Shown in pieces: positions 1 to 64,000 of a DNA stretch of 64,000 nt (position 1 is the first letter of the stretch; each line of letters begins with the position of its first letter). The position numbers were made by a program, and so were the translations under genes. Source of the DNA: Gemmatimonadota bacterium (lineage in GTDB: Bacteria > Gemmatimonadota > Gemmatimonadetes > Gemmatimonadales > Gemmatimonadaceae); assembly GCA_016182795.1 (NCBI GenBank), contig JACPFW010000015.1, positions 124,001-188,000 of the forward strand, written 5' to 3'. The notes beneath the pieces were generated by a model. That model was not told the origin of the DNA and ran no database searches. It saw only the letters and a program-made list of their open reading frames with translations.

Positions 1-596
1 ACGTCACGATTGATGTCCACGCCGACCGCGTTTTCGCGTTGGAAGAGCTCGGCGCCGTCAGGATTCAACATGGGGAGCATGACGACGGTCAGTTGCGACG
101 CGATCCGGTCGCGCGCGGCGTCCCGCTGGCCGTCGGCGAGCGCGAACCAGCCGAGCAGGTCGGCGAGCGCCATGGTGGCGGTGGACTCGTCGCCGTGCAT
201 CTGCGACCAGAGGAAGACCGTCGTGGGGCCGCTGCCAAACGTGATGGCGCGGAGCGCACGCCCGTGGGTGGAGGCGCCGACGGGGGTCGTGCGAAGCGCC
301 TTCGACCGCAGCGACGGCGCGAGGGCCACCCAGTACTGCGCGTGGTTGAAGCGACGGTTCTCGATGGCGCCAACGCGCTGCTCGGTTGCGATGCGGCGGC
401 CGAGGTCCAGGCAGCACGGCTCCGACGGGGCTACGCCGGACGGAGTGGTCGACACGGCGCGACAGGCGGTGACGGCGAGCAATGCGAAGGCGGCGGCGAG
501 GCGCGACCGTCGGCGGATGTCGCGCTCGGCCGCGCCTGGACGCGCGGAAAAGCACCGCGGGAATGTTGAGTGGAACGTGACACATCGGAACTGCAT
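1..596 (-). CDS. M14-family zinc carboxypeptidase lipoprotein (3' end outside window)
   Basis: The 5' part of a reverse-strand gene that runs off the left edge. From the ATG at 596 the product has an Arg-rich stretch, a hydrophobic segment and a lipobox (LLAVTAC, Cys45), so export and lipid anchoring are predicted. The mature part shows MHGDES, matching the HxxE zinc-ligand motif of peptidase M14 (H134, E137), then MLPMLNPDG and VDINRD, which match the conserved substrate-pocket region of zinc carboxypeptidases. The third zinc ligand and the catalytic Glu lie outside the window. The pre-lipobox region is long (about 44 residues), but no in-frame ATG or GTG lies between 596 and the lipobox. 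The likely role is trimming peptides or wall fragments outside the cytoplasm. Confidence 0.8.
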   Translation of the reverse strand, partial: MQFRCVTFHSTFPRCFSARPGAAERDIRRRSRLAAAFALLAVTACRAVSTTPSGVAPSEPCCLDLGRRIATEQRVGAIENRRFNHAQYWVALAPSLRSKALRTTPVGASTHGRALRAITFGSGPTTVFLWSQMHGDESTATMALADLLGWFALADGQRDAARDRIASQLTVVMLPMLNPDGAELFQRENAVGVDINRD

Positions 597-753
597 CGAG
601 TTGTCCTCGAAGTGACGGGTCGGTATCGGAATGCGTGCACGGGACGAGAACTACGATGCACCGGACGGCCCGCATGCGCGAGGGTGCTCCACAGGCCCGA
701 CGCCCGCCGACGCAGGCTTATCCGCGACGTGGCGGTCGCGTACCTTCAGAGTC

Positions 754-2274
754 ATGCCAAAACCGACTGGCTTCGACAACGAGAAATACCTGGCCGAGCA
801 GACAGCGGCGATCGAGGAACGCGTCGCCCGCTTCAGCGACAAGCTCTACCTCGAGTTTGGCGGCAAGCTCGTCTGGGATCTGCACGCGGCCCGCGTCCTT
901 CCAGGGTTCGACCCGAACGTGAAGCTGCGGCTGCTGCAGAAGCTGGGCGACCGGGCCGAGGTGGTGCTCTGCATCTACGCCGGCGACATCGAGAAGAAGA
1001 AGATGCGCGCCGACTTTGGGATCACCTACGATTCCGACGCGCTCAAGCTGATTGACGACCTGCGCGAGTATGGCGTGGTGGTACGCGCGGTGGTCATCAC
1101 GCGGTTCGACGAGCAGCCCGGCGCCGTTGCCTTCAAGCTCCGGCTCGAGAACCGCGGTGTCACCGTCTACACGCACCGGTCGACCCGCGGATATCCCACC
1201 GACATTGACGTGGTGGTGAGCGACGAGGGCTACGGCGCGAACAGCTACATCGAGACCGACCGGCCGATCGTGGTGGTGACGGGCCCGGGTCCGAACAGCG
1301 GGAAGCTGGCGACGTGCCTCTCGCAGGTGTACCACGACCATCGGCGCGGACGGAAGGCCGGGTACGCGAAGTTCGAGACCTTCCCGATCTGGAATCTTCC
1401 CCTCGAGCACCCGGTGAACGTCGCCTACGAGGCGGCGACCGCCGAGCTGCGGGACATCAATCAGCTCGACCATTTCCACCTCGATGCCCACGGTGAGCGC
1501 GCGGTGAACTACAACCGCGACATCGAGGCGTTCCCGCTGCTGCGGCGCATCATCGAGCGGATCACCGGCGAGGCGTCATTCTACCGGTCGCCGACCGACA
1601 TGGGTGTGAACCGCGCGGGGTTCGGCATCGTGGACGACGACGCGGTGCGGGAGGCGGGCGCCCAGGAGATCGTGCGCCGCTACTTCCGGTACGCGTGCGA
1701 GCACGCGATGGGGCTGGTGGATCGCGGAACTGTCCAGCGTCTGGAGCTGTTGATGGACAACCTGGACCTCGACGTAGAGCGCCGGCCGGTGGTCGTCCCG
1801 GCGCGCGAGGCTGCCGCGCGCGCGCGGGCGGCCGGCAAAGGGAATGACGGCATCTACTGCGGGGCGGCGATCGAACTGTCGGACGGAGAGGTGGTCACAG
1901 GCAGCAACTCGCCGCTGATGCACGCGTCCGCCGCGCTGGTGCTGAACGCGGCGAAGCGCCTGGCCGGGATCCCGCGCGAGGCGGACCTCATTCCCGCCGG
2001 CGTGATCCAGGCGCTGGGCCACCTGAAGACCGAGGTGCTGATCGGGCGGCGGGTGAGCCTCGATGTCGAGGAGGCGCTGATCGCGCTGGCGGTGAGCGCC
2101 ACGTCGCATCCCGCGGCGGCGGCGGCCGTGTCGCGCCTGAGAGAACTGCGCGGATGCGAAGTCCACGTGACCCACATGCCGACGCCCGGAGACGAAGCGG
2201 GCCTGCGCAAGCTCGGCGTCAACCTCACGAGCGAGCCCGACTTCGCGACCCGGCATCTCTTTGTAAGCGCGTAG
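754..2274 (+). CDS. DUF1846 family protein
   Basis: Predicted product of 506 residues, the usual length for the DUF1846 family, a widespread bacterial family with solved structures but no settled biochemical role. The N-terminus GFDNEKYLAEQ and segments such as VVVTGPGPNSGKLATCLSQ and DMGVNRAGFGIVDD are typical of the family; the Gly-rich GPGPNSGK loop could bind a phosphate. The frame is open further upstream, but the ATG at 754 begins the conserved part. The gene stands alone, oppositely oriented to the carboxypeptidase. A GC hairpin joined to an 11-nt periodic T-rich array follows its stop codon. Confidence 0.85.
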   Translation: MPKPTGFDNEKYLAEQTAAIEERVARFSDKLYLEFGGKLVWDLHAARVLPGFDPNVKLRLLQKLGDRAEVVLCIYAGDIEKKKMRADFGITYDSDALKLIDDLREYGVVVRAVVITRFDEQPGAVAFKLRLENRGVTVYTHRSTRGYPTDIDVVVSDEGYGANSYIETDRPIVVVTGPGPNSGKLATCLSQVYHDHRRGRKAGYAKFETFPIWNLPLEHPVNVAYEAATAELRDINQLDHFHLDAHGERAVNYNRDIEAFPLLRRIIERITGEASFYRSPTDMGVNRAGFGIVDDDAVREAGAQEIVRRYFRYACEHAMGLVDRGTVQRLELLMDNLDLDVERRPVVVPAREAAARARAAGKGNDGIYCGAAIELSDGEVVTGSNSPLMHASAALVLNAAKRLAGIPREADLIPAGVIQALGHLKTEVLIGRRVSLDVEEALIALAVSATSHPAAAAAVSRLRELRGCEVHVTHMPTPGDEAGLRKLGVNLTSEPDFATRHLFVSA

Positions 2275-2291
2275 GCTGGGGCAGACGACAC

Positions 2292-2317
2292 GAGGGCGAC
2301 CGAAACCGGCCGCCCTC
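2292..2317 (+). terminator. Hairpin after the DUF1846 gene
   Basis: GAGGGCG (2292-2298) pairs with CGCCCTC (2311-2317), and CCG/CGG pairs inside the stem. It sits 17 bp past the stop codon and runs straight into the T-rich periodic array at 2316-2359, which could serve as the U-rich part of an intrinsic terminator. Confidence 0.55.
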
Positions 2318-2359
2318 TGTTGTTTCTCTGTTGTCTTTCTGTTGTTTCTCTGTTGTCTC
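2316..2359 (+). repeat. 11-nt periodic T-rich array, four units (copy 1)
   Basis: Four consecutive 11-nt units read TCTGTTGTTTC, TCTGTTGTCTT, TCTGTTGTTTC, TCTGTTGTCTC, so alternate units form a 22-nt higher-order period. The same unit family recurs at 9738-9781, in both arms of 32742-32872, and in variant form at 44323-44420. A small perfect hairpin (TCACGCC-GTAA-GGCGTGA, 2362-2379) follows directly. Confidence 0.85.
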
Positions 2360-2379
2360 TCTCACGCCGTAAGGCGTGA

Positions 2380-2619
2380 TGCCGCGCGCATGTGAGGACT
2401 CCGGCGCCCGCGGCGCGACCCGCACCCCGCTTGTCGCACCGATCGAGTGTCCACAGTGGTGCCGTTTGGCCGGATCGTCGATTCACGATCGGCTCACGCT
2501 GCGCTCACGCTGGCCTGTCGCCTCGAGTGTAAGCTCGCGCTGTTCATTCGTGGGTGCCGGCCGGCCCGGACGTCACGCGCGTATGCCCCCGCCTCATTGA
2601 CTCATCGCGAGGATCCCCC
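2380..2619. other. Non-coding spacer before the beta-propeller lipoprotein gene
   Basis: No convincing gene is seen between the periodic array and the next start. A short direct repeat (GCTCACGCTGC / GCTCACGCTGG) lies near 2490-2512. A GCGAGGA stretch at 2607-2613 fits a ribosome binding site for the GTG at 2620. No clear promoter pair was recognised. Confidence 0.5.
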
Positions 2620-5412
2620 GTGAAGCCCCTGTCGATGCACCACCTCGTTGTCGGCCTCCTCGGTGCGCTCGCCGCCGGTGTTGTCTCGTGCGGCGGAGGC
2701 GGCGCCAGTCGCGATAGTGTAACGGATCCAGGCGGATCGACCGGGAAGGGCGCGATCGCGGTGGCGCTGAGCGCAGCGACGCAGACGGTCAACGCGGGCG
2801 CCACGGCCACGTTGACGGTGACGCTGACCCGGAGCGGCTCCTTCAGCGGACCCGTGACATTATCGGTCACCGACGTGCCCACGGGCGTTTCGGCGACGTT
2901 CGAGCCGTCAACCGTGTCATCCGACGCCACGACGAGCACCCTGACGCTCCGTGTCGCGGCGACCGCCACGCCGGGCATCCTCTCGCTCACGGTGCGCGGG
3001 CAGGGGTCGGGTGTTGCTGATGTGACAGCCTCCACGACGATCACGATTCCATCGATCGACATCTCGGTTCCGTCGATCCTCCTGAGCATGACCGCGGGCG
3101 AGTCACGCCGACTGCAGGCGACGGTGACAGGGACCACCAATGCGGCGGTGCGCTGGTCGAGCAGCGTCACGAGTGTCGCAACGGTGTCGGATTCCGGCGT
3201 CGTAAGCGCGCTCGCACCGGGGATCGCGACGATTCGCGCGCGCGCGGCCGCCGACACCACCAAGTTTGCGAGTGTCGCGCTCACGGTGACGCCGGCCTCG
3301 ACGTCGTCGCTGCCGGGCGCGCTGATCGCAAGTGGTGGTCAAGTAACCGGCGTGGTTGCCGGCGCCGGCAGCAAGACGTTCTATCGCATCGTCGTGCCGG
3401 CGGGCGCCACGCAGCTGCGGGTGGCCACCACGGGCGGCACTGGCGATCTGGATCTCTATCTGCGATCGGCGGCGACGGCCGACAGCGCGCGCGCCGACTG
3501 CGCGTCTGGAAACGAAAATGCCACCGAGCGGTGCGTGGTGTCGAATCCCACGCCGGGAGAGTGGTCGATCCTCCTGCACGGATACACGGCGTACAGCGGC
3601 GTGGCGCTCGCCGCCGACATCGTGACGGCCCCAACCCCGGGCTTCATTCTCTCGACGCCGGCCACGAGCGTGTCCGTCGCTCCCGGGTCGAGCACACCGG
3701 TGGTGGTCAATCTCGCGCGGGTTGGGGGATTCCAGGACCCCGTGACCGTGAAGTTGAGCAACATCGTCGCCGGCCTTTCGGCGACCACGGCCACGATTGC
3801 GTCGAATGGATCCAATGCGACGGTGACGCTCACGGCGACCAACACGGCCGCCGCACGCAATATCGGCCTATGGATCCTTGGCACCGCCGGCGCCGAGACG
3901 CGTGCCATCGTCATCCCGCTCAGCGTGCGGGCGACCGAGGCGGCGGGGTTCACCATCTCGCCAGCCGCGTCGAGCGTGAGCATCGCGCCTGGAGCGTCGG
4001 CGTCGCTGGCGGTCACGGCGAATCGTACGGGGGGATTCACGGGCGCCATCTCGCTCACCGCCGACGGTCTGCCCAACGGAGTGACCGCCCAGGGCGTGAC
4101 AATCGCCGCAGGAGCCGCATCCGGGACGCTCACGCTCACGGCGTCGCCCTCGGCGCCGGCAGGGAGCGCGACGGCCACCGTGCGCGCCAGCGCGGCGGGA
4201 ATGCCCGACCGCACGGCGTCCGTTTCGGTCAATGTCACAAGCGGTAGTACCGGAGGGGGCGGCGTTGTAACGGCGATCTACACCTTCCAGAGCACGCCCG
4301 GCAATGAGTTTCAGCGACCCAACGGTTACTGGCCGGAGGGCGGATTGGTCGTCGGCGCAGACGGGAACCTGTACGGCACGACGTCGGCGGGCGGCATAGG
4401 CGGCGGCGTCTACAGCAACACCGGAAAGGGAACCGTCTTTCGCGTGACGACCCAGGGGCAACTGACGACGCTCGTCACCTTTGAGCACTTCACGTTCAAC
4501 GGCGAGAATCCGCGCGCCGCGCTGACACCTGCTGCGGACGGCAACTTCTACGGACTCGCCGGAGACGGCACGTTCTTCCGCGTCACGGGATCAGGCGTCT
4601 ACTCGAAAGTCGCGTACTCAACGGCTCTCGCGGGTTCGATGGGTCGGCTGGTCCAGGGCAGCGACGGAGTGTTCTACGGAACCACCATACAGGGTGGTGC
4701 GCAGTTCAAGGGTACCGTCTTCAAAGTCACCGCGACTGGGACGGTGACGACCTTGGCGACGTTCGCCGGTGCCAATGGCGCCTCCCCCGCCGCAGGATTG
4801 GTCGAGGGCAGCGACGGGAACTTCTACGGCACCACGAAATCAGGTGGTGCAAACGACTACGGCACCGTCTTTCGCGTGACACCAACGGGGCAACTCTCAA
4901 CGCTGGTGTCGTTCAGCGGTACGGGAGCGACGGGAACCGGTTCGACCCCGCGCTCGCAGCTCACGCTCGGACCCGACGGCAACCTCTACGGCACCACGAT
5001 GAGCGGCGGGCCTGGAGGGAGCGGCACCGTGTTTCGCGTCACTCCCACGGGCACACTCACGACGTTGCACGCGTTCAACGGCGTGGATGTCGCCCGAGGC
5101 TGCAACTGCGGCGCCGCCAGCCCATATGCTGGACTCGTGCTCGCCAGCGACGGCGCGTTCTACGGCACGACGACCTTGGGCAAGGGGGGGACCCTCGGCA
5201 ATCTGGATCAAGGCAACGGCGCAGTGTTCCGCATCACGCCGGCTGGCGCCTACAGCCTCGTCGCGTACTTCAAGACCGTGGCCGCCGGATCATTCGTGAT
5301 GGACAAGCTCGTGCAAGCCGCGGACGGGAACCTGTACGGCACGGCAAGCAGTGAAGGTTCGACGATTCTCGGCACGGTCTTTCGGGTCACGCTTGGCGCC
5401 GCTCGTCGATGA
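2620..5412 (+). CDS. Large lipoprotein: Ig-like and PPC domains plus GloVer-type beta-propeller repeats
   Basis: Predicted product of 930 residues. The start is GTG 2620, behind GCGAGGA; an in-frame ATG at 2635 is an alternative. A signal peptide ends at a lipobox-like VVSCGGGG. Next come Ig-like beta-sandwich repeats (about residues 45-230), a PPC-type domain (about 245-333, with GTGDLDLYLRS), and two more Ig-like repeats beginning F-x-x-S-x-x-x-x-S-V. From about residue 550 there are many copies of a motif of the form G-x-DGNxYGTT-x-x-GG-x-x-x-x-GTVFRVT, the signature of the Gloeo/Verruco ('GloVer') repeat family, expected to fold as a beta-propeller. The role is unknown; a surface-exposed binding or scaffold protein is the most that can be inferred. 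A hairpin lies just downstream. Confidence 0.85.
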   Translation: MKPLSMHHLVVGLLGALAAGVVSCGGGGASRDSVTDPGGSTGKGAIAVALSAATQTVNAGATATLTVTLTRSGSFSGPVTLSVTDVPTGVSATFEPSTVSSDATTSTLTLRVAATATPGILSLTVRGQGSGVADVTASTTITIPSIDISVPSILLSMTAGESRRLQATVTGTTNAAVRWSSSVTSVATVSDSGVVSALAPGIATIRARAAADTTKFASVALTVTPASTSSLPGALIASGGQVTGVVAGAGSKTFYRIVVPAGATQLRVATTGGTGDLDLYLRSAATADSARADCASGNENATERCVVSNPTPGEWSILLHGYTAYSGVALAADIVTAPTPGFILSTPATSVSVAPGSSTPVVVNLARVGGFQDPVTVKLSNIVAGLSATTATIASNGSNATVTLTATNTAAARNIGLWILGTAGAETRAIVIPLSVRATEAAGFTISPAASSVSIAPGASASLAVTANRTGGFTGAISLTADGLPNGVTAQGVTIAAGAASGTLTLTASPSAPAGSATATVRASAAGMPDRTASVSVNVTSGSTGGGGVVTAIYTFQSTPGNEFQRPNGYWPEGGLVVGADGNLYGTTSAGGIGGGVYSNTGKGTVFRVTTQGQLTTLVTFEHFTFNGENPRAALTPAADGNFYGLAGDGTFFRVTGSGVYSKVAYSTALAGSMGRLVQGSDGVFYGTTIQGGAQFKGTVFKVTATGTVTTLATFAGANGASPAAGLVEGSDGNFYGTTKSGGANDYGTVFRVTPTGQLSTLVSFSGTGATGTGSTPRSQLTLGPDGNLYGTTMSGGPGGSGTVFRVTPTGTLTTLHAFNGVDVARGCNCGAASPYAGLVLASDGAFYGTTTLGKGGTLGNLDQGNGAVFRITPAGAYSLVAYFKTVAAGSFVMDKLVQAADGNLYGTASSEGSTILGTVFRVTLGAARR

Positions 5413-5428
5413 CACGCCCCCCCTTGAT

Positions 5429-5457
5429 GCCCGACCGCCCGCCGCGCGTGGTCGGGC
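5429..5457. terminator. GC hairpin downstream of the propeller lipoprotein
   Basis: GCCCGACC (5429-5436) pairs perfectly with GGTCGGGC (5450-5457) across a 13-nt loop. There is no T-run after it, so intrinsic termination is only a possibility. Confidence 0.4.
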
Positions 5458-5560
5458 CCTGGCCCCCGGCGGACTCACAGTCGCCTGACGTTCGCATCAC
5501 GGCTCGTTGCTAGGATAACGCGAACGATCCCCCTACCCTCACTCTCAAGCCCCTCGACTC

Positions 5561-6022
5561 ATGCTGCTGAGACATCTCCGCGTGCCCGGCCATCGCCGAG
5601 CCCTCCGTGCGCTTCTCGCCGTCGTTGTTGCCGTGCCGCTCATGGCGTCCGACTGCACCGATGTCACGGGTACCAAGGGTTCATCTGAGTGGGACGGCAA
5701 CTACTACCTCAAGAAAATCGATGGCAAGTCTCTGCCGACCTGCATCATCTGCGTGGATTCGCGCAACCAACTCATCTTGCACGACGGGCTGTGGACCGTA
5801 CGCGGCAAGTCGATTACGACCAAGATGTGGGGTAAACAGATGATCAACGGCATCACCACGACGGAGTCTCGGTTCTGGCCGGAGCAACACACGGGTACGA
5901 TCTCCGTGAGTGGCAGCTCGGCGACCATCACGCTGGACACGGGCAACAAGGTGTACGCGTCGCTCGGTGATGGCGGGCTCACCTACACGACCGGTGGCCA
6001 CACGTACTACTTCACGCACTAA
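5561..6022 (+). CDS. Hypothetical secreted protein
   Basis: Predicted product of 153 residues. The N-terminus is basic (LLRHLRVPGHRRALR), then hydrophobic (ALLAVVVAVPLMA), ending near SDC, so it is probably exported and possibly lipid-anchored, although DCT is a poor lipobox. The mature part begins WDGNYYLKKIDGKSLP and contains a C-x-x-C pair (CIIC) and beta-rich segments. This resembles small lipocalin-like or META-like secreted proteins, but no family can be named with confidence. It stands between the propeller lipoprotein and the kinase gene, in the same direction. Confidence 0.65.
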   Translation: MLLRHLRVPGHRRALRALLAVVVAVPLMASDCTDVTGTKGSSEWDGNYYLKKIDGKSLPTCIICVDSRNQLILHDGLWTVRGKSITTKMWGKQMINGITTTESRFWPEQHTGTISVSGSSATITLDTGNKVYASLGDGGLTYTTGGHTYYFTH

Positions 6023-6097
6023 GCGCCGCCGCACGGAGGGCTGAGGTAGCGGGACCGGCTGGTCGGGGGTGCGGTGCGCGATTAACTTTGCCTTCCG

Positions 6098-8881
6098 ATG
6101 GCGACAAGCGATCGGGAGGCCCCCCGTCCGGCGCAAGAACGCGAGCCGTTTGCACTGCGCGACGCGTTGCAGGCGCTGCTAGGCCCGGCGTACCGTCTGG
6201 ACCGCGAACTCGGCGGCGGCGGGATGAGTCGGGTGTTTGTGGCGCACGAGTTGGCGCTCAAGCGGGACGTGGTGGTCAAGGTGCTGCCGCCGGATCTCGC
6301 GACCACGGCGAGTGTGGCGCGCTTCACGCGCGAGGTGGAGCTGACCGCCAGGCTGCAGCATCCGCACATCCTGCCGCTCATTGCGGCCGGCGGCAACGAA
6401 CGGATGCTGTACTACGTGGCGCCGTTCGTGCGCGGCCAGAGCCTTCGCCATCGGCTTGCCACCGACGCGCCCCTGCCAGCCGACGAAGCGGTGACGATTG
6501 CCACCGAACTGCTGAGCGCCGTGGAGTTCGCCCATCGCAACGGCGTGCTGCATCGCGACATCAAGCCGGCGAACGTGCTGCTCTCCGATGGACACGCCAT
6601 TCTCGCAGACTTCGGCATCGCCCACGCCCTGGACGTGGCGGAGGATGCGCCCTCCGCGCCCAGCGCCACCGCTGGCGAAGTCGCGCGACCGTATGCCGCC
6701 CCGGAGCGAGCGCGCAACGAGGCTGCCGATCTGTATGCGGTTGCCGCCATCACGGTGGAGATGCTCACGGGTCAGCCGCCGGCAGTCACTCCGGCGCCGG
6801 CCGTTCAAGCGTCGGGGCTTCGCGCGGCGCTGCGCGTCGCGCAGCCGATGTGCGCAGCGGGCCGTCGTTCAGCCCTGACTCGTGTGCTGGTTCGAGCGCT
6901 GGAGACGAATCCACTCCATCGTTATGAGACGGCCGGCGCGCTGCGCCGCGCGCTCGTGCGTGCCAACGAGTCCTCGCTGCGTCCCGTTTCCGTGCCCGCG
7001 GTGGCTGGTATCGTGGCCGCAATTCTGATTTCGATTTCCGCATGGACGGCGTTTCGTGGTGCGGCAGGCGGCGATCCGGCGTCGCCGTCCACGCGTGCGG
7101 CTGTCGCCCCTGAGGCCCCTCCCGAATCGCCGGCCACCGCGGCGGGCGACGCGGACGCCAGTGTAGTCACCCCCTCCGAGGCAGTCTCAGGCACCGCGGA
7201 GTCCGTCGACGGTGCGGCCTCCGCGTCGCCCGTGCGCATGCGCAGTGCTCGTCTCGAACTCGATAGCGCTCTAGCGGCCGTCTGGGCCGAAGAGCCGGCG
7301 CTCCTCGAGGTGGGGCTTTCGGCGGCGACGCGGGCGCTGGCTCGGCAGGGTCAGCTCGAGCGCGACGAACGTGCGCTCGCGGAAGGGCTACTGGCGCTCG
7401 GTGAGCGTCGATTTCCTGAGGCGTGCGCCGCGTTTGAGCGTGCCCGTGCGATACGCGCCTCGTTCGACGCCTGGTTTGGTCTGGGAGAATGCAGATGGCG
7501 TGATGACTTGGTTATCGAGGGCGCTGGGGGCGAGCCGACATTGCGGGCCAACTATGGCGCCGCGGTGCAGGCATACGAGAACGCGATCCGGGTTGCCGGA
7601 AGCGCGGCTCCGTCGGTGGTCTATCGACGATTGGTCGTGCTGTTACCGACGGAAGCTGGCAGGGCGATACCGCTTGTCACCACGGAGGGCCGGCGTCTCC
7701 TCGGGGAAGCCGTCGCGGTCGGTGATTCGCTCACCTGGCGCGTCATGGGGCCCGGGCCGCGACGCACAACACCGCAGGATCTGACCGCGCGCGCGCGCGC
7801 CGTGACGGTGGCGCAACAATTGTTGCGCCCGATTCTGCTTGGATGGACTCAGCAATCGCCCCGCCTCGCCGCGGCCCACGAGACACTTGCCGACTTGCTT
7901 GAGCGAACGGGGAATATCCGCACGGCCGCGGTGGACGGCTCGAGTGCGCTCGCCGAGATTCGTTCGGCGCGAGCGCTGCCCAATGACTCCATTTCGGCCA
8001 TTCGGTTGGCGACAAGCGAAGTTCGCCTCCTGCTCAAGGCTCGCGAGTACCAACGAGCACAGGCCCTCGCCGATAGTGTGCTGCGCGCGACGCGCGACAT
8101 TCAACCGCTTGCGGCGCATCAGCTGGTGGGGCTGGCGATGATCACGGGGCAGGTCGACCGCGCCATCGTGCTCCTCGAGGCCAGCAGCGGGCTGTCCGGC
8201 CAGCAGGTGAGGAATGCCGTGGACCAACCAGTGGAACTCCCGGCTGTCATCTGGCGGCAGCGGGCCGCCTTTGTCGTGGCATCGGCGCTCGGCGTGTGCA
8301 CCGAGGCGGCGCAGACGGCGCCGATACAACTCGCCCGCAGTCTCGAAGCGATGATGCCCACGGCGGGGCGTCCTCGTGGCGCGGCGGCGGCGGTACTCGA
8401 GCGGCCATTGCTCCTCGCCCAGGATTGCGTGTCCCCCACGACGCTCGCCGTCGTGCCCGAGCCGTCGCCGCGCCTGCTGCGCGCCATCCGCGCCCACGAT
8501 CCAAACAGGCGCGCCTCTGTTGCCGCGGAACTCGCGTTGGTTGATGCGCGCGCGGTCACGACGGGCTTTGTCAGCACCGAAGGCACGATGGTTGATGCGC
8601 TCACGCGGCTCGCGGTGGGTGACAGCAGCGGCGCACGCGTCGTACTCGCACGCGGCGTTGATGCCTTTCCCTTGGCGCCGAGCGTGGCGCTGACCAACGA
8701 AGTGCTCGCCGGAACCTACGTGCGCAGCATGGCGCTGCTGGCACTCCTCGACGCCGCTGCCGGCGAGCACACGCAAGCGCGGACGCTCGCTACCGCGGTG
8801 CTGACCCTCTGGCGCGGGGCCGACGCGGAGCTCCAACCCACGATCGCCCAGCTGCGGGGCATCGCAGGCGGGACCAACTAG
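6098..8881 (+). CDS. Membrane Ser/Thr protein kinase with large C-terminal sensor region
   Basis: Predicted product of 927 residues. The N-terminal kinase domain (about residues 32-285) has the Gly-rich loop ELGGGGMSRVF, the ATP lysine K61 (VVVKVL), the catalytic loop HRDIKPAN (152-159, D154) and DFG (171-173). It is thus predicted active, of the PknB-like bacterial type. One membrane segment follows at about 299-319, then a Pro/Ala/Thr-rich linker and roughly 550 mostly helical residues resembling TPR-type scaffolds, predicted to face outward. Start ATG 6098. The gene converges on the BTAD regulator with only 6 bp between stop codons. A signalling link to that regulator is plausible but unproven. 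Confidence 0.88.
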   Translation: MATSDREAPRPAQEREPFALRDALQALLGPAYRLDRELGGGGMSRVFVAHELALKRDVVVKVLPPDLATTASVARFTREVELTARLQHPHILPLIAAGGNERMLYYVAPFVRGQSLRHRLATDAPLPADEAVTIATELLSAVEFAHRNGVLHRDIKPANVLLSDGHAILADFGIAHALDVAEDAPSAPSATAGEVARPYAAPERARNEAADLYAVAAITVEMLTGQPPAVTPAPAVQASGLRAALRVAQPMCAAGRRSALTRVLVRALETNPLHRYETAGALRRALVRANESSLRPVSVPAVAGIVAAILISISAWTAFRGAAGGDPASPSTRAAVAPEAPPESPATAAGDADASVVTPSEAVSGTAESVDGAASASPVRMRSARLELDSALAAVWAEEPALLEVGLSAATRALARQGQLERDERALAEGLLALGERRFPEACAAFERARAIRASFDAWFGLGECRWRDDLVIEGAGGEPTLRANYGAAVQAYENAIRVAGSAAPSVVYRRLVVLLPTEAGRAIPLVTTEGRRLLGEAVAVGDSLTWRVMGPGPRRTTPQDLTARARAVTVAQQLLRPILLGWTQQSPRLAAAHETLADLLERTGNIRTAAVDGSSALAEIRSARALPNDSISAIRLATSEVRLLLKAREYQRAQALADSVLRATRDIQPLAAHQLVGLAMITGQVDRAIVLLEASSGLSGQQVRNAVDQPVELPAVIWRQRAAFVVASALGVCTEAAQTAPIQLARSLEAMMPTAGRPRGAAAAVLERPLLLAQDCVSPTTLAVVPEPSPRLLRAIRAHDPNRRASVAAELALVDARAVTTGFVSTEGTMVDALTRLAVGDSSGARVVLARGVDAFPLAPSVALTNEVLAGTYVRSMALLALLDAAAGEHTQARTLATAVLTLWRGADAELQPTIAQLRGIAGGTN

Positions 8882-8887
8882 GCGCCA

Positions 8888-9703
8888 TCACGCGTTGCCG
8901 TCGGGGTCGTTCCGTATCCGCGCGGCGAGCGCTCGGGTTTCGGCGGAGGGTTCGATCTCCAGGTCGCGCGCGATACCGCGCGCGAACTCCTCGAAGATGC
9001 TAATGGCCGCCGCGCGATCACCGGAGTGCGACAGCAGGGTCATCACCCGCCGGATACGCCGCTCGTCGAAGCCGGCGAGGCGCGCCGCCTTGCGCGCCCA
9101 TCGCGCGGCGTTCGTGAGATCCGTGTTCCGCTCGTAGCGCTCCGCCAGCGACCACGACGCATCGGCCGCGGCCGCCCGGTACGTCGAGCGTTCCTCCTCG
9201 AGCCAGTGTTCGACGGCCGGCGTGTCGGGGAAGACGCCTTCGAGCGGCAGACCTCGGTAGAGTTCCAGGGCACGAGCGAGTTCATCAGCCGCGAGCGCGG
9301 CGTCAAACGCGTGCGCATCGCACCAGACGATCGCTGTGTTGACGCCCACCTGGGTGTCCCCGCGGCGGACGATGGCGTCCGATCCGAGCGCGTCGCGGAG
9401 CGTCGAGAGCGCCGTGCGCAACGACGCCCGCGCACGGCCCTCATCCAGGTCGGGCCAGAAGAGGCCTGTGATCCGGTCGCGCATCTGAAAGCCGCGCGGG
9501 CGCGCGAGCAGGAGCCAGGCGAGCACGAGCAACGGCTTGGGCTGCGCGAGCAGTCGGTCCCCGCCTGGCGCGCCGACGATATCGGCCGCGCCGAACAGGC
9601 GCAGCCGGATCGGCGCGGCCTCACCGCGATGCTGGAGCGCAGCGCTGTTCAACGTGACCTCGGCGTGTGAGTCGAAGGGAGCAGCTAGCTGTCGGACGTG
9701 CAA
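8888..9703 (-). CDS. BTAD-domain transcriptional regulator (SARP-like)
   Basis: Predicted product of up to 271 residues. A short winged-helix OmpR-like region (IRLRLFGAADIVG, later ASLRTALSTLRDALG) is followed by a bacterial transcriptional activation domain (about 125-265, helical TPR-like, ending ARDLEIEPSAETRALAARI). This is the architecture of SARP/AfsR-type activators without the ATPase part. The start is uncertain: a TTG at 9703 gives the longest form, a TTG at 9652 a shorter one, and neither has a clear ribosome binding site. It lies downstream of lpdA on the same strand, separated by an 11-nt repeat array, and converges on the kinase gene. Confidence 0.8.
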   Translation of the reverse strand: MHVRQLAAPFDSHAEVTLNSAALQHRGEAAPIRLRLFGAADIVGAPGGDRLLAQPKPLLVLAWLLLARPRGFQMRDRITGLFWPDLDEGRARASLRTALSTLRDALGSDAIVRRGDTQVGVNTAIVWCDAHAFDAALAADELARALELYRGLPLEGVFPDTPAVEHWLEEERSTYRAAAADASWSLAERYERNTDLTNAARWARKAARLAGFDERRIRRVMTLLSHSGDRAAAISIFEEFARGIARDLEIEPSAETRALAARIRNDPDGNA

Positions 9704-9737
9704 GGGAGCCGCGCCGCGCCCCTCGCCGCGCGTGCCC

Positions 9738-9781
9738 TCTGTTGCTTCTCTGTTGTTTGTCTGTTGTCTCTCTGTTGTTTC
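9738..9781. repeat. 11-nt periodic T-rich array, four units (copy 2)
   Basis: Four 11-nt units of the TCTGTTGTTTC family (TCTGTTGCTTC, TCTGTTGTTTG, TCTGTTGTCTC, TCTGTTGTTTC) lie between lpdA and the BTAD gene. Both genes are on the reverse strand, so there the array reads as purine-rich GAAACAACAGA units. Confidence 0.8.
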
Positions 9782-9789
9782 TCGTTCTT

Positions 9790-11193
9790 CTACGCGTGTA
9801 TCATCTTTCCCATCGAATCCAGCACCGCTTCCGCGACCGCCTCCGACAGCGTCGGATGCGCGTGGATCGCGAGATCCACTTCCTCAACGGTGAACTCGTT
9901 TTCGCGCGCGACAAGCAGCTCGTGGATCATCTCGGTGACATGCGGGCCCACGAGGTGCGCGCCGAGAATCTCGCCGTACTTGGCGTCGCGGATGATCTTC
10001 ACGAAGCCCTCGGTCTCGCCCGCGGTGCGCGCGCGGCCGTTGGCGCTGAACGGGAACTTGCCGACCTTGTAGTCGAGCTTCTTCTCCTTGCACTGCGCCT
10101 CGGTCAGGCCGATGGACGCCACCTCGGGGTGGCAGTAGGTGCAGTTGGGGATGTTGCCGTAGTTGATTGGGTGGTGGTGCTGCCCGGCGACGATCTCGGC
10201 GACAATCGCGCCCTCGCGCTCGCCCTTGTGCGCCAGCATCGGCGGCCCGGCGACGTCGCCAATGGCGTAGATCCCCTTGGCCGTCGTCTCGAGCTTGTCG
10301 TTTACCTTGATGAAGCCGCGGTCGGTGAGCTGCACGCCGGCTTCCTTGAGTCCGATGTTCTCCACGTTCGCGGCGCGGCCGGCGGCGACGAGCACCTTGT
10401 CGACGGTGATCTCCTCCTTCTTGCCGTTGGCCTCGACCGTCAACGTCACGCTGTCCTTGCCGATCTTCGCGCCGGCGAGCTTGGCGCCGGCCAGCACGTC
10501 GATGCCGCGCTTCTTGAACGAGCGCGCCACTTCGGCCGAGCTGTCCTCGTCTTCGAGCGGCAGGATGCGCGGCATCACCTCGATGACCGTCACCTTGGTG
10601 CCGAAAGCATTGAAGACATCGGCGAACTCACAGCCCACGGCGCCGGCGCCGACGACGGCGAGCGTCTTCGGTGCCTTCTCGAGGACGAGCGCTTCATCCG
10701 ACGAGATGACCGTCGTCTTGTTGATCTCCAGTCCGGCCTGCGGCAGGCCCTTTACGCGCGAGCCGGTGCCGATGATCAGCGCCTTGGTGGCGGTGTGCGT
10801 CTCCGTCTTGCCGTCGGCCGTGGTGACCTTCACCGTTTTGCCGGCGCCGATGACGCCCGTCCCCTTGATCCAGGTGACCTTGTTCTTCTTGAACAGGAAC
10901 TCGACGCCCTTGGAGTTCTTGATGGAGACATCGCGCGAGCGCTTCATCGCCACGCCGTAGTCGAGCGTGATGTCGCCGACCTTCACGCCGAACTCGGCGG
11001 CGTGCTTGAGCCGGTTGGCGATGTGCGACGACTCGAGCAGCGCCTTGGCCGGAATGCAGCCCCAGAGGACGCAGGTGCCGCCCAGCCCTTCGCGCTCGAT
11101 GACGCCGACCGTCAGGCCGAGCTGCGACGCACGGATGGCGCCGACGTAGCCGGCCGGGCCGCCGCCGAGGAAGATGATGTCGTAATTGGCCAT
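9790..11193 (-). CDS. lpdA: Dihydrolipoyl dehydrogenase (E3)
   Basis: Predicted product of 467 residues, normal for E3. The N-terminal FAD motif is GGGPAGYVGAIRASQLG. The redox-active disulfide is GGTCVLWGCIPAK (C41, C46), a slightly unusual variant of the common GGTCLNxGCIPSK. A second Rossmann motif (VVGAGAVGCEFA) binds NAD, and the C-terminal HPTLSE supplies the catalytic His446-Glu451 pair. It reoxidises dihydrolipoyl groups of PdhC and possibly GcvH, which is also encoded in this window. It is the last gene of the pdhA-pdhB-pdhC-lpdA series, separated from pdhC by a heptad-repeat hairpin. Confidence 0.96.
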   Translation of the reverse strand: MANYDIIFLGGGPAGYVGAIRASQLGLTVGVIEREGLGGTCVLWGCIPAKALLESSHIANRLKHAAEFGVKVGDITLDYGVAMKRSRDVSIKNSKGVEFLFKKNKVTWIKGTGVIGAGKTVKVTTADGKTETHTATKALIIGTGSRVKGLPQAGLEINKTTVISSDEALVLEKAPKTLAVVGAGAVGCEFADVFNAFGTKVTVIEVMPRILPLEDEDSSAEVARSFKKRGIDVLAGAKLAGAKIGKDSVTLTVEANGKKEEITVDKVLVAAGRAANVENIGLKEAGVQLTDRGFIKVNDKLETTAKGIYAIGDVAGPPMLAHKGEREGAIVAEIVAGQHHHPINYGNIPNCTYCHPEVASIGLTEAQCKEKKLDYKVGKFPFSANGRARTAGETEGFVKIIRDAKYGEILGAHLVGPHVTEMIHELLVARENEFTVEEVDLAIHAHPTLSEAVAEAVLDSMGKMIHA

Positions 11194-11202
11194 GGGAAGT
11201 AC

Positions 11203-11289
11203 AGAAGGTAGGAGGTAGATGGTCGATGGTAGAGAAGGTGGTGCGATGGCGGTGCTCTACCATCTACCATCCACCTTCTACCATCTGCC
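11203..11289. repeat. 7-nt periodic inverted repeat between pdhC and lpdA
   Basis: The left arm (11203-11240) is built of GGTAGAT/GGTAGAA-like heptads. The right arm (11256-11289) is the complementary CTACCATCTACCATC-type series. Together they form an imperfect long hairpin filling the whole pdhC-lpdA gap, inside what looks like one operon. It may be a processing or attenuation element, or a dispersed genomic repeat. Confidence 0.75.
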
Positions 11290-11290
11290 G

Positions 11291-12526
11291 TCAGAACACC
11301 AGCATCAGTGGATTCTCAAGCATCCTTCGCAGCGTCTGTAGGAACCGCGCGCCGACGGCGCCATCGATGACCCGATGGTCGCAGCTCATCGTCACCCGCA
11401 TACGCTTGCGCACGGCGATCGCGCCGTCGACGACGACCGGCGTGTCCTCGAGCGCACCGATGGCAAGGATGCCGCACTCGGGGGGATTGATGATCGCCGT
11501 GAACTGGTCGATCTGCATCATGCCGAGGTTCGACACGGAGAACGTCGAGCCGGTGTACTGATCGGGCGTGAGCTTGCGCTCGCGGGCCTTCTTGGCGAGG
11601 TCGCGCGACTCCATCGAGATGTCGCGCAGTCCCTTGCGGTCGGCGTCGAAGATCACCGGGACGATGAGCCCGTCGTTGGTGGCCACGGCCATGCCAAGGT
11701 GCACGCGGTTGAAGTAGCGGATCTTGTCGCCGAGCCAGTGGGCGTTCACTTCGGGATGCGCGGCGAGCGCCGTGGCCACGGCTTTCAGTACGATGTCGTT
11801 GACCGACACCTTGAAGTCATCGCCGAGCGCCGCGGCCTGGGCGCGCATCTCGACGGCGCGCGTCATGTCGAATTCGGCCGTGAGATAGAACGTCGGGATC
11901 GGGCCGATGCTCTCGGCGAGGCGCTTGGCGATGGTCTTGCGGATTTGAGTGAGCGGCTCGTCGGTGAAGTCGGCGCCACTGATGGCGGAAAGCGGACGGC
12001 TGATGGCGGATGCGCCGCCGGCCGCGGCTGCTTCGACGTCACGCTTGATGACGCGGCCGCCGGGGCCGGAGCCGGCGACGGCGGCGAGGTTCACGCCGCT
12101 CTCTTTCGCGAGCCGGCGCGCCAACGGAGAGCTGCGCACCGGACCGCTGGCGGCCGGCGCGGCGGAGGAGGCGATCGGGCCGGCGGGCGCCGCAGGAGCA
12201 GCGGGGCTCGCTGCCGGCGCGGCCACGGGGGCCGCAGCCGCGGCGGGGGCCGCTGGCGCAGCGCTCAGCAACGCGCTGATGTCTTCGTCGGCGCCAGCGA
12301 TGACGCCGACGACCGAACCCACCGGCGCGGTGACGCCTTCGGCGATCATCTGCTTGCGCAGCACGCCGTCGCCGCGGGCGACGAGCTCCATTACCGCCTT
12401 GTCGGTCTCAACCTCGGCGAGCACGTCGCCCGACTTCACCGCGGCGCCCTCGGGCTTGTTCCACTTGACGAGGCGTCCCTCTTCCATGGTCGGAGAGAGC
12501 GCTTCCATGAATACTTTCGTTGCCAT
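11291..12526 (-). CDS. pdhC: Dihydrolipoamide acetyltransferase, PDH E2
   Basis: Predicted product of 411 residues. A single lipoyl domain carries the lipoylation lysine K43 in VETDKAVME. An Ala/Pro-rich swinging linker (about 88-128) is followed by the E3/E1-binding domain (about 132-165, SSPLARRLAKESGVNL, GPGGRVIKRDVE) and the catalytic domain ending with MSCDHRVIDGA, where H384 and D388 match the acyltransferase active site. The linker before the catalytic domain contains SAISRPLSAIS (173-183), encoded by an in-frame copy of the intergenic heptad repeat. It transfers acetyl groups from E1 to CoA. Confidence 0.95.
   Translation of the reverse strand: MATKVFMEALSPTMEEGRLVKWNKPEGAAVKSGDVLAEVETDKAVMELVARGDGVLRKQMIAEGVTAPVGSVVGVIAGADEDISALLSAAPAAPAAAAAPVAAPAASPAAPAAPAGPIASSAAPAASGPVRSSPLARRLAKESGVNLAAVAGSGPGGRVIKRDVEAAAAGGASAISRPLSAISGADFTDEPLTQIRKTIAKRLAESIGPIPTFYLTAEFDMTRAVEMRAQAAALGDDFKVSVNDIVLKAVATALAAHPEVNAHWLGDKIRYFNRVHLGMAVATNDGLIVPVIFDADRKGLRDISMESRDLAKKARERKLTPDQYTGSTFSVSNLGMMQIDQFTAIINPPECGILAIGALEDTPVVVDGAIAVRKRMRVTMSCDHRVIDGAVGARFLQTLRRMLENPLMLVF
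11979..12011. repeat. Intragenic copy of the heptad repeat within pdhC
   Basis: CTGATGGCGGA occurs at 11979-11989 and again at 12000-12010, a spacing of 21 nt (3 x 7). Sequence and period match the GGCGGATGGCAGAT-type repeat in the pdhB-pdhC gap. It is in frame and codes for a duplicated SAIS in the E2 linker. Confidence 0.6.
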
Positions 12527-12548
12527 AGCGGTGTAGAGCTAGAGTGAC

Positions 12549-12572
12549 GTCAGAAGGCGGATGGCAGATGGC
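12549..12572. repeat. Heptad repeat in the pdhB-pdhC gap
   Basis: GGCGGAT-GGCAGAT-GGCGGAG units lie in the 51-bp gap between pdhB and pdhC. They are related to the GGTAGAT heptads in the pdhC-lpdA gap and to the copy inside pdhC. Confidence 0.6.
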
Positions 12573-12577
12573 GGAGC

Positions 12578-13558
12578 CTACGACCGGTACATGACCTGCT
12601 TCACCGCCGCGATGGTCTTGGCGGCGTCGGGCTTGGCGATCTTCTCGAGATTCTTGGCGTACGGCATCGGCACATCGGCCTGGTGCACGCGGATCACGGG
12701 GGCGTCGAGATCGTCGAAGCACTCGCGCTGGATGAAATCGACCACCTGCGCGCCGATGCCGCAGATCTCCCATCCTTCTTCGAGCACGACCGCGCGGTTC
12801 GTCTTGCGCACGGACTCGTAGATCGCCTCGACGTCCATCGGGCGGATCGTCAGGAGGTCGATCACGTCCACGTGAATGTCCTCCTTCGCCAGCTGGTCGG
12901 CCACCTGCATCGCGACGAGCGCCATCTTGCCGCTCGTGATGATGGAGCAGTCGCCGCCCTCGCGCTTGCGATCGGCCTTGCCCAGCGGAATCAGGTACTC
13001 GTGATCCGGCACCTCACCCTTGGTGTTGTACAGCATCTCGCCTTCGAGCACGACCACCGGATTGTCGTCGCGAATGGCGCTCTTCAGCAGGCCCTTGGCG
13101 TCGTACGGCGTGCCCGGTGACAAAACCTTGATGCCGGGAATGTGCGCGAGCCAGCTTTCAAACGCCTGCGAGTGCTGCGCGCCGAGCTGCAGCGCCGCGC
13201 CGTTGGGGCCGCGGAAGACGATCGGCACGTTGAACTGGCCGCCCGACATGTACAGCATTTTGGCCGCCGAGTTCACCACCTGATCGATGGCGAGCAGGGC
13301 GAAGTTCCACGTCATGAACTCGATGACCGGACGCAGGCCGGCCATTGCCGATCCGACGCCGATGCCGGCGAAGCCGAGTTCGGCGATCGGGCTGTCGACG
13401 ACACGGTTCTCTCCGAACTCCTCGAGCAGGCCCTTGGAAACCTTGTAGGCGCCGTTGTACACGCCCACTTCCTCGCCCATCAGGTAAACGCGGTCGTCGC
13501 GGGACATCTCTTCGCGAAGGGCCTGATTGAGCGCCTCGCGGTATGTAATGATTGGCAT
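12578..13558 (-). CDS. pdhB: Pyruvate dehydrogenase E1 component, beta subunit
   Basis: Predicted product of 326 residues, typical for E1-beta. It starts MPIITYREALNQALREEM and contains GEEVGVYNGAYKVSKGL, VDSPIAELGFAGIGVG and FRGPNGAALQLGAQHSQ, all hallmarks of the alpha2-beta2 E1 beta subunit. The C-terminal transketolase fold includes VVLEEGWEICGIGAQV. With PdhA it decarboxylates pyruvate using thiamine diphosphate and reductively acetylates the lipoyl group of PdhC. It starts 3 bp after the pdhA stop codon, so translational coupling is likely. Confidence 0.95.
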   Translation of the reverse strand: MPIITYREALNQALREEMSRDDRVYLMGEEVGVYNGAYKVSKGLLEEFGENRVVDSPIAELGFAGIGVGSAMAGLRPVIEFMTWNFALLAIDQVVNSAAKMLYMSGGQFNVPIVFRGPNGAALQLGAQHSQAFESWLAHIPGIKVLSPGTPYDAKGLLKSAIRDDNPVVVLEGEMLYNTKGEVPDHEYLIPLGKADRKREGGDCSIITSGKMALVAMQVADQLAKEDIHVDVIDLLTIRPMDVEAIYESVRKTNRAVVLEEGWEICGIGAQVVDFIQRECFDDLDAPVIRVHQADVPMPYAKNLEKIAKPDAAKTIAAVKQVMYRS

Positions 13559-13561
13559 CGG

Positions 13562-14593
13562 TTAGCTCGTCGTGTCCACGAGGACGTCTTCATACAGCGC
13601 GCCGGCCGGCGGCTCGGGGCTCTGGTCGGCGAAGTCCCACGCGTCCTGCACCGTGGCCGCCACGTCCTTCTCCATCTGTTCCCACTCGGCCACCGTCAGC
13701 GTGCCGGCAATAACCATCGCGTCGCGCAGCGAGAAGACGGGGTCCATCGTCTGGTACTCTTCGAGTTCGTCCTTGCTGCGGTACGTGCCGCTCACGGCAT
13801 CGGACATCGAGTGGCCGCGGAAGCGATAGGTGCGAATCTCCAGCAGCGACGGCAGCGATTCCGTGCGGGCGCGGGCAATGGCCTTGGCGGCGGCCTCGCG
13901 CACTGAGTGCACGTCCATGCCGTCAATCACGATGCCGTCCATCCCCTTGTAGCCGTCGGCGCGCCGCGAGAGATCATCCACGGCGGCCGCGCGCTCCACC
14001 GACGTGCCCATGCCGTAGCGGTTGTTCTCGATGACGAACAGCACGGGGAGCTTCCAAAGGGCGGCCATGTTGAGCGCCTCGTGGAAGGCGCCGATGTTGA
14101 CCACCGAGTCGCCCATGAAGCAGACGCACACCTGGTCGCCGCCGCGGTACTTGATGGCGAAGCCGACGCCGGCGCCGAGCGGCACGTGCGATCCGACAAT
14201 GCCATGCCCGCCGAGGAAGTTCGTGTGGCGGTCGAACATGTGCATCGAGCCGCCCTTGCCGCGCGAGCAGCCGTCGATGCGGCCGAACAGCTCGGCCATC
14301 ACCGCGCGCGGCGCGACGCCGCGCGCCAGCGCCTGTCCGTGGTCGCGGTAGGTGCCAATCACGTAGTCGTCGGGGCGCAGCTGACTAATGATGCCGGTGG
14401 AGACCGCTTCCTGTCCGATGTACAGGTGGCAGAAGCCGCCGACCTTGCCGAGGGCGTAGGCCTCGCCGGTCTTCTCCTCGAACCGGCGCTGGAGCAGCAT
14501 CGACTGCAGCATCTCGCGGTCGAGCGCGGGGTCGCCGGCGGTGCGCACGCTGCGCGCCTCGCCCTTGGCGTCAGTCTTCTTCTTGGATGCCAT
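13562..14593 (-). CDS. pdhA: Pyruvate dehydrogenase E1 component, alpha subunit
   Basis: Predicted product of 343 residues. A Lys-rich N-terminus (MASKKKTDAKGEARS) precedes the thiamine-diphosphate domain with FCHLYIGQEAVSTGI, the GGSMHMF loop, and the GDS...N thiamine-binding motif (FMGDSVVNIGAFHEALN). The region YRFRGHSMSDAVSGTYRSK corresponds to the phosphorylation-loop segment of E1-alpha proteins. First gene of the pdhA-pdhB-pdhC-lpdA cluster, 14 bp downstream of lipA on the same strand. A branched-chain 2-oxoacid specificity cannot be excluded from sequence alone, but the alpha/beta pattern favours pyruvate. Confidence 0.93.
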   Translation of the reverse strand: MASKKKTDAKGEARSVRTAGDPALDREMLQSMLLQRRFEEKTGEAYALGKVGGFCHLYIGQEAVSTGIISQLRPDDYVIGTYRDHGQALARGVAPRAVMAELFGRIDGCSRGKGGSMHMFDRHTNFLGGHGIVGSHVPLGAGVGFAIKYRGGDQVCVCFMGDSVVNIGAFHEALNMAALWKLPVLFVIENNRYGMGTSVERAAAVDDLSRRADGYKGMDGIVIDGMDVHSVREAAAKAIARARTESLPSLLEIRTYRFRGHSMSDAVSGTYRSKDELEEYQTMDPVFSLRDAMVIAGTLTVAEWEQMEKDVAATVQDAWDFADQSPEPPAGALYEDVLVDTTS

Positions 14594-14607
14594 GTGAGGT
14601 CGTGGGG

Positions 14608-15516
14608 TCAGACGCCAGCAGCCTGGACTTGCTCCCAGGCGTGATAGCTCGAGCGGACCAGCGGGGCCGACTCGACGTGCTTGAAGCCGAGCGCCATTCC
14701 CTGGTCGTAGAACCAGCGGAACTCGTCGGGGGTGACGTAGCGGTCGAGGTCGATGTGGCCGTCCGACGGGCGCAGGTACTGCCCGATGGTGAGGATGTCG
14801 ACGTCGACGCGACGCAGGTCCTTCATGACCTCGACGATCTCCTCGTTCGTTTCGCCCATGCCGACGATGACGCCGGACTTGGTGGGAATGTGCGGCGCGA
14901 GGCGCTTGGAGACGCGGAAGATCTCCAGCACGCGCTCATAGCGTCCGCCGGGACGCGCCTTCTTGTAGAGGCGCGGCACGGTCTCGGTGTTGTGGTTGTA
15001 GATGTCGGGGCCGGCGTCGAGGACCGTGCGGATGGAATCCTCGTTGCCCTGAAAGTCGGGGACCAGCACTTCGACCGACGTGTCGGGGTTGTCGGCCTTG
15101 ATGAGTCGCACCGTTTCGGCGAACGCCCAGGCTCCGAAATCGGGGAGGTCGTCGCGATCCACCGACGTGAGCACCACGTGGCGGAGGCTCATCTTGCGGG
15201 CCGCCTCGGCGACGCGCGCCGGTTCGGCGGCGTCGAACTTTGGCGGCCGGCCATGCGCGACCGCGCAGTAGGCGCAGTTGCGGGTGCAGACGTCGCCGAG
15301 GATCATGAAGGTGGCGGTGCCGTGCTGCCAGCACTCGCCAACGTTGGGACAATGGGCCTCTTCGCAGACCGTGTTGAGCTTCAGGTCGCGCATGAGGTTC
15401 TTGAGGTGGAGGTAGTTGCCTCCGCCGGGGGCCTTCACCTTCAACCAGGACGGCTTGCGGTCGGGCAACGGCTCAGCCCGATGGCGTCCCATGATCTGAT
15501 ATAGATGCTCGCTCAT
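14608..15516 (-). CDS. lipA: Lipoyl synthase
   Basis: Predicted product of 302 residues from the ATG at 15516; a GTG at 15552 would add 12. A radical-SAM enzyme that inserts two sulfurs into protein-bound octanoyl groups. The auxiliary cluster cysteines are C51, C56 and C62 (CEEAHCPNVGEC). The radical-SAM cluster is CTRNCAYC (C77, C81, C84). The C-terminal RSSYHA supplies the serine that ligates the auxiliary cluster. It lies directly upstream of the PDH genes, so the cofactor-making enzyme is probably co-transcribed with the main lipoylated substrate (PdhC). The promoter is probably in the AT-rich patch at 15600-15650. Confidence 0.95.
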   Translation of the reverse strand: MSEHLYQIMGRHRAEPLPDRKPSWLKVKAPGGGNYLHLKNLMRDLKLNTVCEEAHCPNVGECWQHGTATFMILGDVCTRNCAYCAVAHGRPPKFDAAEPARVAEAARKMSLRHVVLTSVDRDDLPDFGAWAFAETVRLIKADNPDTSVEVLVPDFQGNEDSIRTVLDAGPDIYNHNTETVPRLYKKARPGGRYERVLEIFRVSKRLAPHIPTKSGVIVGMGETNEEIVEVMKDLRRVDVDILTIGQYLRPSDGHIDLDRYVTPDEFRWFYDQGMALGFKHVESAPLVRSSYHAWEQVQAAGV

Positions 15517-15604
15517 GCTCTCGCGGGGCGAGGGGAAGCCGACCGCCGGCACTCGGGGTCGGGAAGTGGAAACTAGTTAGCGTGACAGAGTGAAGCCAGT
15601 CGAC

Positions 15605-15634
15605 GTAACCGTTAAAAAGCATTTTACAGGTTAC
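15605..15634. promoter_or_regulatory. AT-rich inverted repeat upstream of lipA (possible operator)
   Basis: GTAACC (15605-15610) and GGTTAC (15629-15634) form a perfect 6-bp inverted repeat around an 18-nt AT-rich centre (GTTAAAAAGCATTTTACA). It sits in the gap between lipA and the small membrane protein gene, the most AT-rich patch noticed in the window. The placement fits a promoter with an operator, but no regulator is identified. Confidence 0.35.
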
Positions 15635-15733
15635 TACAAAATTGACGATTTCGAGGGCCTGACGTGCGGCGTGTCGAGGGCGTCTTGCAGGCTGAGCTCG
15701 ATGGCCGCGAAACCTCCTGACAGGCTGGCGCGT

Positions 15734-15979
15734 ATGGGCTACAGCACCCGCACCGAGGTCTCCATGCTCCGCACCATTTTTGGAATCGGTCTTCTCGCCC
15801 TTGTTGGCCTGTTCGCGCTCAAGGTCTTCTTCGGCCTGTTCGGCGTCCTGTTTGCCATCCTCTGGGTGCTGCTCTGGTGGGCGGTGAAGATCGCCATCGT
15901 GGGCGGACTCATCTACCTCGTGCTGCGGCTGCTGATGCCGGAGACGGCGAGGAAGATCGAGGAACAGTTCAGAGGGTAA
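15734..15979 (+). CDS. Small membrane protein
   Basis: Predicted product of 81 residues from the ATG at 15734, or 71 from the ATG at 15764. Two closely spaced hydrophobic segments (IFGIGLLALVGLFALKVFFG and ILWVLLWWAVKIAIVGGLIY) are followed by a short charged tail ending ARKIEEQFRG. No enzymatic motif is present. The frame is open further upstream, but nothing there resembles a protein. It stands alone between lipA and a convergent gene, with a strong hairpin terminator downstream. Confidence 0.6.
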   Translation: MGYSTRTEVSMLRTIFGIGLLALVGLFALKVFFGLFGVLFAILWVLLWWAVKIAIVGGLIYLVLRLLMPETARKIEEQFRG

Positions 15980-15999
15980 TCGGGAGGCGAAAGAACGCA

Positions 16000-16030
16000 G
16001 AGGGGCGCGACCCGTCGGGTCGCGCCCCTC
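16000..16030. terminator. Strong bidirectional hairpin terminator
   Basis: GAGGGGCGCGACCCG (16000-16014) and its exact complement (16016-16030) form an almost loop-free 15-bp palindrome. It lies between two convergent genes (ending 15979 and 16056), a usual place for a shared terminator. Confidence 0.75.
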
Positions 16031-16055
16031 CAGCGTATCACCCGCTCTGCGGTGC

Positions 16056-17009
16056 TCAGCCGAGCGCGTCGATGACCGCCCAGGTGAGGAGCGGCAGCAT
16101 CAGTTCGTGGTGTCCGGTCAGCTCGTAGCCGGCGCCGCCGGCGAGCGTGGGGCGCTGGACGACGTTCACGTGCGGCCGGTAGTGGCGTTGCATGTCGAGG
16201 TCGCAGGTCACGAAGTCGGTAGGCCGGCCGGCGTTCAGGTTGCGCGCCACGGTCAACGCCTTCAGGAAGACCTCGGGCATGATCACCGCGCTGCCGCAAT
16301 TGAGCACGACGCCGCCATCGTGCAGCCGCTCGATGCTCGCTGCCAGTCGGCGGAAATCGCGGTGGCTCGTGTCTCCGATGGCCGCGCCATCGGCCGCCGG
16401 GTGCTGATGAATGATCTCGGCGCCAAGCGCGGCATGCACGGTGACGCCGACGCCAAGCTGATGCGCCTGCAGGAGGACGCTGAGGTCCGGATGCGCGAGC
16501 GCGGGCTCGGCCGCGAGGGCGCGCGCCACGCTCTCGCCCATTCCCCAGCGCTCGGCCATCCCGCGGGTAAAGGCGCTGTTGAGTCCGCGCCCCGTTTCTT
16601 CGGCCATGCCGAAGGTTCCGTCGCGCAGGCCGGCGGCGACGTCCTCGCTCGTCGCGCCAAAGCGCGCGATCTCGTAATCGTGAATGGCCGCCGAGCCGTT
16701 CATCGCCAGGTCGGTGATCACACCGCGGCGCATCAGCTCCACGAGTAGCGGCGCGATGCCGGTCTTCACCACGTGTCCGCCGACCATGACGATGACGGCG
16801 CGCTTGGCGCGGTGGGCGCGCACGATCGCGTCAACCACGCGGCGGAAATCGGCCGCCTTGAGCACGTCGGGGAGCGAGCGCAGAAAGGCACCGAACGATC
16901 GGTCCGCCCCTGGCGGAGCGGCGAACTCACCGGCGCTCACCTTGTTCGGGCGGCTGGCCACGGGGATCGTGCGCACCGAGGAGAGGTCGGCTTCGCGAGG
17001 CGTGCTCAC
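16056..17009 (-). CDS. Conserved protein of unknown function, Rossmann-like
   Basis: Predicted product of 317 residues. I do not recognise it securely. An alternating hydrophobic core includes AVIVMVGGHVVKTGIAP, GVITDLAMNGSAAIHDYEIA and GATSEDVAAGLRDG, then GVGVTVHAALGAEIIHQHPAADG and GVVLNCGSAVIMPEVFLKAL. The Gly/His-rich loops and conserved polar residues suggest an NAD-dependent or metal-dependent enzyme. The GxHVxKTGxxP and AMNGxxAIHDxE pattern recalls deoxyhypusine-synthase-like folds, but the catalytic-lysine motif of that family was not found. It overlaps the DUF3108 gene by 4 bp (ATGA), so the two are probably translated together. Confidence 0.7.
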   Translation of the reverse strand: MSTPREADLSSVRTIPVASRPNKVSAGEFAAPPGADRSFGAFLRSLPDVLKAADFRRVVDAIVRAHRAKRAVIVMVGGHVVKTGIAPLLVELMRRGVITDLAMNGSAAIHDYEIARFGATSEDVAAGLRDGTFGMAEETGRGLNSAFTRGMAERWGMGESVARALAAEPALAHPDLSVLLQAHQLGVGVTVHAALGAEIIHQHPAADGAAIGDTSHRDFRRLAASIERLHDGGVVLNCGSAVIMPEVFLKALTVARNLNAGRPTDFVTCDLDMQRHYRPHVNVVQRPTLAGGAGYELTGHHELMLPLLTWAVIDALG

Positions 17010-17815
17010 TTGGAGACGTCCGGGGCGGAGGGAAAGGTCGCTGCCTTCAAGAAAAGGTTGAGCGAACCAAACGGCAGCTTGGACTTCATCTGCACCATGA
17101 TGCGCCGCTCGTCGTCCGTGAGCCAGATCTCGGCTTGGCCGTTCTCCGAGAAAATGCCCTTGGCCTTGATCACCGGCTGCAGCACGACGCAGTTGAACGT
17201 GCCGGCGGGCACATTCACCGTCTCGCGTCGGAGCACACGGATCTTCACCGGGTTGCGGTCGGGGATGAAGTAGCGATGGAACTCGTACGTCTGGCCGGGT
17301 TCGAGCGGCACCGTGCGGATGAAGTACAGAAACGATCCGTCGTCCAGCGGCTCGGCCACCGACGGCCGCTCGGGCTTGCCCGACTGCACGTAGGTCTTCT
17401 TGTCCGGGAAGATCTCAAACGTCTTCTGGCGCTCGCGCCCGATTTCCTTGAAATCCTGCTCGAAGCGCAGCGATGACAGCGTGACGGCGTCCATCCACGT
17501 CTCAAGGACGTCGTCCACCCGCAGGGCGAGATATCCACCGTGCACGGTGAAACGGCCGTGCCAGGCGGGGCGGCCGCGTACCGACTCGACGCCGCGCATC
17601 ACCATCTCGCCCGTCCCCGCCTTGATGAAACCGAAGCGCACGTCGTAGACGAGACGCTCGCCCACGCTCCACGGCACGGACGCGGCGTTGCTGGGCAACG
17701 AGACCGTCTGCGCCGCGAGACTCGCGGCGGCGGCGCCCCAGCTCATCAGCGCGCCGACGACCACTCGGACCGCGCGTCGGCGGGCGGCGGACGAACCCTG
17801 CCGCCGTGTGCTCAC
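17006..17815 (-). CDS. DUF3108 domain secreted protein
   Basis: Predicted product of 269 residues from the GTG at 17815, which overlaps the upstream stop codon as GTGA. A basic N-terminus plus AVRVVVGALMSWGAAAASLAAQ is a clear signal peptide. The mature part shows FGFIKAGTGEMVM, LRFEQDFKEIGRERQKTFEIFPDKK and VPAGTFNCVVLQPVIKAKGIF, matching DUF3108, a beta-rich periplasmic family of unknown role often placed near envelope genes. It sits between a family 2 glycosyltransferase and an unassigned enzyme in a run of same-strand genes, which suggests an envelope function. Confidence 0.8.
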   Translation of the reverse strand: MSTRRQGSSAARRRAVRVVVGALMSWGAAAASLAAQTVSLPSNAASVPWSVGERLVYDVRFGFIKAGTGEMVMRGVESVRGRPAWHGRFTVHGGYLALRVDDVLETWMDAVTLSSLRFEQDFKEIGRERQKTFEIFPDKKTYVQSGKPERPSVAEPLDDGSFLYFIRTVPLEPGQTYEFHRYFIPDRNPVKIRVLRRETVNVPAGTFNCVVLQPVIKAKGIFSENGQAEIWLTDDERRIMVQMKSKLPFGSLNLFLKAATFPSAPDVSK

Positions 17816-18573
17816 GCCGGGGTAACGGCTCTGCGCTTTCGGGCCGCCCATCCGGCCTGCACGATGGCCTTGAGGTCGGGCCAGACCTGCACGCGCGTGT
17901 CGCGCGGGCGCACGTCGTAGCGCGGTTCGACGGTCACCGACTCGACACGCCGCGCCAGCGCCGAGGCACGCCGCAGCAGCTCAAGGTTGGCGACGCGCAC
18001 GGGACCCTCGGTCACCGGCGCCTCGCCGGCCGCACGCAGGACGTCGCGCACCACGGTGATGCGGAAGATCCGGAACGTGCCAAAGGGATCGGCGACGCCG
18101 GGGACGCTCAACTGCGCGCGCACGGGCCAGAGCTTGGCGGCGCGGCGCGCCCACGTGCCGAGCGAGCGCACGGCCGCCGGCGCCGACGCCACGGCGGCGG
18201 TCTCGGCGACCACCACGTCGGCGCCGCCCTCGAACCGCTTGATGAGCTCGGGGAGCTGCTCGGGCTGGTCGGTGAAATCGCCTTGCAGGAGCACCACGGC
18301 GTCACGCCGCGGGTAGCGGGTGCGCTGGGCGGCGGCCCGGAACAGCGCGTCCACCGCGCGGGCATAGCCGACGCGCTGCTCGCCGCGCAGGACGGTCAGC
18401 GGGAGGACCTTGTGATACGGCGCCAGCACCTCGGACGTCCCGTCCGTGCTCGCGTCGTCGTATACGAGGATCTCGTATTCGCGCGAGAACTCCCGGAACA
18501 CCTTGCGGATGCGCCACAGCAGGACGCCGATGGTGGGCGCCTCGTTGTGCGACGGAATGCAGAGATAGAGCAC
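17812..18573 (-). CDS. Family 2 glycosyltransferase
   Basis: Predicted product of 253 residues. The N-terminus LYLCIPSHNEAPTIGVLL, followed by EYEILVYDDASTDGT, is the GT2 nucleotide-sugar motif. LLQGDFTDQPEQLPELI carries the second acidic motif (D-F-T-D, in place of the usual DxD). No membrane segment is present, so it is probably a soluble or peripheral dolichyl-phosphate-mannose-synthase-like transferase. It acts in envelope or lipid glycan synthesis; donor and acceptor cannot be told from sequence. Confidence 0.85.
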   Translation of the reverse strand: MLYLCIPSHNEAPTIGVLLWRIRKVFREFSREYEILVYDDASTDGTSEVLAPYHKVLPLTVLRGEQRVGYARAVDALFRAAAQRTRYPRRDAVVLLQGDFTDQPEQLPELIKRFEGGADVVVAETAAVASAPAAVRSLGTWARRAAKLWPVRAQLSVPGVADPFGTFRIFRITVVRDVLRAAGEAPVTEGPVRVANLELLRRASALARRVESVTVEPRYDVRPRDTRVQVWPDLKAIVQAGWAARKRRAVTPA

Positions 18574-18638
18574 AGGCGGTCCGGGAGGGGCTGGGGAAAG
18601 CGAGAACCTAGAAAAATACCGGGTCGAGCGGGTGGGGG

Positions 18639-19727
18639 CTACCGGCGGCCCGACGACGAGGCGCCCGCCGCCGCGCCAGAGCGGCTGGCGAGCACCCTTT
18701 CATACACCGCCGCCGTGCCATTGACCATGCGATCCACTCCGAACTGCCCGGCGCGCACACGCCCCCCGGCGGCCAGCGTCCGCCGCAACGCGTCGTCGAG
18801 GGCGAGCTGAGACACCTCGCGCGCGAACGCTCGCGCGTCACCCGGCGGGGCGAGCAGACCCGACCGGCCATGCTCGATGAGTTCCACCAGGCCGCCGGTG
18901 GCAAACGACACGGGAGGCACGCCGAGCGCCATGGCATCGATGACTGCCGTGCCGAGCCCTTCGGCCCCCGACGGATGCCAGAGCATGTCGAGCCCGGCCA
19001 TGGCGTTGTGAATGGCGTCGACGAATCCGGCGCGGAAGGCGGCGATGCCGCCGAACTCATCGGCTCCGACCGCCGCGCCGCCGAGGAGCACGAGCCGCAG
19101 GCGGTCGCGCGCCGCGGGCGCGATATGGCGGCCGATGTCCTGGAGCAGGGCGATTCCCTTTTCCGCGGTCATCGCCCCGACCACGCCGCAGAGCAGCGTC
19201 TGCCTTGGCCAACCGGCTTCGAGGCGCCAGTCGCGGGGATGCCCGACATCGGGGGTGGGGACGCCGGAGTACACGACGGTGACGCGGTCGGTGCTGACAC
19301 CGCCGCGCGCCATGGCGTCGGCAACCGCGTGGCTGATGGCGATGAAATGCGCGACGCGCGGCCCGTATTTCAGGCGCCCCTTCGGGACAAACGGCACGCG
19401 CCGGGTGACGACCAGCGGCACGTCAGTGCCAACCAGCGCGCCGAGGGCGATGGCGTGGGCGCGCGCGTCGTGCGCATGCACGACGTCGGGGCGCCAGCGC
19501 GACACGATGCGGCGCACGCGGCGCATGGCGACGACGTCGAAGTCGGCGCGCATCGCGGCGGCGGCGCTGGCGATGCCCTGCGTTTTGAGCCGCCCGGCCA
19601 ACGGCGAGAGCGGCGCGGCGACCACCAGCGGCTCGAGGCCGCGCTCACGCTGCGCGGCGGCGAGAAGGAAGACCTGGCGTTGTCCACCGCGCCAATGGCG
19701 GCCGGAATCTAGGTGCAGGATTCGCAC
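18639..19727 (-). CDS. Family 4 glycosyltransferase
   Basis: Predicted product of 362 residues with the two-Rossmann GT-B fold. The N-terminus MRILHLDSGRHWRGGQRQV has the Gly-rich acceptor-side loop. PDVVHAHDARAHAIAL and VVYSGVP are typical of GT4 enzymes, and the C-terminal domain has HPSGAEGLGTAVIDAMALGVPPV with the E-x7-E nucleotide-sugar motif. GTG start at 19727. It has a 65-bp gap to the GT2 gene downstream and a G-rich repeat upstream. It probably acts in lipopolysaccharide or capsule-type glycan assembly. Confidence 0.88.
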   Translation of the reverse strand: MRILHLDSGRHWRGGQRQVFLLAAAQRERGLEPLVVAAPLSPLAGRLKTQGIASAAAAMRADFDVVAMRRVRRIVSRWRPDVVHAHDARAHAIALGALVGTDVPLVVTRRVPFVPKGRLKYGPRVAHFIAISHAVADAMARGGVSTDRVTVVYSGVPTPDVGHPRDWRLEAGWPRQTLLCGVVGAMTAEKGIALLQDIGRHIAPAARDRLRLVLLGGAAVGADEFGGIAAFRAGFVDAIHNAMAGLDMLWHPSGAEGLGTAVIDAMALGVPPVSFATGGLVELIEHGRSGLLAPPGDARAFAREVSQLALDDALRRTLAAGGRVRAGQFGVDRMVNGTAAVYERVLASRSGAAAGASSSGRR

Positions 19728-19731
19728 AGCG

Positions 19732-19778
19732 GGGTGCAGGGAAAGGGGCAGAGTGTGGTGCAGGGGAAGGGGCAGGGG
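19732..19778. repeat. G-rich dispersed repeat (copy 1)
   Basis: Two tandem units of about 24 nt beginning GGTGCAGGGAAAGGGGCAG and GGTGCAGGGGAAGGGGCAG, joined by AGTGT. They fill the gap between the GT4 gene and the hydrolase gene. A nearly identical block occurs at 29691-29738, in the same orientation on the + strand. Confidence 0.8.
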
Positions 19779-20510
19779 CTAAATGACGGTGTCGCAGGCG
19801 GAGGCGAACGCTGTAAAGATGGCACGGTCCCACGGTTTCGTGTCGTGGATCAACTCTTCCGGGTGCCATTGCACAGCGAGCGCCCACCAGTCGTCGCGCG
19901 TCTCGACGGCTTCGATCACGCCGTCGGGGGCGTAGGCGGTTGTCCAGAGACCTGGGGCGAGGGTGTCGACGGCCTGATGATGCAGCGAGTTCACTTCGAT
20001 CTGCTGTGCGGCCACCGCGGCGGCGAGGCGCGAGTGCTGCAACACGGTCACCTCATGCACACGGTGCGTGCGCGACGACTCGAGGGCGTGGGCTACCTCG
20101 CGTGGCCGCTGGATGCCGAGGTCCTGCACGAGCGTGCCGCCGAGCGCGACATTGAGCAGTTGCAGGCCGCGGCAGATGCCGAGCACCGGGCGTCGAGCAT
20201 CGCGCGCGGCGAGCGCCAGCGCAATCTCCGTGTCGTCGCGTCCGGCGTGCGACTTCTGGGTCGCGGGATGCCGATTGGCGCCGTACCGAACCGGATCGAC
20301 GTCCTCGCCGCCCGAGAAGACGACGCCAGCGACGGTGGCGACAATCCGGCGGGCCTCGTCTGGCGAGAGCGACGGCGGCACGAGCACGGGCACCAGGCCG
20401 GCCCCCTGCAGCGCGCGGACGTACGCGTCGTTCACGCGAACGCGAGGGTATTTGTTGGGACCCGCCGCCGTCTTGGACGACGCGGTGAGTGCGACGATGG
20501 GCCGGGGCAT
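19779..20510 (-). CDS. Gamma-glutamyl-gamma-aminobutyrate hydrolase-like (peptidase C26)
   Basis: Predicted product of 243 residues in the class I glutamine amidotransferase superfamily. The nucleophile elbow is PVLGICRGLQLLN (C113), and the His-Glu pair is in VQWHPEE (about 216-219). The N-terminal GVVFSGGEDVDP and KSHAGRDDTEIAL match PuuD-type hydrolases, which free GABA or other amines from gamma-glutamyl conjugates. No polyamine-degradation genes surround it, so the exact substrate is open. Confidence 0.85.
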   Translation of the reverse strand: MPRPIVALTASSKTAAGPNKYPRVRVNDAYVRALQGAGLVPVLVPPSLSPDEARRIVATVAGVVFSGGEDVDPVRYGANRHPATQKSHAGRDDTEIALALAARDARRPVLGICRGLQLLNVALGGTLVQDLGIQRPREVAHALESSRTHRVHEVTVLQHSRLAAAVAAQQIEVNSLHHQAVDTLAPGLWTTAYAPDGVIEAVETRDDWWALAVQWHPEELIHDTKPWDRAIFTAFASACDTVI

Positions 20511-20566
20511 GCCGAAAACTATGCATCCCCTCGGCGCGGCGCCCGCGCCGGTGTATCGTCCAGTTC

Positions 20567-21157
20567 ATGTGGAATGAACGCTACAGCCAGCCGGGCTATG
20601 TTTACGGCACCGAGCCCAACGACTTTCTTGCCGCCGCCGCCGCGCAGATCCCTCGCGGGCGGGTCCTCTCCATTGGCGACGGCGAGGGGCGAAACGGCGT
20701 CCACCTCTCCACGCTCGGCCACGCGGTCACGTCGGTGGATTCGTCGACGGTTGGGCTGGCCAAGGCGCGCGCCCTCGCGGCGCAGCGGGGCGTGACGATC
20801 GAGACGGTCGAAGCCGACCTCGCGGTGTTCGACATCGCGCCGGCGGCGTGGGACGGGATCGTGTCAATCTTCTGTCATCTGCCACCGGCGCTGCGCCGTC
20901 GGGTGCACGCGCAGGCGGTGCAGGGACTTGTGCCGGGGGGCGTCTTTGTGCTGGAGGCGTACACGCCGGCGCAGCTCGCGCTGGGCACCGGCGGCCCGTC
21001 CGACGCGGAGATGATGCCCACGCTCGCGGTGCTGCGCGACGAGCTGGCCGGTCTCGAGTTCGTGCACGCGCTGGAGATGGAGCGCGACGTGCAGGAAGGC
21101 GCGTACCACCGCGGCCGGAGCGCAGTGGTGCAGGTGATTGCGCGCCGTCCGTCGTGA
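20567..21157 (+). CDS. Class I SAM-dependent methyltransferase (TehB-like)
   Basis: Predicted product of 196 residues from the ATG at 20567. The N-terminus MWNERYSQPGYVYGTEPNDFL is typical of the TehB/thiopurine-type small methyltransferases. Motif I is VLSIGDGEGRNGVHL, motif II is VTSVDSS, and FCHLPPALRRRVHAQAVQGLVPGG contains the post-motif region. It transfers a methyl group from S-adenosylmethionine to a small acceptor that cannot be named. It is divergent from the C26 hydrolase gene with 56 bp between starts. Confidence 0.85.
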   Translation: MWNERYSQPGYVYGTEPNDFLAAAAAQIPRGRVLSIGDGEGRNGVHLSTLGHAVTSVDSSTVGLAKARALAAQRGVTIETVEADLAVFDIAPAAWDGIVSIFCHLPPALRRRVHAQAVQGLVPGGVFVLEAYTPAQLALGTGGPSDAEMMPTLAVLRDELAGLEFVHALEMERDVQEGAYHRGRSAVVQVIARRPS

Positions 21158-21243
21158 ATGGCGGAACCGTCGCGGCGCAGTATCGTATTGTGAGTGTCGG
21201 CGCGGCGTGCCGCGCCGTTTCGCGACCCTGAGCCCATTGCCCT

Positions 21244-21822
21244 GTGTTTGAATCGCTGAAGACGACCATTGCCGACCTGTTGGGTGGCCGGGTGCATCCG
21301 GCCGACCGGCGCGCGGTGATCAACGACATGAAGCAGGCGCTGGTCTCGGCGAAGCTTGGCGTCGAGGATCTTGAGCAGGGCGTCGAGGTGACGCGGCGCA
21401 AGCTGGCGACGGAGCGCCAGGGGCTTGAGACGGTGAGCCGCCGCAAGGGACTGGCGGCGGGGATCAGTGACGCCGAGACGGTGGCGATCGCCGAGAAATT
21501 TGAGAGCCAGCACGTCGAGCGGATCGCGGTGCTCGAACGCAAGCTGGAGGCGCAGGAAGCCGAGGCGGCGCTGGCGCGGCGCGACTATGACGAGATGCTG
21601 ACCGCGTTGAAGGCGGCGTCGGCGGGGGCGGGGAGTGTCGGCGCCGGCGGCGCCGCGGCCGGCACGGCGCGCGAGCCGAGCGATGCGGATCTCGGGCTGC
21701 CTGATGACGGCGTTCTGAATGCGCAGCTCGACGCGATGCGCCGCCAGGCGGCGCGCGAGGCGAGGGATGCCGACGCGACGGCGCGGCTCGAGGAGCTGAA
21801 GCGGCGGATGGGGCAGGAGTAG
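21244..21822 (+). CDS. Coiled-coil protein of unknown function
   Basis: Predicted product of 192 residues with a GTG start. It begins MFESLKTTIADLLGG and is almost all charged amphipathic helix (VEDLEQGVEVTRRKLATER, HVERIAVLERKLEAQEAE), with an Ala/Gly-rich break (about 125-140) and a final helix ending LEELKRRMGQE. No membrane segment or signal peptide. It resembles PspA-like or cell-division coiled-coil scaffolds only in general form. It follows the methyltransferase by 86 bp on the same strand. Confidence 0.65.
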   Translation: MFESLKTTIADLLGGRVHPADRRAVINDMKQALVSAKLGVEDLEQGVEVTRRKLATERQGLETVSRRKGLAAGISDAETVAIAEKFESQHVERIAVLERKLEAQEAEAALARRDYDEMLTALKAASAGAGSVGAGGAAAGTAREPSDADLGLPDDGVLNAQLDAMRRQAAREARDADATARLEELKRRMGQE

Positions 21823-21886
21823 ACCGGCCCGCGCGGCGCGGCGGTCGGCGAGCGCGTCCCCTGCGCACGCGTAGGGCAATTCCGGT

Positions 21887-21915
21887 TTGACGAACGGCGC
21901 GCTTTCGGCTACATA
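21887..21915 (+). promoter_or_regulatory. Sigma-70-type promoter for the peptide transporter
   Basis: TTGACG (21887-21892) and TACATA (21910-21915) are separated by exactly 17 bp, close to the housekeeping consensus. A start of transcription near 21922 would leave a leader of about 80 nt before the ATG at 22002. Confidence 0.6.
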
Positions 21916-22001
21916 AAGCCATCCGCGCGGCCCCGCCAAAACCGGGTCGTCGGCTTGGTCATGTCATACCTAACGCCCTTCCCATTTCATGGAGAAGACG
22001 C

Positions 22002-23513
22002 ATGAGTGGTGCAGCTGAGACGAACCGGGACGGCACCGCCCTTCCGCAGTTCAAGCAGTTGATGGGGCATCCGCAGCCGCTGTGGATGCTTTTCATGTCG
22101 GAGTTCTGGGAGCGCTTCGCGTTCTACGGCATTCGCTGGGCGCTGGTGCTGTACATCGTGGCGCAGTTCCACGGCGGATCGCCCACCGGACAGGCCTCGG
22201 CGAACCTGACGTACGGGTCGTACCTCGCGCTTGTCTATGCGGTGGCCATTTTTGGCGGCTACGTAGCCGACAAGGTGATCGGTTACCAGCGCTCGATCCT
22301 GACGGGCGCGGTGTTCATGGCGACGGGCCTGTTCCTGATCACCCTGCCCGACCCGACGATCTTCAAGCTCGGTCTCTCCACCATTGTCGTCGGCAACGGG
22401 CTGTTCAAGCCGAACATTTCGACGATCGTCGGCAAGTGCTATTCGGCGGGCGACGAGCGCCGCGACTCCGGCTTCACGATCTTCTACATGGGCATCAACG
22501 CCGGCGCGTTCCTGTCGCCGCTGTTCACGGGCTGGCTCGCCGACCAGGTGTTTGGCACCGAGGCGATGCCGGCGTACAAGGTTGTGTTCCTGGCCGCCGG
22601 CGTCGGCATGCTGATCAGCCTCGTCTGGTTCTATATCGGCCGCCGCCAGCTGCAGGGCATTGGCGCGCCGCTGCCGGACCAGCAGAACCGGATGCGCGTG
22701 CTGTACGTGATTCTCGGCGGCGTCGTCACGGTGCCGATCGTCTTCGCGCTGCTCGCCGTCGGTGGCAAGAACCTGCAGTGGGTGCTGTCGGCGATGTTCC
22801 TCGGCTTGTCGGCGATGCTGCTGATCGAAGGCATCAAGGACGGGGCCGTGGCGCGCGACAAGACAATTGCGATGCTCCTGATCTTCGTGTTCAACATCAT
22901 GTTCTGGATGTTCTTTGAGCAGGCGGGCAGTTCGTTCACGTTCCTCGCCGACCAGATCGTGAATCGCCAGTTCGGCTCGTGGACGTTCCCGACCGGCTGG
23001 TTCCAGAGCGTGAACGCGGTGGCGATCATCCTGTTCGCGCCGATCGTGGCGTGGGTGTGGGTGGCGCTGTCCAAGGTGAATGCGAACCCGAGCATTCCGC
23101 GCAAATTCGGACTCGGCCTGATCTTCAACGGTCTCGCCTTCCTGCTGCTGATGTACGCGCTGTCGAGCCTGCTGAATCCGGCGGACAACAAGATTCCGTT
23201 CTGGACGCTCGTGGCCGTGTACCTCATTCAGTCGATTGGTGAGCTGTGCCTGTCGCCGATCGGCCTGTCGATGGTGACCAAGCTGGCGCCGGTGCGGCTC
23301 GTCGGGCTGGGCATGGGCGGCTGGTTCCTCTCGACGGGCATCGGCAACAACCTATCGGGCATCTTCGCCAGCGAAGTGAGCGGCGAGGGCGGCATGACGA
23401 CGACCTCAGCGCTGAGCGGTTACACGTTCGGCTTCTGGGCGCTGACGATCGCGGGGCTCATCCTGCTGATCGCCGCGCCGCGGGTGCAGAAGCTGATGCA
23501 CGGCGTGAAGTAA
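22002..23513 (+). CDS. Proton-dependent oligopeptide transporter (POT/PTR2 family)
   Basis: Predicted product of 503 residues, with about 12-14 membrane segments. The first helix carries SEFWERFAFYGIRW, including the ExxER proton-coupling motif diagnostic of POT transporters. GLFKPNISTIVG and FTIFYMGINAGAFLSPL match the family signatures. It imports di- and tripeptides with protons across the inner membrane. It converges on a complete oligopeptide ABC operon, so two peptide uptake systems lie side by side. A T-loop hairpin terminator separates them. Confidence 0.93.
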   Translation: MSGAAETNRDGTALPQFKQLMGHPQPLWMLFMSEFWERFAFYGIRWALVLYIVAQFHGGSPTGQASANLTYGSYLALVYAVAIFGGYVADKVIGYQRSILTGAVFMATGLFLITLPDPTIFKLGLSTIVVGNGLFKPNISTIVGKCYSAGDERRDSGFTIFYMGINAGAFLSPLFTGWLADQVFGTEAMPAYKVVFLAAGVGMLISLVWFYIGRRQLQGIGAPLPDQQNRMRVLYVILGGVVTVPIVFALLAVGGKNLQWVLSAMFLGLSAMLLIEGIKDGAVARDKTIAMLLIFVFNIMFWMFFEQAGSSFTFLADQIVNRQFGSWTFPTGWFQSVNAVAIILFAPIVAWVWVALSKVNANPSIPRKFGLGLIFNGLAFLLLMYALSSLLNPADNKIPFWTLVAVYLIQSIGELCLSPIGLSMVTKLAPVRLVGLGMGGWFLSTGIGNNLSGIFASEVSGEGGMTTTSALSGYTFGFWALTIAGLILLIAAPRVQKLMHGVK

Positions 23514-23537
23514 CCGACGCGGGATGCAGGATGTGGG

Positions 23538-23567
23538 ACGAGCGGCGGCCTTTTGGCCGCCGCTCGT
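23538..23567. terminator. Hairpin terminator between convergent transporter genes
   Basis: ACGAGCGGCGGCC (23538-23550) and its exact complement (23555-23567) close a TTTT loop, followed by GTTTGGG. It lies between the POT transporter and oppF, which converge, so it probably serves both. Confidence 0.7.
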
Positions 23568-23591
23568 GTTTGGGAACCGAGCTGCCGTGCG

Positions 23592-24374
23592 CTACCAGGG
23601 AATGCGCGGAATGGCGGCGAGCAGCGCCTGGGCGGCGGGTGAGGCGGGAGCGCTGAACAGCGAGGCCGTCGGCGCGCACTCCACAATGCGTCCCCGCTGC
23701 ATAACCGCCACGCGCGTGGCGATGCGCTCTACGACGGCGAAATCGTGCGCAATGAACAGGTACGTGAGTCCCCGCGTCGCCTGCAGCGTGGCGAGGAGGT
23801 CGAGCACCTGGGCGCGCACGAGGACGTCGAGCGCCGAGACGGCTTCGTCGAGCACGAGGAAGACGGGCTCCACGGCGAGGGCGCGGGCGATGGCAATGCG
23901 CTGGCGTTCCCCGCCGGAGAACTCGTGCGGAAAGCGATGCGCGTCGCGCGCGGAGAGTCCCACTTCCTCGAGCAGGTGCGCGACGCGCAGGTCGCCCGCC
24001 TCACGTGGGGCGAGCGCGTGGATGTCGATGCCCTCGCGCACGATGTCGCCCACGCACATGCGCGGGTCGAGCGACGCCTTGGGGTCCTGAAAGACCACCT
24101 GGGCGCGCCGCCGAAACGCTTTCAGGGCGTCATGGGAGAGGGCGAGCACATCGGTGCCGTCGAACTGCACGGAGCCCGCGGCGGCCGGGACGAGGCGCAG
24201 GATCGCCCGTCCGAGGCTCGTCTTGCCGCTGCCAGACTCGCCGACGAGGGCGAGCGTCTCGCCGCGCTGCACGTCGAGCGAGACGCCGTCGACGGCGCGT
24301 ACGGCGCGCGGGGCGTTGGCGTCGCGCGCGGTATACTCGACTGAGAGGTCGCGAACCTCGAGCAGGGCGGTCAC
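23592..24374 (-). CDS. oppF: Oligopeptide ABC transporter ATP-binding protein
   Basis: Predicted product of 260 residues. Walker A is [11 protein letters not shown], the ABC signature is [15 protein letters not shown], and Walker B is [12 protein letters not shown]; in most relatives the latter reads DEPxSALD. An H-loop ([10 protein letters not shown]) is present. The C-terminus after [10 protein letters not shown] is short for OppF, but the oligopeptide-type [11 protein letters not shown] segment is there. It is one of two ATPases that energise the OppBC channel. It overlaps oppD by 4 bp and is the last gene of the operon. Confidence 0.9.
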
Positions 24375-25183
24375 GTGCCGTGCTCCAACGGCGGCGGTCC
24401 CCGGCGCACCGCGGCGACGAGGGCGCGCGCCTGCGGATGCTCGGGGGCCACAATCAACTGGCGCGTCGGCACGTCTTCGACGAGGCGCCCGTCGTGCAGC
24501 ACGAGCGTGCGCTCGCAGGTGGTGGCGATGACACTGAGGTCGTGGCTGACGAGCAGCAGCGCCATGCCGTGCTGTCGCTGCTCGGCGCGCAGCAGCGCGA
24601 GGACCTGCGCCTGCACGGTGACGTCGAGCGACGATGTGGGCTCGTCGGCGATCAGCAGGGCGGGCGCAAGCAGCATGGCCATGGCCAAGAGCACACGCTG
24701 GCGCTCGCCGCCGGAGAGCTCGTGCGGCAAGCGGCGCGCCTGATCCTCCGCGTCCGTGAGCCCGGCGCGGGCGAGCATGTCCAGTGCGGTGCGGGCCGCG
24801 CGCTGCGTGTTGTGCTCGCCATGCGCGAGCGCGACCTCGGCCACCTGCGCGCCAATGCGCATGCGCGGGTTGAGCGCGCTGAGCGGCTCCTGGAACACCA
24901 TGGCAACGCGCCGGCCGCGAAGGGTGCGTCGGGCCCCGCGCGACGCCGACAGCATTTCGTGCCCGTCAAAGTGAATGGCGCCGTGCGCGCGCAGCGCGGG
25001 CGGGAGCAGGCCGAGCACGGCAAGCGCCAACGATGTCTTGCCGCTGCCGCTCGCGCCGAGCAGTCCCACCGTCTCCCCCGGCCGCATGCCGAAGCTGATG
25101 TCGCGCAGGATGGGCGTCGACGGCGTGCCGCGCGCTCCCGCCGCGTCGACGCTCAGGCCGCAGATGGCAAGCAGGGGGCTCAC
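24371..25183 (-). CDS. oppD: Oligopeptide ABC transporter ATP-binding protein
   Basis: Predicted product of 270 residues from the GTG at 25183, which overlaps the oppC stop codon (GTGA). Walker A is [11 protein letters not shown], the signature is [15 protein letters not shown], and Walker B is [13 protein letters not shown], with the H-loop VSHDLSVI. The same frame is open much further upstream because of high GC, but that part lies antisense or shifted to oppC and is not protein-like. It pairs with OppF as the ATPase heterodimer. Confidence 0.9.
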
Positions 25184-26025
25184 GGCTCGTGCTCCTCGCC
25201 GCCGACGGCCACGCGCATCCGGTCGGCGAGCACGAGCGCCGACCCGACCGTGATGGTCACCGCCCCGACGGGAAAGACGACCATCCACCAGGCGGATGTG
25301 AGATAGTCGACGCCGTCGAGAATGATGTTGCCCCAGCTCGGCAGCGGCGGCTGGATGCCGAAGCCGACGAAGCTCAACGCCGCCTCGAGCGGAATGACGG
25401 CCGCGAGGGCGAGGGCGGCGGTAATGGCGATCTGGGGCGCGACGGCGGGCAGCAGGTGGCGTCGGATGATCCGCCAGCGCGATGCGCCCAGCGCGACCGC
25501 GGCGACGACGTACTCGCGCTGGAGATGGTCGCGAAACTCGGCGCGCACGATACGCGCCGTGGTCAACCACCCACTGCCGCCGATCAGGACGACGAGCCAC
25601 CACGGTGACAGCGTGCCGAACGTGGCGACCAGCGCGATGACGACGAGCAGCCGCGGCATCGCAATCAACACGTCCACCAGCGAGGCGACGGCGGTGTCCA
25701 CCCAACCGCCCATCACGGCCGCGAGGGCGCCGAGCGCGGTGCCGAGCGTCACGGAGAGGAGCATCGCGCCGGCGGCGACGCCAAGCGAGACGCGGGCGCC
25801 ATGCAGCATGCGACTGAACACGTCCCGCGAAAAGGGATCGGTGCCGAGGGGATGCTGCCATGACGGGGCGAGCAGTCGCAACGCCACCGGATCGGGCTGG
25901 ATGGTCGGGTCGTATGGCGCGAGTGCCGGCGCGAGTACCGCGCAGGCGGCGGCCGCGGCGAGCACCGCGGCGGCGGCGCGCGCGCCGGCGTCGTTGCGCA
26001 GGTGGTGCCACGCGCCGGTCGTCAC
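25180..26025 (-). CDS. oppC: Oligopeptide ABC transporter permease
   Basis: Predicted product of 281 residues from the GTG at 26025, which overlaps the oppB stop. It has an N-terminal helix, then LAPYDPTIQPDP and HPLGTDPFSRDVFSRMLHGARVSL, which are highly typical of OppC/DppC. Further helices and the EAA loop (AAVALGASRWRIIRRHLLP) that contacts the ATPases follow, then LSFVGFGIQPPLPSWGNI, another OppC hallmark. It forms the transmembrane channel with OppB. Confidence 0.92.
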   Translation of the reverse strand: MTTGAWHHLRNDAGARAAAAVLAAAAACAVLAPALAPYDPTIQPDPVALRLLAPSWQHPLGTDPFSRDVFSRMLHGARVSLGVAAGAMLLSVTLGTALGALAAVMGGWVDTAVASLVDVLIAMPRLLVVIALVATFGTLSPWWLVVLIGGSGWLTTARIVRAEFRDHLQREYVVAAVALGASRWRIIRRHLLPAVAPQIAITAALALAAVIPLEAALSFVGFGIQPPLPSWGNIILDGVDYLTSAWWMVVFPVGAVTITVGSALVLADRMRVAVGGEEHEP

Positions 26026-26999
26026 ATCGCCCCCGTGGCGCGCCGCGGGGCGACGGCGTTGGCAATGGCATCGGTGACCGTCCGCGCGACGACGGCCAGC
26101 AGGGTGGCGACAAGCACGGCGGCGACGACGAGCGGGTAGTCGCGCGCCAGCAGGGCATCGAACAGCGTCTGCCCCATGCCCGGCCAGCCGAAGATGCGTT
26201 CCACGAGCACGGCGCCGCCGACGAGCGACGGCAGCGCCAGTCCGAGCAGCGCGATGACGGGCCCGATGGCATTGGGCAGGGCGTGGCGGCGCAGCACGTC
26301 CCATTCGCCGAGTCCTTTGGCGCGCGCCGTGCGGATGAAATCCTCGCGCATTACGCCAAGTAACGCAGCGCGCTGATGCCGAGCGACGCGTGAGGCGACG
26401 GCGAGCGCGAGGACGCCGGCGGGGAGGGCGAGGTGCCACGCCAGGTCGATCATCCGCTCCCAGAGCGGCCATCCGGCGGCATCGCCGAGACTGCCGATTC
26501 CGGCCACCGGGAAGATGTGCCAGCGCGCGCCGAGCCACGTCATGGCGACAAGCGCGAGGAGAAACTCGGGGACGGCGACGCCGACCAGCGTGCACGCGCC
26601 GAGCACGCGGTCTTGCCAGCGGCGATGGTGGCGGGTCTGAAGCAGGGCGATCCAGACGCCGGCGGCGAAGCCGAGGAGCAGGGCCGTGCCGACAAGCAGG
26701 AGCGTGCGCGGGAGCGCATCGGCGACGACATCGACCACTGGCTGGCGGCGGGAGGCCGCGTAGCCGAGCTGGCCGCGCGCGAGGGCGATGCCCCAGCGCA
26801 CGAATCGCTCGGTTGGAGGGAGGTCGAGGCCGTAACGCGCGCGCCACTCGGCGCGCACGCTCGGCGGGACGTCTGGTCCGTCGAGCGCCGTGGCGAACGG
26901 ATCGCCGGGCGCGAACTGCATCAGAACGAAGACCGACGTCGCGACCACCGCACAAATGACGGCGGTGTGGAGGAACCGGCGGAGCAGGCGGCGCGCCAC
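26022..26999 (-). CDS. oppB: Oligopeptide ABC transporter permease
   Basis: Predicted product of 325 residues with a GTG start at 26999, 3 bp from the end of the binding-protein gene. It begins RRLLRRFLHTAVICAVVATSV; MQFAPGDPF and RYGLDLPPTERFVRW are typical of OppB/DppB. The EAA loop is RTARAKGLGEWDVLRRHALPN, and VLVERIFGWPGMGQTLFDALLARDYPLV is the C-terminal signature. About six membrane helices. Confidence 0.92.
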   Translation of the reverse strand: MARRLLRRFLHTAVICAVVATSVFVLMQFAPGDPFATALDGPDVPPSVRAEWRARYGLDLPPTERFVRWGIALARGQLGYAASRRQPVVDVVADALPRTLLLVGTALLLGFAAGVWIALLQTRHHRRWQDRVLGACTLVGVAVPEFLLALVAMTWLGARWHIFPVAGIGSLGDAAGWPLWERMIDLAWHLALPAGVLALAVASRVARHQRAALLGVMREDFIRTARAKGLGEWDVLRRHALPNAIGPVIALLGLALPSLVGGAVLVERIFGWPGMGQTLFDALLARDYPLVVAAVLVATLLAVVARTVTDAIANAVAPRRATGAM

Positions 27000-27002
27000 G
27001 CC

Positions 27003-28679
27003 TCAGGGCGTGGTGGCGGCGCGGCGGTCGCGCGGCAGGCGCTGCGCCGGGTCGATCGACCACGACGCCACGCCGGACCACCACGCGTCGGGACGCAGCG
27101 CGCGCACCGACAGCCGGCGATGGACGCCGGCGAAGAGCCGCGGCTCGTACAGCCAGATGGCCGGCGCGTCGTCAATGGCGGACTGATAGGCGACCCGAAA
27201 GTGCGCGCGCACCGCGTCGGTGCTGGTGGCCGCGAGCGCGCTGTCGACCTGGGCGTCGAACGTGGCGTTGCTCCACTGTCCCCAGTTCTGGGCGCCGCGC
27301 CCGGGCCCGGGGGTGCCCCACAGGTCACGAACGCCGCGCGGCGACGGACTCGTGCGCACTGCGCCGACGAGCGCGTCGAACGCGCCGCGCTGCGCGCGAT
27401 CGAGCCACGCGTTGAAGTCGACCTGGTCGATGTTGACGCGTACGCCGACCGCCTTGAGCTGGGCCTGCAGCAGCACGGCCGCCGTCTGCCGCACGCGACT
27501 CGAAGCGGGGACGAGCAGCGAAAACGCGAGCGGACGCCCGTTGCGTTCGCGCACGCCGTCGCCGTTAGCGTCGCGCCAGCCGAGCGAGTCCAGCACGTGC
27601 GCTGCGCCGGCGCTGTCGAAGGGGATGCCGCGCAGTGTGGTGTCGGCCGTCCACTGCGTGCGCGAGAACGGACCAATGGCCGGACGACCCAGCGTGTCGA
27701 AGACGCTGCGCACGAGCGTGGTGCGATTGACGGCCATCGTGAGGGCGCGGCGCATCGCGCGCTCGCCGAAGAGGGCGTGCGGCGCCAGCGGGTTGGCGGC
27801 GTCGCGCAGGTTGAACTGCACGAACCCGTAGTCAAAACCGCCGTACGGTTGCGCTCGCACCGACCCGTCGGCCGGCAATTGGGCGAAGTCCGGCGGGGCG
27901 AGTTGTTCCAGGAAGTCCGCTTCTCCGGCCAGCAGTCGGGCCGCGACGGTGGCGCCCTGCGCGGCGACGACAAAGACGACGCCGTCGAGCCGCGGGCGGC
28001 CGGTGTAGTACGCGCCGTTGGCGGCGAGTTCCAGGCGCGCGCGCGGCGTCCACGACACGAAGCGGAACGGCCCGCTGCCGATCGGCGCGCGCACCTCGGG
28101 CGCGTCACGCAGCGCCGTGTCGGCAATCGCGGCGAACCTGTGGGCGGGCAGCGGGACGAGCGTGTAGACGAGCGCATAGAACTGCGCGGGCGTCCGCTCG
28201 CGGAAATGCACGCGTGCGGTGAGCGCGTCAGGCGCCGAGATGGAGTCGATGCTCGACAGCGCGACACGCTGCGCAACGCCCACGGCGCTGTCGGTCCACA
28301 CGCGGAACGCATACTGCACATCGGCCGACGTCACCGGACGGCCGTCATGCCAGCGGGCCCGCGGATCGAGATGGAACGTGATGGTCAGCGAATCGCGGGA
28401 CCATTCCCACGAGCGCGCGAGCTTTGGTTCGAAGCCGATGTCGCCGATGGTGTTCAGCGACGGGCCGATGTCGGCGAGCTTGTCGTAGAGGAGTTCGCTG
28501 ACGACGCGATCCTGAGTCCCGACGCCAAACGGGGGAAAGATCGAATTGGCGTCCGCACCGACCGACACGACGAGGACGCCGCCGCTGGGGCCGGTGTCCG
28601 CGCCGCGACAGGCGGCGGACAGGACGATGAGCACCGCGACGACGGCAGCGGCTGCGGGACGAACGGCGGAGTTGATCAC
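27003..28679 (-). CDS. oppA: Oligopeptide ABC transporter substrate-binding lipoprotein
   Basis: Predicted product of 558 residues from the GTG at 28679; a GTG at 28733 is an alternative but would overlap the preceding gene and push the signal peptide inward. The N-terminus AAAAVVAVLIVLSAACRG is a lipoprotein signal with lipobox LSAAC. The family 5 binding-protein pattern is clear: FEPKLARSWEWSRDSLTITFHLDPRARWHDGRPVTSADVQYAF near the N-terminus, and ALTMAVNRTTLVRSVF in the middle. It delivers peptides (or nickel or another family 5 ligand) to OppBC; peptide is the default guess. Confidence 0.88.
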   Translation of the reverse strand: MINSAVRPAAAAVVAVLIVLSAACRGADTGPSGGVLVVSVGADANSIFPPFGVGTQDRVVSELLYDKLADIGPSLNTIGDIGFEPKLARSWEWSRDSLTITFHLDPRARWHDGRPVTSADVQYAFRVWTDSAVGVAQRVALSSIDSISAPDALTARVHFRERTPAQFYALVYTLVPLPAHRFAAIADTALRDAPEVRAPIGSGPFRFVSWTPRARLELAANGAYYTGRPRLDGVVFVVAAQGATVAARLLAGEADFLEQLAPPDFAQLPADGSVRAQPYGGFDYGFVQFNLRDAANPLAPHALFGERAMRRALTMAVNRTTLVRSVFDTLGRPAIGPFSRTQWTADTTLRGIPFDSAGAAHVLDSLGWRDANGDGVRERNGRPLAFSLLVPASSRVRQTAAVLLQAQLKAVGVRVNIDQVDFNAWLDRAQRGAFDALVGAVRTSPSPRGVRDLWGTPGPGRGAQNWGQWSNATFDAQVDSALAATSTDAVRAHFRVAYQSAIDDAPAIWLYEPRLFAGVHRRLSVRALRPDAWWSGVASWSIDPAQRLPRDRRAATTP

Positions 28680-28704
28680 GGCGAGAAACGATATGGCGGG
28701 GCGC

Positions 28705-29490
28705 TTAGCGGCGCCACGTCCAGTTGTGGTCACGGAAATGGGCCAGGGCGTCGGTCAGCGCGCCCTCGTCTTGCAGCGCCTCCTCCGTCGAAAGCGCGAA
28801 CGGTTCGGTGCGGCGCGCGCCGGCGGACGCAGTGACGACAGCGAACAGCGCGTCGCGGACGGCGTTGTAGGTGGCTCCCGCGCCGATGGCGGCGCTGAGC
28901 GACGCGGCGGGGGCGGAGGGCAGATACGGGCCCGTCGCGAAACCGGCGATGCGCACCTGGTCGTCGGCCAGCAGAATCGAACCGTGCTGCAGCAGCGCGC
29001 CGTCCTGCCGTACCTGCGCGCTGCCGACGAGCTTGCGTCCGTCGAGCGTCAGCTCACCGGCGCCCGGCACGGCGAAGCAGGCGGCGCCTTCGGGGCGCAT
29101 GGCGCGCGGCTCAACCGCCTCGACGGCGGGAACGCCGAGGCGATGCAGCGCGGCGAGCAGCAGCTGATTGAAGCCGCGCACGCTCTCGGTGAGCGACTCA
29201 CCGGGCGTGAGCGGCGCGGTGATTGAGTACGTGACTTCGTGATCGTGGAGCAGGGCGCGCCCGCCCGTCGGGCGGCGCACGAGGTCGACGCCGGCGTCAG
29301 CAATGCGGGCGGCGTCGTAGTGCGCGCGTGCCGCCTCGTGCCGGCCGAAGGAGAGCGTCGGCCGCGCCCACCCGTACACCCGAAAGACGGACTCGCCGGT
29401 GCGACGCGCGCGGTCCATCAGCGCGACGTCGCACGCCATGTTCCACGCCCCGTCGCGCGCTGAGGTGTCGAGCAGGCGCCAGCGCGTCAC
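28705..29490 (-). CDS. Lipoate-protein ligase-family protein, LipM-like octanoyltransferase
   Basis: Predicted product of 261 residues with a GTG start. The biotin/lipoyl-ligase fold is shown by RRPTGGRALLHDHEVTYS and GRKLVGSAQVRQDGALLQHGSILL (K153). The segment GAACFAVPGAGEL places Cys138 where octanoyltransferase LipM of Bacillus carries its catalytic cysteine, whereas LplA ligases lack it. It would move octanoate from acyl carrier protein onto GcvH or another lipoyl domain for LipA to sulfurate. It begins 1 bp past the stop of the tiny upstream gene and lies 25 bp upstream of oppA, so it sits oddly in a peptide transport operon. Confidence 0.82.
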   Translation of the reverse strand: MTRWRLLDTSARDGAWNMACDVALMDRARRTGESVFRVYGWARPTLSFGRHEAARAHYDAARIADAGVDLVRRPTGGRALLHDHEVTYSITAPLTPGESLTESVRGFNQLLLAALHRLGVPAVEAVEPRAMRPEGAACFAVPGAGELTLDGRKLVGSAQVRQDGALLQHGSILLADDQVRIAGFATGPYLPSAPAASLSAAIGAGATYNAVRDALFAVVTASAGARRTEPFALSTEEALQDEGALTDALAHFRDHNWTWRR

Positions 29491-29491
29491 G

Positions 29492-29647
29492 TCAGCGCGT
29501 CACGGCGTAGTAGATGACATACAGCCACGACAGCGCGCCGTGCAGGATGGCCCACAAGATGGACTTGTTGACGCTCCACGAGATCGCGATGGCGAGCGCC
29601 GACCCAAAGCTGATGCCGGCGCGGGTGGCTTCCTGGCGGGCGGACAT
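29492..29647 (-). CDS. Tiny single-pass membrane protein
   Basis: Predicted product of 51 residues from the ATG at 29647. It has a short polar N-terminus (MSARQEATRAG), the amphipathic-hydrophobic GISFGSALAIAISWSVNKS, then a membrane helix (ILWAILHGALSWLYVIYYAVTR). The SWSVNKSILWAILHG...WLYVIYYA pattern looks conserved rather than random and recalls small bacterial membrane proteins of unknown function. The frame is open to 29785, but the upstream part is the G-rich repeat translated. The stop is 1 bp before the octanoyltransferase start, so coupled translation is likely. Confidence 0.6.
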   Translation of the reverse strand: MSARQEATRAGISFGSALAIAISWSVNKSILWAILHGALSWLYVIYYAVTR

Positions 29648-29690
29648 GACGGGCTCCGATGGATAGGAGTGGAAGATACCGAAAGTGATG

Positions 29691-29738
29691 GGGTGCAGGG
29701 GAAGAGGCAGAGTGTGGTGCAGGGGAAGGGGCGGGGTG
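29691..29738. repeat. G-rich dispersed repeat (copy 2)
   Basis: GGGTGCAGGGGAAGAGGCAG, then AGTGTGGTGCAGGGGAAGGGGC, almost identical to the block at 19732-19778 and in the same orientation. It lies just upstream of the tiny membrane protein and oppA-F operon, in the divergent gap toward gcvP. Confidence 0.8.
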
Positions 29739-29889
29739 TGGTGAGCGCCCCTGCGGAGGCTCAGGAAATCCCTTGCCGTGCTCACTGTCCCAACGAAGCA
29801 GGTCGCTCGTTAGTTTTATGAACGTCGCGCGCCGCATCGCACCCGCGTCGGGGGCGCCGTAGGAGCGCCGCACCGGAGAAGCACGCCCA

Positions 29890-32739
<2,850 letters not shown>

Positions 32740-32741
32740 GA

Positions 32742-32872
32742 GAGACAACAGACAAACAACAGAGAGACAACAGAGAAACAACAGACACAAAGGCATAAGA
32801 CAGAGGTCCGGAGCTCACGCCCCGGACCTCTGTTGTCTTTCTGTTGTTTCTCTGTTGTCTTTCTGTTGTTTC
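32742..32872. repeat. Giant palindrome of 11-nt periodic units between gcvP and gcvH (copy 3)
   Basis: The left arm (32742-32785) holds four 11-nt units: GAGACAACAGA, CAAACAACAGA, GAGACAACAGA, GAAACAACAGA. The right arm (32829-32872) holds four complementary TCTGTTGTCTT/TCTGTTGTTTC units. At the centre GAGGTCCGG (32803-32811) pairs with CCGGACCTC (32822-32830). The whole 131-bp block fills the gap between the convergent gcvP and gcvH stop codons and can fold as one long hairpin. It is probably a bidirectional terminator of an unusual repeat family. Confidence 0.85.
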
Positions 32873-32879
32873 TCTGCCC

Positions 32880-33278
32880 TTAGTGTCCGCCGCCCGCCGC
32901 GCAATGCGCTTCGTACGCCTTCGCGTCCATCAGCGAGGCGACGTCGGCGGCGTTGACCTTCATCTTGAGCATCCAGCCATCGCCGTACGGATCGCTGTTC
33001 ACCAGCGACGGCTCGCCTTCCAGGCGCGGGTTCACTTCGAGCACTTCGCCGGCGACCGGGCTGTACAGGTCGGAGACGGCCTTCACGGCCTCGATGGTGC
33101 CAAATGAGTCATGCGCACCGTACTTGGCGCCGGCCTTCGGCAGATCGAGATAGACGACGTCGCCCAGCTCGCCTTGGGCAAAATCCGTGATGCCAACGAC
33201 GACAACCGTCGCGTCGGCGGTGGACTTCAGGTATTCGTGGCTTTGCGTATAACGCAGTTCGGCAGGAATCGAGGACAC
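32880..33278 (-). CDS. gcvH: Glycine cleavage system H protein
   Basis: Predicted product of 132 residues, the normal length. The lipoyl lysine is K66 in FGTIEAVKAVSDLYSP, and the ending VASLMDAKAYEAHCAAGGGH matches the family apart from the extra Gly/His tail. It shuttles the aminomethyl intermediate between P, T and L proteins, and in organisms with LipM can also act as the entry point for protein octanoylation. It converges on gcvP rather than following it, so the two are separate transcription units. Confidence 0.95.
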   Translation of the reverse strand: MSSIPAELRYTQSHEYLKSTADATVVVVGITDFAQGELGDVVYLDLPKAGAKYGAHDSFGTIEAVKAVSDLYSPVAGEVLEVNPRLEGEPSLVNSDPYGDGWMLKMKVNAADVASLMDAKAYEAHCAAGGGH

Positions 33279-33336
33279 GGACCGCTCCAGGTGTGTCTAA
33301 GGTGTACGAGAATTCTACCGTTTGCGGCTGGCGGGT

Positions 33337-33945
33337 TCAAGCCGACTGGGCGCGCGTGGTGAGCGCCACGAACACGGCGCGGGCGCGCGACTCGAGCTCG
33401 GCCATGGTGCCGTCGTTCTCGATGACCCACGTCGCCAGCGGGCGTTTGCGTTCGCTTGGCCACTGGGCATCCATCATCGCGTCGGCCTCGGCGGCGCTGA
33501 GCCCACGGTCGCGCATCAGGCGGCTGCGGCGGAGTTCGCGCGGGGCGTCCACCAGCACGATCCCGTCGACGCTGTCGGACAGTCCGGCTTCAAACAGCAG
33601 CGGGATGTCGCAGATGACGAGCCGGTCGCCGCGGCGCTCCGCGGCCGCCACCTCAACCGCCCGGAGGCGTGCCACCTCCGGGTGCACGATGGCGTCGAGC
33701 GCCGCGCGCTCGGCGGGGTCGGCGAACACGATGCGGCGCAGGGCGGGGCGGTCGAGCGATCCGTCGGGGGCGATCACCGCGCCTCGCCACCGCGCCGCGA
33801 TCGCCCGCAGGGCCTTGGAACCGGGGGTCACCGCGGCGCGGGCGAGCGCGTCGGCGTCAACCAGCGTGGCCCCCCAGACGGCGAAGTGGCGAGCCACGGT
33901 GGACTTGCCCGCCGCGATGTTCCCGGTCAATCCGATTACGAGCAT
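33337..33945 (-). CDS. coaE: Dephospho-CoA kinase
   Basis: Predicted product of 202 residues. The P-loop is GNIAAGKS (8-15) at the very N-terminus (MLVIGLTGN). LVDADALARAAVTPGSKAL and PEVARLRAVEVAAAERRGDRLVICDIPLLFEAG match the CoA-binding and lid regions of CoaE. It phosphorylates the ribose 3'-OH of dephospho-CoA, the last step of CoA synthesis, in the cytoplasm. It lies 58 bp downstream of gcvH on the same strand. Confidence 0.94.
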   Translation of the reverse strand: MLVIGLTGNIAAGKSTVARHFAVWGATLVDADALARAAVTPGSKALRAIAARWRGAVIAPDGSLDRPALRRIVFADPAERAALDAIVHPEVARLRAVEVAAAERRGDRLVICDIPLLFEAGLSDSVDGIVLVDAPRELRRSRLMRDRGLSAAEADAMMDAQWPSERKRPLATWVIENDGTMAELESRARAVFVALTTRAQSA

Positions 33946-33990
33946 GTCGAACGATGGCGTCCCGGTTGCCTCCCGTGCAACTTCCGACCT

Positions 33991-34545
33991 GTGCCACGCC
34001 GACCCGGATACACGATAATCGAGGTGATGTTGGTGCTCTCCCTGATCGCCATCGTGGCGGCCATGGCGATCCCCAAGATCTCGTTCATGCGCTACCGCCA
34101 GGACGCCAACGGGCGGCTGGTGCAGAGCAAGCTGATCATCGCCCAGCAGCGGGCGCTCCGGAAGAACACGAATGTGTTGTTCGTGATCGACTATGGCGCG
34201 TCGCGCATGCGCATCTACTCCGACACGAACTCCAACGGCGCCGCCGACGCCGCCGAGCCCAATGAATCATGGGCGCTCGCCGAAGGGGCCCGGTTCGCCA
34301 TTCCGAGCGTCACGGTGGACGGCGCGACGGCGTACTACGCGACGGGACCGGGCATCTCGACGACGAGCGCCGGCCCGACGATCAGCTTCTATCCGAACGG
34401 CTCGGCGAGCGGCGATGCCTTTGTGTACGTCGGCGTGAGCAGCGGACGGAGCGATGCCCTGCGGGCCGTGGAGTTCACCGGCGCGACCGGGCGGACGCGC
34501 CTGTGGCGGTACCTCAACGGCGCCTGGCTGCGCGATTCGCTGTAG
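33991..34545 (+). CDS. Type IV pilin-like protein, GspH/FimT type
   Basis: Predicted product of 184 residues from the GTG at 33991. A short leader VPRRPG precedes YTIIEVMLVLSLIAIVAAMAIP, a class III prepilin signal with cleavage after Gly and Glu at +5. The body is beta-rich with YSDTNSNGAADAAEPNE, a calcium-loop-like stretch, and ends GATGRTRLWRYLNGAWLRDSL, as in GspH/FimT minor pilins. Its partners PilV/PilW/PilX-like lie 2.3 kb away at 36873-40545; the reverse-strand tnaA pair stands between them. Confidence 0.82.
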   Translation: MPRRPGYTIIEVMLVLSLIAIVAAMAIPKISFMRYRQDANGRLVQSKLIIAQQRALRKNTNVLFVIDYGASRMRIYSDTNSNGAADAAEPNESWALAEGARFAIPSVTVDGATAYYATGPGISTTSAGPTISFYPNGSASGDAFVYVGVSSGRSDALRAVEFTGATGRTRLWRYLNGAWLRDSL

Positions 34546-34571
34546 CGGACGGCGGTCGCGCCGCCATCGCT
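34544..34571. terminator. Short GC hairpin between convergent fimT-like and tnaA genes
   Basis: AGCGGACGGCGG (34544-34555) faces CCGCCATCGCT (34561-34571), with two mismatched positions, in the 24-bp gap between stop codons. There is no T-run, so termination is plausible only. Confidence 0.35.
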
Positions 34572-35958
34572 ACGCGATGACTCCCGGCGCCAGCGGCGCG
34601 AACTTGGCCGTGAAGTGCCGGAGCGCCGAGGGCTGCTCGACGATGCGCACGCCGCGAATGCGAGGCGCGATCGTGTTGACATGCTCCAGCACCTCGCACA
34701 CGTAGTCCATGTGGCTCTGCGTGTAGACGCGGCGCGGAAAGGCGAGGCGAACGAGTTCAAGGTCTGCCGGCTTCTCGCTGCCGTCGGGTTGCTGCCCAAA
34801 CATCACGGAGCCGATCTCGGCGGCGCGAATGCCGCCGGCGAGGTACAGCACGAGCGACAGGGCCCAGCCCGGATACTCCGTGGGCGGGATGTGCGGCAGC
34901 CACCGCTTGGCGTCGAGGTAGAGCGCGTGCCCACCGGCCGGCCGCACCATCGGGATGCCGGCGGCCACCATCTTCTCGGCCATGTACTCCACGAACCGGA
35001 TGCGATAACGCAGGTAGTCCGGGTCGAGTGCTTCGTAGAGTCCGACGGCGATCGCCTCGAGGTCGTACCCGGCAAGGCCGCCATAGGTGGGGAAGCCTTC
35101 GGTGAGGATCAGCGTGTTGCGGCAGCGCTCGGCGATGGCGTCATCGTGCATGGCGAGGAAGCCGCCGATGTTGGCCATGCCGTCCTTCTTGGCGCTCATC
35201 GTGCAGCCATCAGCCAGCGAGAACATCTCGCGCGCGATGTCGATGGGGGCGCGGTCGGCGTGCCCGTCTTCCCGCGTGCGGATGAACCACGCGTTTTCCG
35301 CGAACCGGCAGGCGTCGATGAAGAACGGAATGCCGTGCCGGCGCGCGATGGCCGAGACGCCGCGGATGTTCTCGAGGCTCACGGGCTGTCCGCCGCCCGA
35401 GTTGTTGGTGATGGTGAGCATCACCAGCGGCACGCGCCCCGGATTGTCGCGGATCGCGCGCTCGAGCGCGTCGAGATCCATGTTCCCCTTGAACGGGTGC
35501 AGCACCTGCGGGTCGAGTCCGGCGGCGATCGGCAGGTCGAGCGCGGTCGCGCCGCGGTGCTCGACGTTCGCGCGGGTCGTGTCGAAGTGACGGTTGTTGG
35601 GGACGATGTCGCCCGGCTTGAGCATGGCGCCGGTGAGGATGTGCTCGGCGGCGCGCCCCTGGTGCGTGGGGATCACGTGGCGGAACCCCGTGATGTCGCC
35701 TACGGCGCGCTCGAACGCGTAGAAGGAGCGCGCGCCGGCGTAGGTCTCGTCGCCGCGCATCATGCCCGCCCACTGATAGACGGACATCGCGCCCGTCCCC
35801 GAGTCGGTCAGCAGGTCGATGAGCACGTCCTCGCCGTGGAGGAGGAAGACATTGTAGTGGGCGGCCTGGAGGGCGGCGGCGCGTTCTGCTTCGGTGGTCT
35901 GCCGGATCGGTTCAACGGTCTTGATGCGAAACGGCTCGATGATGGTCTTGAACTTCAC
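34570..35958 (-). CDS. tnaA: Tryptophanase (beta-eliminating lyase)
   Basis: Predicted product of 462 residues, normal for TnaA. PFRIKTVEPIRQTT, YNVFLLHGEDVLIDLLTDSGTGAMS, IPTHQGRAAEHIL and FIDACRFAENAWFI are family hallmarks. The pyridoxal-phosphate lysine lies in TMSAKKDGMANIGGF (around residue 256). It cleaves L-tryptophan to indole, pyruvate and ammonia. The close paralogue tyrosine phenol-lyase cannot be fully excluded from sequence alone. There is no TnaC-like leader; instead the gene is coupled by ATGA to a putative regulator. Confidence 0.9.
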   Translation of the reverse strand: MKFKTIIEPFRIKTVEPIRQTTEAERAAALQAAHYNVFLLHGEDVLIDLLTDSGTGAMSVYQWAGMMRGDETYAGARSFYAFERAVGDITGFRHVIPTHQGRAAEHILTGAMLKPGDIVPNNRHFDTTRANVEHRGATALDLPIAAGLDPQVLHPFKGNMDLDALERAIRDNPGRVPLVMLTITNNSGGGQPVSLENIRGVSAIARRHGIPFFIDACRFAENAWFIRTREDGHADRAPIDIAREMFSLADGCTMSAKKDGMANIGGFLAMHDDAIAERCRNTLILTEGFPTYGGLAGYDLEAIAVGLYEALDPDYLRYRIRFVEYMAEKMVAAGIPMVRPAGGHALYLDAKRWLPHIPPTEYPGWALSLVLYLAGGIRAAEIGSVMFGQQPDGSEKPADLELVRLAFPRRVYTQSHMDYVCEVLEHVNTIAPRIRGVRIVEQPSALRHFTAKFAPLAPGVIA

Positions 35959-36758
35959 GGGGTGGTTGGTCCTTCCAGGCCTTCCGCCAACGCGGGACGG
36001 CCGATGGCGCGCAGGAACTGCGCGGTGACGAAGCGGGCGCCGCCCCGCTCACGGATTTCGAGTGGTGTGGCGCCGACATAGCGCTGGCACATGTTGCGGA
36101 ACGCCGAGCCCGACGGGAAGTCGAGCGCCCGGGCGATGCCGTCGGCGCTGCGCTTCGGATCATCGAGCATCTGCCCGGCGACGACGAGTCGTCCCCACCC
36201 GATGAGCTTCTGCGGCGAGGGGAGACGCTCCTTGCGCAGCGTCTCGAGCAGCATCGCCTTGTTGATGGAGAGCGTCTCCGACAGGCGATGCGACGTCAGC
36301 CGCATGTGCGCCCGGGTGATGACAATGAGAATGGCGTCGCGGGCCACCGCGTCCATGGAGGCCAGGCGGTGGCGAAGGAGGGCGGCGACGCCGCGCGCCT
36401 CCGCTTGCTCCACGACCGTGCGCACGGCCTGCGGTGAGTCGTCAAGGTCGACGAGCAGCAGTCCGTCGATTCCGGCGCGCCCGGCGTCGAACAAGTCACG
36501 CGCGCGTTGCGGCGTCGCGGTGACGTAGGCGATCAGCGTCAGCCGCGGGAACCGCGTACGCAGCTGGCGAATGCGCTCGAAGCTCGCGGTCCCGTCAGCG
36601 AAGAGGTCGACGATGGCGAGGTGCACGGGCTCGGTGGCGCATGCCGTGAGCAACTCATCCCAACTGCGGCAGGGCGTCACGGTGTGCTGCCCGCGGACGG
36701 CGCCATGGACGCGCTGGGTACAACGGTCGAGGGGAAGCAGCGTGGCGACGACGCCCAT
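35955..36758 (-). CDS. AraC-type regulator with receiver-like N-terminus
   Basis: Predicted product of 267 residues. The N-terminal ~120 residues have a receiver-like layout (LAIVDLFADGTASFERIRQLRTRFP, then LTLIAYVTATP and GIDGLLLVD), but the usual acidic pocket and K motif are incomplete, so phosphorylation is uncertain. The C-terminus has an AraC-family helix-turn-helix: RSADGIARALDFPSGSAFRNMCQRYVGATPLEIRE. Its stop overlaps the tnaA start (ATGA), which suggests it controls tnaA or its own operon. Start ATG 36758. Confidence 0.75.
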   Translation of the reverse strand: MGVVATLLPLDRCTQRVHGAVRGQHTVTPCRSWDELLTACATEPVHLAIVDLFADGTASFERIRQLRTRFPRLTLIAYVTATPQRARDLFDAGRAGIDGLLLVDLDDSPQAVRTVVEQAEARGVAALLRHRLASMDAVARDAILIVITRAHMRLTSHRLSETLSINKAMLLETLRKERLPSPQKLIGWGRLVVAGQMLDDPKRSADGIARALDFPSGSAFRNMCQRYVGATPLEIRERGGARFVTAQFLRAIGRPALAEGLEGPTTP

Positions 36759-36872
36759 AGGTCAGTGGGTGCGGGCCGCCGACAGGGCGGCAATCAAAAC
36801 TTACACTCGGCCGCGCTTGGGCGCTAAAAGGGCTGGCGTCGGCCCCCGCGCGGTGGCCACATTCCACTATAG

Positions 36873-37304
36873 ATGCGCACTGTGACTGCCGTCCGCGCGC
36901 CGCGGCGCCGATTGGGAATGACGCTGATCGAGGTCATCATGGCCGTGATGATCCTCAGCGGCGTGCTCATTGGTCTGTCAAACTTCACCCGGCGGTTCCA
37001 GCACCTGACGAACAACCACGAGGCGCTCGCCACCGCCAGCGAACTGGCGACGGCGCGGCTGGAGGCCGTCGAACTGCACCGGACGTACTCGACGCTGGTC
37101 TCAACCTTCAACGGCACCACCGAGACAAGCGCGACGTCGACGGCCAACCCGTCGATGAGCGGGTATCCGGGATATACGCGCACCACCTCGGCGGTGGCGG
37201 TCGACTCGGCGTACGCCGCGCGGTACGTGACTGTCACCGTGAACGTCGAGCACGCCGCGACCGGCACCTCGATCAGCAAGTCTGTTGTGATCGCCGCCTT
37301 CTGA
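36873..37304 (+). CDS. Type IV pilin-like protein, PilV/GspI type
   Basis: Predicted product of 143 residues. The leader MRTVTAVRAPRRRLG is cleaved before MTLIEVIMAVMILSGVLIG, with Glu at +5. It has a short beta-rich C-terminal domain, Thr/Ser-rich, ending KSVVIAAF. First of three minor pilin genes joined by 1-bp TGATG overlaps. A TATAGA box sits exactly at the ATG (36868-36873), and an in-frame GTG follows at 36882, so the true start or promoter could be shifted slightly. Confidence 0.8.
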   Translation: MRTVTAVRAPRRRLGMTLIEVIMAVMILSGVLIGLSNFTRRFQHLTNNHEALATASELATARLEAVELHRTYSTLVSTFNGTTETSATSTANPSMSGYPGYTRTTSAVAVDSAYAARYVTVTVNVEHAATGTSISKSVVIAAF

Positions 37305-38440
37305 TGCCGCCCGCCACACGACCGCGCCGCGGATTCAGCATGATCGAGATGATCTTCGCGGTCTCGATCACGGTGCTCGTTTTTGCCATCGCGGTGCCGT
37401 TCTTCCGCGCGCAGACGCGGGCGATGGACGTTGGCGGCGGGCGACTGGATGCGTTTCAAAGCGCGCGCTACGCGGTGGCGCGCATCGAGAGCGATTTGCG
37501 CAGCGCGGCCGGCGACATCGGCCAGCCGCTGATCGTGCAGGCCGCGCCGATGGCGCTCTCGTTCAACGCCAACCGGTTGGGGCGCACGACCTCGGCCGAC
37601 CCGAATGCCTCGTACTGGGATACGTCGTACGACACGCTGTGGACGAACAGCTGGAGGGTGTCGCGCGCGGCGTACCTGCCGCTGTCGAGCAAGACCTATC
37701 CCACGACCGCGTACACCGATCCGAGCGGGGCGACGAGCAAGGCCGAAACGATCCAGTACTTCCTGCGCGCCGACACCGCGGGCGGCAACAGCAACCTGTA
37801 CGTGCTCTATCGGCGCGTGAACGATCGCGACAGCACGCTGGTGACGCGCAATCTGTATGTGCCGAGCGACTCCAATTTCTTCTTCCAGTACTACAGCACG
37901 AATGCGAGCGGCGCCACGGCCGCGATTGCCAACGCGTCGCTGCCGATCTACTGGGACGATTCGCTCCGGCGGGCCGACTCGATCACGGCGGTGCAGGTGC
38001 GGGCCACCGGGCGGTTTTGGGACGCGCGCAACCGGCAGGATGTGCGACGCGACCTGTACGTCTCGATCAAGCTGCGCAATGCGTTCCATCTGCTTGAGAC
38101 GTCGTGTGGCGCGGTGCCGGCGACACCAGATTCCCTGGGCGTGACCGTTGAAACGGCGCCGGCGGGGCAGAAACTCGACGTACGGCTGGATTGGTCGGGG
38201 GTCACCGGCGATTCCACCGCGCCAAAGGACGTTCGGCAATACGTGGTGTATCGCCGGCCGAGCGGCAGTACGGAGTGGACCGCGATCGCCAGCCGGCCGG
38301 CGCGCCGGGCCTCGACCTATCGGTACCAGGACTTCGCGATTCCCGACTCGGCGGGGACGTATCAATACGGGCTCGCGGCGCGCGACTGCTCCGGACTCTC
38401 GGCGGTGCGCACCGGCACGGCGACGGTGACCGTCCCGTGA
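37304..38440 (+). CDS. Pseudopilin (PilW/GspJ-like) with C-terminal FnIII-like domain
   Basis: Predicted product of 378 residues; the ATG overlaps the previous stop (TGATG). The leader MPPATRPRRG precedes FSMIEMIFAVSITVLVFAIAVP, with Glu at +5, then FQSARYAVARIESDLRSAAGDIG, a PilW/GspJ mark. After about residue 275 comes KLDVRLDWSGVTG, DVRQYVVYRRPSGSTEWTAIA and YRYQDFAIPDSAGTYQYGLAARD, the strand pattern of a fibronectin type III domain, which is not part of ordinary PilW. This could be an exposed adhesive domain at the pilus tip. Confidence 0.78.
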   Translation: MPPATRPRRGFSMIEMIFAVSITVLVFAIAVPFFRAQTRAMDVGGGRLDAFQSARYAVARIESDLRSAAGDIGQPLIVQAAPMALSFNANRLGRTTSADPNASYWDTSYDTLWTNSWRVSRAAYLPLSSKTYPTTAYTDPSGATSKAETIQYFLRADTAGGNSNLYVLYRRVNDRDSTLVTRNLYVPSDSNFFFQYYSTNASGATAAIANASLPIYWDDSLRRADSITAVQVRATGRFWDARNRQDVRRDLYVSIKLRNAFHLLETSCGAVPATPDSLGVTVETAPAGQKLDVRLDWSGVTGDSTAPKDVRQYVVYRRPSGSTEWTAIASRPARRASTYRYQDFAIPDSAGTYQYGLAARDCSGLSAVRTGTATVTVP

Positions 38441-40545
38441 TGACGCGCCTCCGCCGCGGCTCGGCGCTCATCCTCGTCCTCATCATGACGCTGTCGCTGG
38501 CCGCGCTGGCGTCGTCGGCAATCTACCTCACCGGCAGTTCCGGCATGCTGAGCCGGTACCACGACAAGGAACGCGACCTGGGCTTCGCGCTGGAGTCGGC
38601 GCTCGAACTCGGCAAATCGCGGCTGCAGCGCGACACGGCGCTGGTGCTCTACGACACCGGCTACAAGCAGCTCCTGGTCGACCAACCCGTCTACACCGCG
38701 GCGGGCGCGCTGGTGACCGGGCTGACGGTCAACGTCTATGGCGGGTATACCGGCGACACCTCCGGGATCTACGTGCCGTACATCACGCTGCTCGCCACGG
38801 TCAGCGATGCCAGCGGGCTGCGGCTGGCGCGGCGTCTCGATCTCCAGTCGCAGTCGTTCTCCCGATACACGCTCTTTGCCAACGACTTCCCGTCGGGGGC
38901 GTCAATTGGGTCCGGAGAGACTTTTGGCGGACGCGTGCACGCCAACAACAGGTTCATCGCGACCAGCTCGGGCTCGCCATCGCCGGTCTTCCTCGATACG
39001 GTGAGCGCGGCGGGTACGATCAGCGGCACGGCCCAATGGTCGGACACGGTGTCGGCGACCGGCGGCGCGACGGCGATTCCCTATCCGACGGCCAGCGGCG
39101 CGTACTGGGGCGCGTCGTCGCTCACCTCGTACTTCTACAACGTGGCCGACGCCGGCGGGCTGCGTGAGTCGGTGTCGAGCGCCAGTCGCGGCCGCGTGGA
39201 GTTCCTGACCATCGACGTCAACAACAACGGCATGATCGACTCGACGGAGGGGTTCTTCCGCTACTTCCGACTCAATGCGGCGACCGACACCACCCAACTG
39301 GCCGTCTACTTTTCCGGCTCGCCGGTGTCGACATCGAACTCGGTGCTCCTCAACCACTGCGGCGCGCACTACACGATCAGCGGGCGCCGTGAGTTCTTCC
39401 CGGTGGTGATGCACAAGGTGTCCTGGGTGCGATCGCGCATCCAGTCGTCGACGTATCCGACCGTCACGGCAGCCCAGGCGACGACGATGTCGGTGCTCGA
39501 CCGCACGGCAATCATGACCATCCTCCAGCAGCCGACAGCCCGCTGCTATCCGCAGGGGAGTCCGTATCTGGTGAACACCGAGCGATATACGACCGGCGCG
39601 CTCTGTGTGCAGAGGTATTTTGAGTATGTCACGATGTACTCCTGGGGGTCGAGCCCGGCGTGCGGGGTCTCCCAGCACTACGGCGGGCAGGACACGACCT
39701 TCACGCGCTACTCGTTCCGCTGCACGCTCGACCTCGGCTACACCGACGGCCGATGTACGGCGGAGCCAACGTATGAGGGAATCTGGGACGTATACTCGGG
39801 GACGAGTCTCGTGCCGACGCTGCCATCGTCGGTTCGGCAGGATGTCGAGCGACCGCACCTGTACCCGCTGAACAAGGTGTACAACCCCGACTCGCGCGGC
39901 GTGGTATACCTGAACAGCAGCATGTTCGTGCACGGCCGCGTCCGTGGCAACGTGACGCTGTACGTGAATGGCGTCGCGAAGCTGATGGACGATCTCACGT
40001 ACGACGCCGATCCCGCCGACACGACGAACTTGTGCCGCTCATTCTTCGGGCTGATCGCCAAGGACTCGATCGCGGTGCTGGACAACGTGATCAACCGTCC
40101 GCGCATCTACAACACGCCGACGACGACGGCCGGCAATGTGCTCATGATGGGCGGCGACGGTCAGTTCACGTTTCACGGGGTCGCGATGGCCCTCGGAGGA
40201 TCAGTCAACGCGGCCAATCCGGGGGGCGCGACGCTCACGGTCCCCAACTCCACCTGCCCGCTTGGCTCGTCGCTCACCGCGTCGGGCGGATGCATGCAGA
40301 TCGTGGGCGGCATCGTCGACAAGACGTTCGCCAATCCGTACACGAGCACCACGGGATCCGGCATGCGCGCGCTCCGCGAACTCGACCCGTGTCAGCAGAC
40401 CAATCGGCGGCCGCCCTACTTCCCCCTGGCGCGGACGCGCGTGCGGGCGCTGACGACGTTCGACGTCGACGCGCGCCAGCTCAAGAGCGCGTCGCTCATC
40501 AGGGCGTACTTCACGCGCCTGCGGGGGAATCGGGCGGCGCCGTAG
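38440..40545 (+). CDS. Large PilX-like pilus assembly protein
   Basis: Predicted product of 701 residues from the ATG at 38440, again overlapping the upstream stop by 1 bp. The N-terminus MTRLRRGSALILVLIMTLSLAALASSAIYLTG is a PilX-type leader and helix without Glu at +5. The remaining ~650 residues are beta-rich with several Cys residues and segments like FGGRVHANNRFIATSS and MFVHGRVRGNVTLYVNGVAKLM, suggesting a beta-helix-like repetitive fold. Typical PilX proteins are about 200 residues, so this is an outsized member. It is probably exposed as part of a pilus tip complex with the two preceding gene products. Confidence 0.72.
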   Translation: MTRLRRGSALILVLIMTLSLAALASSAIYLTGSSGMLSRYHDKERDLGFALESALELGKSRLQRDTALVLYDTGYKQLLVDQPVYTAAGALVTGLTVNVYGGYTGDTSGIYVPYITLLATVSDASGLRLARRLDLQSQSFSRYTLFANDFPSGASIGSGETFGGRVHANNRFIATSSGSPSPVFLDTVSAAGTISGTAQWSDTVSATGGATAIPYPTASGAYWGASSLTSYFYNVADAGGLRESVSSASRGRVEFLTIDVNNNGMIDSTEGFFRYFRLNAATDTTQLAVYFSGSPVSTSNSVLLNHCGAHYTISGRREFFPVVMHKVSWVRSRIQSSTYPTVTAAQATTMSVLDRTAIMTILQQPTARCYPQGSPYLVNTERYTTGALCVQRYFEYVTMYSWGSSPACGVSQHYGGQDTTFTRYSFRCTLDLGYTDGRCTAEPTYEGIWDVYSGTSLVPTLPSSVRQDVERPHLYPLNKVYNPDSRGVVYLNSSMFVHGRVRGNVTLYVNGVAKLMDDLTYDADPADTTNLCRSFFGLIAKDSIAVLDNVINRPRIYNTPTTTAGNVLMMGGDGQFTFHGVAMALGGSVNAANPGGATLTVPNSTCPLGSSLTASGGCMQIVGGIVDKTFANPYTSTTGSGMRALRELDPCQQTNRRPPYFPLARTRVRALTTFDVDARQLKSASLIRAYFTRLRGNRAAP

Positions 40546-40551
40546 GCGGCG

Positions 40552-41157
40552 TTACAGCAAGCTCGGCTGATCGCCCCTCAACACCTGATGGCACTGCCGG
40601 CACCGCGCTTCGTAGCTCTCCGTGCCGCCCACCATGATGAGCGGCGAGTCCCAGTGCGCCGGTTTGCCGTCCACCAGACGCTGATTGCGGGTGGCCGGCG
40701 CTCCGCACAGCACGCAGATGGCGTGCAGCTTGTCCACCACCTCGGCGAGACAGAGCAGTTTCGGCATTGGCCCGAACGGCTCGCCGCGAAAATCGGTGTC
40801 GATGCCGGCCAAGATCACGCGGCGGCCGCGGTCGGCGAGGTCGCTGGCGAGCGCGACGATCGCGTCGTCGAGAAACTGCACCTCGTCGATGGCGATGACC
40901 TGCGCGTGCGGGTCGAGGCGCGTCGCGACCTGCGCGGCCGAATCCACGGGCACCGCCTCCACCGTGCGCCCATCGTGCGAACCCACCGAGAAGACGCCCG
41001 TGTACCGATTGTCCAGGTGCGACTTGAACACCTGGACGCGCTTCTTGGCGATCATCGAGCGCCGCACGCGGCGGATCAGCTCTTCGCTCTTGCCGCTGAA
41101 CATCGAGCCGGCGATCACCTCAACCCAGCCGCCGGTGAGCTGGAAATGCTGGCTCAT
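40552..41157 (-). CDS. tdk: Thymidine kinase
   Basis: Predicted product of 201 residues of the prokaryotic TK type. The P-loop is GSMFSGKS (17-24) and Walker B is VIAIDEVQFLDD. A zinc site is formed by CVLCGAP and CRQCHQV. VGGTESYEARC supplies the lasso loop that binds thymidine. It phosphorylates thymidine to dTMP in the salvage pathway. It overlaps the upstream gene by 4 bp (ATGA). Confidence 0.94.
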   Translation of the reverse strand: MSQHFQLTGGWVEVIAGSMFSGKSEELIRRVRRSMIAKKRVQVFKSHLDNRYTGVFSVGSHDGRTVEAVPVDSAAQVATRLDPHAQVIAIDEVQFLDDAIVALASDLADRGRRVILAGIDTDFRGEPFGPMPKLLCLAEVVDKLHAICVLCGAPATRNQRLVDGKPAHWDSPLIMVGGTESYEARCRQCHQVLRGDQPSLL

Positions 41158-42716
41158 CCCTCACCCCGAGGCCGGCGCGGGCCTCCGCCCCGCGGCTTGT
41201 CACTGAATCCGCCGCGCGGCTTGTCGCCGAACGGGCGCTTCTTGTCGCCAAAGCTGCCGCGCGGCTTGTCGCCGAACGAGCGCTTCTTGTCTCCGAATGC
41301 GCCCCGCGGCTTGTCGCCGAAGGCACCGCGCGGCTTGTCGCCGAAGCTGCGCCGCGGCGCGCGCTCACCGTCGTCGCCGGATCCGCGGCGCGCCGGGCGC
41401 TCATCGCGGTCACGGCGCACGGTGCGGTCGACAAAGCGCGGCTTGGCGCGCTCCATCGGATCGCGCAGGGGAAAATCATCGCGCGGCCGGCTCGGCCGGT
41501 CGGAGCGTGCCGGGCGATCACCGTGCACGGACGAGCGTGCCGCCGGGCGGGAGGGGCGGTCGGCGATGGACGTGACGGCGGCCACCACCGCGGCCGGAGC
41601 GGCCGGCGGCACGATGGCGCGCGCCGCCTCGAGCAGGCGCAGCGCGGCGCCGGCGAGTTCTACGCCATCGAACTCGGCGAGCAGCGGCTCGAGCGACACG
41701 ATTTCGTGCGCCGGATACGACGCGGCGAGCACGGCCTTGAGTTCGGCGCGCAGGCGCTCGTCCTGCGCCCGCGCGGCGCTGGTCGCGCGGCGGGTGACGA
41801 ACGGTGTCACGCTGCCACCCCCGGCGAGGCGCTTGAGCGCGCTGAGCTGCCGCGGCGCGATGAGAGCCACCGCGCGACCGGGCTGTGCCGCCATCGCCGT
41901 CTCGAACGCGGCGGGCGAGGGCAGGCCGGCAAAGATCACCAGGGCAACATTGACCGGCGCGGCGCCGTCGCTGATCTGCACGATCGACGCGTCGGCCGGA
42001 TAGCCATGCGCGGCGAGCGCGGCCTGCACCGCGTCGGCATCGGTGGTGATGACCACCGCCGACGGCGGGTCGAGTTCATCGAGAATCGCGGCCACGGCGC
42101 CGGCGGCGGCCGAGGCGCGCACGCAGACGTACTGCACGGCCGCCGGCGTCGTCTCACTGGCGGAATCGTCGGCCAGGCGATGCGCCTTGTGGAAGTACCG
42201 CTCGAGCAGGATCTCCACCATCGCGGTGGCCTCAGAGGCCACGAGCACGCGGCGCGCTTCCTTGGGCACCGAGGTCATGACGGGGGCAATCTGGTCGGCG
42301 TCGAACTCGTCCGCGCCGACGAGCGCGACCACCTGCACGTCGTCGAGCGGCAGGGCGGACGCCGCGAGCAGGCGCTGGACGTCCGCCGGCGTCGCAATGA
42401 CGATCGGCGCGCCGTACGTCTTGATCACGCGCGCGGCGCGCAGGGCGTCGCTGACGGGGAGAATGCGGGGCAGGCTGGGACGCGCGGTCCGCAGCGCGGC
42501 GGCGAGCTCGATGGCCGCGCCGGAGTCGGGGACGCAGAGAAGCGCCGCGGGCGCTGAGCCCGGTTCGCCGCCGTCGCGGTCAATGACCGGCGCCAGCCGG
42601 TCGGCAATGCGACCCCAATGCGGGGCGAGAAAATGGGCGACGGAAGTGTTGCGACCGGCGCTGGAAGTTGGTGCGCTCACTGCGACCTCGGTTGTCAATG
42701 GCGTCAGCGTCGGCAT
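41154..42716 (-). CDS. Degenerate DEAD-box-like protein with RG-rich repeat tail
   Basis: Predicted product of 520 residues from the ATG at 42716. The order of motifs follows DEAD-box helicases, but the catalytic ones are changed. No GxGKT P-loop is present (a CVPDSG turn stands near it), IVIATPADVQRLL replaces the TPGR motif, LVGADEFDAD (131-141) replaces DEAD, VLVASEAT (157-164) replaces SAT, and the PGRAVALIAPRQ stretch recalls motif VI without its arginines. The C-terminal ~110 residues are Arg/Gly/Asp-rich, with seven FGDKPRG-type units. It is predicted RNA-binding and ATPase-dead. It overlaps tdk by 4 bp. Confidence 0.7.
   Translation of the reverse strand: MPTLTPLTTEVAVSAPTSSAGRNTSVAHFLAPHWGRIADRLAPVIDRDGGEPGSAPAALLCVPDSGAAIELAAALRTARPSLPRILPVSDALRAARVIKTYGAPIVIATPADVQRLLAASALPLDDVQVVALVGADEFDADQIAPVMTSVPKEARRVLVASEATAMVEILLERYFHKAHRLADDSASETTPAAVQYVCVRASAAAGAVAAILDELDPPSAVVITTDADAVQAALAAHGYPADASIVQISDGAAPVNVALVIFAGLPSPAAFETAMAAQPGRAVALIAPRQLSALKRLAGGGSVTPFVTRRATSAARAQDERLRAELKAVLAASYPAHEIVSLEPLLAEFDGVELAGAALRLLEAARAIVPPAAPAAVVAAVTSIADRPSRPAARSSVHGDRPARSDRPSRPRDDFPLRDPMERAKPRFVDRTVRRDRDERPARRGSGDDGERAPRRSFGDKPRGAFGDKPRGAFGDKKRSFGDKPRGSFGDKKRPFGDKPRGGFSDKPRGGGPRRPRGEG
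41190..41350 (-). repeat. Tandem coding repeat, FGDKPRG units
   Basis: Seven tandem units of 7-8 codons (FGDKPRGA, FGDKPRGA, FGDKKRS, FGDKPRGS, FGDKKRP, FGDKPRGG, FSDKPRGG) at the 3' end of the DEAD-box-like gene. The DNA units are highly similar, so copy number may vary between strains. Confidence 0.85.
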
Positions 42717-42790
42717 GACGCTAATTTCTTGGTGCACCCACAATCTACTGCCATTGCCCCCGGCCCTCCAAACGGGAGTCCGGCTCGTCC

Positions 42791-43972
42791 ATGTCGCATC
42801 CATTTGTCCCGTCGCCGAACGTTGCCTCCATCAAGGAGTCGGCGACCATCGCGGTCTCCCAGCGCGCGAAGGCGCTCAAGGCGGCTGGCCGCTCGATCAT
42901 TGACCTTGGGGCGGGGGAACCGGACTTCGACACGCCGAAGTTCATCCTCGACGCCACGAAGGCGGCGCTCGACGCCGGCGCCACGCGCTACACGGCGGTT
43001 GAGGGCATCCTGCCCCTGCGCGAGGCGATAGCCGCTGGGGCGACGCGCCGCCGCGCCGGCCGTGAGGCCGCCGTCACCGCCGGCGAAGTCGTGGTCTCCA
43101 CCGGCTCCAAGCAGTCGCTGCAGAACGCCACGTTCGCGCTGTTCGGTCCGGGCGATGACGTGCTCGTGCCCGTGCCGAGTTGGGTGAGCTACGTCGAGAT
43201 GGTGGGGCTCGCCCGCGCCAACGTTGTGCCGGTGCCGGGCGACCCGGCGCGCGGCCTGAAGATTTCGGCCGCGCTGCTCGAGCGGTACGCGACGCCGCGC
43301 ACGCGCGGCCTGATGCTGAACTCGCCATCGAACCCGACGGGAGCCGTCTACGACGCCGCGGAACTGCGGGCGATCACCGACCTGGCCGCCGCCCGCGGCT
43401 GGTGGCTGATCAGCGACGAGATCTATGGCCGCATCACGTACGCGCTGCCCGAAGCGCCGTCGGTGCTCGATGTGGCGGCGCGCCGCGACAACCTCGTGGT
43501 CGTGAACGGCGTCGCGAAGGCCTATGCGATGACCGGTTTTCGGATCGGTTGGTCCATCGCGCCTCGGGCGCTGTCGCAGACGATGACGGCGCTTCAGTCG
43601 CACACCACCTCCAATGCGGCGACGGAATCGCAGCATGCGGCGCTCGCCGCGCTGACGCGCCCCGCCGAAGCGGACGCGGCGATTCGGGCGATGGTGGCCG
43701 AGTTCAAGGAGCGGCGCGATGCGGCGCGCGCCATTCTGTCGGTCATCCCCGGCTTGGAGCTCGCGGACCCGGCGGGCGCCTTCTACCTGTACTTCAAGGC
43801 GCCCGGCGGGGATGGCGCCGCGTTTGCGACGCGCCTGCTCGAGCGCGAGGGGATCGCGGTGGTCCCCGGAGCGGCATTTGGCACGCCGGAGTGGGTGCGG
43901 GTGTCGTACGCCGCCGCGCGCGCGGACGTCGAAGCCGGCATGCACGCAATCGTGCGCGCCTGGACGGCGTGA
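42791..43972 (+). CDS. Class I/II pyridoxal-phosphate aminotransferase (aspartate aminotransferase type)
   Basis: Predicted product of 393 residues. It starts MSHPFVPSPNVASIKESATIAV, and IIDLGAGEPDFDTP is the usual N-terminal substrate-loop region. The cofactor asparagine motif is NSPSNPTG (178-185); the Schiff-base lysine is K243 in NGVAKAYAMTGFRIGW, with R251 as phosphate ligand. It matches the type I-beta aspartate/prephenate aminotransferase group; aspartate is the likely amino donor. It is divergent from the DEAD-box-like gene with 74 bp between starts. The next gene encodes an Lrp-type amino-acid sensing domain. Confidence 0.9.
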   Translation: MSHPFVPSPNVASIKESATIAVSQRAKALKAAGRSIIDLGAGEPDFDTPKFILDATKAALDAGATRYTAVEGILPLREAIAAGATRRRAGREAAVTAGEVVVSTGSKQSLQNATFALFGPGDDVLVPVPSWVSYVEMVGLARANVVPVPGDPARGLKISAALLERYATPRTRGLMLNSPSNPTGAVYDAAELRAITDLAAARGWWLISDEIYGRITYALPEAPSVLDVAARRDNLVVVNGVAKAYAMTGFRIGWSIAPRALSQTMTALQSHTTSNAATESQHAALAALTRPAEADAAIRAMVAEFKERRDAARAILSVIPGLELADPAGAFYLYFKAPGGDGAAFATRLLEREGIAVVPGAAFGTPEWVRVSYAAARADVEAGMHAIVRAWTA

Positions 43973-44041
43973 CGCCGGCCCCGGGCGCAGTAAGTTGAAG
44001 GTGTCGTGGTTCCCTGCCTCTTTCCCGTTCCGTGACCGCCT

Positions 44042-44320
44042 ATGATCACCACCATCGTGCTCGTCAGGGCTGAACCCGCGCTGATTCCCAAGTGCGCGGC
44101 GGCGCTCGCCGACATCGCGGGCGTCACTGATGTCTACTCGGTCTCGGGCGAATGGGACCTCATCTGCCTCATCAAGGTGGCGCAGTACGAGGAGATCGCC
44201 CACGTGGTCACGGAGGAGTTCCCCAAGGTGCCGGGCCTCGTGCGCACGACGACGCTGACCGCCTTCCGGGCGTACTCGAAGCAAGACGTCGAGCAGGCGT
44301 TCAACATCGGAGTAGAGTAA
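44042..44320 (+). CDS. Stand-alone Lrp/AsnC ligand-binding (RAM) domain protein
   Basis: Predicted product of 92 residues: only the regulation-of-amino-acid-metabolism domain of Lrp/AsnC, with no DNA-binding part. The beta-alpha-beta-beta pattern ITTIVLVRAEPALIPKCAAALADI, VTDVYSVSGEWDLICLIKV, LVRTTTLTAF is clear. Such proteins form amino-acid-binding octamers or hetero-oligomers with full-length Lrp. It follows the aminotransferase by 69 bp on the same strand. Confidence 0.88.
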   Translation: MITTIVLVRAEPALIPKCAAALADIAGVTDVYSVSGEWDLICLIKVAQYEEIAHVVTEEFPKVPGLVRTTTLTAFRAYSKQDVEQAFNIGVE

Positions 44321-44322
44321 GA

Positions 44323-44420
44323 CAGAGAGAAAGCAGAGAGAAAGCAGAGAAAAAGCAGGGGGGCGGCCAATGGTGGCTGCCCCCCTGCTTTTTCTCTGCT
44401 TTCTCTCTGCTGTTTCTCTG
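44323..44420. repeat. Long near-perfect palindrome of 11-nt units (copy 4, GCAG variant)
   Basis: The left arm (44323-44364) and right arm (44379-44420) are complementary over about 42 bp with only a few mismatches. Units read GAGAGAAAGCA with an 11-nt period and end in GCAGGGGGGC / GCCCCCCTGC around a 14-nt loop. It lies between the convergent RAM-domain and lipoprotein stop codons, and continues into CTGTTGTTTATC over the end of the lipoprotein gene. Confidence 0.85.
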
Positions 44421-44424
44421 TTGT

Positions 44425-45369
44425 TTATCTGCTCTTCCTCACACACCACGCCTGCGGCACCCGCAGCGACTCGTGCCACTTGCCGTTGCCGCGCGCGAGC
44501 ACCACCAGATCGTTGGTGCCGGCGTAGCGCCACGATTCCACGAAGATCTCGTCCGTGCCGTCCCCGGTGAGATCGAGATGGTCGAGCACCCGCTGGAATT
44601 CCACGGTGCGTGCCTCTCCAGCCTCGAGGTGCTTGTACGTGACCTGATAGCCCTTGCCGTTGAGGTCGTCGCCGAGGATCAGGAAATGCGTCGTGTGCCC
44701 CGCCCCCGGTCCGGTGTCGCCGGCGTTGGCATCCACCTGGTTGGCCACCAGCGTGGCCGGCGCCCCGCCGGCCATATGAATGGCGCGCGCGCTGAACGAC
44801 GCGGTGTCGATGTCGGCGGTGTCGAGCCCTTCGGTGCGGAGCGCGAGAAGGGCGACGTCCCGTACGGCGGCATTGAGGTCGCGTGGCTCCGCTCCCTTGC
44901 CGTTGCCCGTGTGACCCGGGACGCTGAGCGAAAGGAACTCGAAGGCCGGATCGAGCGCCACCTGCGTCTTGAGCTTGACCGCCGCCATCGGGCGCACATC
45001 GCGGCAGCCCGGAAGCGAATAGAGCGGCTCGCTGTCCGGCTCCCACATGCGGCGTGTGACCGTCACTACGCCGGCTGGCCGGCCGTCACGATAGACCGTG
45101 TACTCGGTTCCCGCCTGGAAATAGAGCGAGTCGAGCCGACGCCAGTCGGCATCCGGAAGCACGATCTCCTTTACCACGCCATCGACGACTGCCGCGATCG
45201 GCACGAGGCGCGTGGAGTCGAGGGTGCCGAACGCCTGGAAGACGAGCGGCGGCTTGGTCGCCACATCGAATGACGGCGCCGGCGGCAGCTCGTCCGCCGA
45301 CTCCTGTTTTGCCTTGTCGCATCCCGCCGCGAGGACTAGGATGCTCAGCATGAGTGTGGAACGGCGCAT
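44425..45369 (-). CDS. Hypothetical lipoprotein
   Basis: Predicted product of 314 residues from the ATG at 45369. It has the signal and lipobox MRRSTLMLSILVLAAGCDK (Cys17). The mature part is beta-rich, with TEYTVYRDGRPAGVVTVTRRMW, LILGDDLNGKGYQVTYKHLEAGEARTV and LDLTGDGTDEIFVESWRYAGTND; the last recalls FG-GAP/VCBS calcium-binding propeller blades, but only one blade is visible. Function unknown. Its start codon overlaps the 5' end of the divergently oriented NurA-like gene, an unusual layout. Confidence 0.75.
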   Translation of the reverse strand: MRRSTLMLSILVLAAGCDKAKQESADELPPAPSFDVATKPPLVFQAFGTLDSTRLVPIAAVVDGVVKEIVLPDADWRRLDSLYFQAGTEYTVYRDGRPAGVVTVTRRMWEPDSEPLYSLPGCRDVRPMAAVKLKTQVALDPAFEFLSLSVPGHTGNGKGAEPRDLNAAVRDVALLALRTEGLDTADIDTASFSARAIHMAGGAPATLVANQVDANAGDTGPGAGHTTHFLILGDDLNGKGYQVTYKHLEAGEARTVEFQRVLDHLDLTGDGTDEIFVESWRYAGTNDLVVLARGNGKWHESLRVPQAWCVRKSR

Positions 45370-46351
45370 GGGGCCAACGTACCCGCCGACTGGGGGGGCC
45401 GCAAGCGTTCGCGACGCCTTGCGGGCGGTGCGCCACGCGGGCGCGGCGATGGCCGCGCTCGAACCTGCCCTCGAACTGCGCCCGGTCGCTCCCGAGCCGC
45501 CTCGCCTGCAGCGCGCCGCGCCGCTCGAAGGTGACGCCGTGCGCGCGCGGGCCGTGGACGGCGAGCCGGTGGTGGGCATCGCCGCCTTTCTCGACGGCAT
45601 TCAGGAGAGCCGGGTCGTTGCGCACTGGCCGGGCGGCGTGCCGCTGGTGCATGGCACCGTGGCGGCGACCGTGCGCCTGCGTCGTGAACGGACGCTCGTG
45701 GCGTGGCGCGCCGACGGAACCCACGTCGAACGGGCGCTGTTCGTGCCGCGCGCGGCGGTGGGCGACGCGGCGTGGGCGGCCATCGCGTCGGCCTACGACG
45801 TGCGCGACACCCTCGACGACGGCGAGCGCGGACCGTGGCACCCTCTGGACCTCGCGGCCCGCGCGCTCAGCGCGGTGCAGCGCCGCCGCGAGACGGTTGA
45901 AACCACCTGCGCCGAACGGTGGGTTGCCGACGGCTCGGCGCCGCTGTTCGTCGACGGCGGCATCGCCGCCGCCGGCGCCGCCGCGCAGTCCCCGCTGGCC
46001 ATTGGCGTCGTGAAATCGCATCGCACGCTGTACGTCGACGGCGACGCGCTTCCCATCGTGCTTGGCCTGCGCGTCGGCGAGCGCACCACCGCGTTCACCG
46101 TTGCGTCGCCGCGCCGCGCGGCTGTCGCAAGCTGGTACCTGCGCTGGCGTGAGCCGGCGGCGCACGACGCACTGTGGGGGCTCGTTCGCGTGGAGATCGC
46201 GCTCAACGGCGCCACCGCCGAACGCGCCGACCTCGTGTCGCGCTGGCTGCTCGCCGAACGCGCGCCGGTGTCGCTTCCCGATCCGCGCTGGGGCGCGATG
46301 GCGTACGGCGTTAGGTTGACGGAAGAGTATCTGCGCGCCATCACGCGATAA
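45341..46351 (+). CDS. nurA: NurA-like nuclease
   Basis: Predicted product of 336 residues from the ATG at 45341, behind GAGGA; ATGs at 45350 and 45368 are alternatives. FLDGIQES holds an Asp (motif I-like position), and VPLVHGTVAATVRL, then IGVVKSHRTLYVDG and LWGLVRVEIALNGATAERADLV follow the order of NurA domains, in which acidic residues bind two metals. The assignment rests on this pattern plus its place immediately upstream of a HerA-like ATPase and Mre11/Rad50. NurA is a 5'-3' nuclease that resects DNA ends with HerA in archaea. Similarity is moderate, so the call is cautious. Confidence 0.6.
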   Translation: MLSMSVERRMGPTYPPTGGAASVRDALRAVRHAGAAMAALEPALELRPVAPEPPRLQRAAPLEGDAVRARAVDGEPVVGIAAFLDGIQESRVVAHWPGGVPLVHGTVAATVRLRRERTLVAWRADGTHVERALFVPRAAVGDAAWAAIASAYDVRDTLDDGERGPWHPLDLAARALSAVQRRRETVETTCAERWVADGSAPLFVDGGIAAAGAAAQSPLAIGVVKSHRTLYVDGDALPIVLGLRVGERTTAFTVASPRRAAVASWYLRWREPAAHDALWGLVRVEIALNGATAERADLVSRWLLAERAPVSLPDPRWGAMAYGVRLTEEYLRAITR

Positions 46352-46373
46352 CCGACATTCTGAACCTTCGCCG

Positions 46374-48320
46374 ATGCCCATAGGCCGAGTCGTCGCCACC
46401 GAGCGCAAGCCGAACACGCCGCACGAGTTCCATTTCTGGACGGCGCTCGATGCCGCCGTGGGCATCGGTACCATCGTGCGCGTCGAGGGGCCGCCCACCG
46501 GCGACGGGCGTCTGGTCACGGTCTATGGCGTGGTCGTCGAGGGCTTCTCGTATACCGATCTCCAGACGCCGTTGCACGACGTGCTCGGCGCGGACGGCGA
46601 TCCATCGGCGGCCCTTCGCGCCCCGACCGACCGCACCGAGATCCGGCTGTACACCGCGCACGCCCTGCGCCACGTGCCCGATGAGCCGCTGCAGCCGGTG
46701 CCGATGGGCACCGTGCATCTGGCGACCGACGAGGACATCGCCGTCGCGCTCCGGATGGACGGCTATCTGCGCGACGGACAGCGCACGGCCATTCCCATCG
46801 GCGTGTATCGCAGCGGCACGATGCAGAGCCCCGTGTACCTCGATGCCGACTTCCTACTCGGCCCGGAGGCCGCGCACCTCAACATTTCGGGCGTCTCGGG
46901 GTTGGCCACCAAGACGAGCGCCGTGGAGTGGCTGCTCAGCTCGATCTTTGCGCATTTCCCGGCCCAGAAGGGGAGCGTGGCCGCCGTCTGCTTCAACGTA
47001 AAGGGGCCGGACCTCTGCTTCCTCGACCAGCCATCGGAGAAGCTCGACGACGCCGACCGCGCCCTGTACGCCGCCGCGGGCGTGCCCGCCGAGCCGTTCC
47101 GTAATGTGGAGTACTACGCGCCGTGGACGGCGCGCGGCCATGCGCTGGCGACGCTGCGCTCCAACGAGGCGCTCGCCGACAACGTGCATCCGCTCACCTG
47201 GGGGCTGCAGGAGGTACTGCAGTACGCCGAGGTGCTGCTCAACAAGGATGACGTGGACGCCAAGGCGGATGCGCTCATCGACTTCATTCGTGAACGCGTC
47301 GTGAATCAGGAGTTCACGGATCCCATTCTGCCGCGCGTGCACACCGTGCGGTCGTTCGCCGATCTCGGCGAGTGGTTCCGCGACGTGCTGCGCGGCATGG
47401 AAGGGCGCGACGCCGAGAGCTGGCGCACGCACCACGTGGCGACCATCCGCAAGGTGCGCAATCGGCTGACGAACATCTCCACCCGCTGCCGCGGGCTGGT
47501 CACCGACGACGGCACGTCGCACGACCTGCCGTTCGGCGCGTTCCGCGACCGCGCCGTCTACGTGATTGACGTGGCGTCATCCGAAGAGGACGCGCAGGAC
47601 CTCATCTTCGCCCGCGTCGTCTCGCAGCTGCGTGAGCAGCTCGAACGTCGCACGCTGGGCGTCGACCACGTGATCGTCTTTGTGGACGAACTCAACAAGT
47701 ACGCGCCGTCCGACGGTCCCGATACGTATGTGCGCCAGATGCTGCTCGACATCGCGGAGCGGGGGCGCTACCTGGGGCTCGTGCTGTTTGCCGCGCAGCA
47801 GTTCCGGTCGCAGGTGCACCGGCGCGTCGTGGGCAATTGCGGCACCGCACTGTTCGGCCGCATGGACATGGACGAGTTGGCGACGCCCGGCTACGCGACG
47901 CTGGCGCCGGCGACGCGCATCAAGCTGGCGACACTCGATAAGGGCCAACTGATGGTGCGGCACCCGCACTTCGCGCAGCCCGTCTTCGTGCGCTTCCCCC
48001 GTCCCGCGGTGCTCGGCGGCCGCGAGGGTATGGAGCGCTATCCCGCCCAGCCGGAGCAGTCGCTTGAGGCGGCGGTCACGCGCACGCTGCGGAAGCTTGA
48101 TCCGTCGATCACGCTCGAGTGGGTGAAGCAGGCCATTGTGGCGGCACCCGAGGACGAGGTGCTGCGCGCGCGGAACCGGACGTTGCAGGCGCGCCCCGAG
48201 GACGTGAAGGCGTACTTCCGGGCGCAGTTCCGCGGCCGCGCGGTTGCCGAGCCGGTCGCGGCCCGGTCGGGGCACCTACCGCTCGCCGGCGCGGAGAGCA
48301 GCGACCCGTACGGGTTCTAG
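46374..48320 (+). CDS. herA: HerA-like ATPase/translocase with variant P-loop
   Basis: Predicted product of 648 residues. An N-terminal HAS-barrel-like beta domain (about residues 1-125) precedes a FtsK/HerA RecA-like ATPase core. The P-loop position reads ISGVSGLATKTSAVEWLL (K180, T181), one residue longer than GxxxxGK[ST] and without the Gly before Lys. Walker B is VIVFVDELNKYAP (about 432-441). FAAQQFRSQVHRRVVGNCGTALFGRMD contains the conserved sensor and arginine region of HerA proteins. It would drive hexameric DNA translocation for NurA. It starts 22 bp after nurA and lies 73 bp before the Mre11 gene. Confidence 0.8.
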   Translation: MPIGRVVATERKPNTPHEFHFWTALDAAVGIGTIVRVEGPPTGDGRLVTVYGVVVEGFSYTDLQTPLHDVLGADGDPSAALRAPTDRTEIRLYTAHALRHVPDEPLQPVPMGTVHLATDEDIAVALRMDGYLRDGQRTAIPIGVYRSGTMQSPVYLDADFLLGPEAAHLNISGVSGLATKTSAVEWLLSSIFAHFPAQKGSVAAVCFNVKGPDLCFLDQPSEKLDDADRALYAAAGVPAEPFRNVEYYAPWTARGHALATLRSNEALADNVHPLTWGLQEVLQYAEVLLNKDDVDAKADALIDFIRERVVNQEFTDPILPRVHTVRSFADLGEWFRDVLRGMEGRDAESWRTHHVATIRKVRNRLTNISTRCRGLVTDDGTSHDLPFGAFRDRAVYVIDVASSEEDAQDLIFARVVSQLREQLERRTLGVDHVIVFVDELNKYAPSDGPDTYVRQMLLDIAERGRYLGLVLFAAQQFRSQVHRRVVGNCGTALFGRMDMDELATPGYATLAPATRIKLATLDKGQLMVRHPHFAQPVFVRFPRPAVLGGREGMERYPAQPEQSLEAAVTRTLRKLDPSITLEWVKQAIVAAPEDEVLRARNRTLQARPEDVKAYFRAQFRGRAVAEPVAARSGHLPLAGAESSDPYGF

Positions 48321-48393
48321 ACAGCACCGTTCTCCCTGCCTGTCGGATACCCTGCGCCGGACCGTACATTTCGGCTCTCCTCGTCCGCGCCCC

Positions 48394-49596
48394 GTGCGAC
48401 TCGTCCACCTCTCCGACCTCCACCTCGGCTTCCGCCAGTTCCAGCGCGTCACGCCCGCGGGCAAGAACCAGCGCGAGGCGGACGTCGCGGCGTCGTTCAC
48501 GCGCGCGATCGACCGCGTTGTCGAACTGGCGCCGGACATCGTGCTCATCGGCGGCGATGTCTTTCATACGGTGCGCCCCACCAACCCCGCGATCCTGCAC
48601 GCGTTCCAGCAGTTCTCGCGGCTCCGCGCGGCGCTGCCGCAGGCAATCATCGTCATCGTCGCCGGCAATCACGATATGCCGCGATCGTCGGAGACCACCT
48701 GCATACTGCGGCTGTTCGAGCCGCTCGGCTTCCACATCGCCGACGTTGCGCCGCGCCGGTTCACCTTCCCCGAGCACGATCTCGCGATTCTCGCCGTCCC
48801 CGACCTGCCGCCCGGCAGCGTGGACCTTTCGCCCGACCTCACGTTCACCCACAACGTGCTGCTCCTGCACGGCGAGGTAGAAGGCGCCCTGCCCGAGGGG
48901 GCGCGCGAGGATGAGCGCGCGTCGATGCCGATCCCGGCAAGCGCGGTCTCGCACGAGCGGTGGGACTATGTGGCGCTTGGTCACTACCACGTCTACCGCA
49001 GGGTGGGGCCCAACGCCTACTACTGCGGTTCGCTCGACTACACGAGCACCAACAGTTGGGGCGAGTACGCTGAAGAGCGGGCGGCGAAACTCCCCGGCAA
49101 GGGGATGATCGAGCGCGATCTGGCGACCGGCAAGCAGACGTTCCACCCGCTCCCCGTGACGCGCAAGATCATCGACCTGCCGGCCATCAACGGTCGGGGA
49201 CTCTCGGCCACGGATCTTGACGCGGCTGTCGCCGCCGCCGTCGAGAAGTGTCCGGACGGCGGCATCGACGGCAAGGTGGTGCGCCTCGTCGTGCGCGATG
49301 TGCCGCGCCACGTGGTGCGTGAACTGAACCACCAGCGGCTGCGGGAGTTCCAGCGGCGGGCGCTGCACTTCGTGCTCGACGGCCGGCGCCCGAGCGTCGT
49401 GCGCACGTCGGTCGCCGAGAGCGGCGCGCCGGGACGCCGGCCGTCGCTGGCCGACACCCTGCGCGAAGCGCTGCGCAGCCGCGTGCTGACCAGCGACATC
49501 GACCGCGACCGGTTGGTGGAATTGGGCGAGCACTATCTGCGCGACGCCGAGCAGGACATGGCGGCGCGCGGCGTCGACGAGACGGAGCCCGCGTGA
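48394..49596 (+). CDS. sbcD: Mre11/SbcD-type DNA exonuclease
   Basis: Predicted product of 400 residues from the GTG at 48394. All phosphodiesterase motifs are visible: SDLHLG (D8, H10), GGDVFH (53-58), GNHDMP (91-96), LLHGEVEG, and GHYHVYR (about 196). With the Rad50 homologue it processes double-strand ends and hairpins. It overlaps the Rad50 gene as GTGA. Only the general SbcD/Mre11 identity is sure; its association with NurA- and HerA-like genes favours the archaeal-type module over the classic bacterial sbcCD pair. Confidence 0.92.
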   Translation: MRLVHLSDLHLGFRQFQRVTPAGKNQREADVAASFTRAIDRVVELAPDIVLIGGDVFHTVRPTNPAILHAFQQFSRLRAALPQAIIVIVAGNHDMPRSSETTCILRLFEPLGFHIADVAPRRFTFPEHDLAILAVPDLPPGSVDLSPDLTFTHNVLLLHGEVEGALPEGAREDERASMPIPASAVSHERWDYVALGHYHVYRRVGPNAYYCGSLDYTSTNSWGEYAEERAAKLPGKGMIERDLATGKQTFHPLPVTRKIIDLPAINGRGLSATDLDAAVAAAVEKCPDGGIDGKVVRLVVRDVPRHVVRELNHQRLREFQRRALHFVLDGRRPSVVRTSVAESGAPGRRPSLADTLREALRSRVLTSDIDRDRLVELGEHYLRDAEQDMAARGVDETEPA

Positions 49597-52055
49597 GACT
49601 CTCGCGCCTGCGTCTCGTCAACTTCCGCCAGCATGCGGACAACACGCTGCTGTTCGACAGCGGGCTCACGGGCATCATTGGCCCGAACGGCTGCGGCAAG
49701 ACGACGATTCTCGAGGCGATCAAGTGGGCGCTGTACGGCGGTGACGCGACGCGCGGCACCGTCGACTCCATCCGCTTCGCGCGCGCCAGCGCCCGCTCGC
49801 CCGTGCGCATCGAGCTCGACTTTGACCTCGGCGGCCACCGGTATCATCTGGTGCGCGCGCTGACGACGGCTGATCTCTTTGTCGACGGCGGCGAACGCCC
49901 CATTGCCACGGGCGCCTCGGCGGTGACCGACGTGATCCGCCGCAAGCTCGGAATGTCGCTCGACGAGTTCGACAACACGTACTTCACGGCCCAGAAGCAG
50001 CTCGCCGTGATGGCCACGCTCACGGCGGCGGCGCGCGCGCAGTTCCTGTCGCGTGTGCTCGGCTACGAGAAACTGCGCGCCGCGCAGGATCTGTGCGATG
50101 AACGGCGCAAGGCGCTGCGCAACGAGAGCAACGGCATGCGCGCCGGCATGCCCGATCCAGACCTGCTCGCGCGCCAGCTCGTGGACGCCGAGGCTCGCTT
50201 GCGCGACGCGCAGGCGCGCGCGGCGGCGGCCGCCGTGGCCCAGGCGCGGGCGCAGCAGGAGCTGGGCGCGCTGCAGCCGCGGTGGACCGATGCCCAGCGG
50301 GCCCGCGAAGAACTGCAGGGGCTCGACGCCGAGCGGCGCGTCCTCGACGCCGAGGTGGCCGGGCTGGTGCGTACGGTGGAGCGCGTCGAGGGCGAACTGC
50401 GCCACGTGGCCGACGCGCGCGCCCAGCTCGTGCCGCTGGCGGAAGCGCTGGTGCCGTTCCACGAGGTGGGCGAGGAGCTGAACCGCCAGCGCGAACTCGC
50501 CGTCTCCGACGGCCGGCGGCAGGCGCTGCAGGAATCGGCGCACGAACTGGGGACCGAGCTGCAGCACCTGCGCGAGGGACGTTCGCGGATCGAGACGGCG
50601 CCGGCCGTCGAGGAGCAGCTCACCGAAGAGATGGAACAGAAGCGGCGCCGGCTCGAGGAACTGCAGGGCCGCCTCGAACTGCGGCGCACGGAGTGGGTGC
50701 GCGACCGGCAGGAGGCCGAGACGCGCCGCAACGCGCTGCGCACGCAGTATCAGGAGCTGCGCGAACAGAAGGACAAGCTCAAGACGGCCGGTGAGGAGGG
50801 GAAGTGCCCCACGTGCAGCCGTCCGCTCGGCGACCATTATCACAGCGTCATGGACTTCCTCGAGACGCAGCTCGAGGCGGTCAGCGCCGACGGACTGTAT
50901 TTCCGCCAGCGACTCGAGCAGCTCGAGGGAATGCCCGAGGACATCGCCGCCCTCGATGAGGAGCGGCGACAGGCGATGCAGGAGGTCAGCACGCTGGAGC
51001 GCAAGCTGGCGCGCACGCAGGTGGCGGTCGGTCAGCTCGAGCAGCTCGCCCGCGAACTCGCGCAGAAGGAGCAGCGGTACGCCGCGCTCGCCGGCGAGCT
51101 CGCGGCGCTCCCCGGCGGCTACGAGCGGGCGCGGCATCAGGCGCTGGAGGCGCAGTTCGAACAGTTGGCGGCGTTGAGCACCCAGGCCAACCGGCTCACC
51201 ACGCAGGTGGAGCGTGAGCCGATGCTGCGGCGTGAACTCGACTCCGCGCAGCGCGCCATCGCTGCCGCCGACAGCAAGCGCGCCCAGATTCTCTCACGAC
51301 TCGGCACTATCGCGCACTCCGAGGAGGAGTACGCCGCGCTCGGCGAGCAGCACGCCCAGGCCATGGGGACCGTACAGTCGGCGGCCCTGTCGGTGCTCAA
51401 CGCCGAATCCGAAGCGCGTCAGGCGATGGCCGACCGCGACCGTGTAGTCGCGGCGCAGCAGGAGCTCGAGACGCGTCGCGAGCGTCTGGAGCGGATCGAG
51501 GCCGACAAGCGGCTGCACGACGAGCTCTACCGCGCCTACTCCGATTTGCGCACCGACCTCAACTATCAGATGCGCCCCGAGATTTCCGAGCTGGCGAGCG
51601 GATTCCTCTCGGCGCTGACCGACGCGCGGTACAGCGAGCTCGACCTCGACGAGAAGTACCGCATCTCGATCCTTGAGGACGGGGTGCCGCTGCCGGTGAT
51701 CTCCGGCGGCGAGGAGGACCTCGCCAACCTGGTGCTGCGCCTCGCCATTTCGCAGATGATCGCCGAGCGCAGCGGCCAGCCGTTCTCGCTGCTGATCCTC
51801 GACGAAGTATTCGGCTCGCTCGACGAGGTGCGGCGCCAGAACGTCATTGGCCTGCTGCGCGCGTTGCGCGACCGCTTTGATCAGGTCATCGTCATCACGC
51901 ACATCGATGACGTGCGCGACGGGCTCGATCAGGTCTTCCTCATCACCAACGACGAGAAGACTGGCGCGTCGCGCGTCACGCGCGGTGATGCCGACCTCCC
52001 TGCGGGTTCCGAGGGGCTGCTGATCGCCGCCGGCGCGTCGGAGTCGGGCGAGTGA
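49593..52055 (+). CDS. sbcC: Rad50/SbcC-type SMC ATPase
   Basis: Predicted product of 820 residues, shorter than E. coli SbcC (about 1050) and near the size of archaeal Rad50. Walker A is GPNGCGKT (30-37). Long coiled coils flank the zinc hook CPTC (C405, C408), followed by SRPLGDHYH. The C-terminal signature is ISGGEEDLANLVLRLAIS, and Walker B is LLILDEVFGSLDE (about 730). Hook dimerisation and ATP-driven clamping at DNA ends are the known roles. GTG start inside the sbcD stop codon. Confidence 0.92.
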   Translation: MRLSRLRLVNFRQHADNTLLFDSGLTGIIGPNGCGKTTILEAIKWALYGGDATRGTVDSIRFARASARSPVRIELDFDLGGHRYHLVRALTTADLFVDGGERPIATGASAVTDVIRRKLGMSLDEFDNTYFTAQKQLAVMATLTAAARAQFLSRVLGYEKLRAAQDLCDERRKALRNESNGMRAGMPDPDLLARQLVDAEARLRDAQARAAAAAVAQARAQQELGALQPRWTDAQRAREELQGLDAERRVLDAEVAGLVRTVERVEGELRHVADARAQLVPLAEALVPFHEVGEELNRQRELAVSDGRRQALQESAHELGTELQHLREGRSRIETAPAVEEQLTEEMEQKRRRLEELQGRLELRRTEWVRDRQEAETRRNALRTQYQELREQKDKLKTAGEEGKCPTCSRPLGDHYHSVMDFLETQLEAVSADGLYFRQRLEQLEGMPEDIAALDEERRQAMQEVSTLERKLARTQVAVGQLEQLARELAQKEQRYAALAGELAALPGGYERARHQALEAQFEQLAALSTQANRLTTQVEREPMLRRELDSAQRAIAAADSKRAQILSRLGTIAHSEEEYAALGEQHAQAMGTVQSAALSVLNAESEARQAMADRDRVVAAQQELETRRERLERIEADKRLHDELYRAYSDLRTDLNYQMRPEISELASGFLSALTDARYSELDLDEKYRISILEDGVPLPVISGGEEDLANLVLRLAISQMIAERSGQPFSLLILDEVFGSLDEVRRQNVIGLLRALRDRFDQVIVITHIDDVRDGLDQVFLITNDEKTGASRVTRGDADLPAGSEGLLIAAGASESGE

Positions 52056-53011
52056 GCGCGGCGAAGCCCGGGCCGCGCGGGCTGCGGGCGCGGCCGCTCG
52101 ATGTCTCCGACATCGGGCGGCTGAATCAGCTCTTCTCGGAGGCATTCTCCGACCGCTATCGGCGCGACGGGCTGACCGGTGTGCGCGTGCCGCCGCTCAA
52201 TCCTGTGATCTGGCGCTACGCGATCCAGGATGCCGGTGACGGCGCGACGTGCTGGGTCGATGTCGACGACCGGTTGGTCGCGTTCAATGTGGTGCACCAG
52301 TCAGGCATCGAAGGGTGGATGGGGCCGCTCGCCGTGAAAGCCGAGTGGCAGGGCGGGGGGCTGGGCAAGACGGTCGTCAGCCATGGTATCGATGTGCTGC
52401 GCGCGCGCGGCTGTTCGGTTATCGGGCTCGAGACCATGCCGCGCACGATGGACAACATTGGGTTCTACTCGCGGCTTGGATTCATCCCGACGCGGTTGAC
52501 CACGACCTTCAGCTTTGAGGCGCGTTCCGGGCGTTGCGTTGTGTTGTCGCAGCGGAGCCGAACCGACGCCGACGCCGCAATGCGCGACTGCGCGCGGCTG
52601 GTGAACGACCTTCAGCCCGGTGTCGACTTCACGCGCGAGGTGGAGCTGACGCGCGCGCTGGGAATTGGCGACACCGTGCTGCTGTATGGCCCAGACGCGC
52701 TCGTCGGGTTCGCGCTCTGCCACGATGCCGCGCTCGTGGAAGGGCGGCCGCGCGAAGAGACGCGCGTGCTCAAGCTTGCCGTCCGCGACGTGGCGCAGCT
52801 GCCGGCCTTGCTCGCGGCCGTGGGTGCATACGCGCGCGACCGTGGCACGGCGCGTGTGGCGGTGCGTCTGCAAGGCGATTACCCCGACGCGTATCAGGCG
52901 CTGGTGTCACTGGGCGCGCGCGTGCGGTGGACGGACTTGCGCATGACGCTGGCCGGCTGTGGCGAGGCCATCCCCACGCGCGGCCTCGTCTGCTCGAACT
53001 GGGAGATCTGA
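52052..53011 (+). CDS. GNAT-family acetyltransferase at the end of the DNA-repair operon
   Basis: Predicted product of 319 residues; the GTG start overlaps the sbcC stop (GTGA). A first GNAT domain (about 10-165) has GPLAVKAEWQGGGLGKTVVSHGI, containing the acetyl-CoA loop (Q-x-x-G-x-G), then IGFYSRLGFIPT. The second half (about 175-319) is a degenerate repeat of the fold, with EETRVLKLAVRDVAQLPALLAAVGAYARDRG. The tight coupling with nurA-herA-mre11-rad50 suggests that it works with them, for example by acetylating a repair factor, but the acceptor is unknown. Confidence 0.8.
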   Translation: MSAAKPGPRGLRARPLDVSDIGRLNQLFSEAFSDRYRRDGLTGVRVPPLNPVIWRYAIQDAGDGATCWVDVDDRLVAFNVVHQSGIEGWMGPLAVKAEWQGGGLGKTVVSHGIDVLRARGCSVIGLETMPRTMDNIGFYSRLGFIPTRLTTTFSFEARSGRCVVLSQRSRTDADAAMRDCARLVNDLQPGVDFTREVELTRALGIGDTVLLYGPDALVGFALCHDAALVEGRPREETRVLKLAVRDVAQLPALLAAVGAYARDRGTARVAVRLQGDYPDAYQALVSLGARVRWTDLRMTLAGCGEAIPTRGLVCSNWEI

Positions 53012-53023
53012 GGTCGGCGCGTC

Positions 53024-53182
53024 CTACGCTTTCGGCTTGGTCGCCTTCGGCGCCACGATGCCGTACACCCAGAGTGCCACGCCGACCGAGAGCAGGAGAT
53101 GAATCCACCCCGGCGACTGGGTCAGCGTGACGGCGAGTGCCCACACGACAATCAGGGCGAGGCCGGAGATGATGAAGGGCAT
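53024..53182 (-). CDS. Two-helix small membrane protein
   Basis: Predicted product of 52 residues with an ATG at 53182 (upstream purine stretch TTCTTCC is a weak match to a ribosome binding site). It has two membrane helices, IISGLALIVVWALAVTL and LLLSVGVALWVYGIVAP, joined by TQSPGWIH, and a basic tail KATKPKA. This layout is common among small hypothetical membrane proteins of Gemmatimonadota-like bacteria. It converges on the GNAT gene with a 12-bp gap. Confidence 0.6.
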   Translation of the reverse strand: MPFIISGLALIVVWALAVTLTQSPGWIHLLLSVGVALWVYGIVAPKATKPKA

Positions 53183-53437
53183 AGGAAGAAGTTAAGTGGG
53201 CGACGACGACGGGCGAAAGGCTGGTCCGGGACTCCCTTTCCCACTCCCACCCCCCATGCTATTGTTGATCGCGAAGGGGCGAAGCGGACTCCTTTTTTGA
53301 GCCAACAAGTCCTCCGGGTGGCTCCCGACATCTCAGTTGCCGACATGCCCTCACTGGGGGAAGTCGAAAAGCCGGGTGAGGGGCTCAACATTCGACAGGG
53401 CTTCAAAAACCCCGCTTCGTTCCGCTTGTTCGCAGCG
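53183..53437. other. Intergenic stretch with unexplained structure
   Basis: No gene is supported. There is a T6 run at 53291-53296 after GGACTCC. The stretch reads GGGGAAGTCGAAAAGCCGGG and then GGGCTTCAAAAACCCCG, which looks structured. It could be a leader or small RNA; nothing definite can be assigned. Confidence 0.3.
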
Positions 53438-53465
53438 CCCCGTTCACTTCGGTGAGCGGGGCGTT
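53438..53465 (-). terminator. UUCG-loop hairpin at the 3' end of the BTAD-TolB regulator
   Basis: CGCCCCGTTCAC and GTGAGCGGGGCG form a 12-bp stem (one G-U pair) around a TTCG tetraloop. The regulator's stop codon (53444-53446) lies inside the stem, so the gene ends within its own terminator. Confidence 0.55.
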
Positions 53466-56400
53466 GTGCGTGGGGGCGGGAGGTGCAGCACAGTTGGCGA
53501 CCGGAAGCGGCTCCAGTCGATGTCCGAGGGCACGCCATCGATGACGCGCAGCGGGCCAAGCAGCAGCTTCGTTCGCCAGGTGCTGCCATAGGTCAACGGC
53601 GTCAGCACACTGCCTCTTCCAATCGACGCGCCTGAGAGCCCGATGGGCACGCCGTTGATCGCCGCCCCGCAGCGTCCGTCTGGGAGAATCTGGAGGCGCA
53701 CCGAGTATGGCGTGCCCGATACGAGCCATCGCTGCGTCGCCGCGTCGAGACGGACTATCGCGTCACCGATCTGGAGTCCTTGACGACCCTCGACTCCCTC
53801 CGTGTACGGATAGATCAGCAGGCAACTCTGGAGTCCCTTCACCTTGCCTGTAAACGGCAAGTATCCGGTTCGATGATCCCATCGAGCGAGCATGTGCTCG
53901 GGCTCGGCGACACGCAACTCGGTCGCCAGCAATTGCCACTGAAGTTCGTTGACCGGCGTGCGCACCGTGGCGTCGAGTGCGAGACCGCGGTGAAACGCGA
54001 AGGAACGCCGAAGATAGGCGCCGCTAAAGTACGAGCCGTCGCCCTCGTTGGAGAATGCCGGTCCGCGTTGCTTATCAGCCACGATGCGAGGCGTCGGATC
54101 GCCAAACACGCGCCAGCGCGCGAGGTCAGCCCATCGTTCGTCCAGCACCACCTGCTCTCGGCGCGGCAGCACGACGAGGACATGCGACGCCGTGCGCCAT
54201 CCCCCCGTGGTGGCTTGTACGGTGAATCGTCCCGGTATCCGCGCAATCAGAACATTCAGACTGTCAGTCTGAATCGCCGCGTCGCGCGAGTGCCAGTGCG
54301 CATTGGGCGCGGTGGAGCGCCGGCCGTCACTCCATGCGGCCAGTACCTCAAGGTGGTGCGGCACGCCGACGTAGAGAGTGTCCACCGAACGGGCGAACAC
54401 CAACGAGTCGACGAACGGTCGTGGATGGCCCGTCGCCCCCCACGTCAATGTTCGAAAGACACGTCCGCTCGACGGCACCTCGAGTGTCCGCGAACGCTCC
54501 ATGCGCTGCAGCGGCGCGACGCGGACCAATCCGTCGCCGGCGGCGCTTTCCTGCCACGCTACCCAGTCACCGAAGGGTGAGATTGTCGCCGAGCCAAGCG
54601 CGGTTGCCAGCGTGTCGCGACGCCAGGTCGAGTCCGGACTGAATGCGACGAGTCTGGACGTCCTGTCGAAGGCACCAATCGTGACCATCAGCGTGGACGC
54701 TGACGACCACCCGAGAATGTCCGGCGCTTCAGTGCGCGACAGGTTCGTGCAGCGTTCGCGCTCGCCATCGATGTCAATTACGCAGAGCTGTCTCGGCCGG
54801 CCGTCCAGCGGCTGTCGCAAAAACGCGAGCCGCGACCCGTCGGGACTCCACTGCGGAGCAGTCTCTCGATCCAGGTTCCGAGTCACACGGCGCACGAGTC
54901 CGGACGAGAGGTCAAGCACGGCGATCGCGTGATGCCGCTCGGCACTCCAGCGCGACGACGCAAACGTCACCGCACGCATGTCGGGCGACCAACTGCCGGG
55001 TACATCATCGCCGGTCGAATGTGTGAGGCGTTGGACCCCGCCATCTTCGGCCACGGCGGTTACCTCGCTTGCCCCGGAGTCGTTGAACACGCGCTCCTCA
55101 AGCATCGTCCCATTGCGCGGGTCGACGTTCGCTCCGCTATGACTGCTCAGCCACCGTGTGGAGTCGAAATACGGCCGCCCGCGCCGCAGCTCGAGCGGGT
55201 GGGCGGGATCCCAATCGGCGCCGCGAATGTTCAAGCGCCATTCGGTCGAATGATTCGCGGCATCGCGTCCGAACACGCGGAGCACGGCGTCGGGGGGCTC
55301 GGGTGAGTGGTTGATCCGCCACGCCGTCGCGGTCCCCATCAGCACGAGGCCAACCACCGAGAACGTGAGGCGCCGGCGAAACGGCCGCAGGCGAATCCGT
55401 GATGGCAGCGCGCGCGCCACGGCACGCGCGAGATCCCGATGCTCGGAGCTCGGACCCAGCCACGTGGCGAGCGTCGTCGCGACGGTCCTGTTTCGCGGCA
55501 GCGCCGTGCGCTGGAGAGCGGGGGCGAGGGCCGAGGCGAGTTCGAATGGCGAGACGACGGACGCCAAGAGTCGCGCGCCGCGCGCCAGCCATCGCGCGTC
55601 AGAATCGCGAACGCATGCGAAGCCGAGTTCGCGGGTCCACTCCGTCCGATCATCCAGAGTGATCAGGCCCAGCACGGCATCGGCGATGAGATCGTGTGCG
55701 AGCGCGTAGCGGTCGCCGTCGCGCACGATCAAGGCATGGCGTTCTGCCTCCACGAGCGCTTCGTGTATCGCTGGAGCCTCGGTGCCGTCGGCCGCCGCGG
55801 CCAACAGACGCGCGGGCAGCGCACGCCCGGCCAGGGCGAGCGACGCCACGAACCGAAGCGCCAGCGGAGAGAGCGCTCCCAGGCTCCGCGACATCGCATT
55901 GCCGTCCGTTAGATGCCGGATCAACGCCGGCGGGTCGTTGCAGGTCCATTCATCCGCGCCAGCGCGCAGCAGGCCCGCTTGCAGCACGTCGCGCAGTGCG
56001 AGCAGCACGAACAACGGAATGCCGCGTGACGCCGCGTGGAGCGCACCGATGACCTCACCGCGCCAGGCGACATCAGGGAGCGGTCGAATGCTTCCGACCA
56101 GTGCGTCGACCTGCGCCTCGGTTAGTGGCGCAAGGACGAGCGCGACCGTTCTGTCCGCCGGCAGCGCGATTCGCGCGCCCGGTCGTTCGGCGACGACGAC
56201 GAGCACCCGGGCGACGGACAACCGCGCGAAGGCAGCCTGCAGGGCATCGACCGACGCATCATCGGCCCAGTGAAGGTCGTCAAGCAACAGCGCGGTTGGC
56301 TTCTCGTCGGCAATGCACAGGAGCAACTCGTGCAACGCCCGAGAACGACGCAGGAGCAAGTCGAGTCCGCTGGTGTCGCTCGGCGCGTTGAATACACTGG

Positions 56401-57517
56401 CGAGTGCGCTGTTGAGGCCAATCAGCACGCCGGCCGTCCCCGGCGTCACGGCCGCCGCTCCGCTGAGGGCGGCGAGCTTGGTGACGAGCGCGCTGATCAG
56501 GGCGAACGGCACGTCACGCTCGCCGGGCAAGGCGCGAATGCGTACGGTCCGGACGCGCAGTGACCGCAGCCGCTGTTCGATGTCCGCGAGCAACCGGCTC
56601 TTGCCGATGCCTGCGCCCGCGGTGATGCCCACGAATCCCGTGGTCGCCTGCCGCGCCGCCTCCCACGCCGCGATAATGGCGGCGAACTCGGCTTCACGAC
56701 CAATGAGATCCGGTCTCAACTCGTCGGTGGCCGCCACGGGCGGTACGCCGGTCGCGGCGCGCTCACGGCGGGCCTGCGCAATCAACGCGACGGTCGCCGG
56801 CTCCGGGTCGAGTTCCTCAGCCGATAGCCACTGCGCCAGGACCGCCGTCTCGGTGAGCGCCTGACCGAACTCGCCGGCGGCCAGCAGCGCCTCGATGAGC
56901 GCGCGACGACTGCGCTGGCCGTGCGGCTCGATCTGGACCAGACTGCGTGCGGCATTGGCGGCGTCCCTAGGCCGACCCGAATCGAGCAGCCGGCGCACGT
57001 GCACATCCAGTGCGTTGGCCACGTCGCTTCGCACGCGATGTCGTACGCTGTCCGCCCAGAGCTCGAACTCATGGCAGCCCGGCGCCGCAAAATCGGCGAA
57101 AAAGTCGCCGGTGAACAGCGCAATCGCGTCGGCCGGCCGATTCTCCTGCAGCGCCACCGTGAGCGCCGTCAGATCGCTCGGCAGCGGTCGGGTCAGCCGG
57201 CAGCGCGACATCGTGGCATCGAGCAGTTCGTCAAGCCCGGCGTTCCTGATCTGCAGCAGCACGTTGCGCAGTGAGTGGGCCGGATCGCGCACGCAATTGC
57301 CGCCCCACAGCAAGTCCATCAGGAACTCGCGGCTGGCCTCGTGCTGCGCGATGACGCTGAGGTACGCAATCAGGGCGAGCGGCTTGCCCTTGCCGAGCAC
57401 GCGGACTTCGTCGCCCGTGGGTGTGCGGCGCGCGAGGTAGGGTTCGCCGAGCAGGCGCAGCGTCAGATGGCCGTCATCGGCGGTGCTGATCGCGTCGGCG
57501 AGACGCGTACTCGTCAT
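53444..57517 (-). CDS. Giant BTAD-AAA ATPase-transmembrane-TolB-like regulator
   Basis: Predicted product of 1357 residues from the ATG at 57517. Domains in order: winged-helix/BTAD (about 18-255, LTLRLLGEPYLARR, later VHVRRLLDSGRPRDAA), a STAND/AAA-type ATPase (Walker A GITAGAGIGKSRLL near 300, Walker B ALLLDDLHWADD near 411) with helical repeats, one membrane helix (about 715-735, FSVVGLVLMGTATAW), then TolB/WD40-like repeats (GSWSPDMRAVTFAS, APQWSPDGSRLAFLR) and a C-terminal LamG-like beta-sandwich. If the helix is real, DNA-binding and sensing parts lie on opposite sides of the inner membrane, as in CadC-type one-component regulators. Confidence 0.85.
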   Translation of the reverse strand: MTSTRLADAISTADDGHLTLRLLGEPYLARRTPTGDEVRVLGKGKPLALIAYLSVIAQHEASREFLMDLLWGGNCVRDPAHSLRNVLLQIRNAGLDELLDATMSRCRLTRPLPSDLTALTVALQENRPADAIALFTGDFFADFAAPGCHEFELWADSVRHRVRSDVANALDVHVRRLLDSGRPRDAANAARSLVQIEPHGQRSRRALIEALLAAGEFGQALTETAVLAQWLSAEELDPEPATVALIAQARRERAATGVPPVAATDELRPDLIGREAEFAAIIAAWEAARQATTGFVGITAGAGIGKSRLLADIEQRLRSLRVRTVRIRALPGERDVPFALISALVTKLAALSGAAAVTPGTAGVLIGLNSALASVFNAPSDTSGLDLLLRRSRALHELLLCIADEKPTALLLDDLHWADDASVDALQAAFARLSVARVLVVVAERPGARIALPADRTVALVLAPLTEAQVDALVGSIRPLPDVAWRGEVIGALHAASRGIPLFVLLALRDVLQAGLLRAGADEWTCNDPPALIRHLTDGNAMSRSLGALSPLALRFVASLALAGRALPARLLAAAADGTEAPAIHEALVEAERHALIVRDGDRYALAHDLIADAVLGLITLDDRTEWTRELGFACVRDSDARWLARGARLLASVVSPFELASALAPALQRTALPRNRTVATTLATWLGPSSEHRDLARAVARALPSRIRLRPFRRRLTFSVVGLVLMGTATAWRINHSPEPPDAVLRVFGRDAANHSTEWRLNIRGADWDPAHPLELRRGRPYFDSTRWLSSHSGANVDPRNGTMLEERVFNDSGASEVTAVAEDGGVQRLTHSTGDDVPGSWSPDMRAVTFASSRWSAERHHAIAVLDLSSGLVRRVTRNLDRETAPQWSPDGSRLAFLRQPLDGRPRQLCVIDIDGERERCTNLSRTEAPDILGWSSASTLMVTIGAFDRTSRLVAFSPDSTWRRDTLATALGSATISPFGDWVAWQESAAGDGLVRVAPLQRMERSRTLEVPSSGRVFRTLTWGATGHPRPFVDSLVFARSVDTLYVGVPHHLEVLAAWSDGRRSTAPNAHWHSRDAAIQTDSLNVLIARIPGRFTVQATTGGWRTASHVLVVLPRREQVVLDERWADLARWRVFGDPTPRIVADKQRGPAFSNEGDGSYFSGAYLRRSFAFHRGLALDATVRTPVNELQWQLLATELRVAEPEHMLARWDHRTGYLPFTGKVKGLQSCLLIYPYTEGVEGRQGLQIGDAIVRLDAATQRWLVSGTPYSVRLQILPDGRCGAAINGVPIGLSGASIGRGSVLTPLTYGSTWRTKLLLGPLRVIDGVPSDIDWSRFRSPTVLHLPPPRTTPRSPK

Positions 57518-57795
57518 CGCGTGCTGGGGTCCGCGTGACCCAATGGCCACGGAGTGCGGGCGGCGGGGTAGTGCGTGTGACGCTCCAATGAGGCTGACAG
57601 ACGTGGTTGGCGCGTTCGACGAGTCGTTCCGGCCTCTGGCTGCCGGTACGCCGCGCCTTGCGCGGCCCCTCCAGTCGCGAAGGTACACTATGTAACGAGC
57701 ACCAGCAAGCAGTCCACGCGTGCGCGCGCTCGTGGGCGGGGCGAAGGGTCTTCTGTGGTGGCGAAGGGGGCGGCTCCGGAGGTTATCTTCACTTC

Positions 57796-58209
57796 ATGCC
57801 CCTCCTCACCGTCACCCGCCGCCTCACCTTCAACGCCGCCCATCGGGTGCACAACCCGGCGCTCAGCGACGCCGAGAATGCCCGCCTCTTTGGCAAGTGC
57901 AACAACCCGAACTGGCACGGCCACAACTACACCCTCGAAGTCTCGGTCGTCGGTGAACCGGATCCGGTGTCGGGGTACGTCATCGACCTCGCCGAACTGA
58001 AGCGCCTGGTCGAGCGCGTCCTCCTCGACCACGTGGACCATCACAACTTCAACCTCGACGTTCCGGAGATGGCGGGAACAAATCCCACCGCCGAGAACAT
58101 TATTCTCATGTTCTGGCGCGTCCTCGAGCCGGCGCTGAGGCCGCGCACGCTCGCGCGCCTCCGTCTGTGGGAAACCGAAAACAACTGGGTTGAATACGAT
58201 GGCCGCTGA
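57796..58209 (+). CDS. 6-pyruvoyl-tetrahydropterin synthase / QueD family
   Basis: Predicted product of 137 residues from the ATG at 57796. Zinc ligands are H16 (FNAAHRVHN) and H41/H43 (NWHGHNY). The catalytic cysteine is C35 in [12 protein letters not shown], a spacing and sequence close to eukaryotic-type PTPS. The C-terminus has [11 protein letters not shown], matching the PTPS active-site Glu and Asn region. It either makes 6-pyruvoyl-tetrahydropterin (biopterin pathway) or 6-carboxy-tetrahydropterin (queuosine). The gene overlaps folE by 11 bp. No queC or queE nearby. Confidence 0.88.
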
Positions 58210-58870
58210 CGCCCCCCGCTCGTCCCGTCCGCTGCGCGCCGCCCGCCTCGATGCCGCCGGCGATCCGTTCGACGACGCCACCAACATCGGCGGCGACCGC
58301 TATCTGGAGTTCGAGAACCTCGTCCGCCGCCAGCTCGAACTCCTCGGCGAGGAACCGGCGCGCGATGGGCTCGCCAAGACGCCGAGCCGCGTGGCCAAAT
58401 CGTTGACATGGCTCACCCGCGGCTACCAGATGGACGTGCAGGACGTCGTTGGCGACGCGGTCTTTGACGAGGAGCACCATTCGATGGTCATGGTGCGCGA
58501 CATCGAGCTGTACTCGATGTGCGAACACCATATGCTCCCGTTCTTCGGCAAGGCGCACATCGCCTACATCCCGAACGGCAAGATCGTCGGGCTCTCCAAG
58601 CTGCCGCGCATCGTCGAGGTCTTTTCGCGCCGGCTGCAGGTGCAGGAACGCCTCACCGAGCAGGTCGCCGCCGCCATCGAGGACGTGCTCAAGCCGCTCG
58701 GCGTCGGCGTCGTCATCGAGGCGTACCACCTCTGCATGATGATGCGCGGCGTCGAGAAGCAGAACTCCAAGACGATCACCTCGGCTCTCCGCGGCGCCTT
58801 CCGCGACGACGCGAAGACGCGCGACGAGTTCCTGCGCCTCGCGTACGCTCCGTCCAACCCGCTGCGCTGA
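58199..58870 (+). CDS. folE: GTP cyclohydrolase I
   Basis: Predicted product of 223 residues from the ATG at 58199. Zinc ligands are C108 and H111 in [12 protein letters not shown] and C179 in YHLCMMMRG. The catalytic region [31 protein letters not shown] is intact, and the end EFLRLAYAP is standard. It converts GTP to 7,8-dihydroneopterin triphosphate, the common entry to folate, queuosine and biopterin. Overlaps the PTPS gene upstream and touches the SDR gene downstream by 1 bp (TGATG). Confidence 0.95.
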
Positions 58871-59607
58871 TGACCATCGGCTCCGGATCGTCCGCGCCGC
58901 TGGCCGGCCGCACCGCGCTCATCACCGGCGCATCGCGCGGCATTGGCGCGGCGACGGCGCGCGCGCTTGCGGGCGCCGGCGCGCGCCTCGCCCTTGTGGC
59001 GCGCGGCACGGAGGCCCTGCACATCCTCACGCGCGAACTCGGCGACGGCCACCTCGTGGTCGCCGCCGACTGCACGCAGGCCGCCGACGTCGCGCGCCTT
59101 GCGGAGGCGGTGCTGACGTGGGCCGGTGGCGCGCCGGACATCCTGGTCAACAACGCGGGCATCTACCCGCGTGCCAAGCTGCACGAGCAGGATCCCGACG
59201 AGTTCGCGGCGACGCTCGACATCAATCTCGCCGCGCCGTTTCGCGTGCTGCACGCCTTTCTCCCCGCCATGCGCACGCGGCGCAGCGGGCACGTTGTGTC
59301 TATTGGCACGGTGGCCGACCGCAGCATCTGGCCGATGAACGGCGCGTACAGCGCCTCCAAGTTCGGCCTGCGCGCGCTGCACGAAGTGCTGTACGCGGAG
59401 TCGCGCGGCACGGGCGTGCGCGCCACGCTGGTGTCGCCGGGGGCCGTCGACACGACCATCTGGGACGCGCACGAGGCCGAACTGGGCAAGACGCTGTCGA
59501 AGCGCGAGGCGATGCTGCAACCCGACGACGTCGCGCGCGCGGTGCTCTATGCAGTCACTCAGCCGTCGCATATGACGGTCTACGAGCTGCGTCTCTCGCC
59601 GCAGTGA
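58870..59607 (+). CDS. Short-chain dehydrogenase/reductase, possible sepiapterin reductase
   Basis: Predicted product of 245 residues. The Rossmann loop is TGASRGIG (19-26), with NNAG (94-97) and the catalytic S144, Y160 and K164 (YSASK). Its placement in a translationally coupled PTPS-folE-SDR set makes a sepiapterin-reductase-like role plausible: two NADPH-dependent reductions yielding tetrahydrobiopterin. SDR substrates cannot be read from sequence alone, so the specific role is inference. Confidence 0.85.
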   Translation: MTIGSGSSAPLAGRTALITGASRGIGAATARALAGAGARLALVARGTEALHILTRELGDGHLVVAADCTQAADVARLAEAVLTWAGGAPDILVNNAGIYPRAKLHEQDPDEFAATLDINLAAPFRVLHAFLPAMRTRRSGHVVSIGTVADRSIWPMNGAYSASKFGLRALHEVLYAESRGTGVRATLVSPGAVDTTIWDAHEAELGKTLSKREAMLQPDDVARAVLYAVTQPSHMTVYELRLSPQ

Positions 59608-59616
59608 GGTAGTCCG

Positions 59617-60234
59617 GTGTTCGTCGAGCTCATCGACCGCCTCCGCTGCCTGAATATCCACACCGATACCTGGCTCGTGGCCGCCGCCTCGCGCTCCGCC
59701 AACCGCCATTTGATCGACGCCACACTCGGCTGCCCCGAGTGCGACGCGGAATACGAAGTGCGAGACGGCGAGGTCTGGTTTGGTGAAGTCGTGCCACGCG
59801 CCACCACCGAGCCGATGAACGTCGACGACGCGATGCGCGCCGCCGCGCTGCTGAAATGCCAGGAGCACGGCCTCTATGTGCTCGACGGCGCGTGGGGCGG
59901 TCTGGCAGCGGCGCTCCAGCAGATCGTCGACGTCGATCTCCTGCTCACCGACCCGCCGAGCGTGCCGTCAACGCACGCGGCCGCCGGACAGGGCACGCTG
60001 CGCGGCGTTGGTGAGCGCTGGCCGCTGGCCTCGGCGAGTCTGCACGGCATGGCCCTCGATCACGCCACCGACGCCCGCACGGCCGACGCCCTCCGCGTGC
60101 TGCGGCCGGGCGGACGCCTGGTCGCCCCGGTCGGCAGCCCGCTGCCGGCGGGCGCACGCGAACTCGCGCGCGACGACCGTCACTGGGTGGCGGAAAAGGC
60201 CGCCGACGTCATCACCCTGCGCCGCGCGACCTAG
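59617..60234 (+). CDS. Trm112-like / methyltransferase-fold hypothetical protein
   Basis: Predicted product of 205 residues with a GTG start at 59617. The N-terminal part has ATLGCPECDAEYEVRDGEVWFGE, a Trm112-like zinc-ribbon half (C39, C42). The rest resembles the C-terminal strands of a class I methyltransferase: LLLTDPP, and ALRVLRPGGRLVAPVGSPLP, without a clear SAM-binding motif I. It could be an activator of a methyltransferase or a decayed one. It starts 9 bp after the SDR gene. Confidence 0.6.
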   Translation: MFVELIDRLRCLNIHTDTWLVAAASRSANRHLIDATLGCPECDAEYEVRDGEVWFGEVVPRATTEPMNVDDAMRAAALLKCQEHGLYVLDGAWGGLAAALQQIVDVDLLLTDPPSVPSTHAAAGQGTLRGVGERWPLASASLHGMALDHATDARTADALRVLRPGGRLVAPVGSPLPAGARELARDDRHWVAEKAADVITLRRAT

Positions 60235-60244
60235 CCGGCGGGCG

Positions 60245-62107
60245 CTACTCGCCGTTCCCCGCGTAGAGTGAGTCAATCAGCGCCGCGTACGTCTTGTCGA
60301 TCACGCGCCGCTTCACCTTGAGCGTCGGCGTCAGTTCGCCGCGGTCGACGGTGAAATCATTGACCAGCAGCCCCACCTTCTTGGGCGTCTCGAAGCTCGC
60401 CAGCTTCATCCGCTCGCACTCCTCGGCGATCTCCTTCTCCATCTTCTTCTGGATCGTCGGCATCTGCAGCAGCTGAGTGCGCTCGCTCCACAGCACGTTA
60501 TGGAGCGCCGCCCACCGCTCCAGCGCGGCGAACTCCGGCACGATCAGCACAATCGGATACTTGCGCTTGTCGCCGATCATCACCGCCTGCGAGACGTATT
60601 TATTGGTCTTGAAGCCGTTCTCGATGTTCTGCGGCGCAATGTTCTTGCCTCCCGCCGTCACGATGATGTCTTTCTTGCGATCGGTGATGCGCAGGAAGCC
60701 GTCTTCGAGCACGCCGATGTCGCCGGTGTGGAACCAGCCCTCGCTATCGATCGCCTCGGCCGTCGCGTCGGCGCGGTTCCAGTACCCCTGCATCACGTGC
60801 GGTCCGCGCGTCAGCACCTCGCCGTCGCTGGCGATCATCACCTCGACGCCGTTGATCGGCTTGCCGATCGTCCCGATGCGGAACGCCGTCGGACTGTTCA
60901 CGCCGATGACCGGCGAAGTTTCCGTGAGGCCATAGCCCTCGAGGATCGTGAGGCCGGCCGCGAAGAAGAACTTGTTGATATCCGGTGACAGCGGCGCCCC
61001 GCCGGAGACGAAGAAACGAATGCGTCCGCCCGTGCGCGCCGTGATCTTGCTGAAGACGAGCTTGCGGGCGAGGGCATACTGCCATGCCAGCGGCCCGTGC
61101 GGCCTGTTACCGGCGAGCACGGCGTCGGCCCAGCGCTCGCCGACGGCGCGGGCCCAGAAGAAGATGCGCTTCTTGACGGCGCCGCTGGCCAGTGCGTTCT
61201 CAAACGCACGGGCGTACATCTTCTCGTACAGCCGCGGCACCGACATCGCAAAGGTTGGGCGCGCCTCCTGCAGGGCAATCGGCACGGTGTCAAAGCTGTC
61301 GACGTAGTGGATTGCCGCGCCCATCGCCCAGTACAGGTAGTCGCCCATCCGCTCAAAGATGTGGCAGAGCGGCAGGAAGCTGAGCGCGACTTCCTCGCCG
61401 ATGTGCAGCGGCAGCACCTGCATGGAGGCCTGCACGTTGGAGTAGATGTTGTCGTGCGACAGCATCACACCCTTGGGGAGCCCCGTGGTGCCCGACGTGT
61501 AGATGAGCGTGGCGAGCTCGTTGGGACCCACGGCAAGCGCGTCGCGCTTCCACTTCGCCGCCCGCTCGGGCGTGTCGACCGCCGCGCCGCGCGCCTCCAC
61601 CTCCGCCAGCGTCAGGTCGGCGCCGGTGCACAGCGAGGCGCTGAACGTGATCACGTGCTGCAGCGCCGGGCACTGCGCGCGAATGGCGGCGATCTTGGCC
61701 CCGTGCGTCTCACCCGACACGAACACCGCCACGGCTCCCGAATCGTTGAGCGGGTGCACGAGCTGTTCCGCGGGGAGCGACGGATAGAGGGGCACGTCGG
61801 CCAGCCGCGCCGCGAGGCACGCCCAGTCCGTCAGCGCCCACTCGGGCCGGTTCTCCGAGATCAGCGCCAGCCGATCGCCGGGGCGGAATCCTAGCTCGAG
61901 GAGGCCGAACGAGAGCTGGCGCACCCGACGTTCTGTATCGCGATGCGAGATCCCCTGCCACTGCCCCGCGGCGACGCGCACGTTCATTGCGTTCGGACGG
62001 TCGTACGCGGCCATCGCGTCGAAGAAGAGATGATTCAGTGTGCCCGGGGCAGGGCGTGGGCCTCCCTGTGCGATCATCTCGGCTCCATTCGACGGGGGGT
62101 TGGGCAC
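60245..62107 (-). CDS. Long-chain acyl-CoA synthetase (AMP-forming)
   Basis: Predicted product of 620 residues from the GTG at 62107; an ATG at 62077 is possible. The P-loop-like AMP motif is LIYTSGTTGLPKGVMLSH, followed by LPLCHIFERMGDYLYWAMG, EGYGLTETSPVIGVNSP, the hinge FHTGDIGVLEDGFLRITDRKKDII and the C-terminal lysine region with TAGGKNIAPQNIE. This matches FadD/FAA-type ligases, which activate long fatty acids for beta-oxidation or lipid synthesis. Confidence 0.92.
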   Translation of the reverse strand: MPNPPSNGAEMIAQGGPRPAPGTLNHLFFDAMAAYDRPNAMNVRVAAGQWQGISHRDTERRVRQLSFGLLELGFRPGDRLALISENRPEWALTDWACLAARLADVPLYPSLPAEQLVHPLNDSGAVAVFVSGETHGAKIAAIRAQCPALQHVITFSASLCTGADLTLAEVEARGAAVDTPERAAKWKRDALAVGPNELATLIYTSGTTGLPKGVMLSHDNIYSNVQASMQVLPLHIGEEVALSFLPLCHIFERMGDYLYWAMGAAIHYVDSFDTVPIALQEARPTFAMSVPRLYEKMYARAFENALASGAVKKRIFFWARAVGERWADAVLAGNRPHGPLAWQYALARKLVFSKITARTGGRIRFFVSGGAPLSPDINKFFFAAGLTILEGYGLTETSPVIGVNSPTAFRIGTIGKPINGVEVMIASDGEVLTRGPHVMQGYWNRADATAEAIDSEGWFHTGDIGVLEDGFLRITDRKKDIIVTAGGKNIAPQNIENGFKTNKYVSQAVMIGDKRKYPIVLIVPEFAALERWAALHNVLWSERTQLLQMPTIQKKMEKEIAEECERMKLASFETPKKVGLLVNDFTVDRGELTPTLKVKRRVIDKTYAALIDSLYAGNGE

Positions 62108-62127
62108 GCCGAGCGGAGGGGCCCCGG

Positions 62128-62916
62128 TCAGCGTGCCGTGTCTGGACGGAAGTGAATTACGAACTTCACGGGGCTTCCCGCTACTGGGGTGCCTCGATAC
62201 TTGGCCGACGCGGACACCACGAAGGAGTCGGCGGTCGACGGAAGCGAGTCCGCCCGAATGCGCAGCTTTCTCGAGGCCAGGCCGTCATTGGCGGTCGTGT
62301 CGACCACACTGGCCTTCTGGCTGTCGTCCCACAGCGAGGCATACTTCGTATCGCTCATCGCTATGGTCTGGCCTCTGAACGTCAGTTGCCAGCTCACCAG
62401 AAAGCCGGGCACGCCCACGACGGCGTCGGAGCTGTCGCGAGTCAACTTCACGGCCATGGCCGCGCTCACGTTGCTGGCGACGTCGGGGAGTGCATACCTG
62501 ACCGTGTCGACCACTGCGCCGCTCGCGGCGAGTTTCGACGGCACCTGCGTTACGGTGACCGTCTTCTGCAGCGACTGCAGTGCCGCGGCCACGGCCACCA
62601 CGCGCACCGTCCCGCTCGTCCGCGTCGTCGCCACCAAGTATCCCTGACTGCTGACGTCGACACCCGTGTCGAGCACGATGTACCGGACGGGCGGATCGGC
62701 GATCACGTCGCCATCGGCGTTGTACGCCACGGCGTGCAGCGGCGCGGCCATGCCTGTGGAGTCGCGCATGGTGTCATTGGCCACGAGCGACGGATACGGC
62801 AGGGTGTCGAATGCCAGCGCCACGATGCCATCCGGCGCGGTGCCAACCTCACTGCACGCCCCGACGCACGCGGCGGCCACCACGGCTGCGGCGACCCAGC
62901 GCGGTACTCGAGTCAT
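62128..62916 (-). CDS. Ig-like-domain lipoprotein
   Basis: Predicted product of 262 residues. The signal MTRVPRWVAAAVVAAACVGAC ends in a lipobox (VGAC). The mature part has one or two Ig-like (Big-type) beta sandwiches: PLHAVAYNADGDVIADPPVRYIV and GVDVSSQGYLVATTRTSGTVRVVAVA. The second half is less clear. It overlaps the parA-like gene by 4 bp (ATGA), so the two are co-translated although their likely functions differ. Confidence 0.75.
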   Translation of the reverse strand: MTRVPRWVAAAVVAAACVGACSEVGTAPDGIVALAFDTLPYPSLVANDTMRDSTGMAAPLHAVAYNADGDVIADPPVRYIVLDTGVDVSSQGYLVATTRTSGTVRVVAVAAALQSLQKTVTVTQVPSKLAASGAVVDTVRYALPDVASNVSAAMAVKLTRDSSDAVVGVPGFLVSWQLTFRGQTIAMSDTKYASLWDDSQKASVVDTTANDGLASRKLRIRADSLPSTADSFVVSASAKYRGTPVAGSPVKFVIHFRPDTAR

Positions 62917-63692
62917 TCGGCGTCCGCCGAAAGCCGCTCGGCGACGCGCAGCGCGAGGTTCACGTACGCCTGGCTCGCCGCATCGGCCGGCTCGCGCACC
63001 ACGGCGGGCTGGCCGGCGGCGAACGCCTCGGCGAGGGCGACGGAGCGCGGAATCATCACGTCACATACCATCGCTGCGGGGAGGTGTTCCCGGATGTACT
63101 TCACCGTCCGCTCGCACGTTGGATTGCCGGCCTCCACCATCGTCAGCAGAATGCCGTCCAGCGTGAGCCCCGGGTTGCTGGCCACCACGTCCTGAATGCT
63201 GCGCAAGATCTGCGGCGTCGTCTGCAGGGCGAGCGGCTCGGCCTGCAACGGCACCAGCACGCGGTCGGTGCTCTCCAGCACGCGGCGCGCAATCGGCCCG
63301 AGCCCGGGCGGCGTGTCGACAACCACCACATCGCAGCGGTCGCGCGCCGCCTTCAGCATGCGCGGCAGCAGTTCACTGGCCGCCACCCGCGCCTGATAGT
63401 CGCTATGGTCGGCCCCCTCCGTGACGGTGCCGACGAGCATCACGCGCAGCCAGGGCAGGGCGGTGGGGAGGATCACCTCACGCAGGGTGCGCGTGCCGCG
63501 CAGGTAATCGGCGAAGCCGCGCGTGTCGGCGCCCTGCCGCAGGCCGATTCCATAGCGCACCGACCCCTGCGGATCGACGTCGACGAGCAGCGTCTTCAAG
63601 CCGCGGCGCGCAAATGCCGCCGCAAGATTCACCGCGGTCGTCGTCTTGCCGACTCCCCCTTTCTGGCTGACGATCGAAAGGACCTTGCCCAC
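62913..63692 (-). CDS. ParA/Soj-family ATPase
   Basis: Predicted product of 259 residues with a GTG start. The deviant Walker A is QKGGVGKTTTAVNLA (K10-T17), the A' motif is LLVDVDPQGSVRYGIG, and Walker B is VVVVDTPPGLG. VPLQAEPLALQT completes the ParA signature. No ParB or centromere-like site lies nearby, and the surroundings (TPR protein, lipoprotein) do not suggest plasmid partition. It may act as an orphan ParA-like positioning ATPase. Confidence 0.9.
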   Translation of the reverse strand: MGKVLSIVSQKGGVGKTTTAVNLAAAFARRGLKTLLVDVDPQGSVRYGIGLRQGADTRGFADYLRGTRTLREVILPTALPWLRVMLVGTVTEGADHSDYQARVAASELLPRMLKAARDRCDVVVVDTPPGLGPIARRVLESTDRVLVPLQAEPLALQTTPQILRSIQDVVASNPGLTLDGILLTMVEAGNPTCERTVKYIREHLPAAMVCDVMIPRSVALAEAFAAGQPAVVREPADAASQAYVNLALRVAERLSADAE

Positions 63693-64000
63693 CTAGCCCC
63701 CGCTTGGTTCCGCCGTCGGCTCGCCGGACGACGGGTTCCGCAACGCCTCGAGCGTCGCTTCGGCGTGCCGCACCCAGCGCTCCGACTCGGCGCCCGCCGG
63801 CGGACTCGCGAGGAAGGCCTCGAGGTGCTTCTCCGCCGCCGCTGACTCGCCCCGCTTCACGAGCAGGAAGGCGAGGCCGTAGTGCGCGCCCGACAGCGAC
63901 GGGTCGAGCTCGAGCGCGCGCCGATAGGCGCGGATCGCCTCATCCAGCCGGCCCGTACGCGAGTAGGCGATGGCCATGTTCTGCAGCACGCGCAGGTCGT
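63693..64000 (-). CDS. TPR protein (5' end outside window)
   Basis: The C-terminal ~100 residues of a tetratricopeptide protein that begins past the right edge; the frame stays open to 64000. Two TPR-like helical pairs are visible: NMAIAYSRTGRLDEAIRAYRRALELDPS and AHYGLAFLLVKRGESAAAEKHLEAFL. The tail is Ser/Pro/Glu-rich (PSSGEPTAEPSGG). Its stop abuts the ParA-like start codon, so the two are probably expressed together. Confidence 0.8.
   Translation of the reverse strand, partial: DLRVLQNMAIAYSRTGRLDEAIRAYRRALELDPSLSGAHYGLAFLLVKRGESAAAEKHLEAFLASPPAGAESERWVRHAEATLEALRNPSSGEPTAEPSGG

Follow-up and report, generated by a model that had tools for sequence, protein, structure and literature searches.

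A detachable NurA-HerA pair beside a stable Mre11-Rad50-GNAT core in Gemmatimonadota: a probable module for processing double-strand-break ends

In a 64,000-nucleotide stretch of a Gemmatimonadota contig (JACPFW010000015.1), hereafter the window, a row of five genes was found together with the following features.

45341..46351, + strand: nurA, bacterial-type NurA, predicted nuclease, from a divergent branch that lacks the PQNL motif and tail at the C-terminus; its start lies somewhere from 45341 to about 45449
46374..48320, + strand: herA, predicted bacterial HerA-type dsDNA translocase; Walker A GVSGLATKTS, Walker B VDELNKYAP
48394..49596, + strand: mre11/sbcD, Mre11-like nuclease; GTG start likely
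49593..52055, + strand: rad50/sbcC, Rad50-like ATPase of short length, overlapping mre11 at GTGA
50805..50816, + strand: CPTC zinc hook of Rad50, read from the sequence; the weak Pfam hook match is below the cut-off
52052..53011, + strand: acetyltransferase of the GNAT family, overlapping rad50 at GTGA; the GNAT domain is N-terminal and keeps the acetyl-CoA loop

The gene calls bore out the original prediction that all five genes lie on one strand, and the predicted 4-bp GTGA overlaps are present at the Mre11/Rad50 and Rad50/GNAT joints. The five proposed identities (NurA, HerA, Mre11, Rad50, and GNAT) hold as well. The start assigned to nurA (45341) is doubtful for two reasons: it overlaps the 5' end of a lipoprotein-like gene that runs divergently, and the similarity to several relatives sets in near residue 42. 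For Mre11, the likeliest start codon is GTG 48394, 73 bp 3' of the HerA end. The genes nurA, herA, mre11, and rad50 are co-directional and adjacent, the layout of an archaeal-type resection operon. Because HerA was detected (E <= 1e-10) in 161 of 249 Gemmatimonadota genomes, we rule out chance as the source of the locus.

Since Pfam, NCBIfam, and single-sequence PDB searches returned no NurA match for the window NurA (P0001), its identity was resolved by profiles and structure only. The predicted NurA profile match of the 45341-46351 product failed with Pfam: PF09376 gave no match for P0001, L042, L063, and L141, a score below the cut-off for L164, and scores above it for L077 (family f5), L102, L103, and L096. 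It was obtained with a profile of NurAs from other phyla, which lacks records named Gemmatimonadota and gave the window NurA 64.0 bits; none of 200 shuffled copies was listed with this profile. Furthermore, a NurA family profile built from 32 sequences, the window NurA being one of them, matched Deinococcus radiodurans NurA (7f6d_H; E = 1.3e-53) and TM1739 (E = 7.7e-21). The four best PDB matches of the AF2 model (pLDDT 74.6) were all NurAs, with Foldseek E values of 3.9e-10 to 7f6d_G, 3.9e-8 to 1zup, and 2.3e-6 to 2ygk, at TM-scores of only 0.41-0.53 (query-length normalized). According to this model, the protein has a predicted RNase H-like NurA fold. D53, K201, and R309 of D. radiodurans NurA are required for cutting (excerpt of PMC9960219); they align with D85, K225, and R316 of the window NurA, which are invariant in our alignment A2, a correspondence that assumes that the PDB chain carries 20 additional residues. 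An N-terminal tryptophan matching W8 is missing. The C-terminal PQNL motif, defined in the present survey, was found in 0 of 40 NurAs of families f1, f2, and f4, in 10 of 11 of families f5 and f7, and, using a slightly looser pattern, in 57 of 60 of the named set.

The best solved relative of HerA is D. radiodurans HerA (7f6d, E = 7.9e-48), and the Walker A K/T and Walker B D/E residues are kept as in that protein (residues from an excerpt of PMC9960219). The NCBIfam model NF040937 (HerA_Thermprot) gave 14.2 bits against a cut-off of 800. On the strength of these sequence comparisons, NurA and HerA are both assigned to a divergent branch of the bacterial (Deinococcus) type. The layout thus resembles that of the archaeal operon, as the original prediction of an archaeal-type module implied, but the NurA and HerA proteins themselves, with D. 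radiodurans proteins as best solved relatives, are bacterial-type. For Mre11, the best NCBIfam model was SbcD, below its cut-off (67.8 versus 77.65 bits). The top model for Rad50 (820 amino acids) was one named Rad50 (NF003034; 213 bits, below the cut-off of 700); the SbcC model gave 86.8 bits (cut-off 478.5), and the Pfam zinc hook 16.4 bits (cut-off 24.3). The closest solved structures of Mre11 and Rad50 are archaeal, a source that we take from the entry codes. The GNAT protein matched PF00583 with 45.7 bits (cut-off 20.7), and its acetyl-CoA loop residues Q100 and G105 are invariant in 20 sequences. Our searches gave no assignable fold for its C-terminal half, and the single-sequence model was unusable (pLDDT 38.5). 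A tandem-GNAT reading of this half is unproven (hhalign E = 0.07).

The five-gene order was surveyed in 43 HerA-positive loci, picked for long contigs and spread from 125 such genomes of families f1 and f2. The order is conserved in 36 of them, including one (G029) in which NurA lies 4.8 kb from HerA. Among the loci out of order, NurA is on another contig in G244 (where GNAT is beyond the fetched stretch yet beside Rad50), lies about 16 kb away in G140, and was not found in G018, G012, and G104; GNAT lies 4.8 kb from Rad50 in G015, and Rad50-GNAT lie about 18 kb from HerA in G109 (Mre11 was outside the check there). In G135, HerA and NurA are on a different contig from Mre11-Rad50-GNAT. A NurA turned up in 90 of the 99 distinct HerA-positive genomes that were searched (G080, present in both NurA searches, was counted once); the nine misses may be too many, because first-look candidates were scored only partly in most genomes. 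The HerA-less genomes comprise 20 listed ones of the order and 68 further, unlisted ones among the 249. NurA was found in none of the 20, and GNAT adjoins Rad50 in 19. On the tree, which was built without G043 (lack of columns) and G196 (no Rad50, HerA, NurA, or GNAT match), HerA switches state nine times. In light of these three observations, the locus consists of two parts, a NurA-HerA pair that is detachable and a Mre11-Rad50-GNAT core that is stable: NurA and HerA were lost together repeatedly, while Mre11-Rad50 was retained with GNAT. The predicted conservation of gene order is therefore seen in most HerA-positive loci, but GNAT is not tied to NurA-HerA, and a fixed five-gene functional unit is rejected, since GNAT persists where the pair is absent. 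If GNAT is an accessory of anything, its retention beside Rad50 in HerA-less genomes suggests that it is one of Mre11-Rad50. The distances of HerA, NurA, Mre11, and GNAT all correlate with those of Rad50 (r = 0.56-0.66; 23 f1 loci; 0/999 permutations each), as expected under vertical inheritance.

We consider it probable that the locus is a chromosomal module of two units, NurA-HerA and Mre11-Rad50-GNAT, for processing the ends of double-strand breaks. By analogy with characterized relatives, we infer a division of labor in which Mre11-Rad50 would sense and trim the broken end first, a HerA hexamer would pump duplex DNA into a NurA dimer, and this dimer would cut the 5' strand. The coupled GNAT would most likely modify a substrate linked to Mre11-Rad50, its exact target being a guess. 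Several points speak against a resection module: the missing PQNL motif, tail, and W8 match of NurA, the 9 of 99 HerA-positive genomes without a NurA match, the failure of the link to RecBCD/AddAB in a phylogeny-aware test (see below), the score of Mre11 below the SbcD cut-off, and the C-terminal half of GNAT, foldless by search.

The role of HerA-NurA is disputed between a resection machine and DNA-shredding defense; in the excerpt of PMC12977600, a 2026 biochemical study of the archaeal proteins, resection is doubted and an antiviral role suggested. By extension, NurA-HerA would shred phage or plasmid DNA, as argued there for the archaeal pair, and would lie beside repair genes by happenstance, which we regard as unlikely. 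Its repeated loss, with the nine state changes, suits a defense gene, and NurA itself could be the defense effector of HerA. HerA together with Sir2 or DUF4297 has been reported as antiviral, and the fifth structural match of the NurA model was TdpAB, a HerA/NurA-like defense complex. PADLOC gave HerA-type matches of at most 29.8 bits for the window HerA and zero matches for NurA and GNAT; Rad50 matched LmuB (an SMC-like defense ATPase; 123.7 bits) and mad3 (102.7 bits), both lower than the 213 bits that it reached with the Rad50 model of NCBIfam (the libraries differ). A shredder accounts poorly for a pair that, in most loci examined, keeps its position next to Mre11-Rad50 within a conserved block of the chromosome, occurs together with both genes in loci of six phyla, has no recognized effector partner apart from NurA, and, unlike a mobile defense island, shows distances that track Rad50 about as closely as those of Mre11. 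The pattern of loss could instead reflect functional replacement of end-resection machines, NurA-HerA being lost where RecBCD or AddAB was gained. For f1 genomes, RecD over the cut-off (plus the fragmented G218) was found in 11 of 16 HerA-less and 11 of 71 HerA-positive ones (P = 5e-5), and RecBCD or AddAB in 13 of 16 and 22 of 71, respectively (P = 4e-4); a raw test on the tree rows agreed (12/18 versus 10/43, P = 0.003), and RecB, RecC, and RecD of one such genome (G055) all pass the NCBIfam cut-offs. Labels were assigned by hand, RecBCD by TIGR01447 over the cut-off plus the fragmented G218, and AddAB by a strong PF12705 match with a second one nearby (G088 fragments were counted in the tree-row test; the PF12705 scan covered 42 of the 54 HerA-positive f2 genomes). 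However, nine independent pairs gave no significant trend (on average 1.4 in the same direction, 0.9 opposite, 6.7 without difference), AddAB alone did not differ (2/16 versus 11/71, P = 1), both kinds of machine occur in many genomes, and 7 of the 20 HerA-less genomes had neither RecBCD nor AddAB by the searches made (G202, G028, G200, G013, G038, G043, and G186). Since the raw tests are significant and the paired phylogenetic tests are not, we keep replacement only as a rival and hold it tentatively.

As for GNAT, there is a real chance, a little short of even, that it is a passenger, an unrelated enzyme cotranscribed with rad50 by chance and kept in position by slow rearrangement of the block. 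Indeed, much of the surrounding block (from sequence, presumably an aminotransferase, an AsnC-like protein, QueD, FolE, and an SDR) is likewise conserved in f1, GNAT lies 4.8 kb away in the relative G015, and no GNAT was found near the operon in any of 80 named HerA loci. Beside the operon, GNAT was found only in this order. A passenger is harder to reconcile with the gap between rad50 and GNAT (stop to first aligned residue), which is at most 55 nt in 58 of 60 loci, including those of f2 and f3, in which the next genes downstream are different or more distant, and with the persistence of GNAT after NurA-HerA loss. It is conceivable, but improbable in our estimate, that Mre11-Rad50 and a dedicated acetyltransferase form the true repair unit of this order, in which acetylation of Rad50 or Mre11 would gate the handover of ends to the long-range resection machine at hand, NurA-HerA in most lineages, or RecBCD/AddAB where the pair was lost. 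Such gating would place a prokaryotic Mre11-Rad50 under an acetylation switch, of which a literature search by title found no example.

Bacterial HerA-NurA is discussed mainly from Deinococcus-Thermus in the excerpts of PMC9960219, PMC5448004, PMC8708640, PMC12977600, and PMC4351679. The present survey shows a bacterial order with several lineages that jointly lack NurA and HerA while Mre11-Rad50 stays. Its related natural strains with and without the pair constitute a natural experiment on NurA-HerA and on the Rad50-adjacent GNAT.

In archaea such as Sulfolobus and Pyrococcus, the four genes form an operon, herA-mre11-rad50-nurA. The window has genes for these four proteins, too, all in a row on one strand, with Mre11 and Rad50 nearest to archaeal structures, but HerA and NurA are bacterial-type, nurA comes first, and GNAT is added. 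While all four operon proteins are essential in S. islandicus (excerpt of PMC4351679), whole lineages here do without NurA-HerA. A four-gene set is not exceptional in bacteria: among 80 HerA loci fetched, mainly from Actinomycetota, 57 contain all four genes. By record title, these loci span six phyla, and cultivated actinomycetes are among them, e.g., Micromonospora and Glycomyces. In Oceanithermus profundus, the HerA gene hepA is followed downstream by sbcD and sbcC, and thus a HerA gene precedes Mre11/Rad50 homologs in a bacterium of another phylum; NurA and GNAT are not named for this species in the excerpt of PMC5448004. The closest characterized systems are the NurA-HerA pairs of D. radiodurans and Thermus, whose catalytic and Walker residues are kept here, whereas the PQNL motif and tail of NurA are not. 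Furthermore, Thermus nurA-hepA sits among metabolic genes (excerpt of PMC5448004), while NurA-HerA adjoins Mre11-Rad50 here. As in bacterial SbcCD, a Mre11/Rad50-type pair is encoded by overlapping genes and SbcD is the top NCBIfam model of Mre11; in contrast to SbcCD, both proteins score below the SbcD/SbcC cut-offs, and the short Rad50 prefers the Rad50-named model.

The original prediction rightly described five codirectional genes at 45341-53011 of the window. They are transcribed in a single direction, with a gap of 22 bp between nurA and herA and of 73 bp between herA and mre11, and a GTGA overlap is present at both the mre11/rad50 and the rad50/GNAT joints. The genome carrying them amounts to 3.13 Mb in 50 contigs.

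44425-45369, minus strand, lipoprotein-like gene (judged from its sequence), pointing away from nurA, its start overlapping the predicted NurA start
45341-46351, plus strand, nurA
46374-48320, plus strand, herA
48394-49596, plus strand, mre11
49593-52055, plus strand, rad50
52052-53011, plus strand, GNAT gene
53444-57688, minus strand, very large open reading frame (1414 aa), past the end of the operon

The NurA start position is uncertain, because the lipoprotein-like gene seems to begin inside the first 30 bases of the predicted frame. Between these two divergent genes, there is almost no intergenic space. The 53444-57688 frame, as read from its sequence, appears to encode an activator/ATPase-like domain followed by repeats.

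HerA matched D. radiodurans HerA (E 7.9e-48), and it keeps K and T of Walker A as well as D and E of Walker B (residues according to PMC9960219). The window NurA alone gave no Pfam NurA match and no PDB match, but a profile built from NurAs of other phyla found it at 64.0 bits; none of 200 shuffled copies was listed with the same profile. A 32-sequence NurA profile, which includes the window's own sequence, detected D. radiodurans NurA (1.3e-53) and Thermotoga TM1739 (7.7e-21). Searched against the PDB, the AlphaFold model (mean pLDDT 74.6, pTM 0.74) had NurA chains as its top four matches (TM-scores 0.41-0.53, by query length): one of D. radiodurans, two of TM1739 and one of Sulfolobus. TdpAB came fifth. 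Loss of D53, K201 or R309 abolishes D. radiodurans NurA activity, as stated in PMC9960219; the corresponding D85, K225 and R316 are kept in the window NurA. Its branch differs from the NurAs of f5, a family of the window's class, and f7, another family of the phylum survey, in lacking the C-terminal PQNL motif and tail (0/40 NurAs in f1/f2/f4 versus 10/11 in f5/f7).

In PDB searches with Mre11 and Rad50, structures that we take to be archaeal from their entry codes outscored E. coli-type SbcD. The best NCBIfam models were SbcD for Mre11 and one named Rad50 for Rad50, all under their cut-offs. GNAT was over the Pfam cut-off, and in its family (20 sequences) the acetyl-CoA loop has an invariant Q and an invariant G, and the C-terminal SNWEI was all but invariant.

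Among 249 genomes of the phylum, HerA was found in 161 and GNAT in 142, the latter all in f1, f2 and f3, three families of the window's order. NurA-HerA-Mre11-Rad50-GNAT occurred in this order in 36 of the 43 HerA-positive f1/f2 loci examined. However, the idea of a five-gene functional unit did not hold: GNAT was retained in 19 of the 20 listed HerA-less genomes of the order (16 f1, 1 f2, 3 f3), and NurA was absent genome-wide from all 20. NurA was present in 90 of 99 distinct HerA-positive genomes. Mre11-Rad50-GNAT surrounded GNAT in 17 of the 19 HerA-less stretches, the other two (G236 and G043) ending at a contig edge within Rad50. Neither NurA nor HerA was seen in these 19 stretches, of which those of G228, G236 and G043 stop short of the DNA upstream of Mre11/Rad50. 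Since GNAT follows Rad50 within 55 nt in 58/60 loci (exceptions G019 and G028), it is either an Mre11-Rad50-linked accessory or a passenger. In G015, outside those 60 loci, GNAT lies 4.8 kb away.

At least three genomes of f9, another family of the survey, have both HerA and NurA but at a large distance from each other (G158, G166 and G184), and therefore the pair persists without linkage. In G158 and G184, Rad50 too is at a separate chromosomal place from both, and a second, shorter match to Rad50 was found in G184. Three genomes with HerA (G012, G018 and G104; loci L067, L066 and L068) yielded no NurA beside HerA or genome-wide; either HerA occurs there without NurA or NurA is too diverged for the profile.

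On a tree of Mre11+Rad50 (61 ingroup and four outgroup rows), the HerA state changed nine times. Losses are the simplest reading, because all four outgroup rows have HerA. Within f1 (23 loci), distances correlated with those of Rad50 for HerA (r 0.65), NurA (0.56), Mre11 (0.63) and GNAT (0.66), each with 0/999 permutations. We conclude that the five genes were largely inherited together in f1.

Replacement of NurA-HerA by RecBCD or AddAB is attractive but unproven. RecD over the cut-off, plus the fragmented one of G218, was found in 11/16 HerA-less versus 11/71 HerA-positive f1 genomes (p 5e-5), and RecBCD or AddAB in 13/16 versus 22/71 (p 4e-4); in one such genome, the RecBCD operon passed all three NCBIfam cut-offs. 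AddAB alone was present in 2/16 versus 11/71. However, nine independent pairs on the tree revealed no trend, and 7 of the 20 listed HerA-less genomes had neither RecBCD nor AddAB by these searches. Work published in 2026 on the Thermococcus complex calls resection into question and proposes that the complex degrades DNA as an antiviral measure (PMC12977600). In this clade, the repeated loss of NurA-HerA would fit defence, but that the genes keep their place in the chromosome and are inherited vertically argues against it.

Relatives' loci contain two additional genes, both absent from the window.

L042:9422-10276, L063:6949-7875 and L072:7432-8319, DUF6263-like protein between HerA and Mre11
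L058:11503-12024, minus strand of the locus, conserved protein of ~170 aa upstream of nurA or herA

The DUF6263-like insert, probably exported, occupies this position in 12 loci, which all belong to f1. The L042 protein reached 22.9 bits with PF19777 (under the cut-off of 26.7), and a Pfam scan of the L063 protein gave no match. By profile comparison, the f1 insert matched those of f2 (E 8.7e-13) and f9 (E 1e-7); f2 and f9 inserts compared directly matched weakly (E 4e-4). A gene matching these inserts still precedes Mre11 in 11/19 HerA-less loci. The ~170-aa protein occurred in 26/61 loci (L058 and 25 others), and one member scanned gave DUF2283 at 17.3 bits, under the cut-off of 23.

A species-genome scan with a HerA alignment yielded at least 80 loci, an uneven sample, sorted by similarity to a HerA from f7. 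With gene calls based on Gemmatimonadota profiles, HerA, Mre11, Rad50 and NurA were on one strand in 57 of the 80 loci listed (HerA-Mre11-Rad50-NurA in 49, NurA-HerA-Mre11-Rad50 in 8). Many of the remaining 23 end at a contig edge; L105, L117 and L175 are among those that do not. By record titles, in which MAG names may be wrong, the 80 listed loci were from Actinomycetota (70), Acidobacteriota (3), Chloroflexota (2), Pseudomonadota (2), and Bacillota, Bacteroidota and Gemmatimonadota (1 each); the 57 listed four-gene loci cover the same set minus Bacillota, six phyla. GNAT at ≥25 bits was found in none of the 80. Our literature search found no paper on NurA and HerA in Gemmatimonadetes and no title describing this locus, including searches with an acetyltransferase/GNAT, actinomycete or Gemmatimonas angle. 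Homologues of NurA/HerA are mentioned for Actinobacteria, Cyanobacteria and Firmicutes in PMC8708640, and PMC5448004 describes an Oceanithermus hepA gene with sbcD and sbcC behind it.

In summary, the locus is surprising in that its four-gene layout is widespread in bacteria and that NurA and HerA are repeatedly absent together beside a stable Mre11-Rad50-GNAT core. By analogy with D. radiodurans and Sulfolobus, Mre11-Rad50 would act at the DNA end itself, and NurA-HerA would combine translocation with nuclease activity to remove the 5' strand.
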